The position numbers were made by a program, and so were the translations under genes. Shown in pieces: positions 1-33,656 of a DNA stretch of 33,656 nt. The stretch is from a virus. The stretch lies in IMG/VR virus record IMGVR_UViG_3300013006_000078, positions 1 to 33,656 of that record; one strand, given 5' to 3'. Each line of letters opens with the position of its first letter. The first letter of the stretch is position 1. The notes under the pieces are model-generated. The model saw only the letters and a list, made by a program, of their open reading frames with translations, made no database searches and was not told where the DNA came from.

Positions 1-29
1 AACTCTTTTTATTGTTGAGTCAAGACTAG

Positions 30-36
30 TATTTAC
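30..36 (-). promoter_or_regulatory. Late-type promoter motif GTAAATA (reads out of window)
   Basis: On the minus strand GTAAATAC lies just beyond the terminator at 56-81. The core TAAATA matches the motif found upstream of seven other minus-strand genes here and resembles the T4 late promoter TATAAATA. It would drive the next gene to the left, outside the window, so its target cannot be checked. Confidence 0.4.
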
Positions 37-55
37 TCTAGTTTAAATTTTAGGC

Positions 56-81
56 GAAAAACTCAGTGTTTCCACTAAGTT
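56..81 (-). terminator. Rho-independent terminator after the subtilisin-domain gene
   Basis: Read on the minus strand, a 9-bp stem (AACTTAGTG pairing with CACTGAGTT, one G-U pair) closes a GAAA tetraloop and is followed by a short U run. It begins 8 nt after the stop codon of the 1,089-residue gene, so it closes that transcription unit. Confidence 0.8.
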
Positions 82-88
82 TAATTGT

Positions 89-3000
89 CTAACTATTGTT
101 TATTCCAACGGGAACAGTCAAATATGCATTAGGTGCACCTTGCAAACTGAACGTATCGCTGTATCCGCCACTAGAATCTGGGATTTGCCCAGTTGCCGCA
201 TTGCTTACGATATAATTTCGAGCGGCTGTTTGATTGTATGTGGGATCGATTTCTACAGCACATGCTAGCAATCCTGCCACTTGTGGGGCGGCAAAACTGG
301 TGCCGCTGTACTTTGCAATGTAGTATGTGGTGTTCCTTGGGTCGGGTACTGGCGCAGGATAACCCGACCCAGTTGGTGTGCCGGATGTTAACCAAGAGCT
401 AGTGATGTATGATCCCGGTGCAAATAAATCTACTCTAGGTCCACAATTGCTGACGCTGGATTTACGGTCGCCACCGCTGGTAACACCGGCACCAATGCTA
501 CCCACACAGATCACATTGTCTGTTGCCACAGGACTAGACCCACGAGTATAGTATATTGGTATTCCGAAATTAAATCCAGTTGCCGTGAGTGTGTTGTTGT
601 AATCAATTTCACCAGCTACAGCAATTCTTGTGTCATCATTACCAGCACAGCCTACCATGATAATTCCAGCATTGATACATGCCTGGATGTCTGCGTCCAT
701 GCTGGCATTTTGCAAACTCACAACACAGCTGCCTGCACCATTATTGGTGATACCATAGCTGAGCAAGTCAGACAAGGTGAATGGTCCTGCAATTGTTGCG
801 CCACGATAGGTCAACGAAGTGATACTGCCATAGGGAATGGTATAACGTGAGTACCAACTGTTGTTGCAAATGGTAGGAGTCATGTTGCCTGCGGCACGTT
901 TTTTGTTGTGCCAAGCTAGAATATACTTGTAAAGATACAAATATTGCACGCCACCGGTTACATATTGAGGACTGATGTTGTAGATGTTTGCATTTGGTGC
1001 CCAACCTTGAGTGTTCCCTGCTACCACGCCTGCAACAAATGTAGCATGCCTGCTGTCATCTGCCGAGTTAGGTGCTGTGGTTGTGATAGGTGGGTTATAT
1101 GTTTGCCCGGCACCAGGATTACCGGGAACATCAAGTGCATACCAGTTTACATATTTCACACGGCTGCCGCCAGTGCCACTAGCGTTGACTGCAAACTCAG
1201 GGTGGTTGGGATCAATCACAGCGTCAACAATGACGACGTCAACATTTTTTCCACTTGACTTTATATTAACTGTTCCAGTTTGATTTGGTGTACCGTCAAA
1301 CCCCCAATTAGCAATATTAACGCCCAGGAATGATCGTAATAGACCCCAATTTCGATCGGCAGCTACCAAGGTTGCTGCCTTGCTCCAGGCAGTTGAATAT
1401 CTACTCCATGGTGGTGGTGTTGATCTTGATACAGTGGGACCGGGGCTGGGTGCATCACTTAGTTGTGTGTCTAGTTGCAGTCCAGCGTCTTGCAATGCGG
1501 CAAGATTGATACCTTCTCTCATGCTGGCAACAACACTTTGTCCACTGAGTGTATCAGGATTTGCAACCGCATTTAGGTATTCACTTGCGCCACCTGGTGT
1601 GACCGATACACCATAATCATGCAAGGCGGCTGCAAAGCTCATGGACGCTGAAGAAGAGTTTCCAACAATATTACCAAAGTCAACTAATGCCGCAGTTTGA
1701 TTTTGTGCTTGTGTTATCAATGTAGATATAACATTGCCCCAAGAAGAATTGGCTCGGCTAACTTCGCTGGAGTTATTTGCAACTATGCTTGTGATAGCGG
1801 AGTTGGCAGCTGGCAATAAACCAGTTTCAAATGCTTGGTCCCAGGTGTCGTAAGTGCCTGCGCCAGGCCCCGACGGAATTATCACATTGCCTGTGCCGTC
1901 ATTGGGTGGCCCGTACACATTTCCCAAGGTGCCCAACATATTATCATAGCACCAAGACAATGTGTATAAAGAATTAGCTACTTGTAAATTAGATATAGAA
2001 TTGGATACTGTGCTTAAATTACCGTTTAAAATATATCCGCTGCCGGCACCAATTATATCTACCAACAATATTGTGCCATTTGGACCAGTACCAGCGCCCA
2101 ATTGAGATTGATAAAAAGTTTTAACGCTGGTGGGCACAGGAGTAACAAGATTTGCAATAGCCGAAAGGTTACCAATACTCTGGGTGGCTCTCATGGCCGC
2201 ACTCAATGCTGGTAGAGTGGTATTGGTTATACGTTTAATTTGCTGTAAGCTACGTGCCAGGGCCTTGTTGGCCACTGCCTGATCAGGTGGTATTATCAAC
2301 TTTAATGTAGATAAACTATTGGTATTATTAGGCCCAGTATAAGCCGAAACAGACGGATTGCTCAACACTGGCTCAAGAGCTGTGTTAATGGCTCCGTTAG
2401 ACAAATAAACTGGGGCCAAAGTTGTTGTTGTAGGGCAGAGTAATGTGTTATATGCTGATGGCAATATCTGTTTGGGATTCAGCAACTGACCTAGATTAGT
2501 TATGCCACCGACAGTGATCCCTAACACTGTCAGTGCTTGCGTTAACAAATCACCAGTCACTGCTGTTAATACTGCATAAGCGGCTTTTTCTTCTTGTGAT
2601 GATAATTCATCAACACCCTTGCTCAAGGAACTAATTTTTGTGTTTGGTATCCCGGCTGCTTGCAACAGCTCACTTATTGCGGGTAATCCACCATTGGTAA
2701 CTCGACTTATTTGTGCAATTAGTTCACCAGGCAGTCCAAGGTCATCAAGGTTGGCCAGCGAAATTAATTGTCCTAGATTGGCAAAATCTGCACCAAGCAC
2801 AGGTGAATTGTTGGTAACTTGATTTATTCCTCCTGTGCTGAGTGTGTTCATACCACCAGTAGCAGGATTAAATGTTTGCGCTAGGATATCAGCATTCTTT
2901 ACAGAATTCAACAGTTGGTTAGCCTGTGCCACATACCCATCAGCTGACTGGAATACCTGACAAAATTTTGTAAGGTCCCCGTTGCCCATTATCTCGGATA

Positions 3001-3358
3001 TGTCGTATTTGATTGCATCAGACACTAGGTAAATGTTGGCTGCAACATTGGCCGGGGTTCCACTAACCAATATATTGGCTATTACGTTACCCGGAGTCAA
3101 TGTATCTGTTAAGGCAGGGAAAGTACTAGCACCCAATGTAATAATACCTGACAAGGTAGAAGAAGAAATATTGTTGGCTGCCGCTTCAATAACAGCAGAA
3201 TTGACAACAGTTATTACATTTGAGACAAAAGGTAAACCACTGTAACGGTCAACTGCCGCGGTGTTGGCCACTATAGCAGTGCCAACATCACCAGGAGGAT
3301 TTGGTAACAGCCCAGCCCCAGCAATGGACATTACACTAGATAACTGCCCCACAATCAA
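89..3358 (-). CDS. Large virion structural protein with C-terminal subtilisin-like (S8) protease domain
   Basis: This 1,089-residue protein has two parts. Residues 1 to about 640 are Ala/Ser/Asn/Leu-rich with low-complexity stretches and no catalytic motif I recognise; they look like a phage tail or baseplate structural protein. Residues about 700-1075 are a peptidase S8 domain with a complete triad: Asp712 before a DPNHPEF segment, His771 in HATFVAG, Ser1021 in GTSFAAPQVAG, and oxyanion Asn907 in CAGND. The usual D-[ST]-G and HGT signatures are altered to D-A-V and HAT. The gene directly follows the PAAR spike-tip gene, so a role at the tail tip (processing, or digestion of host surface protein) is inferred. 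The longest reading starts at a TTG that overlaps the PAAR stop codon (TTGA); an in-frame ATG at 3331 is the alternative. No clear ribosome site supports either start. Confidence 0.85.
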   Translation of the reverse strand: MIVGQLSSVMSIAGAGLLPNPPGDVGTAIVANTAAVDRYSGLPFVSNVITVVNSAVIEAAANNISSSTLSGIITLGASTFPALTDTLTPGNVIANILVSGTPANVAANIYLVSDAIKYDISEIMGNGDLTKFCQVFQSADGYVAQANQLLNSVKNADILAQTFNPATGGMNTLSTGGINQVTNNSPVLGADFANLGQLISLANLDDLGLPGELIAQISRVTNGGLPAISELLQAAGIPNTKISSLSKGVDELSSQEEKAAYAVLTAVTGDLLTQALTVLGITVGGITNLGQLLNPKQILPSAYNTLLCPTTTTLAPVYLSNGAINTALEPVLSNPSVSAYTGPNNTNSLSTLKLIIPPDQAVANKALARSLQQIKRITNTTLPALSAAMRATQSIGNLSAIANLVTPVPTSVKTFYQSQLGAGTGPNGTILLVDIIGAGSGYILNGNLSTVSNSISNLQVANSLYTLSWCYDNMLGTLGNVYGPPNDGTGNVIIPSGPGAGTYDTWDQAFETGLLPAANSAITSIVANNSSEVSRANSSWGNVISTLITQAQNQTAALVDFGNIVGNSSSASMSFAAALHDYGVSVTPGGASEYLNAVANPDTLSGQSVVASMREGINLAALQDAGLQLDTQLSDAPSPGPTVSRSTPPPWSRYSTAWSKAATLVAADRNWGLLRSFLGVNIANWGFDGTPNQTGTVNIKSSGKNVDVVIVDAVIDPNHPEFAVNASGTGGSRVKYVNWYALDVPGNPGAGQTYNPPITTTAPNSADDSRHATFVAGVVAGNTQGWAPNANIYNISPQYVTGGVQYLYLYKYILAWHNKKRAAGNMTPTICNNSWYSRYTIPYGSITSLTYRGATIAGPFTLSDLLSYGITNNGAGSCVVSLQNASMDADIQACINAGIIMVGCAGNDDTRIAVAGEIDYNNTLTATGFNFGIPIYYTRGSSPVATDNVICVGSIGAGVTSGGDRKSSVSNCGPRVDLFAPGSYITSSWLTSGTPTGSGYPAPVPDPRNTTYYIAKYSGTSFAAPQVAGLLACAVEIDPTYNQTAARNYIVSNAATGQIPDSSGGYSDTFSLQGAPNAYLTVPVGINNS

Positions 3359-3627
3359 GTACCCACGTAGACATCACCACTACCTGTGGTATGAGTGTGC
3401 TTGCAGAGATCTTTGGCTCCCACATACGTAACCGGCTTACCGCCAGCATAAACTGTACCGCTTCCTTGTTGCACAGTGGCCTTGGCATGTATAGCACCTT
3501 TTGGATGCGGGGTAATCTTGTCACCAACTACAGCAACGGGCCTACCATTTACTTGTACTGACCCCACGCCACCCAGTATGATGCCTTTACCATTGTTTTG
3601 GTCACCTACTCTGCATACTTGTGGCAT
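3355..3627 (-). CDS. PAAR-domain spike-tip protein (T4 gp5.4-like)
   Basis: This 90-residue protein has the length and repeat pattern of PAAR proteins, which cap the tail spike of myoviruses and type VI secretion systems. Visible features are the N-terminal VCRVGDQNNG segment, the GSVQVNGRPVAVVGD repeat, the PHPKG turn, a second hairpin (GTVYAGGKPVTYVG), and Cys5, His41, His47, Cys75 and His77 region residues of the kind that bind the metal at the tip. In T4 the tip sits on the gp5 needle and is the first part to meet the cell envelope. The gene overlaps the start of the subtilisin-domain protein and lies 8 nt after the preceding small gene, so these three are co-transcribed. Confidence 0.9.
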   Translation of the reverse strand: MPQVCRVGDQNNGKGIILGGVGSVQVNGRPVAVVGDKITPHPKGAIHAKATVQQGSGTVYAGGKPVTYVGAKDLCKHTHTTGSGDVYVGT

Positions 3628-3635
3628 GTTGATCT

Positions 3636-3935
3636 TTATCCTGTAATAATCTGCTTGCTAACTGGCGCAATACCAGTGGTGGCTTGAATCCAGCTGTTGC
3701 GAACATCTTCGCGAGCTTCGGCAATCATAGCCCAACTGTTATTATTTAGTCGCACTTTTTTGTCCATATTTGCTGAAAACAGCCCGGGCATCATTTGCAA
3801 ACCCTGTGGACTAATCACAGTGAGGATAGGATGTTCAATAATCATGTGGTCAGCGTTGAGTGCGGCAATACGTGCTACAACTTCTTCACCAGTGTTGAGT
3901 TTGATACTATAAATTTCGTTAATTTCAATGTTCAT
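3636..3935 (-). CDS. Conserved phage protein, possibly Sm-like beta-barrel
   Basis: This 99-residue protein has no firm family assignment. The N-terminus (YSIKLNTGEEVVARIAAL) followed by a strand-turn-strand segment around IIEHPILTV resembles the short Sm/LSm-like barrels frequent in marine T4-like phages; this is inferred from pattern only. The C-terminal third (residues 65-99) is more polar, with a possible helix. The gene lies between glutaredoxin and PAAR. A TATAAAGA element at 3942-3949 on the minus strand, 6 nt before the ATG, may be its promoter; no strong Shine-Dalgarno sequence is visible. Confidence 0.6.
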   Translation of the reverse strand: MNIEINEIYSIKLNTGEEVVARIAALNADHMIIEHPILTVISPQGLQMMPGLFSANMDKKVRLNNNSWAMIAEAREDVRNSWIQATTGIAPVSKQIITG

Positions 3936-3950
3936 TTGAGTTTCTTTATA

Positions 3951-4235
3951 TTAAAAGGATATGTTAGCATTAGAGATTTCATTGCAAATTTCAATTTCTC
4001 TCATGATATCTTCACCGCTGAGTTTACTTAAACCTTGCCAACCACCTTCAACAAATAACTTGCCGTTGTAATAAATTTGTGGCACTGTTCTATGCCCGGA
4101 TTGCATGATGTATTCGCGAGCTTGGGGCGTATCTTCAATGTTGATTTCATCAAATTCAATATTCTTGCTTTTGAGATAGTTTTTTGCCTGTACGCAATAT
4201 GGGCAAACTGTTTTTGAATATACTGTGAGTTTCAT
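3951..4235 (-). CDS. grx: Glutaredoxin
   Basis: A 94-residue thioredoxin-fold protein with the classic CPYC active site at Cys11-Cys14, the cis-proline turn TVPQ at residues 50-53, and the GG motif (EGGWQGL) that contacts glutathione. Glutaredoxin reduces the C-terminal cysteine pair of class I ribonucleotide reductase, and the gene lies two genes downstream of nrdB, so it is very likely the electron donor for the phage NrdAB. Its start overlaps the preceding gene's stop as ATGA. The C-terminus (about 10 residues after the last helix) is a short extension beyond the usual glutaredoxin core. Confidence 0.93.
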   Translation of the reverse strand: MKLTVYSKTVCPYCVQAKNYLKSKNIEFDEINIEDTPQAREYIMQSGHRTVPQIYYNGKLFVEGGWQGLSKLSGEDIMREIEICNEISNANISF

Positions 4236-4561
4236 ACAGAATCCATCTTTCTTATAATATACATGTTGTGACTATCTAGCCACTTATTAAAATACTGTAC
4301 CCATGTAGGATCAGCAGTTTTATTTTGCTCTGCACTGTGTTGATCTTGCCATACATAGGTGTAATTGACCATGATCATCTTGCCAGCATCTATAACTTCT
4401 TGACGGTATTGCTCTTGACGATTCTTGGCGGCAATGAACTCTTGTTGTTCTTCTGGGTGCAAGGTCTTTATCCAATCAATCAAGGCAGGAACATCAATTC
4501 CAGGAGCTAGTTCTTGATCATCAGATTTACTGTGATAGGTAACAGACTCACTTACTCTCAT
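4232..4561 (-). CDS. Hypothetical protein between nrdB and glutaredoxin
   Basis: This 109-residue protein is not recognised. It is hydrophilic with no membrane segment. A glutamine/glutamate-rich helical segment (about residues 34-60) is followed by an aromatic C-terminal part (VNYTYVWQDQ, then VQYFNKWLDSHNMY). It starts 1 nt after the nrdB stop codon and overlaps glutaredoxin by 4 nt (ATGA), so it is translationally coupled inside the ribonucleotide reductase operon. A role in nucleotide metabolism is suggested only by that position. Confidence 0.7.
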   Translation of the reverse strand: MRVSESVTYHSKSDDQELAPGIDVPALIDWIKTLHPEEQQEFIAAKNRQEQYRQEVIDAGKMIMVNYTYVWQDQHSAEQNKTADPTWVQYFNKWLDSHNMYIIRKMDSV

Positions 4562-4562
4562 G

Positions 4563-5690
4563 TCAAAGGCTCAGTCCCGATAGTGTTGTGGAGTCCACAT
4601 CTTGTTTGGTGCCGCCAATAACATAAGATGTAATTTCAGTTTCTTGTGGAGCCACTTGTACTTCTGCACCGGCAATCCATTTGGCAGTCCAAGGCAAAGG
4701 ATTACTTCCACCTTTGCTTTGTGTAGGCAAGCCCACAGCAGTCATGCGTTTGTTACCAATCCAGTCCACATATTCACACAACAAGTGTTCGTTAAGACCA
4801 ATCATACTTCCATCTTTGAACAAGAATTTGGCCCAGTCTTTTTCTTGTTTGATAGCAAGTTCATACATCTTGATCATTTCACTTTGTGTTTCTTCACGTA
4901 TGCGAGCAAAGTCGGGGTCGTCACTGGGCAATATTTTTAGCAACTGTTGCGTGGATGCTAAGTGTACATTTTCATCTCGGGCAATGAACTTGATGATCTT
5001 GGCGTTACCTTCCATCTTTTTAAGTTCAGCAAATGCCCAGCTACAAGCAAAACTCACATAGAATCGAATACCTTCAAGCACATTGACACTGGCTATTGCC
5101 AACCATATTCGACGTTTAAGCTCGTATACATCAACTGTTACAGTTTTACCATTCACTGTGTGAGTGCCCGCTCCCAACACCTGATATAACAAACTGTATT
5201 CTATCAAATCATCATAGTACTTGGTAATGTTATGTGCACAATCTACAATCTCAGGAATGTCTAACATTTCGTCAAACACCCGGCCTGGATCAGAGTACAC
5301 GTTACGTATCAAGTGCGTGTAACTACGACTATGCACAGTTTCATTAAATGTCCACGTGGTAATCCAAGTCTCTAGTTCTGGCAATGTGGTCAATGGCAAG
5401 AAGCCAAGACTGGGACTGCGGCCTTGAACTGAGTCTAGCAAAATTTGTCTTTTTAAATTGCTAGTAAAAATATGCTGTTCGTAGTCAGTGAGATCTTTAA
5501 AGTCCTTGGCATCGCGTAACACATCAACTTCTTCTGGTCTCCAAAAGAAGCCTAGTTGTTTGTCAGTGAGTTTGTCAAACTGTCGATATTTCAGTGTATC
5601 AAATCGTTGCATACCGATTACGCCTTCGGGGTCAAGGAAGGCTAGGCTTTGTGTATGGTCACGATCCTTTTTTAAATTTAAAACGCTCAT
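4563..5690 (-). CDS. nrdB: Ribonucleotide reductase class Ia, beta (radical-generating) subunit
   Basis: This 375-residue protein matches the E. coli NrdB family (376 residues) end to end. The di-iron ligands and radical tyrosine are present: Asp86 in LLDSVQGRSP, Glu117, His120 and Tyr124 in NETVHSRSYTH, then the glutamate of VLEGIRFYVSFACS and the Glu/His pair of ARDENVHL. The C-terminal tail (DSTTLSGLSL) resembles the peptide that docks to NrdA. It supplies the tyrosyl radical for making dNTPs from host ribonucleotides in the cytoplasm. The start ATG follows an AGGA ribosome site inside a 9-nt gap after nrdA. Nothing indicates damage or an intein. Confidence 0.97.
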   Translation of the reverse strand: MSVLNLKKDRDHTQSLAFLDPEGVIGMQRFDTLKYRQFDKLTDKQLGFFWRPEEVDVLRDAKDFKDLTDYEQHIFTSNLKRQILLDSVQGRSPSLGFLPLTTLPELETWITTWTFNETVHSRSYTHLIRNVYSDPGRVFDEMLDIPEIVDCAHNITKYYDDLIEYSLLYQVLGAGTHTVNGKTVTVDVYELKRRIWLAIASVNVLEGIRFYVSFACSWAFAELKKMEGNAKIIKFIARDENVHLASTQQLLKILPSDDPDFARIREETQSEMIKMYELAIKQEKDWAKFLFKDGSMIGLNEHLLCEYVDWIGNKRMTAVGLPTQSKGGSNPLPWTAKWIAGAEVQVAPQETEITSYVIGGTKQDVDSTTLSGLSL

Positions 5691-5699
5691 GTTATCCTA

Positions 5700-8012
5700 T
5701 TAGATTGTGCAACTATCGCATTCGGCATCGTCTTGTACTGCAACATCAACGGATTCAGTCAATACCTGTTTTTGATTCAATCGATCAAGATCAATCTCAC
5801 CCGATCCATCATATGTGTTAAAGTAGTATAGCTGTTTGCCACCATACTTATAAAACATCACAAGGTGTTTTAGCATATCACTGAGAGGAATCTTTTCATC
5901 TTCGTAGTGTTGTGGATTGTATGAAGTGTTTACGCTGATGCCCTGGTCAATATATTTTTGCAAGACTGCGCAGATTTTTAGATAGCCTTCGGGCGATTTC
6001 TGATCCCATAATAACTCGTATTTGTTTTTTAAACGACGATATTCGGGGACAACTTGTTTGAGCACACCGTCTTTGCTTTGTTTGATTGATACATAGCTAC
6101 GTGGAGGTTCAATGCCGTTTGTGGCATTTGAAATCTGTGCGCTGGTCTCTGCTGGCATCAAAGCCATCAAGGTTGAATTACGAATGCCAGTACGCTTGAG
6201 TTGTTCACGCAGGCCTGACCAGTCTACTTCATCCTGGTGTGGCACAAGTTCGTCTACTTCACGCTTGTAAGTGTCCACCGGTAATACACCATCATGATAC
6301 TTGGTTTCATTAGATTTAGGGCATGCGCCAAATTCCTGAGCAAGGTCTGCCGATGCCTTGATTAGGTAGTAACTCCAGTGTTGTGCCCATTTGTCAACTA
6401 GTACCAGAGAGGCAGGATTACTGTAGCTAAGATCATTCTTGGCCAACCAGTAGGCAAGATTAATAATGCCTACACCTAGTGGGCGGCGATTCTCTGTGGC
6501 CAACTGTGCGGCCAAGATGGGGTAATTTTGATAGCTCAACAATGCATCTAGGCCTCGTACTGCCAGTGTACATGCTTTTTCCATGTCCTCTGGGTCGCGA
6601 AACGATCCCCAGTTCAGTGCACTTAATGTGCACAATGCAATTTCGCCCTCGGGGTCGTTGATATCGTTGAGTGGTTTAGTGGGCAAGTCAATTTCACTGC
6701 ACAAGTTGCTTTGTCGGATTGGTGCAAGCTCGGGCTTGAAGCTACCGTGACTGTTGGCATGGTCTACATTTTGCAAATAGATACGACCAGTGTCTTTGCG
6801 TTCTTGCATGAAGCGACTAAACAACTCCACTGCTGAAATTGTTTTCTTTCGAAGTTTAGTATTACGTTCTGCTTTTTCATATAGGTCACGAAACTTTTCC
6901 ACATCTGTATAAAATGCATCAAACATTTCAGGAACGTCGTGCGGCGAGAACAATGTGATATTACCATTGGTCAACAGTCGTTCATACATGACTTTGTTGA
7001 ACTGCACTCCATAGTCCATTTGGCGCACACGATTATCATCAGTGCCTTTGTTGTTTTTTAATACCAAGAGATCTTCTACTTCAAGATGCCATAGTGGATA
7101 GTACAAGGTGGCAGCCCCATTACGCACTCCACCTTGTGAGCATGACCGTGTTGCTGCCTGGAACATTTTGTAAAAAGGAATAACGCCTGTGTGGTATGCA
7201 TCGCCTGACCGAATAGGAGAACCAATTGCACGTATACGTGCGGCTCCGATACCAATGCCGGCTTTTTGACTCACATACTTTACAATGCTAGATGTAGTGG
7301 CATTGATACTGTCCAAACTGTCACCTGTTTCGATCAACACACAGCTAGAGAATTGACGTTGCGGAGTACGCACCCCGGCCATGACAGGAGTGGGCAAACT
7401 GATCTGATGTGTGGATATAGCATCGTAGTAATCACGTATCCAGGTCATGCGTGTGTTCTTGGGATACTTGCCAAACAAAGTGGCAGCAATTAATGCATAC
7501 GCCACTTGCGGTGTTTCAAAAATTTCTTTTGTCACACGATTTTGCACAAGATACTTGCCGCGGAACTGTTCCATGGCAGCATAAGTCAATTGTTCATCTC
7601 GGTCATGCCGGACAAAGCCATTAATACGATCCCACTCTTCTGCGCTGTAAGTTTCCAACAGCTCTTTATCATAAAAGCCACTAGCAACATTACGGTCAAC
7701 CAGTTCCTTTATGTGACAAGGTTGAAATGCCCCATACACTTGTTTACGCAAATGATAGCAAATTAATCTACCGGCCACGTACTGGTAGTTTGGAGTTTCT
7801 TCTGAAATTAAATCAGCCGCACTCTTGATCAGAGTTTCCTGAATACTTGACGTAGAGACTCCGTTAAAAAATTGTAAGTGGCTTTTGATTTCTACTTCGC
7901 TTGCTGAAACTCCTGTGATCCCCTCTGTTGCCCAAAACACTACTTGATGTAGTTTTTCTATGTCTAGCGGCTCACGATTGCCGCTCCGCTTTAGTACGTG
8001 GATTTGTGTCAT
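5700..8012 (-). CDS. nrdA: Ribonucleotide reductase class Ia, alpha (catalytic) subunit
   Basis: This 770-residue protein is full length for NrdA (E. coli 761). Residues 1 to about 95 form an ATP-cone, so allosteric activity control is probably kept. The catalytic set is intact: redox pair Cys224 (QFSSCVLIE) and Cys461 (ALCTLSALNWG), thiyl Cys438 with Asn436 and Glu440 (SNLCSEI), radical-transfer tyrosines Tyr729-Tyr730, and the C-terminal shuttle pair Cys765/Cys768 (CDSC). It reduces ribonucleoside diphosphates with NrdB and glutaredoxin, encoded immediately downstream. The start codon lies 4 nt from the preceding gene's stop. No ribosome site is obvious, so coupled translation is likely. 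Confidence 0.97.
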   Translation of the reverse strand: MTQIHVLKRSGNREPLDIEKLHQVVFWATEGITGVSASEVEIKSHLQFFNGVSTSSIQETLIKSAADLISEETPNYQYVAGRLICYHLRKQVYGAFQPCHIKELVDRNVASGFYDKELLETYSAEEWDRINGFVRHDRDEQLTYAAMEQFRGKYLVQNRVTKEIFETPQVAYALIAATLFGKYPKNTRMTWIRDYYDAISTHQISLPTPVMAGVRTPQRQFSSCVLIETGDSLDSINATTSSIVKYVSQKAGIGIGAARIRAIGSPIRSGDAYHTGVIPFYKMFQAATRSCSQGGVRNGAATLYYPLWHLEVEDLLVLKNNKGTDDNRVRQMDYGVQFNKVMYERLLTNGNITLFSPHDVPEMFDAFYTDVEKFRDLYEKAERNTKLRKKTISAVELFSRFMQERKDTGRIYLQNVDHANSHGSFKPELAPIRQSNLCSEIDLPTKPLNDINDPEGEIALCTLSALNWGSFRDPEDMEKACTLAVRGLDALLSYQNYPILAAQLATENRRPLGVGIINLAYWLAKNDLSYSNPASLVLVDKWAQHWSYYLIKASADLAQEFGACPKSNETKYHDGVLPVDTYKREVDELVPHQDEVDWSGLREQLKRTGIRNSTLMALMPAETSAQISNATNGIEPPRSYVSIKQSKDGVLKQVVPEYRRLKNKYELLWDQKSPEGYLKICAVLQKYIDQGISVNTSYNPQHYEDEKIPLSDMLKHLVMFYKYGGKQLYYFNTYDGSGEIDLDRLNQKQVLTESVDVAVQDDAECDSCTI

Positions 8013-8015
8013 TGT

Positions 8016-8441
8016 CTAGTTTATTAAAAAGTATAATTTTTCACAGTCAAGCCGCTGTGATGTTTTAAAATGTTCTGAATCGATATTTAATAGCTCACGT
8101 GGGCACCAATTCAGTATATATTTCCCATTGTCTACCAGGACTAAATTGTCATTGTTGTACTGGACAATACTGAGTCGATCTCGATAGCTATTGTCTACCA
8201 TCATTAAAGTATACACTATTCCCAGTGCTCTTGCAAGGTCGCACCAGTTATTTTTATCCAACAAGTCCCAGGGATCAGGCCAATTGGGGAAATCGCCCCA
8301 GTGCAAATAATGGTTTATCATGGGAGCACGGAACCACCAATCGTTGATGGCAAGATATCGATTGTAACCCGATGAGTCAGTCACAGCAACACGCAAAGCA
8401 TGCCACTGTTGTAGGCGTTCTTCAAAGGTAATAGGCCACAT
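8016..8441 (-). CDS. Conserved phage hypothetical coupled to the tail spike gene
   Basis: This 141-residue protein is rich in Trp and Asp/Asn (for example NDWWFRAPM and WPDPWDLL). It has no signal peptide or membrane segment. I recognise the pattern as one that recurs after tail fibre genes in marine T4-like phages, but it has no assigned function that I know. Its ATG shares one base with the stop codon of the tail spike gene (TAATG), so the two are translationally coupled. A tail-spike assembly or chaperone role would fit that position but is only inference. Confidence 0.7.
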   Translation of the reverse strand: MWPITFEERLQQWHALRVAVTDSSGYNRYLAINDWWFRAPMINHYLHWGDFPNWPDPWDLLDKNNWCDLARALGIVYTLMMVDNSYRDRLSIVQYNNDNLVLVDNGKYILNWCPRELLNIDSEHFKTSQRLDCEKLYFLIN

Positions 8442-10018
8442 TAGGCTAAGTGAGTGATTGAATAGGTTAAAGTGCCGGACAAGCCGGTTGAAGATGTGGT
8501 GTACTGCATCTGTACCTGAGATCCTGATTGTGTCACATTCAACACAACTCCAGTGAAAGTATTTTCGGTATAGTCATCTGATGTTGCTAAATCACCAACA
8601 CTGTCTGCAGGGCCAGAAACCACTGTCATAATGCCATTTCGTACAGCCGAGCCTCGAGTGATGGTGTAAAACATTTGAAATGCTTTTACGTCATCGTTGT
8701 TGACATAAAAAATAGGCTGGTATGATGATTGATTGTTTAGTAAAGTAAATGTTTTACCATTGCCTTGAAACAGTCTACCCATTTGTGATTGTACACCACC
8801 GGATGTGGCAACACTAGATAATATACGAACCCGAGGCATAATGTAAGCATCACTGTCGGATCTTTCAAACAGGTCATTTACAGATACGTTGTTGTCGTTT
8901 CCAAATGAAATTATTGGACTTAGTGGAGTCCCTGTTGAAATGTTGTAGCCCACATTGTAAAATACATTGTAAGCTGATACATTAAGTCCGGCCTCGCCGT
9001 AATCAATGGCCTCGGCATAGATGTTATTGAACATGTTATGCACTGTACGGAACCCAGTAGGTCCTGTACCTGAGTCAACACCGAGCACAATACCTTGATA
9101 CAAATAATTAAAGTTGCTGTTACTAACAGTGATTCCCATTAGTTCTGCACCAGTGGCAATACCATATGTGATATTTTCAAAAGAACAACAATCAAATGTT
9201 ATATCTTGTGTGACAAGTGTGGTGGTACTTGCAAATCCCACTGCGGCAATGTCTGGCAGAGGAGTTACGTCAGCGTTTTCAAGGCGGGCTGTTGTGATTG
9301 ATCCAACAAAATTAACACTGTGGAACCAGCATTGCTGAGCACGGTTTACAAGAAATAAACTTATATCCTCGTCGGACTGAAAGGTCATGCTAGAAATTTC
9401 AATGTTTCTAGGAGGGGTAGCACTGTTGGTACCAATGTTCACACCAGTTTGTTGGCGACTGTCTCCGTATTGAGCCAGTACCGAAGCTGATCCTCCACTC
9501 ATGTAAATTGTAGAATGGTTTGCACCTTCGCCCACAAGCTTGGCATATGTGGGAATAACAATAGTATCGGTGACAAGGTAAGTTCCAGCGGGGAAGAACA
9601 AGCTTCTACGAATTTCTGAGTTGTTTTCGCGGCAATACAATTGATACAGAGCACGATTGATTGCAGCCGTGTCGTCTGTTACCCCATCGCCAACAGCACC
9701 AAAATCTCTAATTGATGCTTGATCGTCTAGTTTGGCTTGCAAGGTACGCACAACTGGATCAGTAGCAGTTGGACCAGTTTGTGCCGCGTAACCTACCACT
9801 GTGTCTGCATAGGTATAGTTGCTCAATACCGCAATGTCAGAATTTTCAGTTAATATCTCAGTATTGCCAACAACAGGGGCACCTTCTTGCAAAGTACCAT
9901 TGCCAATGTAGAGTCGCTGACTGTCTACTGCCCAGCCCAGTTCAGCGCCAGCGAGTTGCGGTAGGTTTTCTTGTAAACCTTTACGATTGGTTATTCTGGA
10001 TACTTGTACTATAGCCAC
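8441..10018 (-). CDS. Tail spike/fibre protein with pectate-lyase-type beta-helix
   Basis: This 525-residue protein starts with a virion-attachment module (residues about 5-60; the RLYIGNGT...EGAPVVGNTE pattern recurs in phage tail fibres). After a linker comes the entry signature of pectate_lyase_3 beta-helix proteins (RDFGAVGDGVTDDTAAIN, about residues 101-118), then many short beta-helix coils to about residue 400 and a C-terminal beta-rich domain. Such spikes bind and often cleave capsule or O-antigen; the catalytic residues cannot be identified by eye. The start is GTG, chosen because GAGGA lies 8 nt upstream and a CTAAATA promoter at 10042-10048 precedes it. It is coupled to the next gene by TAATG. 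Confidence 0.87.
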   Translation of the reverse strand: MAIVQVSRITNRKGLQENLPQLAGAELGWAVDSQRLYIGNGTLQEGAPVVGNTEILTENSDIAVLSNYTYADTVVGYAAQTGPTATDPVVRTLQAKLDDQASIRDFGAVGDGVTDDTAAINRALYQLYCRENNSEIRRSLFFPAGTYLVTDTIVIPTYAKLVGEGANHSTIYMSGGSASVLAQYGDSRQQTGVNIGTNSATPPRNIEISSMTFQSDEDISLFLVNRAQQCWFHSVNFVGSITTARLENADVTPLPDIAAVGFASTTTLVTQDITFDCCSFENITYGIATGAELMGITVSNSNFNYLYQGIVLGVDSGTGPTGFRTVHNMFNNIYAEAIDYGEAGLNVSAYNVFYNVGYNISTGTPLSPIISFGNDNNVSVNDLFERSDSDAYIMPRVRILSSVATSGGVQSQMGRLFQGNGKTFTLLNNQSSYQPIFYVNNDDVKAFQMFYTITRGSAVRNGIMTVVSGPADSVGDLATSDDYTENTFTGVVLNVTQSGSQVQMQYTTSSTGLSGTLTYSITHLA

Positions 10019-10041
10019 TTGGAATTCCTCGGTTGTTTGAG

Positions 10042-10048
10042 TATTTAG
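10042..10048 (-). promoter_or_regulatory. Late-type promoter CTAAATA for the tail spike gene
   Basis: CTAAATA on the minus strand lies 23 nt upstream of the GTG start of the tail spike and contains the TAA stop of the exonuclease gene. The same motif at a similar distance precedes other genes in this window. It resembles the T4 late promoter TATAAATA. Confidence 0.6.
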
Positions 10049-10755
10049 TTGGCCGAGTAGTAGAATTCAACACGTTTGTTCCACTCGTTAGTCCAGTGAG
10101 CAAATTCATCACTTTCAATCACGTGTTCAGTATAAACAGGCTTGCTCAGTGTGCCATCGGGCAAAACTGCAGGTTGTTGGGCCATCATGATTACCCCTGT
10201 TTTGATATCTGTGCCATGAGTATTGTTATGTGCCGCGGCATAGGCTGTGAGCTGAATAAAATAGTCGTCAATCCATTCACGTTTTTTGGGCTTGTTGGTC
10301 TGCTTAAAATCAATAATTGCAGGCTGTCCCTTCCAGAGTCCGAGACAGTCTGTGGTTCCTGCATATAACCCACTGTAATAAACAGGAACTTCTACTCCCC
10401 AAAATTCATCTACATTGCACAGTCCCTGTAAGATAACTTCTGCGGCCATGAACCAGGAAGCATGAGCAAAGGGATTGCCAGGCAACGGTTTCATGTCTGC
10501 TTGCAGTGCATAGTGCTCTAGGTACGCATGCATTCGGGTGCCGCGATTGGCAGCTTCTGTGGTGATCTGCTGTGCTTGTTGTTCTCCCACACGCTTTTTC
10601 CAATTGGCTAGAGCCAAGCGTTTTTCTTCGGGCTTGGTACGATCCAATATGGTAGTGACGCTGGGTACTCGGCTACCGTCAGGCAAACAATAATGTCGTT
10701 TGCCGTCAATAGTTGTTCGATCCAAGGGTGAGTAATTGTATCGTTGAATTATCAT
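10045..10755 (-). CDS. PD-(D/E)XK exonuclease, MGME1/RecB-nuclease-like
   Basis: A 236-residue nuclease of the PD-(D/E)XK fold. Visible motifs are VPSVTTIL near residue 30 (typical of the MGME1-like phage exonucleases), RGTRMHAYLE (71-80, conserved His/Glu helix), GTTDCLG with Asp136, and AIIDFKQT with catalytic Asp149 and Lys151, followed by a helix with Gln and Tyr (IQLTAYAAA). It should degrade single-stranded or flapped DNA during recombination or host-genome breakdown. The few scattered cysteines (23, 113, 137) do not match the four-cysteine Fe-S site of Cas4 or AddB, so no cluster is predicted. Its ATG overlaps the iscA stop as TAATG. Confidence 0.85.
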   Translation of the reverse strand: MIIQRYNYSPLDRTTIDGKRHYCLPDGSRVPSVTTILDRTKPEEKRLALANWKKRVGEQQAQQITTEAANRGTRMHAYLEHYALQADMKPLPGNPFAHASWFMAAEVILQGLCNVDEFWGVEVPVYYSGLYAGTTDCLGLWKGQPAIIDFKQTNKPKKREWIDDYFIQLTAYAAAHNNTHGTDIKTGVIMMAQQPAVLPDGTLSKPVYTEHVIESDEFAHWTNEWNKRVEFYYSAN

Positions 10756-11078
10756 TAAATTCTAAAACTTTCTCCGCAACCACAGCGGTCACGTTCATTG
10801 GGGTTGCGAAATTCAAATCCTTCATTGAGACCATTGCGTACAAAATCAATAGTCATACCTTCAACGTATGGTTTGTTCTTGGGGTCTATAAAAACTCTAA
10901 CACCGTTGCTGTCGTAGTGCTGTACACAGTGCAAGTTGGGATTGTCTACATATTCTAACACATAAGCCAGTCCTGAGCAACCAGTAGTTTTAACTCCTAC
11001 TTGTATACCTAGCCCCTTGCCACGTTTGACCAGCGCAGTTTTGATTTTGCGGGCGGCTGCCTCAGTTACTGATATCAT
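10755..11078 (-). CDS. iscA: IscA-type iron-sulfur carrier protein
   Basis: Starting at the ATG at 11078 the protein is 107 residues, the same length as E. coli IscA. The three cluster-binding cysteines are at 34 (GCSG), 99 and 101 (CGCGESF), and the segments AYVLEYVDNP and DFVRNGLNEGFEFRNPN follow the family closely. A-type carriers accept Fe-S clusters from IscU and deliver them to apo-enzymes. The upstream in-frame TTG at 11087 was rejected: ATG 11078 forms an ATGA overlap with the previous gene and gives the family length. The gene lies one gene downstream of iscU, separated by a sulfotransferase-like gene. Confidence 0.95.
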   Translation of the reverse strand: MISVTEAAARKIKTALVKRGKGLGIQVGVKTTGCSGLAYVLEYVDNPNLHCVQHYDSNGVRVFIDPKNKPYVEGMTIDFVRNGLNEGFEFRNPNERDRCGCGESFRI

Positions 11079-11665
11079 GATTGACAAAATCCTCCAGATT
11101 CAATGCCTAATAAGTTGTACTTGATATATGGATTGACTACAATACCAAGTTCAAGTTCATCAAATAGTACTTTCAAATCTTGATGATTTATAACCAATTT
11201 TTTGTAACTATATGGTGCCCGGGCAGACCAATTACTGTAATCGTGTTGATCGGAGAGTCGCAGACCCAAGCGAGTTAATACATGCATGTAATCATCTATA
11301 AAATCTTCAAAATAAAATGTTTCAACTAATCCATACGGTCTTGTCAGATCATGATTTTTAAAATGCCAAACATGACTTGCATATTGCAGTAAGAAATTTT
11401 GTTTGGTCACTTCAAACGGTTCAATATTAGTTTGATCATAGATTGTTGTTTGGTTGGTATGCCAAACAACGCAATTAGACATAACTGCTGAAAATACATC
11501 GCGACGACGAATTATTAACAATCCTGTAATTGCATCATTATCTGTGCGGTGTTGTGGGTCATGAGTATGCACACATTGAGTATTTGTAGATTTTATTATA
11601 TCAGTAAATAGATTGCCGCCAACGCGAGGTGGGGCACTTATCAAATAACGCTCAATTGTTGTCAT
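11075..11665 (-). CDS. Sulfotransferase-like P-loop protein (tentative)
   Basis: This 196-residue protein opens with a strand-loop-helix, LISAPPRVGGNLFTDII, that looks like the PAPS-binding loop of sulfotransferases. A second segment, GLLIIRRRDVFSAVMSN, resembles the 3'-phosphate-binding motif (Arg, then Ser), and ETFYFEDFIDDYM resembles their mid-domain strand-helix. It is shorter than most sulfotransferases, and the match is by pattern only. It sits between iscU (22-nt gap) and iscA (ATGA overlap), so it is co-transcribed with the iron-sulfur genes. Whether it has anything to do with Fe-S chemistry is unknown. Confidence 0.5.
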   Translation of the reverse strand: MTTIERYLISAPPRVGGNLFTDIIKSTNTQCVHTHDPQHRTDNDAITGLLIIRRRDVFSAVMSNCVVWHTNQTTIYDQTNIEPFEVTKQNFLLQYASHVWHFKNHDLTRPYGLVETFYFEDFIDDYMHVLTRLGLRLSDQHDYSNWSARAPYSYKKLVINHQDLKVLFDELELGIVVNPYIKYNLLGIESGGFCQS

Positions 11666-11687
11666 GCCATGTTAGTCAATAGCAATG

Positions 11688-12071
11688 CTATTGGTGTTTT
11701 TTTCTGTAGTCCTCAACCGCCGCTTTGATTGCATCTTCTGCAAGTATTGAACAGTGTATCTTAACTGGAGGTAGTGCTAGCTCTTCGGCGATTTCGGAAT
11801 TTTTGATTGCTCCGGCTTGATCGAGGTGCATGCCTTTGACCCACTCCGTAATAAGGCTCGAGCTCGCAATAGCCGATCCGCAGCCATACGTTTTAAATTT
11901 TGCATCTGTAATAATACCTGTATCATGATCTACCTTTATCTGTAGTTTCATTACGTCACCGCAAGCAGGTGCGCCAACCATACCAGTACCAATACCAGTA
12001 TCACTCTTGTCAAAAGATCCAACATTCCTGGGATTTTCATAATGATCTACTACTTGTGTGCTATATGCCAT
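11688..12071 (-). CDS. iscU: IscU iron-sulfur cluster scaffold
   Basis: A 127-residue protein, against 128 in E. coli, matching IscU along its whole length. The cluster-assembly residues are all present: Cys37 and Asp39 (PACGDV), Cys64 (YGCGSA), His106 and Cys107, and the LPPVK chaperone-recognition motif at 100-104, which HscA binds in bacteria. The start at ATG 12071 is supported by an AGAGAGG ribosome site and by the conserved MAYS N-terminus; a TTG 15 codons upstream is rejected. No cysteine desulfurase (IscS), HscA/HscB or ferredoxin gene lies in this window, so host partners must supply sulfur and energy. Wording of the sequence looks betaproteobacterial to me. Confidence 0.96.
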   Translation of the reverse strand: MAYSTQVVDHYENPRNVGSFDKSDTGIGTGMVGAPACGDVMKLQIKVDHDTGIITDAKFKTYGCGSAIASSSLITEWVKGMHLDQAGAIKNSEIAEELALPPVKIHCSILAEDAIKAAVEDYRKKHQ

Positions 12072-12130
12072 GTGTGCCTCTCTTGATATTGTACTATCTT
12101 TTTTGGTAAAGATCAATGACTTCTGGTGTG

Positions 12131-12155
12131 CTTGAATATTTATTGATTATTCAAG
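12131..12155. repeat. Perfect inverted repeat over the iscU promoter
   Basis: CTTGAATA at 12131-12138 is followed after 9 nt by TATTCAAG at 12148-12155. The 8-bp palindrome covers the stop codon of the radical SAM gene and the ATAAATA motif in front of iscU. No T run follows on the minus strand, so it is not an ordinary terminator. It could be an operator or an mRNA end structure. Confidence 0.5.
12137..12143 (-). promoter_or_regulatory. Late-type promoter ATAAATA upstream of iscU
   Basis: ATAAATA on the minus strand lies 65 nt upstream of the iscU ATG, inside the loop and arm of the inverted repeat at 12131-12155. The longer leader leaves room for regulation. It is close to the T4 late consensus TATAAATA. 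Confidence 0.45.
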
Positions 12156-13058
12156 ACCTTTTCTGATAGATATAATTTTTTTGAATTCGTTTTTGGTGGG
12201 ACAAAATTTGCACTGTGGGATGGGGTTGTCTATTGTGGACAAAAACTCTGCACCTTTTGTGGGGAAATCATCAATAGACAATGGAGCATAAGAGTTGAGC
12301 AGGTCTCGATCAGAATCTGAAATATCAAAATTATGTTGCTCATCAAATTCCGGGAACAATGCAACAGGGCCACATTTGTACAACTTTCCACGTATGAAAT
12401 GATATGATTTGTTTTGGACAATTGGGCAGACAGCATGGGCATCGTCGGGCACACTAGAGTGCAATCCATATCGGCCATCGGGCAAGAACTTGATTGCACT
12501 GGGCATGAACTCATCTTGAATCCATACTGGGATCCATGCACGGTTAACGTCTCGTCCACTGCCCGGGGTGACGGTTGTGTTGCTGTCTAAAAACTCATAG
12601 TCAGCACCATACCTGGAGGCCGGATGTCCTTTGGCAAATTTAGTAATTGGAGGTATCATGAACTTCTCAAGTTCTTTTTCCAACTCTGGCAAATAGTTTT
12701 GATCGTGTAAACTAATACCTACCCAGTTGTTGGTTTCTGACACCAGCTTGTATAGGCCACGCACATGATTGAGTCTTGTGCCATTTGTGAGGATTTGTAC
12801 ATACTTGCCCCAGATTTTTTCTAGACCATAAGCCCACTCTAGTACTGTGGGGTTGAGTAAAGGTTCTCCGCCCAAGATTACAATTTGATCAATGTCAATG
12901 TATTGAGCCCACTCTTTGTACATTTCCTCGTAGTCGCTCCATTTCTGCCAACCACGGAAATCAAGATTGTTGAATCTGTTACAATCTTCACATGTGAGGT
13001 TACACACGTTTGTTATGTAGAATTCAACTTTGGATATTTTGATCCGCTCTGGGATCAT
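12147..13058 (-). CDS. Radical SAM enzyme with extra C-terminal cysteines
   Basis: This 303-residue protein has the radical SAM signature C19-X3-C23-X2-C26 (CNLTCEDC), the GGEP motif at 63-66, and a typical half-barrel start. Four more cysteines follow at 212, 230, 284 and 287 (the last two as CKFC), suggesting an auxiliary 4Fe-4S cluster of the SPASM/twitch type used by peptide- and protein-modifying members. The substrate is not evident; no obvious short peptide partner is adjacent. Its stop lies about 76 nt upstream of iscU, and it is a plausible client of the phage IscU/IscA pair. The start overlaps the preceding gene as ATGA. Confidence 0.85.
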   Translation of the reverse strand: MIPERIKISKVEFYITNVCNLTCEDCNRFNNLDFRGWQKWSDYEEMYKEWAQYIDIDQIVILGGEPLLNPTVLEWAYGLEKIWGKYVQILTNGTRLNHVRGLYKLVSETNNWVGISLHDQNYLPELEKELEKFMIPPITKFAKGHPASRYGADYEFLDSNTTVTPGSGRDVNRAWIPVWIQDEFMPSAIKFLPDGRYGLHSSVPDDAHAVCPIVQNKSYHFIRGKLYKCGPVALFPEFDEQHNFDISDSDRDLLNSYAPLSIDDFPTKGAEFLSTIDNPIPQCKFCPTKNEFKKIISIRKGLE

Positions 13059-13417
13059 ATTTTAACTGCTCGCTTGGCCATTTTGTTTACTGTGTCTCTG
13101 GCTTGATCAACTGACATGGTTTCAGCATCAACTGCACCTGGTTCTTCGGCGCCTTGAAAATACACTTTGCCACTCTTGGGATCAGCTGGATCAAGCTCTA
13201 CATTGGTAATAATATTGCTCAGTGGGGGTAACAAACTTAGATCCTTGAGTTGCTGACCAGTCATGCTGATACCCATGTTGTTGGCCAAATCAAGAAAGGC
13301 AGCCAAATCAAATGTTTTATTTGCATCAGTGCCCTCGGCACGAGACAATAAAAATTGACTCAGTGCCATGATTTTCTGATTGTTTAAGCCGCCAGTGGCA
13401 ACTTCAAAGATTTTCAT
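13055..13417 (-). CDS. Conserved phage hypothetical (120 aa)
   Basis: Not recognised. The protein has a predominantly helical N-terminal half (SQFLLSRAEG, then FLDLANNMGISM), a central Pro-containing turn, and a charged C-terminus ending MAKRAVKI. It has no membrane segment. It overlaps its upstream neighbour as TAATG and the radical SAM gene as ATGA, so it is coupled to both. Neighbouring accessory/structural-type proteins suggest a virion or assembly role, but this is only context. Confidence 0.65.
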   Translation of the reverse strand: MKIFEVATGGLNNQKIMALSQFLLSRAEGTDANKTFDLAAFLDLANNMGISMTGQQLKDLSLLPPLSNIITNVELDPADPKSGKVYFQGAEEPGAVDAETMSVDQARDTVNKMAKRAVKI

Positions 13418-14295
13418 TATCTACGCTCGCGACCCAGGTTTGCGCCAATGTCTACTTCTTCTTCGCCATCATCAGCTGGTAGTGTTGCATCAATATCAAG
13501 GTCTGCATCAATATCGGCGCCGGCATCCATGCCGGGGGCAGGAGCTGGCATTGCGCCCGCATCTGCTCCAGGAATCACTGGAGACTGGCCGGTTAACACA
13601 GTCTGTGCGGCTTCTAGTTGTGTTTTTCCGGCTTGAACTGCACCTAACAATGTTGTTAGTGCGGCAGTTGCATCAGCTTGGTATTTGGTGGCTTGGTCAA
13701 TTCCCATGTCATTACGAATGCTATTGACCAAGGCAGGCATGTCTTTAAATTGCATTTCAGAAATCTGTTCCATCATTTTCTGAATTTGATCAACCATGTC
13801 TTGTGCAGCCAACACAACTTGAGCTTGTTGCACTTCACTCTCGCTGATACTACGACGGCTTTCGGCCATGCCCAGAGCAGGCTGACTAATTTGTTTTTGT
13901 ATGGCACGAACTTGTTCCTGAGCGGCTCTAAGTTGGTCTTGCAGTTGCTTTTTGCGTTGTGCAACTTGCATGCCCATTTGAGCAGGATTAACCGCAGGAG
14001 CAACAGCGCCAGTGGCTAGAGCGCCAGGAACAGCTGGTACTTCTCCAGCTTCCTGCAAACGAGCTGTCAACGCTTGTTCCATCATTACCAGTTGCATGTA
14101 CGCTGGATTGCGTTCGCTCTTGTGGAACAAAGGTTGTGAGCGGTGCTCGTTTAACATACCTTGCACCTTGGCCAACATGCCTTGTGCACGACGCGGCCCA
14201 ATTTGGTCAAAGTCAATGCGTTTGCCGTGCTGATTTTCTATCACGCGGGCGATTTGTTTGGTTAGGCGTTTGGCGCCGAGTTCTTGCAAGTTCAT
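13417..14295 (-). CDS. Probable virion-associated or assembly protein with coiled coil
   Basis: This 292-residue protein begins with a basic segment (KRLTKQIARVIENQHGKR), then has a long helical region (residues about 110-180, Gln/Glu-rich, strong coiled-coil look), a second helical stretch around 185-235, and an acidic Ala/Asp/Pro-rich tail (residues about 240-285) ending in basic GRERR. The layout resembles scaffold or core-type phage proteins, but I cannot name a family. Its start has a good AGAGGA ribosome site and a CTAAATA promoter 23 nt upstream, although the upstream reading frame runs 83 nt into this gene. Confidence 0.7.
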   Translation of the reverse strand: MNLQELGAKRLTKQIARVIENQHGKRIDFDQIGPRRAQGMLAKVQGMLNEHRSQPLFHKSERNPAYMQLVMMEQALTARLQEAGEVPAVPGALATGAVAPAVNPAQMGMQVAQRKKQLQDQLRAAQEQVRAIQKQISQPALGMAESRRSISESEVQQAQVVLAAQDMVDQIQKMMEQISEMQFKDMPALVNSIRNDMGIDQATKYQADATAALTTLLGAVQAGKTQLEAAQTVLTGQSPVIPGADAGAMPAPAPGMDAGADIDADLDIDATLPADDGEEEVDIGANLGRERR

Positions 14296-14752
14296 CGTTG
14301 AATCCTCTTAGTTGAAAGTATTTAGCCAAATTAATGCATTTCGACAGCCGGTCTTGTGCATGGGTTAATTGTGCTTGTTTTTGTTCTAGTTTATCACGCA
14401 CTACTCTGCGACGATCACGGTCTTTTAAAGTATGTAATAATGCTTGTGATGCGGTTACATCGTTTGACAGTCTGATGGTGTCAAAATCAGCTGTTTCTAA
14501 GTTACGGGACAAGGTATAATTTTTATTTCTTTCAGCTACACACCAGCTGATTGCAGTTTTTATTGAACTAAACTCACGTATTTGTTCTTGCCTAATGGTT
14601 ATTGTGGCAGATGATGGCTTTTTAAAAATCTCGTAAATGCCAAATGCATGGTACACACCTGATTCCTGAAATATTGCATTTTGTTGGGCAATTTCAGCTT
14701 CTGCTTTAATCCAGCGATTAAGACGATCTAGTACAACAGGGTCTTGCATCAT
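14213..14752 (-). CDS. Hypothetical protein overlapping the next gene by 83 nt
   Basis: This 179-residue protein is charged and mostly helical, with a Lys/Arg/Gln-rich segment (residues about 108-135) that may form a coiled coil, and a very basic C-terminal tail (Arg, Gln, Thr, Asn). The tail, roughly the last 27 residues, is encoded in the same DNA as the start of the downstream gene in another frame. The promoter and ribosome site of that gene therefore lie inside this coding region. The start ATGATG overlaps the preceding gene as ATGA. The family is not recognised. Confidence 0.6.
   Translation of the reverse strand: MMQDPVVLDRLNRWIKAEAEIAQQNAIFQESGVYHAFGIYEIFKKPSSATITIRQEQIREFSSIKTAISWCVAERNKNYTLSRNLETADFDTIRLSNDVTASQALLHTLKDRDRRRVVRDKLEQKQAQLTHAQDRLSKCINLAKYFQLRGFNDELARTRRQTPNQTNRPRDRKSARQTH
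14319..14325 (-). promoter_or_regulatory. Late-type promoter CTAAATA inside the upstream gene
   Basis: CTAAATA on the minus strand lies 23 nt upstream of the ATG at 14295, the same spacing as at the tail spike gene. It sits within the coding sequence of the upstream gene and would give separate late expression of the 292-residue protein. Confidence 0.55.
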
Positions 14753-15009
14753 TTAAGTATGTAAGTTGTCACTAACCAGGCAACGGTGCCAGCTAATGTT
14801 CCAATTATGCCCAATCCCCAGTTGATCAACTGTGTGTTGCGTTTTTCTGACATGAGTTGTATCATGCCATGCATTTGTTTAACATCATTTTTGATTTCGT
14901 CAATGCAGACTATTATACTGTCCATGCGATTTTCTAACAATTTATATCGCTCGGCGCATAACTCAACGTGAGCTTCTAAACTCTTTTTTTCAATATCGGT
15001 AGTATCCAT
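14749..15009 (-). CDS. Small coiled-coil protein with C-terminal membrane anchor
   Basis: This 86-residue protein has an N-terminal charged helix with heptad spacing (residues about 5-60, including LCAERYKLLENRM and IIVCIDEIKNDVKQM), then one hydrophobic segment (residues about 63-84, WGLGIIGTLAGTVAWLVTTYIL). The architecture is like XhlA-type haemolysin/holin helpers and other phage inner-membrane proteins. A role in lysis or membrane anchoring is possible but unproven. An AAGGA ribosome site lies 7 nt before the ATG, and a GTAAATA motif lies 17 nt upstream. Confidence 0.65.
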   Translation of the reverse strand: MDTTDIEKKSLEAHVELCAERYKLLENRMDSIIVCIDEIKNDVKQMHGMIQLMSEKRNTQLINWGLGIIGTLAGTVAWLVTTYILK

Positions 15010-15026
15010 GACGATTCCTTATAGAT

Positions 15027-15033
15027 TATTTAC
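15027..15033 (-). promoter_or_regulatory. Late-type promoter GTAAATA for the coiled-coil membrane protein
   Basis: GTAAATA on the minus strand lies 17 nt upstream of the ATG at 15009, with an AAGGA ribosome site between them. It matches the NTAAATA motif seen at similar distances from other starts. Confidence 0.5.
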
Positions 15034-15035
15034 CG

Positions 15036-15458
15036 TCAGACTAAGTCAAACCAAATATTGGGGTTATTTCCTTGAGTCTCAAGGGTGGTCCCTGATGAGG
15101 CAGTTTCTTCAAGTCCCGGTATCATGGGAACACCTTCACAATCTTTTATCAGTAACCCTAGAGGATTGTCATTTACAAAAATAGTATCAGGGTTTATTAC
15201 ATCAAACTCAAAACTCCAGGTATGCGTTTTTGTGTTGTGCTCAGGTAAAGTGATATTTTCTGGTAATGTTCTTAAAGAAATAAGTTGATTTAATGTTTCC
15301 CAATTGCGCTGTTGATTTCTAGCACGAGTCCAGTGAAAACTATCTTTTACAACTTGCCCGTCGATGGTACGGAATGGCAGCTGTGATTCTTTGAACTGGC
15401 TGCGAATACCCGTGGCAGTTATATCAAATATAGTACGACACTTGATTCGAATTGTCAT
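15036..15458 (-). CDS. Conserved phage hypothetical coupled to the oxygenase gene
   Basis: With the ATG at 15458 this is a 140-residue protein; that start makes an ATGA overlap with the oxygenase stop. A longer in-frame reading to 15542 would overlap the oxygenase by 88 nt and is unlikely. The protein begins with a beta-rich segment (IRIKCRTIFDITATGI), has a basic middle (ARNQQRNWETL) and ends in an acidic, Gly/Asn-rich tail. I recall similar sequences in marine T4-like phages with no known function. Confidence 0.7.
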   Translation of the reverse strand: MTIRIKCRTIFDITATGIRSQFKESQLPFRTIDGQVVKDSFHWTRARNQQRNWETLNQLISLRTLPENITLPEHNTKTHTWSFEFDVINPDTIFVNDNPLGLLIKDCEGVPMIPGLEETASSGTTLETQGNNPNIWFDLV

Positions 15459-16081
15459 TCTGATGAAGTGATTCTGCTGTTTGCGCTTAGAACGTAACGA
15501 TCCTGCTTGCCTCGATAGGGCAAGGCCGAATGTTGGATCCAACTGGGGAACAATATCAACATTCCCGGTTCGGCCAAGATGTCTATGCTGTTGTCACGTG
15601 ATATGTACAATGTTCCTGTATCAGTATGCATGGTGGTATTGGGGTTGTAAAAACGGTTTAGGCCATTTTTTGTTGCGCCGTCCATGTCTCCACAATCAAG
15701 ATAATAAATGCAACTCCATGTGCTGTTGGGATGTATGTGCATGTCGTGATATCCACCATCACGTGTGATATGACACCAAGATTCGTGCAGTTCAACTTGA
15801 ACATTTGTGCCAGGCGGCCAATAACGTTTGTTGGCATTATTGCTGGCTTGGAACATACAATTTTTTACCCAGTCGGCCCAGGCTCTAACTGCAGGACTAG
15901 GATATTCCACAAAGTCAAACCCGCTTTCGTACAAGCCCCTTTTAGCGTCAGGTGCTATATTACTAACGTAATTTTGTTTTTCAAGATCCTGACAAACTGT
16001 CTTGAGTTCTTGTGCATGTTTTTTGTGATCGGACCAGTCAAAGTTGTAAAACATTGTTGGCCATAGTGGCATTGGTTGCAT
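15455..16081 (-). CDS. 2-oxoglutarate/Fe(II)-dependent oxygenase-like protein
   Basis: This 208-residue protein has the pattern of the 2OG-Fe(II) oxygenase family common in marine phages: HDMHIHPNSTWSCIYYL with the first metal ligands near His112-His117, then PGMLILFPSWIQHSALPY with the distal ligand His184, and Arg195 placed to bind 2-oxoglutarate. Such enzymes hydroxylate protein, nucleotide or small-molecule substrates; the target here is unknown. A TTAAATA motif (16090-16096) lies only 8 nt before the ATG with no clear ribosome site. The gene follows the terminator at 16104-16129. Confidence 0.8.
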   Translation of the reverse strand: MQPMPLWPTMFYNFDWSDHKKHAQELKTVCQDLEKQNYVSNIAPDAKRGLYESGFDFVEYPSPAVRAWADWVKNCMFQASNNANKRYWPPGTNVQVELHESWCHITRDGGYHDMHIHPNSTWSCIYYLDCGDMDGATKNGLNRFYNPNTTMHTDTGTLYISRDNSIDILAEPGMLILFPSWIQHSALPYRGKQDRYVLSANSRITSSE

Positions 16082-16089
16082 AGTATGAG

Positions 16090-16096
16090 TATTTAA
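16090..16096 (-). promoter_or_regulatory. Possible promoter TTAAATA close to the oxygenase start
   Basis: TTAAATA on the minus strand ends 8 nt before the ATG at 16081, directly after the terminator of the upstream gene. If used, transcription would begin at or near the start codon. Confidence 0.35.
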
Positions 16097-16103
16097 CAGC
16101 CAA

Positions 16104-16129
16104 AGAAAAACCCTGGAATAAATCCAGGG
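16104..16129 (-). terminator. Rho-independent terminator
   Basis: On the minus strand a perfect 7-bp stem CCCTGGA/TCCAGGG with a 5-nt loop is followed by a T-rich run (TTTTTCTTT). It lies 23 nt after the stop of the 153-residue gene and isolates it from the oxygenase. Confidence 0.85.
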
Positions 16130-16152
16130 CTGTTTGTAAGAGTAAAACTCTA

Positions 16153-16614
16153 TTAAGCTAGTTTGAAGCCAGCAGTTGTAACGTCTGTACCGCTAACGTT
16201 AACACCTGTTACAGTGCCATCGCTGGCTGTGATTTGAACGTTGCCAAGTGCACGGAGGCTAGCTTGCAATGTAGTTGTAGTCCAAGCGGCCTGTGGATAA
16301 ACACCAATGCTGATTTGACCACTAGTGTCAGCTTCGACTTGATACATAGCAACAGTGGCTGTCTTCTGAATGTCTTGCATCAATTGGTTAACAACACCGG
16401 GTGTGAACACGCCGCCGCTGTAGCTGCCAAGTTGAGGGCGCAAGTCGATTGCTTGGTTAGAACCGTTTTCAACAATAATCTTGAAAAAGTCAAGCTTGGG
16501 ACCAGCCATCTGCACCAAGGCAGCTGAACTGATGGTACCAGTTTGTGGACCATTGTTAATGTCCATTGCAAATACTGGTTGCGAATCACCATTGAAGGGT
16601 GGAAAATATGCCAT
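16153..16614 (-). CDS. Small probable virion structural protein
   Basis: The protein is 153 residues when started at ATG 16614, which has a strong AGGAG site 8 nt upstream; an in-frame GTG at 16641 is weaker. It is rich in Gly, Ala, Thr, Val and Asn, with alternating hydrophobic residues that suggest beta structure, especially in the C-terminal half (VQITASDGTVTGVNVSGTDV). It has no signal peptide or membrane segment. A dedicated CTAAATA promoter, strong ribosome site and own terminator imply high, separate expression, as for a head decoration or tail protein. I cannot name the family. Confidence 0.75.
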   Translation of the reverse strand: MAYFPPFNGDSQPVFAMDINNGPQTGTISSAALVQMAGPKLDFFKIIVENGSNQAIDLRPQLGSYSGGVFTPGVVNQLMQDIQKTATVAMYQVEADTSGQISIGVYPQAAWTTTTLQASLRALGNVQITASDGTVTGVNVSGTDVTTAGFKLA

Positions 16615-16655
16615 TTTAAAATCTCCTAAGTTAGTGGCCACATTGGGCCTACTTT

Positions 16656-16662
16656 TATTTAG
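16656..16662 (-). promoter_or_regulatory. Late-type promoter CTAAATA for the 153-residue gene
   Basis: CTAAATA on the minus strand lies 41 nt upstream of ATG 16614, in the gap after the nucleotidyltransferase gene. Together with the terminator at 16104-16129 it defines a monocistronic unit. Confidence 0.6.
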
Positions 16663-16676
16663 TCAATTGATAAAAA

Positions 16677-18608
16677 TTACTGGGGTTGAGGATTGTTTCT
16701 AGCACGGTTTTGTGCGGCAAAAGCGTCTGACCCAAAACGTCCCACAGCTTTGCTATAGCCTGCAGGGGTGGCCATAACCCAGCCTTCTTGCCCGGGGTGC
16801 TGTGCATCTAGCTGACCACGAATACCTTCTTTGATGTCGTGTAGTAACAAGAATGCTTGAAAAGCCGCTTGCATGCCGGCCTGTCGCTGTGGGTCGTTTA
16901 CATAGTTGGCAATGTTGTTGTACTTGCTGGTAGTTACTTTGCCCTGCAACCATTTACCAAACTCAGGCAATAGTGTTTGCGGGTTGAGACGTTGTCCCAC
17001 TTTGGTGTTTACATAGTCTACACACAATCTGGCCAGGTCAGCAATCTTGGCATCACGCATGGCAGCAGGATCAAACAACTTGTTGATGTTGGCACCTTGT
17101 GTGGCCACAATGTTTTGTAACTGTTTGACTTTGGCAGCATCAGGCACGATAGAACTTGGTACTGATGTTGCGGGATCAGCTAGCAATAAACCCGGCACAT
17201 TATTAAATGCAACACCTTTTAAAGGTTGTCGAGGTGCATTCTGATCTGCATACATTGTGTGCATGGCCACGCCCACTTGGCTTGCACCAATTCGTTTGCC
17301 CAGTGCGCTGTTTACAGGAATCTGATAAGTCACGGTGTTGGGGGTAAACACATAGCGTCCATTCTCCACAGGAGGTGTAGCCATGTACAATAGATCGCCC
17401 TTGACATAACCACGAAAATCTTGGGGCAATGCGGCATCAAGCATGGGCCACAACTGAGTGTAAATGGGTGCAAGTTGTTTTACACGATTGGCTTGTGCGC
17501 CTTTGGCCACTGCATTAGCATCACGTTGTGCCATGTTTTTAGTAATAGCATCAGGGCTGGTAAACAATCCGTCATATCCTTTGGCATCAAACCCGGATCC
17601 ATCTGTAAGTACAAATTCACCGGTACCGGGCTTGCGGCCAAATATGATAGCTGGTTTGCCGTCCCACTTTACTGTGGTTGTTTCGCCAGGTGCGGCTGCG
17701 GCGTGTTGCACAATGTTCAGTGCTTGCTGGATGCCAGCTGTGCCGTTGCGGAACACCATGTCTTCCAGGTGTTCAATGCCTTTGGCCTGGCCACCTACTC
17801 CGGCTTGTTCGGCTTCCACAAGTGGTTGCATACCTTGGTTGACAATACGGTCACGTAGTCGGGCCAGGAAGTTAACTTCGTTGTACTCCATGTACAAGCT
17901 TTCTTTAACTTGGCCGGGCTCTTGCAACCCTTCACGAGCCAAGTATTCACGGAAATCTGCTAGCTTGGCATCACGTTGTGGATCTTTTGCTAGAGCTTGA
18001 TAAATTGTTTCTACATTTTTTAAATCATTTCGATCATGCCCGGGTCCAAGCAATGCATTGGCCACATAGTCAGGGTCCATGCCGCCGCTGACTAACTGAT
18101 TTGTTGTGCGACTCAGCATACCATTGGCACCAACTTTGAGTCCTTGTTGCTTGGCAATTGAACTCATCAAGATGTTTCTGTACACTCCTTTGTAGTTGCT
18201 GTCGGTGCCGCCAGCATAGAAGAATGTGCCCCAATCCAAGTTGGGGAAAAACATAAAATCTGTTTGTACATAGCCATTTTTGGCATCGCCGGCAATGGGG
18301 GTTTTAAAGTGTACTTCGCCTTTTTTTACAACCCATTCACGTGGATCTTGTCCTTGGCTTTGAATATACTGTGACAGTTTGGCAGCAACCTGATCTTTGT
18401 TGATGTTGTTTAAATCAACTGCCATGTCTAGATCTCCGGAACTTGGAGCTCGTCCGGTTGACCCCAACCAACGGTCTTGTGGAAACTTGATACCTGTTAC
18501 TTTTTCTAAGTAGGCCACAGTGGCAGGTACGTCAGCTCGGTTGATACGCTGTGTTAGTGGTTGTCCTTGGGCATCTTTAAAAACATTGCCGCCTTCATTA
18601 ATCTGCAT
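16677..18608 (-). CDS. Nucleotidyltransferase fused to a ligase-like KWDG domain
   Basis: This 643-residue protein has two recognisable parts. Residues about 30-190 contain the pol-beta nucleotidyltransferase signature: Gly49-Ser50, Asp59-X-Asp61 (SGDLDMAVD), and a third carboxylate candidate Asp117 in VQTDFMF. Residues about 270-560 carry TTVKWDGKPAIIFGR (Lys314, Asp316, Gly317) and later GYVKGDLLYMA (399-409), which resemble motif I (KxDG) and motif III of the DNA/RNA ligase superfamily. I recall similar KWDG proteins as a conserved unknown family in cyanophages. Substrates are unknown; RNA or DNA end modification or repair is the natural guess. It overlaps the upstream small gene by 11 nt. 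Confidence 0.7.
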   Translation of the reverse strand: MQINEGGNVFKDAQGQPLTQRINRADVPATVAYLEKVTGIKFPQDRWLGSTGRAPSSGDLDMAVDLNNINKDQVAAKLSQYIQSQGQDPREWVVKKGEVHFKTPIAGDAKNGYVQTDFMFFPNLDWGTFFYAGGTDSNYKGVYRNILMSSIAKQQGLKVGANGMLSRTTNQLVSGGMDPDYVANALLGPGHDRNDLKNVETIYQALAKDPQRDAKLADFREYLAREGLQEPGQVKESLYMEYNEVNFLARLRDRIVNQGMQPLVEAEQAGVGGQAKGIEHLEDMVFRNGTAGIQQALNIVQHAAAAPGETTTVKWDGKPAIIFGRKPGTGEFVLTDGSGFDAKGYDGLFTSPDAITKNMAQRDANAVAKGAQANRVKQLAPIYTQLWPMLDAALPQDFRGYVKGDLLYMATPPVENGRYVFTPNTVTYQIPVNSALGKRIGASQVGVAMHTMYADQNAPRQPLKGVAFNNVPGLLLADPATSVPSSIVPDAAKVKQLQNIVATQGANINKLFDPAAMRDAKIADLARLCVDYVNTKVGQRLNPQTLLPEFGKWLQGKVTTSKYNNIANYVNDPQRQAGMQAAFQAFLLLHDIKEGIRGQLDAQHPGQEGWVMATPAGYSKAVGRFGSDAFAAQNRARNNPQPQ

Positions 18609-18855
18609 CTGTTCGCCTTACTGATCTTACAAACTTACTAGGGTCTCGGTCACGAATGGCGTTTAACAATTTTCTTGTTAGATTTTCTGCTTGGTCAGAT
18701 GGATAATTAGATTCAATTTGTTCAATTAAACGAATAGCACCTGCAATAACATTGCTTGCACGACTTTCAATAATATATCGACGGTCGTGATCAGGATGCC
18801 TTTCTGAATAGATTGACTCTAATTCTTCTAATATGCTACGTGTTTTTTTCTGCAT
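18598..18855 (-). CDS. Small conserved phage hypothetical upstream of the nucleotidyltransferase
   Basis: This 85-residue protein is all-helical in appearance, with a charged N-terminus (KKTRSILEELESIYSER), a central segment SRASNVIAGAIRLIEQIE, and a C-terminal RDPSKFVRSVRR. It has no known function. It overlaps the nucleotidyltransferase gene by 11 nt, so the two are coupled. A CTAAATA motif lies 18 nt upstream. Its start region is back to back with the plus-strand gene that begins about 30 nt away. Confidence 0.65.
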   Translation of the reverse strand: MQKKTRSILEELESIYSERHPDHDRRYIIESRASNVIAGAIRLIEQIESNYPSDQAENLTRKLLNAIRDRDPSKFVRSVRRTDAD

Positions 18856-18873
18856 AGTTGTTTGATTTTTATT

Positions 18874-18880
18874 TATTTAG
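18874..18880 (-). promoter_or_regulatory. Late-type promoter CTAAATA in the divergent region
   Basis: CTAAATA (continuing as AATAAA) on the minus strand lies 18 nt upstream of the ATG at 18855. It sits in the short divergent gap just before the plus-strand gene. No convincing promoter could be read for the plus-strand direction; a TATAAG element at 18893-18898 is the only candidate. Confidence 0.5.
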
Positions 18881-18884
18881 TGAA

Positions 18885-20102
18885 ATGGTATCTATAAGTA
18901 TTGGAATGGACAACGCCTTTCCCCAACCATACCCTAGCCAATTTGATTTACGCGGAGAATCCATGACATGTTATGGATCAGATTTTAGAAATATCATTGA
19001 TTACACGTTCAACAATCAAGGTTATCGTTCCTTAGAAGATTTTGAAATAACTGATACGGATCCATTATTGGTATGCTTGGGTAGTAGCATTGCCACTGGT
19101 CACGGACTTGAATTATCACAATCATTCTCAAGTATTATAGCACAAAAGTTCAACAAAAAGCTATGGAATCTTGGGCAAGGGTGTTTTAGATCCAGCAATC
19201 AAACCATGCTGGAACAAGTGGAATTTTTAGTCACTACAGATTTAAACATAGATTATTGGGTAATACAATTCACACATATCAACCGCCAAGGCAATCGATC
19301 CAACAGCTATGTTGAATTAGACAATGATGTGTGTATCAAAAACTTTTGTGATATACTGGGGAAAATAACTCGGTTGCTAGCAGGCAAAAAATGGTGTTGG
19401 CTGTTGACCGACTGGAGTGGCAGTGCGTTCCCAAACTGGGTAACCGGCCACCCTAACAAAATTGCCATAGATCCCGACAGTGTAGATTTTGTTCCGGTTA
19501 CAGGTTACGAGCATTTGGCGCCAGGAGACCATGCAATTCGAATGTTAAAGGTGCACCCAGGAACTGAGTGGAATTTGGTCATTGCCAATCAAATTATTGA
19601 CTACTTTGGAACAAATTCCACACGTAGTGGTACTTACTGGCGCAACAAACAAGTGGGCGACACCAGTGCGTTACTTGCACAAGAAGTAGCATGTGTTAAT
19701 TTTTTAAAAAAATATCAAAATTTAACATGGTGTTGGCAAGGATTTTCGGATAATTTTTTCAATTACTGCAACGCAGAATTTACAATAAGCAATACCAATT
19801 ACAATGGCGTGATAATCATCAACAGCCTAATAGGGGTAACCCCGAGGCACTTTGTTGAGTATGTTGATTCTTTGTTGCACGACGATGTTGAAGCAGTTTA
19901 TTTGGCTATAAATCGTTACGAGTTCATCCCAACTAACGACTTGAATATTGATTATCACGATGACCTAGGGCAAAGCATCAAGCAAATTGTACAGCATATT
20001 TCAAAACCTTTTCAGGCCCTGAGCCGGGACTGTCCAGATGTTGATGGGAATCATTTTGTGGGCATGCACGGGCTAGATATTTTTGTTTATGAGCGTAATT
20101 AA
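18885..20102 (+). CDS. SGNH/GDSL-hydrolase-like protein, first gene of the plus-strand island
   Basis: The protein is 405 residues from ATG 18885; ATG 18906 and TTG 18858 are alternatives, and none has a good ribosome site. LLVCLGSSIATGHGLE resembles block I of SGNH hydrolases (nucleophile Ser), NLGQGCFRSSNQ may be block II, and WVIQFTHINRQ sits where block III would be. A His-rich stretch (EHLAPGDHAIRM, then VHPGTEWN) could supply the Asp/His pair. The C-terminal 180 residues are unassigned. Such enzymes remove acyl groups from sugars or lipids. It overlaps the next gene by 14 nt and opens a three-gene unit opposite to its surroundings. Confidence 0.55.
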   Translation: MVSISIGMDNAFPQPYPSQFDLRGESMTCYGSDFRNIIDYTFNNQGYRSLEDFEITDTDPLLVCLGSSIATGHGLELSQSFSSIIAQKFNKKLWNLGQGCFRSSNQTMLEQVEFLVTTDLNIDYWVIQFTHINRQGNRSNSYVELDNDVCIKNFCDILGKITRLLAGKKWCWLLTDWSGSAFPNWVTGHPNKIAIDPDSVDFVPVTGYEHLAPGDHAIRMLKVHPGTEWNLVIANQIIDYFGTNSTRSGTYWRNKQVGDTSALLAQEVACVNFLKKYQNLTWCWQGFSDNFFNYCNAEFTISNTNYNGVIIINSLIGVTPRHFVEYVDSLLHDDVEAVYLAINRYEFIPTNDLNIDYHDDLGQSIKQIVQHISKPFQALSRDCPDVDGNHFVGMHGLDIFVYERN

Positions 20103-20652
20103 TCACTACAGCGAGCTTGACATGCATCCGTTACAACAAACAAGGTTGTACGCACAAGGACATCCTTTAATCAAACTCTGGCGCATGAAAAGAAGAAACA
20201 TTGCATTTATTGAACCTGCGTGGGCCACCTTGATTGATCATGAGCTCGACGGTGATTTTGTATCAATTGACAGTGCTGGATGGTATTTTTCCAACGACTC
20301 AAGACATTGTGTGGCAGTAGAATCAAATCCGTTAAGCAAGAAGTTTTGGTCCGATGTGCATATAGAACACGATGTCATGACATGGCACCCTACATATCTT
20401 GAGTTCCACACAGCACTGGCATATTTCTCTGCAGAACATCGGTACTGCACCATAGAAGAGTTTGTGAGTTTTTGCAATCTTTGGTTGCAGTTTCATCCCA
20501 AGCTTGTGATTGGATTAGATCCCACAAAACTCAAATTCAACTATTTAAAATTCAATTTTATTGATTGTGTATCCCAGGGGGTAAAATCAGCACACTTCAA
20601 CATACTTGATCAAAGTAATTTTCATTTGCTGTTTACTATTACAAAATTATGA
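20089..20652 (+). CDS. Hypothetical protein, second gene of the plus-strand island
   Basis: This 187-residue protein starts at ATG 20089, which overlaps the end of the preceding gene by 14 nt; a TTG two codons upstream is less likely. It is not recognised. Hydrophobic strands alternate with charged helices (for example GDFVSIDSAGWYF and PKLVIGLDPTKLKFNYL), suggesting an alpha/beta fold. It has no membrane segment. It is coupled to the next gene by an ATGA overlap. Its function is unknown; the operon context suggests a surface or glycan-related role at most. Confidence 0.65.
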   Translation: MSVINHYSELDMHPLQQTRLYAQGHPLIKLWRMKRRNIAFIEPAWATLIDHELDGDFVSIDSAGWYFSNDSRHCVAVESNPLSKKFWSDVHIEHDVMTWHPTYLEFHTALAYFSAEHRYCTIEEFVSFCNLWLQFHPKLVIGLDPTKLKFNYLKFNFIDCVSQGVKSAHFNILDQSNFHLLFTITKL

Positions 20653-21398
20653 AAACATTAATTTGGTTTCGAGAAGGCCTGAGCGGACACTACTTTAAAT
20701 CTCTAGTAGATGATCAACCAACAGTTGTATCATTCAGGATTGATCCTTGGTGGCCGGGCCTGTATGATACTCCACCAGTGATTGATGCAACAATTAATTG
20801 TGTTTGTCTCCACCCTATTCCCAATTTTGATACGTCGGCGTTTCAAACCGTTGTTACTATACTAGCACATGAAAAAGTTTATCATGCTGCCTACAATGTA
20901 TTTTACAAAAAACTCTTGGTAGAGCATCAGTTGACTGAAGAACATAAAAATTGGCAGTCTGATCCTGTGACCTGGTACGATCGAGCTTATTACAACATAC
21001 AAGAATATGTTGGGCTGTTTCAACAAGATGTGTCAAACAACACCATGACAAACGTAATAAACTTTGATCACATGCTGAAAGAAGAGTACGTTGAATCAGT
21101 ATTCAAACAGCATTTTGATCGTGCCTTGAGTGACAACATGAGATCTATCGTTGTGCGTTATCGAGAACAACAACTTGGGTTGGATTTGGCGTTGAGCGGT
21201 ACCAAAATGTTTGATATTGTGTCTGCCATCCCTGATCAATGCTTTATAGAATCTCCTTGGTTTGCTGCCTATTGTATATACAAATATGAACGCAACAACC
21301 AGCTGGCAGAATCTGATCGGACCTGGAGCATTGATTCGGTAGTGCGTCCAATAGACAAGAAATTTCTACTGCAAATTGCTACTCAATACAACAGCTAG
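20649..21398 (+). CDS. Hypothetical protein, possibly sulfotransferase-like, end of the plus-strand island
   Basis: This 249-residue protein opens with a strand-Gly loop-helix (TLIWFREGLSGHYFKSLVDD). Further on are VVTILAHEKVYHAAYNVFYKKL and NVINFDHMLKEEYVESVFKQHF. This spacing loosely mirrors the sulfotransferase-like gene at 11075-11665 (loop, then a segment placed like the 3'-phosphate motif, then an acidic strand-helix), so a distant relationship is possible but weak. Its TAG stop lies in a CTAG palindrome shared with the TAG stop of the convergent helicase gene; no terminator separates them. Confidence 0.6.
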   Translation: MKTLIWFREGLSGHYFKSLVDDQPTVVSFRIDPWWPGLYDTPPVIDATINCVCLHPIPNFDTSAFQTVVTILAHEKVYHAAYNVFYKKLLVEHQLTEEHKNWQSDPVTWYDRAYYNIQEYVGLFQQDVSNNTMTNVINFDHMLKEEYVESVFKQHFDRALSDNMRSIVVRYREQQLGLDLALSGTKMFDIVSAIPDQCFIESPWFAAYCIYKYERNNQLAESDRTWSIDSVVRPIDKKFLLQIATQYNS

Positions 21399-22837
21399 GA
21401 TTGTTTAATTTGCCCCAACAATTGTTTTAGCTTGGCACTTTGTACGTCTGCTGTAACCTTGGGTGCTTGCTCCCAAGCCGGGGTTCCTGTAGGTCGTTCC
21501 CATTTGGTGTTAGCATTACCTTCAACTTCATCAGCAGAGCGGGCTTGGCTTTTGGCCTTGATTGACTCCATGATTGAACTAGTAGGTGCCCGGAATCCGT
21601 TGCCTTCGTCGCCGCCTTCATCAGTAATACGCATGGTTTCAATGTTATACTCCAAATCAATTTTTTGACCAACGCCGGTCGAGCTTCGAGATTTCATACA
21701 TTGTATCTGATACTTGCCACGCTCTTTCATGGCACGACTAGTAAAGATACCAAACACATTGTCCGCTGTGTTAATTTTACTGATACCACCCGAGATGTGC
21801 GAGTGATCAAATTCGATTTCTTCCACAGCCGAGCGATTCAACTGTGATGCAGTTACCATTAAGATACCTAACTCTTTGGCCAAGTTACGTAATTCCTCAC
21901 TCACATACTTGTCTTTCACAAACAAGTCATTGGGACTGACTTTGGCACTAACTGGCATCAGCAAGTCCAGATAGTCAATCATCATGAAGTCTACTCGGAT
22001 TCCTGTTTGGATCTGTACTTCTTTGATGTAGCTACGAATGTCGTTGATATTGCTTTGTGCCGGTAATGCTTTGACGCGATACTGCCCAGACTTTTTCTGC
22101 ACCATTTTGACTTTTAGTGTTGTGGTGTCAATGTCTTTGCGAATGTCCTTGGTACTCATGTTAGTCAACATAGCATCTGTTCGCAAACTTGTTAGTTCTT
22201 CCGATAACTCTAGTGTGACGTAAACACCACTGAGTCCTTGTTGCAACCAATTAAGCGCAATATTCATCATCACTAGTGACTTACCGGAACCCGACCCGCC
22301 TGCAAAGATATTGAGTTCACCTCGACTAAATCCACCATACAACAATCTGTCCAGTTGTGGCCATCCTGTGCTTACTTGCCCACCCGAGTTAAAGTACTTG
22401 TTGATACGAGCACTGGGATCATCAAAATAATCTGTACCCATGTCCTTGGTAAGAGATATTTGTACAGCATCCTTGATCAGTTTCTCTACAGGATCAAAGT
22501 CTCCTTTTTCCAGCAAGTCTGCTGCCTTTAAAATAGCACGTTCAAGTTCTTGGCGCTTGGTAAATGCTTCAAACTCTTCCATGAACCAAGCAAAGTGTCC
22601 TTCGTTCAAGTCAGGCACATGTTCTAGTTTAACTCCAGTTGTGGCTGCAATTTGTGTGCGGTCAGGTAGTGTTTTGTGTTTGTCACTGTGTTCTTCAATG
22701 AACTCCGCAGCCTTGCGCAAACTTTTGTCAAAGTTGTTGGGATTATAGATGTTTTGCACTCGCACATAACTTTGTGCGTCTTCAAGCATCATTTCAAGGA
22801 ATAGTTTTTGAACGTCAAGTCCGTATTCTTTTAACAA
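21395..22837 (-). CDS. 41: Replicative DNA helicase, T4 gp41/DnaB family
   Basis: This 480-residue protein has an N-terminal helical domain (to about residue 130) and a RecA-type motor with Walker A GGSGSGKS at 180-187, a catalytic-type Glu in VTLELSEE, Walker B ending in Asp288 (MMIDYLDLL), the sensor-like VTASQLNRS and a C-terminal arginine region (CMKSRSS). The last 70 residues are a charged tail. It is the 5'-3' hexameric helicase of the phage replisome, working with the primase encoded just upstream. The best start is TTG at 22837 with AGGA 9 nt before it, overlapping the primase by 23 nt; no suitable ATG exists upstream of conserved sequence. Confidence 0.92.
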   Translation of the reverse strand: MLKEYGLDVQKLFLEMMLEDAQSYVRVQNIYNPNNFDKSLRKAAEFIEEHSDKHKTLPDRTQIAATTGVKLEHVPDLNEGHFAWFMEEFEAFTKRQELERAILKAADLLEKGDFDPVEKLIKDAVQISLTKDMGTDYFDDPSARINKYFNSGGQVSTGWPQLDRLLYGGFSRGELNIFAGGSGSGKSLVMMNIALNWLQQGLSGVYVTLELSEELTSLRTDAMLTNMSTKDIRKDIDTTTLKVKMVQKKSGQYRVKALPAQSNINDIRSYIKEVQIQTGIRVDFMMIDYLDLLMPVSAKVSPNDLFVKDKYVSEELRNLAKELGILMVTASQLNRSAVEEIEFDHSHISGGISKINTADNVFGIFTSRAMKERGKYQIQCMKSRSSTGVGQKIDLEYNIETMRITDEGGDEGNGFRAPTSSIMESIKAKSQARSADEVEGNANTKWERPTGTPAWEQAPKVTADVQSAKLKQLLGQIKQS

Positions 22838-23798
22838 GTTGTTTTTTCCTTAATTCAATTTTGATTTTACTGGTTTCTCTAGCTTGCATAATAGTTAGTA
22901 GTGCACCTAGCTGACCATATTCAATTACTGCATCGTTGACATCTTTAACATGGCTGGGCCAATCGGGAATACTAACTGCCCAACCTAGTTCTACTGCACG
23001 ATCAATCAGTGCAACACCTGCGGTGTCCATGTCAGGTACCACAGTAACTGGCCTACCGAGACTGCGTATGAGTCTTGCTTGCCCATCACTAATGGTATTA
23101 TGCATCACTGCCAGGCCTCCAATGCAGAGCGCATCAAATATGCCTTCCATTACCAGTACATGTTCCCAATCGGCGTGTTGCAAATCCATCCCAAACACAT
23201 AGTTAGGCTGGCTGTCGGAAATGTACTTAGGCTGTTTGTTGTCAAGAAATCTACATGTATAACCCACAATACGGTCATTATGAGTAAACGGAATTACCAC
23301 ATGCGGGCGTGTCCAGTGGATGCCATCATTCTGTTCCTGTATCATGATTGGAAAGTCATCAGGTACGCACCTAGATTGTACATATTCTCGGTAAGTGCCT
23401 TGGCCAGTCAACAACTCAGCAAATGGTGGCAAGTCACGTTCTTCAAATTCAATTGCACTCAGTGTGTTAAATGTTCGTTGTCGATCTTCTAGTATGCCGT
23501 GTATGTTACGATGTTTGAGACTTTCTAAATTAAGATGCTCAATTTCATTATCTGGCACACCCATCCAGCTCAAGAGCCTACGGGCCTTAAAGCTCACTGA
23601 GCGGCCAAGGATAAAGCTAGCGGTGTATCCACAATTGAAGCAGTGGTAACTCCAGCCCTGTTCAGTTGCTTTGAGTCCACCACGTCCGCGCTTGTCAGTG
23701 TTGGCGCCGTTGTGATGACAACACACAGCATTAAAACTCACCCAACCACTGGGTGTTTGTTTGCGTTTGCCAGGAAGATAAGAAAGTATGTCAATCAC
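22815..23798 (-). CDS. 61: DNA primase, T4 gp61-like
   Basis: This 327-residue primase has an N-terminal zinc-ribbon (Cys26/Cys27, His29, Cys53, Cys56 in YHCFNCGY) and a TOPRIM domain (VLVMEGIFDAL with Glu218; VVPDMDTAG with Asp256 and Asp258). It makes RNA primers for lagging-strand synthesis together with the helicase downstream. The start is GTG, overlapping the previous stop as GTGA, and lies 6 nt beyond the -10 of a sigma-70 promoter at 23805-23833, so its mRNA may be leaderless. Primase and helicase then form one transcription unit. Confidence 0.92.
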   Translation of the reverse strand: MIDILSYLPGKRKQTPSGWVSFNAVCCHHNGANTDKRGRGGLKATEQGWSYHCFNCGYTASFILGRSVSFKARRLLSWMGVPDNEIEHLNLESLKHRNIHGILEDRQRTFNTLSAIEFEERDLPPFAELLTGQGTYREYVQSRCVPDDFPIMIQEQNDGIHWTRPHVVIPFTHNDRIVGYTCRFLDNKQPKYISDSQPNYVFGMDLQHADWEHVLVMEGIFDALCIGGLAVMHNTISDGQARLIRSLGRPVTVVPDMDTAGVALIDRAVELGWAVSIPDWPSHVKDVNDAVIEYGQLGALLTIMQARETSKIKIELRKKQLVKRIRT

Positions 23799-24526
23799 TG
23801 TGCTAGTATAGCACGTTCAAGTTCAATAATCAAGCTATCGCGGAGAACCGCATGTCCTTTTTCATTTGGGTGCCCTTGAGGGGCAAACAAATCATCATTG
23901 TTGGCACATGAGCGTAACACATGATCCAGTGATTGTGTTGGCCAAATAAGTGTTGAGCATGGCATGTTTAGTATGCTAAACATGGTGTTAAACTGCAACA
24001 AAGTTCCTGTTTCATATCTTGACTGCCCTTCGAAAAACAGCACTGTTTGTTGGTAATTCAATTTGTGTACTGCATCACAATCGGTTAATACCATGTGATG
24101 TTTGACCATTTGTGTCCATGTGGAATTAGGGCCTGCTCCACCGCCATGGATCCAAGCATTGTGAACAAATCGATTCCAAGGAGGATCATTAGAATAGGCC
24201 ACATGATCGGGATTGTAAAATGTTTGTCTGTTGGGATCAGTTAATCCAACCAGTACTGCGCATCGGTCAAGCGTGATAGTTTCGTGTTCGCGCCACCAAA
24301 GGTAAGTCCAAATAGTACTTTGCAAGCTGCCGCCTGGAATACCAAAGTTTTCTGTTGGCACTCCATAATGTGCGCCTAGCTGTCCAAGAAAACATTTACC
24401 TTCACGATAAGGTACATTTTCTATTATAACTGGGTGTGCATGTTCATGTGTGGTCAATTTGGGATCAAGCAGTTCGTCGCCCCAGATCCACGAATCTCCA
24501 AATGCTACAATTTTATCAAATTTCAT
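23795..24526 (-). CDS. SGNH/GDSL-type hydrolase
   Basis: This 243-residue protein shows the SGNH blocks in order: FGDSWIWG near residue 9 (nucleophile Ser12), GIPGGSLQ (oxyanion Gly), VLVGLTDPNRQ (block III, with Asp-Pro-Asn in place of the usual GxND), and FAPQGHPNEKGH near residue 215 (catalytic His). These enzymes are esterases acting on acetylated sugars, lipids or peptides. It has no signal peptide, so action on the virion, in the cytoplasm or on a tail-bound glycan is possible. The promoter of the primase lies inside its 3' end. Its start overlaps the structural gene as ATGA. Confidence 0.8.
   Translation of the reverse strand: MKFDKIVAFGDSWIWGDELLDPKLTTHEHAHPVIIENVPYREGKCFLGQLGAHYGVPTENFGIPGGSLQSTIWTYLWWREHETITLDRCAVLVGLTDPNRQTFYNPDHVAYSNDPPWNRFVHNAWIHGGGAGPNSTWTQMVKHHMVLTDCDAVHKLNYQQTVLFFEGQSRYETGTLLQFNTMFSILNMPCSTLIWPTQSLDHVLRSCANNDDLFAPQGHPNEKGHAVLRDSLIIELERAILAQ
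23805..23833 (-). promoter_or_regulatory. Sigma-70 promoter for primase-helicase
   Basis: Minus strand: -35 TTGATT (23828-23833), 17-bp spacer ending in TGC, -10 TATACT (23805-23810), then 6 nt to the GTG start. The extended -10 (TGC before TATACT) and the spacing match the promoters at 28078-28106 and 31348-31376. An inverted repeat GTGCTA-N3-TAGCAC (23800-23814) overlaps the -10. Confidence 0.75.
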
Positions 24527-25311
24527 CTATACTGTATAAGATCAATATTACCGTTATTGATACCAAGTTCAAGCCTGATGTAAGGATGGTATCCTTCTAC
24601 GTTTATGCCCAAGCGTTCGGTGCTGTTAGTAAAATTTATCTGATCTACAGTGTTACCAGTTTTTAAATCTTCAAAGGCAACGTTGTACCATTCCTGATCG
24701 GTGTCTGGTGAGAAAGTTGCACCTTGCACCTGTAGGTTACCGGTAAACTTCAATGAGTCCAGTTGGAAGGTGGTCAATCCTGCACCGTTGGTGCTTACAG
24801 TACTGGTATAGTATGTATTTCCTTGTGTGGGTTGTCCAGTAGGAATTGTTAGTATATCACTAGCAACAAATGCAGGATAAACTGAATCCACAATGTTAAT
24901 AACGCCGCGAGCGCCAGCTTGGTCATCTGTAAACACTGCTCGATCCAACACACCCGAGGATATTTCAAGACTCCAACTAGCAGGTTGTGCTTGAAAGTTT
25001 AGGGTTTCGGCTGAGGTAATTGTGACCTTGGCTCGTCCTAGAGTGCTGCTTAGACTCACCAGTTCTTTGGCAAACAAAAGATTTTGTCCGTCTTGGCTGA
25101 TCATTCTAAACATGAAAGTAGCACCTGTAATGTTTACAGGTTTCTGATCTTGATTTTGGAACTGGAACAATAAAACATTGTCCACTCCCAAGTTGAGAGT
25201 TAAATTTTTAGCGTACACTGGGTCCCACCTCCGGTCAAAAAATGCCCCCGTGATGTCCACCAATAATACCGTCTGGATTTGTTGATATAAATAGGCTGTG
25301 GTTGAATACAT
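24523..25311 (-). CDS. Baseplate/tail structural protein with BppU-like N-terminus (tentative)
   Basis: This 262-residue protein is beta-rich and Asn/Thr/Gln-rich. Residues about 30-130 (DPVYAKNLTLNLGVDN, then LLFQFQNQD, then GATFMFRMIS) resemble the N-terminal domain of phage baseplate upper proteins, which holds receptor-binding modules. The C-terminal half includes a strand-turn pattern (YYTSTVSTNGAG) and ends RLELGINNGNIDLIQYR. It has an ATG start with TAGGA 7 nt upstream and an ATAAATA late-type motif 16 nt upstream. It is coupled to the SGNH hydrolase by ATGA, so the hydrolase may be made with the tail proteins. Confidence 0.6.
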   Translation of the reverse strand: MYSTTAYLYQQIQTVLLVDITGAFFDRRWDPVYAKNLTLNLGVDNVLLFQFQNQDQKPVNITGATFMFRMISQDGQNLLFAKELVSLSSTLGRAKVTITSAETLNFQAQPASWSLEISSGVLDRAVFTDDQAGARGVINIVDSVYPAFVASDILTIPTGQPTQGNTYYTSTVSTNGAGLTTFQLDSLKFTGNLQVQGATFSPDTDQEWYNVAFEDLKTGNTVDQINFTNSTERLGINVEGYHPYIRLELGINNGNIDLIQYR

Positions 25312-25327
25312 AAAGGAGTCCTAGAGG

Positions 25328-25334
25328 TATTTAT
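25328..25334 (-). promoter_or_regulatory. Late-type promoter ATAAATA overlapping an opposite start codon
   Basis: ATAAATA on the minus strand lies 16 nt upstream of the ATG at 25311. It overlaps the ATG (25333-25335) of the plus-strand gene, so divergent use would be mutually exclusive. Confidence 0.5.
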
Positions 25335-25710
25335 GGGTGAAAACATGTTCCGTACTTTAAGCGAACATTATCCGTTTATTACAATGTGCATATATTCCAA
25401 CATGGAATACGTGGGCATTGTTCAAAACAGAGACGTTAACGTTACTACTATTTACGATTTTGGCAGCATAAATGCTGAAGCCGATCGTCGTGCCTTCTTG
25501 GATCTGGCAGCTACTTGGTGGTGGGAAAGCAACCGCAGTGTGCCTATTAACATATTTTTAAAGGTTGAATGGGAGAGATTTCGCCCCTGTTTAAAAACTT
25601 TTGCCAACAAAGATTTAGAAATAGTACACGGTCCTGTGTGCAGTCTCAATGACATTTCGCAGAGACGGAGCAAGCGTCGATCAATAACTCTAGTAAGAAA
25701 AATTGATTAA
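25333..25710 (+). CDS. Conserved phage hypothetical, lone plus-strand gene
   Basis: This 125-residue protein has an ATG at 25333 with AGAGG 5 nt upstream; a second ATG four codons later is possible. I recall close relatives in marine T4-like phages without a function. Features include a beta-rich start (FITMCIYSNMEYVGIVQNRD), a Trp-rich helix (LAATWWWESNRSVPINIF) and a basic C-terminus (RRSKRRSITLVRK) that could bind nucleic acid. Its TAA stop shares a TTAA palindrome with the stop of the convergent DnaE-like gene. Confidence 0.75.
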   Translation: MGENMFRTLSEHYPFITMCIYSNMEYVGIVQNRDVNVTTIYDFGSINAEADRRAFLDLAATWWWESNRSVPINIFLKVEWERFRPCLKTFANKDLEIVHGPVCSLNDISQRRSKRRSITLVRKID

Positions 25711-26267
25711 TTCAACAAATTCATATGTAATGCTACCAAGGCCGCATAACTTACTGCGTGTGCCTTTTTAAAAGTATAGCCCCGACTATCATTTCCGTCC
25801 CACACCGAGTCAAATACATCACGCCAGGATTGTTTTTGCAAGTGTGCTTTGCCTGGTCTAATGATACTAATAAATGCTGCCATCTGTTGTGTGTTTGTTG
25901 GGCGCATGCTCTGCAATAATTCAGTGTAGTTGCCCACGTGCACCAGTTGGCCTGACCAAACAGCATCTTGCCACAATCGATCCCAAGGCGGGGTAGCTGC
26001 CAGCATTTGATTGTAGTGTTCAGGGCTTTTGATCAATTGATACACACTCATGTTCAAGAAGTCTATTTTAAAATAGCCACGAGCCTCTGCGGTTTCATAG
26101 TCTATGGCTGCACAGTTGTTCAAAACATCTTGTGGGATATCTGTAACATACACACCTGAGTTATGGCGTCGCACACAACCGTCAACTGTTTGTCTTGCTG
26201 GAATATGTTTGATCAAGCTAAGTGCTTGATCTCGATTGGCAAAATCAATGTCAATATCTGCGCTCAT
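25707..26267 (-). CDS. Miniature DnaE-like protein (DNA polymerase III alpha palm motifs)
   Basis: This 186-residue protein carries, in the order found in bacterial DnaE, short versions of its hallmark motifs: DIDIDF (Asp6/Asp8 where DnaE has PDFDIDF), RRHNSGVYVTDIP (like KHAGGVVIAP), EARGYFKIDFLNM with Asp69 (like GLVKFDFLGL, third catalytic Asp), IIRPGK (like YRPGP), and SRGYTFKKAHAVSYA (like GYGFNKSHAAAYA). DnaE needs over 1,000 residues for these, so large insertions are missing. Polymerase activity is doubtful; it may be a nucleotidyltransferase, a decoy or a DNA-binding relic. ATG 26267 overlaps the upstream stop (TAATG) with AGG 6 nt before it. Two in-frame codons upstream are possible. 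Confidence 0.7.
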   Translation of the reverse strand: MSADIDIDFANRDQALSLIKHIPARQTVDGCVRRHNSGVYVTDIPQDVLNNCAAIDYETAEARGYFKIDFLNMSVYQLIKSPEHYNQMLAATPPWDRLWQDAVWSGQLVHVGNYTELLQSMRPTNTQQMAAFISIIRPGKAHLQKQSWRDVFDSVWDGNDSRGYTFKKAHAVSYAALVALHMNLLN

Positions 26268-26941
26268 TACCATCCTGCCTTGGTCAATATATCTCGTGTG
26301 TACTCGGTGTCGGCCACGTAGTCACAAAACTTTTTCTGCCAAAAATCACTGTCAATAATTGTCCAAATCATAGAAATTTGTCCGGGGTTTAGTCTAGTCA
26401 AGAACTCCTGTCCTGATGCACAATTATACACTACCCAGGGGCTTATGCGACCTGAAACAATGGCATAGCATATTGTATTGTCATTGCCATATCGTAAAAA
26501 GTCATGTGCTGGATTATCAGTTTCTTCGCTCCAGGTAATGCTGTGTTCAATTGCACGTGACAGTGCGTCGGATATGTTTTCATTGCGCAAGTAATCAGCT
26601 AGGTATTCTGTATAAACACTGTCTCGGCACCAGTTGTCAATTTTTTTGTTTTTCTTGACCACCCAATCTATAAATCTAGACACATTCACAGCACGTATAG
26701 ACACACAATAACGTCCAAATTTTACAAACGCCTTGTAGTAAGGGGATTTAGCAAAGTCGTCAAATGTTTTTAGTCGAGCTGATCCTTGACTGATTTCGTA
26801 AAATCTCAAGTACGCCTGCAATCCCAGTTGAACTCCAACTTCTGACTGTTCTTGATGTCGACGCCTGGCCTCGCACACATGAACTGCTAGACTAGTTTCT
26901 TTTATAAAATCTTTTTCACAGTAACGACATTGGTAAGTCAT
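26267..26941 (-). CDS. Zinc-finger protein, conserved in marine T4-like phages
   Basis: This 224-residue protein begins with a treble-clef or C2H2-like finger: Cys5, Cys8, His21 and Cys23 or His29 (YQCRYCEKDF, then AVHVCEARRRH). The remaining 190 residues are helical with many aromatics (YLRFYEISQGSA, FVKFGRYCVSIRAV) and no known domain. I recall the family from cyanophages, function unknown. It is coupled at both ends: ATGA with the upstream gene and TAATG with the miniature DnaE-like gene. A DNA-binding partner role for that protein is inference. Confidence 0.7.
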   Translation of the reverse strand: MTYQCRYCEKDFIKETSLAVHVCEARRRHQEQSEVGVQLGLQAYLRFYEISQGSARLKTFDDFAKSPYYKAFVKFGRYCVSIRAVNVSRFIDWVVKKNKKIDNWCRDSVYTEYLADYLRNENISDALSRAIEHSITWSEETDNPAHDFLRYGNDNTICYAIVSGRISPWVVYNCASGQEFLTRLNPGQISMIWTIIDSDFWQKKFCDYVADTEYTRDILTKAGW

Positions 26942-27387
26942 TTATCCTGACCCAGATCCTTGAGGTGAGCATCAATATCTTTCTGTGACACAAGATGGCT
27001 TAGTGTTTCTGCGTCACTGCCTTTCATGTTGGGGTACAAATTCATCAGTTGTTTTTTCTTTGTACCAGCATTGGCTTTGTTGCCATCTTTCTTTTTGGGA
27101 GAAATCCATTGGTGTTTGAATGTTCCCATGCCTGGACTCACTGCTGTAGCACACAACCATTGCAGTTTAGGATGACGATTTATGGTAAAAAAATGTTTGT
27201 TGAGATAGTGATTACAGCTTTGTAAATAGTATTCTTGAAGTGCTTGACTACCTTGCACAGCCGACCCCCACCGAATCATCAAGTAGTTGCTGAACTTCTT
27301 GCGTTCCTCATCTGTTAGGCTATCGTAAAAGTCTCGATCTTTTCCGTCAAGACATGCCATCTCGTTGTGTATGCTAAGTTTATCCAT
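26938..27387 (-). CDS. Conserved phage hypothetical (149 aa)
   Basis: The protein begins with a helical segment (FYDSLTDEERKKFSNYLMIRWG), then a His/Cys/Trp-containing middle (SCNHYLNKHFF, PKLQWLCATAVSP), a Lys-rich loop (KKKDGNKANAGTKKK) and a helical C-terminus. It resembles replication-region proteins of marine T4-like phages by memory only. It is not similar to T4 gp62 or UvsY as far as I can see. It overlaps the small coiled-coil gene upstream by 8 nt and the zinc-finger gene by ATGA. Confidence 0.65.
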   Translation of the reverse strand: MDKLSIHNEMACLDGKDRDFYDSLTDEERKKFSNYLMIRWGSAVQGSQALQEYYLQSCNHYLNKHFFTINRHPKLQWLCATAVSPGMGTFKHQWISPKKKDGNKANAGTKKKQLMNLYPNMKGSDAETLSHLVSQKDIDAHLKDLGQDK

Positions 27388-27568
27388 TGCGTCGATTAAT
27401 CATTGCAGTTGCATCATCGACTCTTGCCTTGAGTCTCTTTAGTTCTCTTTCAAGAAAGTCAATACGGCTATTCTGTGCTTTTATTAATTCTTTAAGCTCT
27501 ATACTGTGATCAGTTTTTTGCTCAACTGCAACTTTCACCGGGGGTCCACTTTTTTCGTATTGTTCCAT
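27380..27568 (-). CDS. Small coiled-coil protein
   Basis: The protein is 62 residues from ATG 27568. The N-terminal 20 residues are polar and Pro-containing; residues about 24-58 form a clear heptad coiled coil (ELKELIKAQNSRIDFLEREL). It probably oligomerises or acts as an adaptor; I recall similar short proteins in cyanophages. It starts 2 nt after the upstream stop and overlaps the next gene by 8 nt. Confidence 0.65.
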   Translation of the reverse strand: MEQYEKSGPPVKVAVEQKTDHSIELKELIKAQNSRIDFLERELKRLKARVDDATAMINRRNG

Positions 27569-27570
27569 GA

Positions 27571-28071
27571 TTACCAAGCCTTGTTATAATCGACTATTTC
27601 GCAATTTCTACTTACATCTTTTACAAAATACACACAGTCAGGATTTGCATGATCTGACAGCGGAACCGCTAGCATTTGTCCGTTTTTGAGTTTGGGCGCA
27701 TACCATGTGACTTCATGATACACATCTACAATTTCAATATCAGGAAAACTGGGCCTAAAACTGCTCAAGGGATTGAATTGAAATACTTTGAACCCTCGAT
27801 CATTGATTGATGTTAACGGAAGTACTTCCAGGTCCCCCACGTCGGGCTCGCCAATGAGTATTTGCCAGTCCATGGGCATCTTGACGGTGTCCTCGCCTAT
27901 ACGCAATATCAATGCAGGAGCCGAAAAGCTTTCCAAAAAGATCAATGGTATGTAATAATAGTCAGGATTAGAAGTGTCTGAATTATCTAGTATGGCAAAC
28001 CTCATGTCATCTACCTCTTCCGGCAGTGTGTCAAGGTTGTAGGACTGATTGTCTAGTGTTAGTATTCTCAT
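27571..28071 (-). CDS. Conserved phage hypothetical driven by a leaderless-type promoter
   Basis: This 166-residue protein is beta-rich, with acidic N-terminal segments (LPEEVDDMRFAILDNSD), a PLIFLESF strand, GEPDVGDLEVLPLTS, and a C-terminus VYFVKDVSRNCEIVDY. I recall close relatives in marine T4-like phages with no function assigned. Its ATG lies 6 nt beyond the -10 of a near-perfect sigma-70 promoter (28078-28106), which predicts a leaderless mRNA. The promoter and position next to uvsW suggest early expression. It heads the unit that includes the coiled-coil, zinc-finger and DnaE-like genes. Confidence 0.75.
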   Translation of the reverse strand: MRILTLDNQSYNLDTLPEEVDDMRFAILDNSDTSNPDYYYIPLIFLESFSAPALILRIGEDTVKMPMDWQILIGEPDVGDLEVLPLTSINDRGFKVFQFNPLSSFRPSFPDIEIVDVYHEVTWYAPKLKNGQMLAVPLSDHANPDCVYFVKDVSRNCEIVDYNKAW

Positions 28072-28077
28072 GAGTGT

Positions 28078-28106
28078 AGTATAGCAGGTATAATTGTAAA
28101 TGTCAA
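28078..28106 (-). promoter_or_regulatory. Consensus sigma-70 promoter (TTGACA-17-TATACT)
   Basis: Minus strand: -35 TTGACA (28101-28106), 17-bp spacer ending in TGC (extended -10), -10 TATACT (28078-28083), then ACACTC and the ATG at 28071. The -35 overlaps the uvsW stop codon. Five or six of six consensus bases match at each hexamer. Confidence 0.85.
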
Positions 28107-29569
28107 ATTTTCATCCATTCCAACTTCTCTTGTGTGAAAGGATAGTTGGCTTCCTTGTAGAACTGTTTGCGTTTGGTCAAGTGACGCTTGGCAAACTTAC
28201 ATGTTGATGTTATGTCCCAGATTTGAACATGGTCTTTGTCTTCTGCTTTGCGTATGCCACGCCCAATGCTTTGTATAACGCGGACAAAGCTTTTGCCGGG
28301 TTCCACAAGAACCAAATTAAAAATCCTAGGAATATTAATGCCCACAGCGGCAACACCGTAAGTGGCCACAATAATCTTATCAACGCTGTCTGCAACCTGA
28401 TCATATTCATCTTGTCTGTCTTTGGCCTTGGTTGCCCCGGACACAAATACTGATTTATCCCCTAGGCGTTCTACCAATTGGCGACCACACTCGGTACGGT
28501 CTACCAAGACCAAGGTATTGCCAGTTAAATTAACTTGTTGTATTAGATTGGCCATTGTGTCTAGTCGGCCAGATTCTTCCAACAGATATTTAAGCTCACT
28601 CTGATAATCATTGTACTCTACATGATCTACCAACTGTACAATATTCACGTGACACTGTGCTAGCACACCCCGATCCTGCAGTTCGCTGGCAGCAAGTCGG
28701 CTAATAACCGGCCCTAGACTAACCAACAAGCTTACACTTTCAAATTTTTCTTTGGGTATTGTGCCAGTCAGTCCCCAGCGAATAGGCACTCTTGCCATTA
28801 CGCCTGTTAACAAAGTTTTGAGTGCATCTGCTTTGGCCATGTGCACTTCGTCTACTATAACGCACACCACATCTTCCATGAAGTCTTGTATGGTGAATTC
28901 TGCCTTGCCCGACTTGGTATCCTTTAACAAGTTGTTTAGGCTTTGCCAAGTACAAATGGTATGTGTCTTGCCATATTCTTTTCTGTCACCAAAGTACACG
29001 CCCACATGCAAGCCCAAGTTAACATAATCTTTTTCTGTTTGTGTAACCAAGCTCTTGTTGGGCACAATAATAATGCTTCGACCATAGGGTTCAATTCTAC
29101 TGCTCAAGGCAGCAGTCATAACAGTTTTGCCTGCACCTGTGGCCACTTCCTGAATGCATTGTGGGTTGTTCAAGTAGTTGTTGACAATTTCAACTTGGTA
29201 GTCTCGCATCATGACTGTTTCACCAGCTTGAGGATGTCCTTTGGGCCAGAACTTGTGAGCAAATGATGTTTCTTCAAATGGCTCAAAGTCAAACGACACC
29301 GAATAGTCACGCTGATCATCAAGCTCAATGTCATAATTGTATTGTTCAAGCACAGGAATAATTTCAGGCAACAAGTTGGTAAATGTACTACCACCCAGTT
29401 GGAAGTAGGCTATTTTGCCGTCCCAGCGGCCCAGTCTCACAGCTGGCAAATATCTTGCATAAGGTATTTCGTATTTGAATTGTTTGGTCAATCGCTGACG
29501 CATGTCCAAGTCAAGACCTTCAATCTTGATATTGACTTCATCTTTAATTACTATGGTCGCTGTTTTCAT
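28103..29569 (-). CDS. uvsW: UvsW-like SF2 DNA/RNA helicase
   Basis: The protein is 488 residues from ATG 29569, which overlaps the preceding stop as ATGA; an ATG at 29599 is less likely because it overlaps 34 nt. An N-terminal about 110-residue domain precedes the helicase core, as in T4 UvsW. Core motifs are ATGAGKT (143-149), DEVH (240-243), LTGTIPKE, a SATKAKDRQ segment and QSIGRGIRK near residue 440 (arginine fingers). UvsW unwinds branched DNA and R-loops, switching T4 from origin- to recombination-dependent replication. The family and length fit well. Confidence 0.93.
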   Translation of the reverse strand: MKTATIVIKDEVNIKIEGLDLDMRQRLTKQFKYEIPYARYLPAVRLGRWDGKIAYFQLGGSTFTNLLPEIIPVLEQYNYDIELDDQRDYSVSFDFEPFEETSFAHKFWPKGHPQAGETVMMRDYQVEIVNNYLNNPQCIQEVATGAGKTVMTAALSSRIEPYGRSIIIVPNKSLVTQTEKDYVNLGLHVGVYFGDRKEYGKTHTICTWQSLNNLLKDTKSGKAEFTIQDFMEDVVCVIVDEVHMAKADALKTLLTGVMARVPIRWGLTGTIPKEKFESVSLLVSLGPVISRLAASELQDRGVLAQCHVNIVQLVDHVEYNDYQSELKYLLEESGRLDTMANLIQQVNLTGNTLVLVDRTECGRQLVERLGDKSVFVSGATKAKDRQDEYDQVADSVDKIIVATYGVAAVGINIPRIFNLVLVEPGKSFVRVIQSIGRGIRKAEDKDHVQIWDITSTCKFAKRHLTKRKQFYKEANYPFTQEKLEWMKI

Positions 29570-30108
29570 GTTGTCAATCCGGTTTGCTGTTGCAACCATG
29601 CATGGTATATGTTTGCATCTACTGTGGGCACTAGTTGGAGTAAATCTTCCACCGCATGTCCTGTTACAATACGTTCAAGTTGTATTATACGCTGAGTTTT
29701 GGTTTTAATCAAGCTGGAAAAGTCCCGCATTACTTGTGCATATCCTGACACATCTTGTGCACCGCATGACTCAACCATTTCTTGCCACACTTGTGGTCGG
29801 TGTAACTGCTGAAATCTTGTGGCTGCCCATAAAGCAGTGCCCCAATTCTCAACTGTGATGGCAATAAAGTCATGTGCCTGGCGCACATGGTATTCTAAAT
29901 CATGGCTAGGTACGCTATTCCAATGATGGGATGTCCGGTCAAGGTACTGATTGCGTTCCCAATCACTAGCAAACAGGTGTGTCTTTTTCAATAAACTACG
30001 ATCGGGTGCTAGATGTAGTGTGTTATTTACTATGGCTTCTCGGGGATCAATCATGGCAGTAACAAGATCGCCGCATGCGCCGCCATTATAACACACAATT
30101 TCGATCAT
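29566..30108 (-). CDS. Hypothetical protein upstream of uvsW
   Basis: This 180-residue protein starts with a strand and Gly-rich loop (IEIVCYNGGACGDLVTAMID), loosely like a degenerate nucleotide-binding loop. The rest is helical with Trp/His-rich segments (HHWNSVPSHDLEYHVRQAHD, WGTALWAATRFQQL). The family is unknown. ATGA overlaps at both ends tie it to the methyltransferase-like gene and uvsW. The group 29566-31339 appears to run as one unit from the promoter at 31348-31376. Confidence 0.65.
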   Translation of the reverse strand: MIEIVCYNGGACGDLVTAMIDPREAIVNNTLHLAPDRSLLKKTHLFASDWERNQYLDRTSHHWNSVPSHDLEYHVRQAHDFIAITVENWGTALWAATRFQQLHRPQVWQEMVESCGAQDVSGYAQVMRDFSSLIKTKTQRIIQLERIVTGHAVEDLLQLVPTVDANIYHAWLQQQTGLTT

Positions 30109-30797
30109 GCAATTACTTCCCAGGGGCTACCTTGATATACAAACCAAAACTTTAGGTTGCCATTTGTGGTATCAGGATTTTCTAACATGTCATAATAGCC
30201 ATTTTCATCTGGCACTTTCCGTTCAAAGTCCACTGAATGCCATACCAACTCAAATCCATGTGCTGATAAATCAATTGCCCAATTTAAAAAATGTTGTTCC
30301 ATGTTGACAGTAAGTCTATTAACATACATTTGAGTATCTCGAAAACTGTAAAATACTCTGCACCCGGGGCGCATTATTTTGCTGTAATTAATTAAATGGT
30401 TGTTGAGTCCTTGCAATGTGACCCAATGGTCTCCACGATTGTTTACTACAGCAAAATTATCAGCACGAAAATTTACAGTATTTGCTATACCGGCACGGTC
30501 AAGACAGATATGTGCATCGGGATAAAAGGTTTTGACCACTGGATGCATTTCAATTACTTCTACGTCAGGGAATATGTCTCGTATGTAGTAGCCGGCACTG
30601 CCAAAAAACACTGTGGTGCCTGCTTGGCAATTTTTAAGTATAGAATAATCATATTCATCTAGTACTGCCAAATTGGGGTTCTTTCTGTTTGTTAACCAAT
30701 ACTGGTGCTTGAGTCGCCCTGCTCGATATCTAAAGTACTGAGTTTTCCAGTCAGTACGAATGTGCTGTTCATGAAAATGTTCTATTAGCTTTGTCAT
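30105..30797 (-). CDS. Methyltransferase-like hypothetical (tentative)
   Basis: The protein is 230 residues from ATG 30797 (ATGA overlap with the upstream gene); the in-frame extension to 30833 is less likely. A central Rossmann-like segment (TTVFFGSAGYYIRDIF, then DVEVIEMHP) has the Gly-X-Ala-Gly turn and acidic strand end typical of SAM-dependent methyltransferases. It is followed by VNFRADNF and MRPGCRVFYSFRD, similar to later strands of that fold. Residues 1-50 are basic and aromatic. The substrate is unknown; the canonical GxGxG is not intact, so the call is tentative. Confidence 0.5.
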   Translation of the reverse strand: MTKLIEHFHEQHIRTDWKTQYFRYRAGRLKHQYWLTNRKNPNLAVLDEYDYSILKNCQAGTTVFFGSAGYYIRDIFPDVEVIEMHPVVKTFYPDAHICLDRAGIANTVNFRADNFAVVNNRGDHWVTLQGLNNHLINYSKIMRPGCRVFYSFRDTQMYVNRLTVNMEQHFLNWAIDLSAHGFELVWHSVDFERKVPDENGYYDMLENPDTTNGNLKFWFVYQGSPWEVIA

Positions 30798-31339
30798 TTT
30801 TGAATGTAAAATAGTCTGTCGGGAATAACCCAAGTAAAGCTTTCCCCATGATCTACATAGTCCTGGCTAAGATCCAATATCTTGGTTTGGGGCAAACTTT
30901 TACGCAGCCATTGAGGAATGGCCAGTGTCAACTTGTCACTCAGTGTAGAGTCAATATAACTATTATCAATATTGATATAATGTCTATTCAAGCAAACAAA
31001 AAGATTTGGACATTGATTTAATAGAATGAGTATCTGTTCAACTAATACAGTACACGGATACCTACTGAATTTTTGATCTGTTATTACAACTAAGTCTGCT
31101 TGGTCCGGACTTGCAACACGATGGGTTTGATCAAAGTTCACAAACACATCAGTATCAGTTACAAAGTGCACACGTCGGAATTCATTTAAAACTATAAAAT
31201 CCTCAATTTGTTTTTCTCTACGCATACGCACTTCTTCTGTAAAAAACTTACGTTGGGTGGCGTTCCAGACACGAGCCCATTTGTAAAGGTTGCGAGGAGA
31301 TTCTATTTGTAATGATTTGCTGGGTTGGTTGATATTCAT
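30794..31339 (-). CDS. Hypothetical protein with leaderless-type sigma-70 promoter
   Basis: This 181-residue protein is not recognised. A basic helical N-terminus (ATQRKFFTEEVRMRREKQIEDF) leads into alpha/beta segments (VHFVTDTDVFVNF, ADLVVITDQKF, TVLVEQILILLNQC) suggesting a Rossmann-like fold. It has no membrane segment. Its ATG lies 8 nt beyond the -10 of a consensus promoter and has no ribosome site, so leaderless translation is predicted. It is the first gene of the run to uvsW and overlaps the next as ATGA. Confidence 0.65.
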   Translation of the reverse strand: MNINQPSKSLQIESPRNLYKWARVWNATQRKFFTEEVRMRREKQIEDFIVLNEFRRVHFVTDTDVFVNFDQTHRVASPDQADLVVITDQKFSRYPCTVLVEQILILLNQCPNLFVCLNRHYINIDNSYIDSTLSDKLTLAIPQWLRKSLPQTKILDLSQDYVDHGESFTWVIPDRLFYIQK

Positions 31340-31347
31340 TGTGTAGT

Positions 31348-31376
31348 ATTATAACATTTATCATCTCACAAGTCAA
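31348..31376 (-). promoter_or_regulatory. Consensus sigma-70 promoter (TTGACT-17-TATAAT)
   Basis: Minus strand: -35 TTGACT (31371-31376), 17-bp spacer ending in TGT (extended -10), -10 TATAAT (31348-31353), then 8 nt to ATG 31339. The T tract of the preceding terminator runs into the -35, so the two elements are packed with no gap. Confidence 0.88.
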
Positions 31377-31406
31377 AAAAACAGGTACCGTTTTATGAGT
31401 ACCTGT
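31374..31406 (-). terminator. Rho-independent terminator of the small-gene operon
   Basis: On the minus strand an 8-bp perfect stem ACAGGTAC/GTACCTGT with a 10-nt loop is followed by a run of seven T. It ends the unit whose last gene is 31457-31654 and abuts the next promoter. Confidence 0.9.
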
Positions 31407-31411
31407 TGAAA

Positions 31412-31448
31412 CGGATTGTCTAGGAGCTAGACTAAAATTGACAATCCG
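31412..31448. repeat. Long hairpin-forming inverted repeat before the terminator
   Basis: CGGATTGTC (31412-31420) pairs with GACAATCCG (31440-31448) across a 19-nt loop that itself contains CTAG-GAG-CTAG. No T run follows it in either direction. It lies just after the stop of the 65-residue gene and before the true terminator; it may protect the mRNA 3' end or be a protein-binding site. The rest of the 117-nt gap 31340-31456 holds the terminator and promoter. Confidence 0.55.
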
Positions 31449-31456
31449 GTAAACTG

Positions 31457-31654
31457 TTAAGCCATGCGATCCACGTTTTGCCCTGGTTGATTCATTTGGC
31501 GGTTTCGTTCAGTGCGTTTTTGTTCCTGTACTTCGGCTTGTTGTTTGTTGCGACGTTCTTCTAATCTAAGTTCTTCGTGCCGCTGTTCCAGTCGCTTGTA
31601 TTCTGTGCGCTGATATATTTCGTTGTTGTATGCAGTAACTCTGGTCACGTCCAT
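31457..31654 (-). CDS. Small, highly charged coiled-coil protein
   Basis: The protein is 65 residues from ATG 31654, which has AGGGAG 7 nt upstream; an in-frame TTG at 31690 is rejected. More than a third of residues are Arg, Lys, Glu or Gln. Residues about 14-50 form a long charged helix (EYKRLEQRHEELRLEERRNK) of single-helix or coiled-coil type. The C-terminus is Asn/Gln-rich. No family is known. It is the last gene before the hairpin and terminator. Confidence 0.6.
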   Translation of the reverse strand: MDVTRVTAYNNEIYQRTEYKRLEQRHEELRLEERRNKQQAEVQEQKRTERNRQMNQPGQNVDRMA

Positions 31655-31673
31655 GTCAATCTCCCTGTTACAC

Positions 31674-31871
31674 TTAGTTATCGATCCCAAAGTGTTCTTC
31701 TAACCATTTTCTTGCTTGGAATCGTGCTATTAATTGATGCTCACCTGGATCTAAAATATCACAACATTCTTGCACAATCAACTCGGCAAATTTTACCAGC
31801 TGGTTGGTATTAACATCTGGGTAATGACTTCCGCCAGCCTGTAATGCAAGTTCTCGAATTCGATCATTCAT
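31674..31871 (-). CDS. Mini-protein of the MNxRIREL family, copy 1
   Basis: A 65-residue protein beginning MNDRIRELALQAG, with the shared FAELIVQECCDIL helix in the middle and a C-terminal helix ending in EEHFGIDN. It belongs to a family of short proteins common in T4-like and other tailed phages, whose function is unknown. It overlaps the next paralog upstream by 8 nt (ATGA-type coupling). Confidence 0.7.
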   Translation of the reverse strand: MNDRIRELALQAGGSHYPDVNTNQLVKFAELIVQECCDILDPGEHQLIARFQARKWLEEHFGIDN

Positions 31872-32064
31872 CTTTCATCTCCACAATTCCAAAATGTACT
31901 AGCAAATCTCTACCTAGTAATGGACCATGCTCCCAGGCACTCCTGGCGTACCGATCACATTCCCGCACAATCAACTCGGCAAACCGTTCATAATCAAAAT
32001 ATAGTACAGTATCTTTATCACAGACCTTGCATTGACTGTGCAATTCTCGAATTCGTTCGTTCAT
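31864..32064 (-). CDS. Mini-protein of the MNxRIREL family, copy 2
   Basis: A 66-residue paralog of the neighbours: MNERIRELHSQC at the start, FAELIVRECDRYA in the middle, and LLVHFGIVEMKDE at the end. A CKVCDKD pair (Cys12, Cys15) adds a possible metal site not seen in copy 1. The start overlaps the upstream gene as ATGA. Confidence 0.7.
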   Translation of the reverse strand: MNERIRELHSQCKVCDKDTVLYFDYERFAELIVRECDRYARSAWEHGPLLGRDLLVHFGIVEMKDE

Positions 32065-32258
32065 TTGTGACCTTTATAAATCAACTTGTTTACAATGTTA
32101 AGATCAAACTGTAAACTTGTAATCTGATCTTTAAGATCCTGATACTCTGAACTTTGTACATCACCGTCATGAGTGACAATATCCAAATACATAGCGGCTG
32201 CTCGGTCGTGTGCTTGTGTAAGTTCTTGTTCTAATAATACTCGTCTGTCTTTTAGCAT
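32061..32258 (-). CDS. Small helical hypothetical between paralogs
   Basis: The protein is 65 residues from ATG 32258, which begins 4 nt after the upstream stop; the in-frame reading extends 21 codons further but would overlap the paralog gene. The sequence is a pair of charged helices (RRVLLEQELTQAHDRAAAMY, then EYQDLKDQITSLQFDLNIVN) likely to form a coiled coil. It shows no similarity to the flanking MNxRIREL copies. Confidence 0.6.
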   Translation of the reverse strand: MLKDRRVLLEQELTQAHDRAAAMYLDIVTHDGDVQSSEYQDLKDQITSLQFDLNIVNKLIYKGHK

Positions 32259-32262
32259 GATT

Positions 32263-32502
32263 TTAAATGTCCGGAAATTGATAAGTCTGCCACTCGGGGT
32301 CAGGGCCCAGCTGAGCCTCACTCAAGGCTTTGGCCGCATCAGTGTAACCATAGTTAACCAAGGTTTGAACACAATCTTGAACAACCAACTTGGCAAACTT
32401 TTCAGTATCAAACCGATCCACCATATAGCTATCAAAAGCACTAGTGCCACGTTGTTCACGCACAATGCACTGGCTCTGTAATTCAAGAAGTTGTTGATTC
32501 AT
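32263..32502 (-). CDS. Divergent MNxRIREL-family mini-protein, copy 3
   Basis: The protein is 79 residues from ATG 32502. It keeps the layout of copies 1 and 2: MNQQLLELQSQC, then FAKLVVQDCVQTL, then a C-terminal extension (EAQLGPDPEWQTYQFPDI) not found in the others. The central segment aligns with FAELIVxEC. The longer reading to 32541 would overlap the upstream membrane gene and lacks support. Confidence 0.65.
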   Translation of the reverse strand: MNQQLLELQSQCIVREQRGTSAFDSYMVDRFDTEKFAKLVVQDCVQTLVNYGYTDAAKALSEAQLGPDPEWQTYQFPDI

Positions 32503-32503
32503 T

Positions 32504-32677
32504 TTAGTTGTCCCAGGTGTCAAGAAGTATAATGTAACCAATCATGAAAAACAACCAACCTTGTGCGGTGTTACCTTGCGCAAAATACTGTAGGCCACTT
32601 AGCACATTGATACCACCGATTGTGTATCCAATAGATTTGCGATACGTTCCAAACCAAACTGCAAATTTTTCAAACAT
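32504..32677 (-). CDS. Small membrane protein with GNTAxGW motif, copy 1
   Basis: The protein is 57 residues from the second of two tandem ATGs (32677), which has AAGGA 6 nt upstream. It has two hydrophobic segments (residues about 15-30, IGYTIGGINVLSGLQYF; and about 38-53, WLFFMIGYIILLDTW) joined by QGNTAQG. It is probably an inner-membrane hairpin of unknown function. Similar short proteins occur in marine T4-like phages. The upstream gene carries the same GNTAxGW motif, so the pair looks like a duplication. Confidence 0.65.
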   Translation of the reverse strand: MFEKFAVWFGTYRKSIGYTIGGINVLSGLQYFAQGNTAQGWLFFMIGYIILLDTWDN

Positions 32678-32687
32678 CATGATTCCT

Positions 32688-32840
32688 TTAAAAAATAGCA
32701 CTTGCTATAGATGCCGCATTCCATGCTGAGAAGAATATGTTGAACCACCCCATGGCAGTATTGCCATGTTCAAAATCACGGGTGGCCCAACGCCAGCACA
32801 ACACCATGACAACTGTATTTAATACAATCATCCAGCTCAT
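32688..32840 (-). CDS. Very small membrane protein with GNTAxGW motif, copy 2
   Basis: A 50-residue reading frame fills an otherwise empty gap. It starts MSWMIVLNTVVMVLCW (first hydrophobic segment), has a charged loop RDFEHGNTAMGW, and ends in a second hydrophobic segment (FNIFFSAWNAASIASAIF). The loop matches the paralog downstream (QGNTAQGW). The ATG lies 1 nt after the ATPase stop with AAGAG upstream. Its stop overlaps the ribosome site of the next gene. Confidence 0.6.
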   Translation of the reverse strand: MSWMIVLNTVVMVLCWRWATRDFEHGNTAMGWFNIFFSAWNAASIASAIF

Positions 32841-32841
32841 T

Positions 32842-33656
32842 TTAGGCACTCTTCATACATGTAGTCTCGGCCATCAATCTCCACTTTGCAGGGAAGCTCT
32901 TGACCAAGTCTGCAATTTTTAGCGCCATACGCAAGCTCATCTCACGCAACCGCTCTTGGTTGGTGTTCATGAACTCAATAATGTCGTCTTGCTGGTACTG
33001 ATTAAACTCGTAGTCCGAAAACAACACACCATCATTGGCAATCTGCTTAATGCGTAAGATCTTGTCACGCATAGTGTCAAGTGTCAAGTCCAGATAGTGA
33101 CAACGGCTCTGCAATGCATCCAGGTGATCCCGCAATTTTTGCGATTTCATTTTGTCAAACTTCAAGTTTGTAATAAAGATCACACTACCTTTAAACTCAA
33201 AACTGTCTGGGATGCCTTCTCTGCGCAGAGCACTAGATTCTGACAACCAAGAAATTTTACGTTTCTTGCCGGAATCCAAGGCACCCTTTAACAAGTTGAG
33301 TGCCACGTCATCTAACAAGATGCTGTCACAGTCATCAAACACTAAGACGCAATTGGCATCAGAGTACTTGTACAGGGTCTGGTACAAGCCAATTGGGGTT
33401 GCACTACCTTTAACAACTTCTGCACGAAGTCGTTTGCCACTCAGTTTGTCAAACAAACAAGCCTTGTCAACCTCGGCTTCTACGCCGTAGCTCTTGCCCA
33501 CACCTGGAGGGCCACTCACAATCATGGCACGGATGTCACCAGCCGTTGCGGCTTTGGTCATCTCTGTAAGGATCTCAAAACGCTCGCGAATACGAGTCAT
33601 TGCTTCTTCCTCAGTTTCCTGGGGTTTTACAAAATCAATTGTGTTTTTTGCGGCTG
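32842..33656 (-). CDS. AAA+ ATPase, probably continues beyond the window
   Basis: The protein has Walker A GPPGVGKS (residues 30-37 counted from ATG 33600), Walker B VLVFDDCDS (Asp89-Asp90), and a sensor-like segment IFITNLKFDK. The domain is of AAA+ type, and the C-terminal 70 residues are helical (EFMNTNQERLREMSLRMALKIADLV). The frame stays open from ATG 33600 to the window edge (acidic ETEEEA just before it), so the true start may lie further upstream; GAGGAAG before ATG 33600 also allows a start there. Proteins like this recur in marine T4-like phages; the role is unknown. It is not a clamp-loader gp44 by visible motifs. Confidence 0.8.
   Translation of the reverse strand, partial: AAKNTIDFVKPQETEEEAMTRIRERFEILTEMTKAATAGDIRAMIVSGPPGVGKSYGVEAEVDKACLFDKLSGKRLRAEVVKGSATPIGLYQTLYKYSDANCVLVFDDCDSILLDDVALNLLKGALDSGKKRKISWLSESSALRREGIPDSFEFKGSVIFITNLKFDKMKSQKLRDHLDALQSRCHYLDLTLDTMRDKILRIKQIANDGVLFSDYEFNQYQQDDIIEFMNTNQERLREMSLRMALKIADLVKSFPAKWRLMAETTCMKSA

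Follow-up and report, generated by a model that had tools for sequence, protein, structure and literature searches.

A subtilisin-type protease joined to the partner of a PAAR tail-tip gene in a virus known from environmental DNA

The PAAR-partner fusion gene and its surroundings

The question raised by this locus is why the gene lying directly behind a phage PAAR tail-tip gene should encode a subtilisin-type (S8) protease, and where such a protease may act. Tail-tip enzymes are already known and they mostly cut peptidoglycan or polysaccharide. The window, i.e., the whole stretch of DNA that was analysed, is an entire virus record of 33,656 bases from a virus that is represented by environmental DNA only. 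All near relatives of this phage are metagenomic, and in the phage collection no DNA relative was found near the window beyond a 59-bp match in nrdB. S8 genes have already been annotated in cyanophage genomes and an S8 peptidase has been noted previously (PMC3037559). In the open-access literature we found no account of a phage subtilisin that is located at a tail tip or linked to PAAR. The same is true of three findings described below, viz. the family of PAAR partners, the fusion of gp5 with S8, and the recurrent capture of a single clade without propeptide.

The fusion gene (89..3358, minus strand) codes from a TTG start for a protein of 1,089 aa, in which a two-domain PAAR partner, which we will refer to as the scaffold, is followed by the S8 protease; this architecture is common to the relatives L009, L024, L141, and L224. 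A GTG located two codons downstream is the likelier start, because L024 starts at this position, and nothing else is altered by this choice. The PAAR gene itself (3355..3627, minus strand; 90 aa; PF05488, E value 3.2e-10) overlaps the fusion gene by 4 bp. Within the scaffold, a mostly helical domain 1 (aa 1–316; 2411..3358, minus strand; profile A1), which is a gene of its own in about 40 other loci, is connected by a linker (aa 317–343; 2330..2410, minus strand) to domain 2 (aa 344–640; 1439..2329, minus strand; profile A2). The linker is the site at which the gene is split elsewhere and also the site of protease insertion in the locus L011. The natural C-terminus of the scaffold is joined to the S8 domain by a Pro/Ser/Thr-rich stretch (approximately aa 637–650; 1409..1438, minus strand), and this joint is clean, as the protein of L025, which is without a protease, stops at LDTQLPDTPS and that of the window runs on (LDTQLSDAPSPGPTVSRSTPPPWSR). 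The remainder of the protein consists of a proteinase K-like S8 catalytic domain (approximately aa 651–1083; 110..1408, minus strand) without an I9-like N-terminal domain.

Several other genes of the window, all on the minus strand, also deserve mention. An IscU protein (11688–12116; TIGR01999, 217 bits, above the cut-off) constitutes a phage-borne component of Fe-S cluster assembly, and an IscA-like protein (10755–11087) matched TIGR02011 with 138 bits, which is under the cut-off of 150.6. The best curated match of a radical SAM protein (12147–13058) was the viperin family, with 41 bits against a cut-off of 180 and thus far below it. A tailspike-like protein with a pectate-lyase-type fold (8441–10018; PF12708, E value 1e-21) is encoded by a gene which, together with the 141-aa gene that follows it, is found ahead of nrdA in several relatives as well.

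Conservation of the S8 catalytic domain

The assignment of the C-terminal region to the S8 family is based upon a match to Peptidase_S8 (Pfam PF00082) at aa 703–1065 (E value 1.2e-22; 81.1 bits against a cut-off of 21.8) and upon a match of the PHROG_9158 profile to aa 660–1082 (E value 4.4e-52). The triad is present in the order D-H-S together with the oxyanion Asn, and the residue numbers given in the initial annotation proved to be exact: Asp712 (1223..1225), His771 (1046..1048), Asn907 (638..640), and Ser1021 (296..298), all on the minus strand. These residues are intact and conserved, the triad Asp being retained in 102 of the 103 distinct relatives and the His, Asn, and Ser in every one of them. 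The same annotation considered the D-A-V and HAT contexts to be altered in a manner that may tune specificity. Across the 103 relatives the sequence is D-G-x in 82 and H-G in 86, and Ala occurs in 14 rows at each site; hence, these contexts are not peculiar to the fusion. For the S8 domain, dN/dS is 0.06 in comparison with L009 and 0.10 in comparison with L024, synonymous change greatly exceeding amino acid change, and a domain under selection and of an enzyme-like nature is therefore indicated rather than a chance resemblance. Judged by these characteristics, the S8 domain of the fusion looks catalytically competent.

The same observations bear upon the proposal that the S8 fold is a binding or structural domain, viz. 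a decoration or an adhesin for which catalysis is irrelevant. A tail sheath protein with a triad-less subtilase-like domain has been described (PMC13118943), and other inserts are present in the same scaffold, in the loci L029 and L136. However, if the role were structural only, the triad and the oxyanion Asn would not have been preserved in 102 or more of the 103 divergent members, and we regard this proposal as very improbable.

The scaffold and its linkage to PAAR

A PAAR gene was found directly upstream of the scaffold in all 87 of the distinct scaffold loci in IMG/VR with upstream sequence, mostly at a spacing of -4 to +5 bp. The fusion is real, and the placement of the 1,089-residue protein directly after the PAAR gene is a regular feature of this family. 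Additionally, PAAR is present once in each of seven large records (up to 352 kb), three of which carry gp25-like wedge genes, two of these exceeding the family cut-off. As the fold of the scaffold is without a known match, it is only gene linkage that points to its probable place in the tail.

The initial annotation had suggested that the N-terminal part may resemble gp5/gp27, and the structure prediction led to a different result. The model of residues 1–645, which was based upon 60 aligned relatives (pLDDT 90, pTM 0.75), is that of a mostly helical protein of two domains joined by a stretch of low confidence (residues 336–346, pLDDT <50). In Foldseek searches with this model nothing significant was obtained from the PDB, and its matches were limited to five uncharacterised proteins of uncultured phages. 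No PHROG matched the window scaffold, and searching 50,697 phage records yielded no relative of it. In view of the absence of a PDB fold, a PHROG match and a relative in the phage records, a gp5/gp27-like sequence or fold was ruled out, and the scaffold is best described as an orphan. A model of the full-length fusion from the single sequence reached a pLDDT of 33 and was not used. A bacterial origin was likewise rejected, as it concerned three loci only, from one water metagenome bin, which are possibly misbinned phage.

In about 40 loci (L031, L033, L060, L127, and about 35 others) the scaffold is encoded by two adjacent, mostly overlapping genes that are split at the inter-domain linker, and on the tree the split and fused states alternate, with five changes. 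Domain 1 was also observed to hold other inserts: one of about 230 aa in L029 (2069–3880) and two similar repeats of about 85 aa in L136 (5380–6987). No family match and no significant PDB match was obtained for either; an Ig-like or lectin-like identity, which was suspected by eye, found no support.

The protease as an optional addition to the scaffold

The scaffold usually occurs without a protease. Among 54 representatives only six carry the S8 domain, at the C-terminal end in five (the window and the four relatives sharing its architecture) and internally in one. The latter is L011, a 352-kb record that shares the nrdA-nrdB-glutaredoxin-PAAR neighbourhood with the window, in which the S8 domain sits between the two scaffold domains, at the point of the gene split seen in other phages. 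Complete single-gene scaffolds without a protease are 627–694 aa in length (43 distinct). In the scaffold tree, L011 clustered with the protease-less L027, L111, and L080, whereas the group with C-terminal S8 clustered with the protease-less L025, L107, and L043, and a single clade consisting of the six protease-bearing scaffolds was rejected (p-AU 1.6e-23). The six S8 domains borne by PAAR partners may or may not form a single clade, for which a smaller, more careful tree gave support of 48/72. Judging from the scaffold tree, two acquisitions, or repeated loss along with repositioning, are needed to account for the scaffold-borne S8. The protease module can be absent or exchanged, and is therefore probably of use on particular hosts or surfaces.

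These results also bear upon the possibility that the enzyme is a virion-maturation protease, which during assembly would cleave the linker in its own chain or tail proteins next to it, as in the maturation cleavage of T4 gp5. The flexible Pro/Ser/Thr-rich joint ahead of the S8 domain would be consistent with such a role, and processing peptidases are often found among phage structural gene sets (PMC7824862). However, in six large scaffold-bearing records, which are possibly fragments, no S8 of the PHROG_9158-type family was found. Since no such S8 was seen in these records and most of the scaffold relatives lack the protease, the scaffold and PAAR seem not to need it. Additionally, the S8 domain is C-terminal in some proteins and internal in another, and its carriers differ, which is a poor fit to one conserved cleavage site. 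We therefore consider maturation to be unlikely, and the processing of baseplate parts in cis, which was among the roles proposed initially, is unlikely to be the main job of this domain.

A clade of S8 domains on different tail proteins

An N-terminal domain of about 85 aa was matched by an I9-like profile in 105 of the 119 complete distinct S8 proteins, and this profile gave no match in the window protein or the other 13 fused forms (14 of 119). Pfam I9 matched the standard relatives only weakly (7 of 15, the best E value being 0.0029), and the domain is therefore called I9-like in this work. The I9-less sequences formed a single branch, with 99% SH-aLRT support in the tree of 103 rows and 100/100 in the smaller tree.

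Members of this clade are found on other carriers. In L142–L144, a sister S8 domain is joined to the OB domain of gp5, in the place of the lysozyme, and is followed by gp25 and gp6; residues 3–134 of these proteins matched PHROG_694 (baseplate hub and tail lysozyme) with an E value of 3.5e-24 and showed 41% identity to the tail lysozyme gp5 of a Vibrio phage. In L015 the S8 domain of this clade is part of a 746-aa protein flanked by gp5 parts and gp25 in a hub operon, in L013 it is part of a 1,048-aa protein of a baseplate wedge cluster, and in L234 it is embedded in a minor tail protein (PHROG_396) that a siphophage encodes between the tape measure and gpJ. On the basis of these gene contexts and profile matches, the cases described here show that several tail-tip or baseplate proteins that are unrelated to one another have acquired S8 domains of this clade. 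The comparison with T4, which was noted to use a lysozyme at the corresponding place, thus holds for the sister phages in which the OB domain of gp5 is fused to S8, but not literally for the window gene.

In addition to these observations, an open frame of 5,753 aa (L280, 30–17288) was found to hold an I9-less S8 domain that is sister to the siphophage form. In L163, two neighbouring S8 genes (476–2419 and 6223–8817) are present in one tail cluster, one of the two copies being fused to a YHYH domain (E value 2e-30), and a similar pair was seen in L172.

The distribution of carriers is also relevant to a further alternative, viz. that the fusion is an injected effector brought into the host by PAAR, the target of its protease being a cytoplasmic protein with a role in, e.g., defence or regulation. 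The PAAR linkage is direct and invariant, as in type VI cargo genes, and the optional, exchangeable nature of the S8 module would be in accordance with this. However, the sister domains in gp5 and in the siphophage minor tail protein belong to fixed structural parts and not to cargo, and the scaffold is kept without any enzyme; we thus consider this alternative to be slightly less probable even than maturation.

Proposed role and comparison with known systems

The explanation that we consider rather likely is that the fusion gene encodes a tail-tip protein which is paired with the PAAR spike tip and bears an accessory subtilisin-type protease acting at entry. The scaffold would sit at the PAAR tip or immediately behind it, and adsorption or contraction would then present the protease to the host envelope, where it may cut a surface or periplasmic protein and thereby ease the passage of the tail, as T4 lysozyme does. 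For the window phage we infer both the virion location and the substrate. The initial reading of a protease carried at the tail tip is thus sustained in part: the fusion, the triad, the PAAR linkage, and the sister S8 domains in undoubted tail-tip or hub proteins speak for it, and a gp5/gp27-like scaffold and baseplate processing have not been borne out. Against a strict location at the tip, the carrier in L013 belongs to a wedge cluster and much of the S8 family is found in tail-fibre clusters. For a distant homologue, the 1,411-aa S8 protein gp144 of cyanophage S-SCSM1, the record bears the tag "virion protein", as do 47 CDS of this record (counted by eye). For S-SCSM1, 45 proteins are reported as found by mass spectrometry (PMC9602691), and the virion tags most likely record this experiment.

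A broader proposal, which we make tentatively and with somewhat less than even confidence, is that the propeptide-less subtilisin clade may serve tailed phages as an "entry protease" cassette of general use. Unrelated tail-tip proteins would have captured it repeatedly, viz. the new family of PAAR partners, gp5 (where it replaces the lysozyme), and, ahead of gpJ, a minor tail protein of a siphophage, and proteolysis at the tail tip would allow some phages to cross a host barrier. In contractile as well as siphophage-type tails, protein-cutting domains hold the known places of tail-tip enzymes, that in gp5 among them. This suggests a protein barrier on the surface of some bacteria, for whose prediction the S8 domain could serve as a marker. 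This work also defines an undescribed PAAR-partner family that is common in uncultured phages and seems able to take added domains.

The solved structures closest to the S8 domain are those of the keratinase 5wsl (E value 2e-26) and aqualysin-1 4dzt (5e-26), both proteinase K-like. These subtilases are secreted as free enzymes, whereas the phage domain is longer and forms part of a tail-linked protein. With the "subtilisin-like serine protease" (PHROG_9158) of the cyanomyoviruses S-H38, Sf-FR1, S-CREM1, P-SSM2, S-RSM4, and S-SCSM1, the window domain shares the S8 family and the triad at 28–44% identity, and the cyanophage homologues are located in tail-fibre or baseplate gene clusters. However, the sampled cyanomyovirus proteins have an N-terminal region of about 85 aa or longer with an I9-like domain, and their simple forms of about 550 aa an extra C-terminal tail of about 37 aa, both of which are absent from the window domain; unlike them, the latter is fused to a PAAR partner. 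Type VI secretion systems likewise have their cargo encoded in a large gene immediately following PAAR, but the scaffold, in contrast to such cargo, is conserved without an enzyme in most phages. The likeness to T4 gp5, the baseplate hub and tail lysozyme, consists in an enzyme placed on the central tail tip, and it is closest in L142–L144, whose S8 comes after the OB domain of gp5; the scaffold in the window is not a gp5, and where T4 gp5 cuts murein the S8 domain would cut protein.
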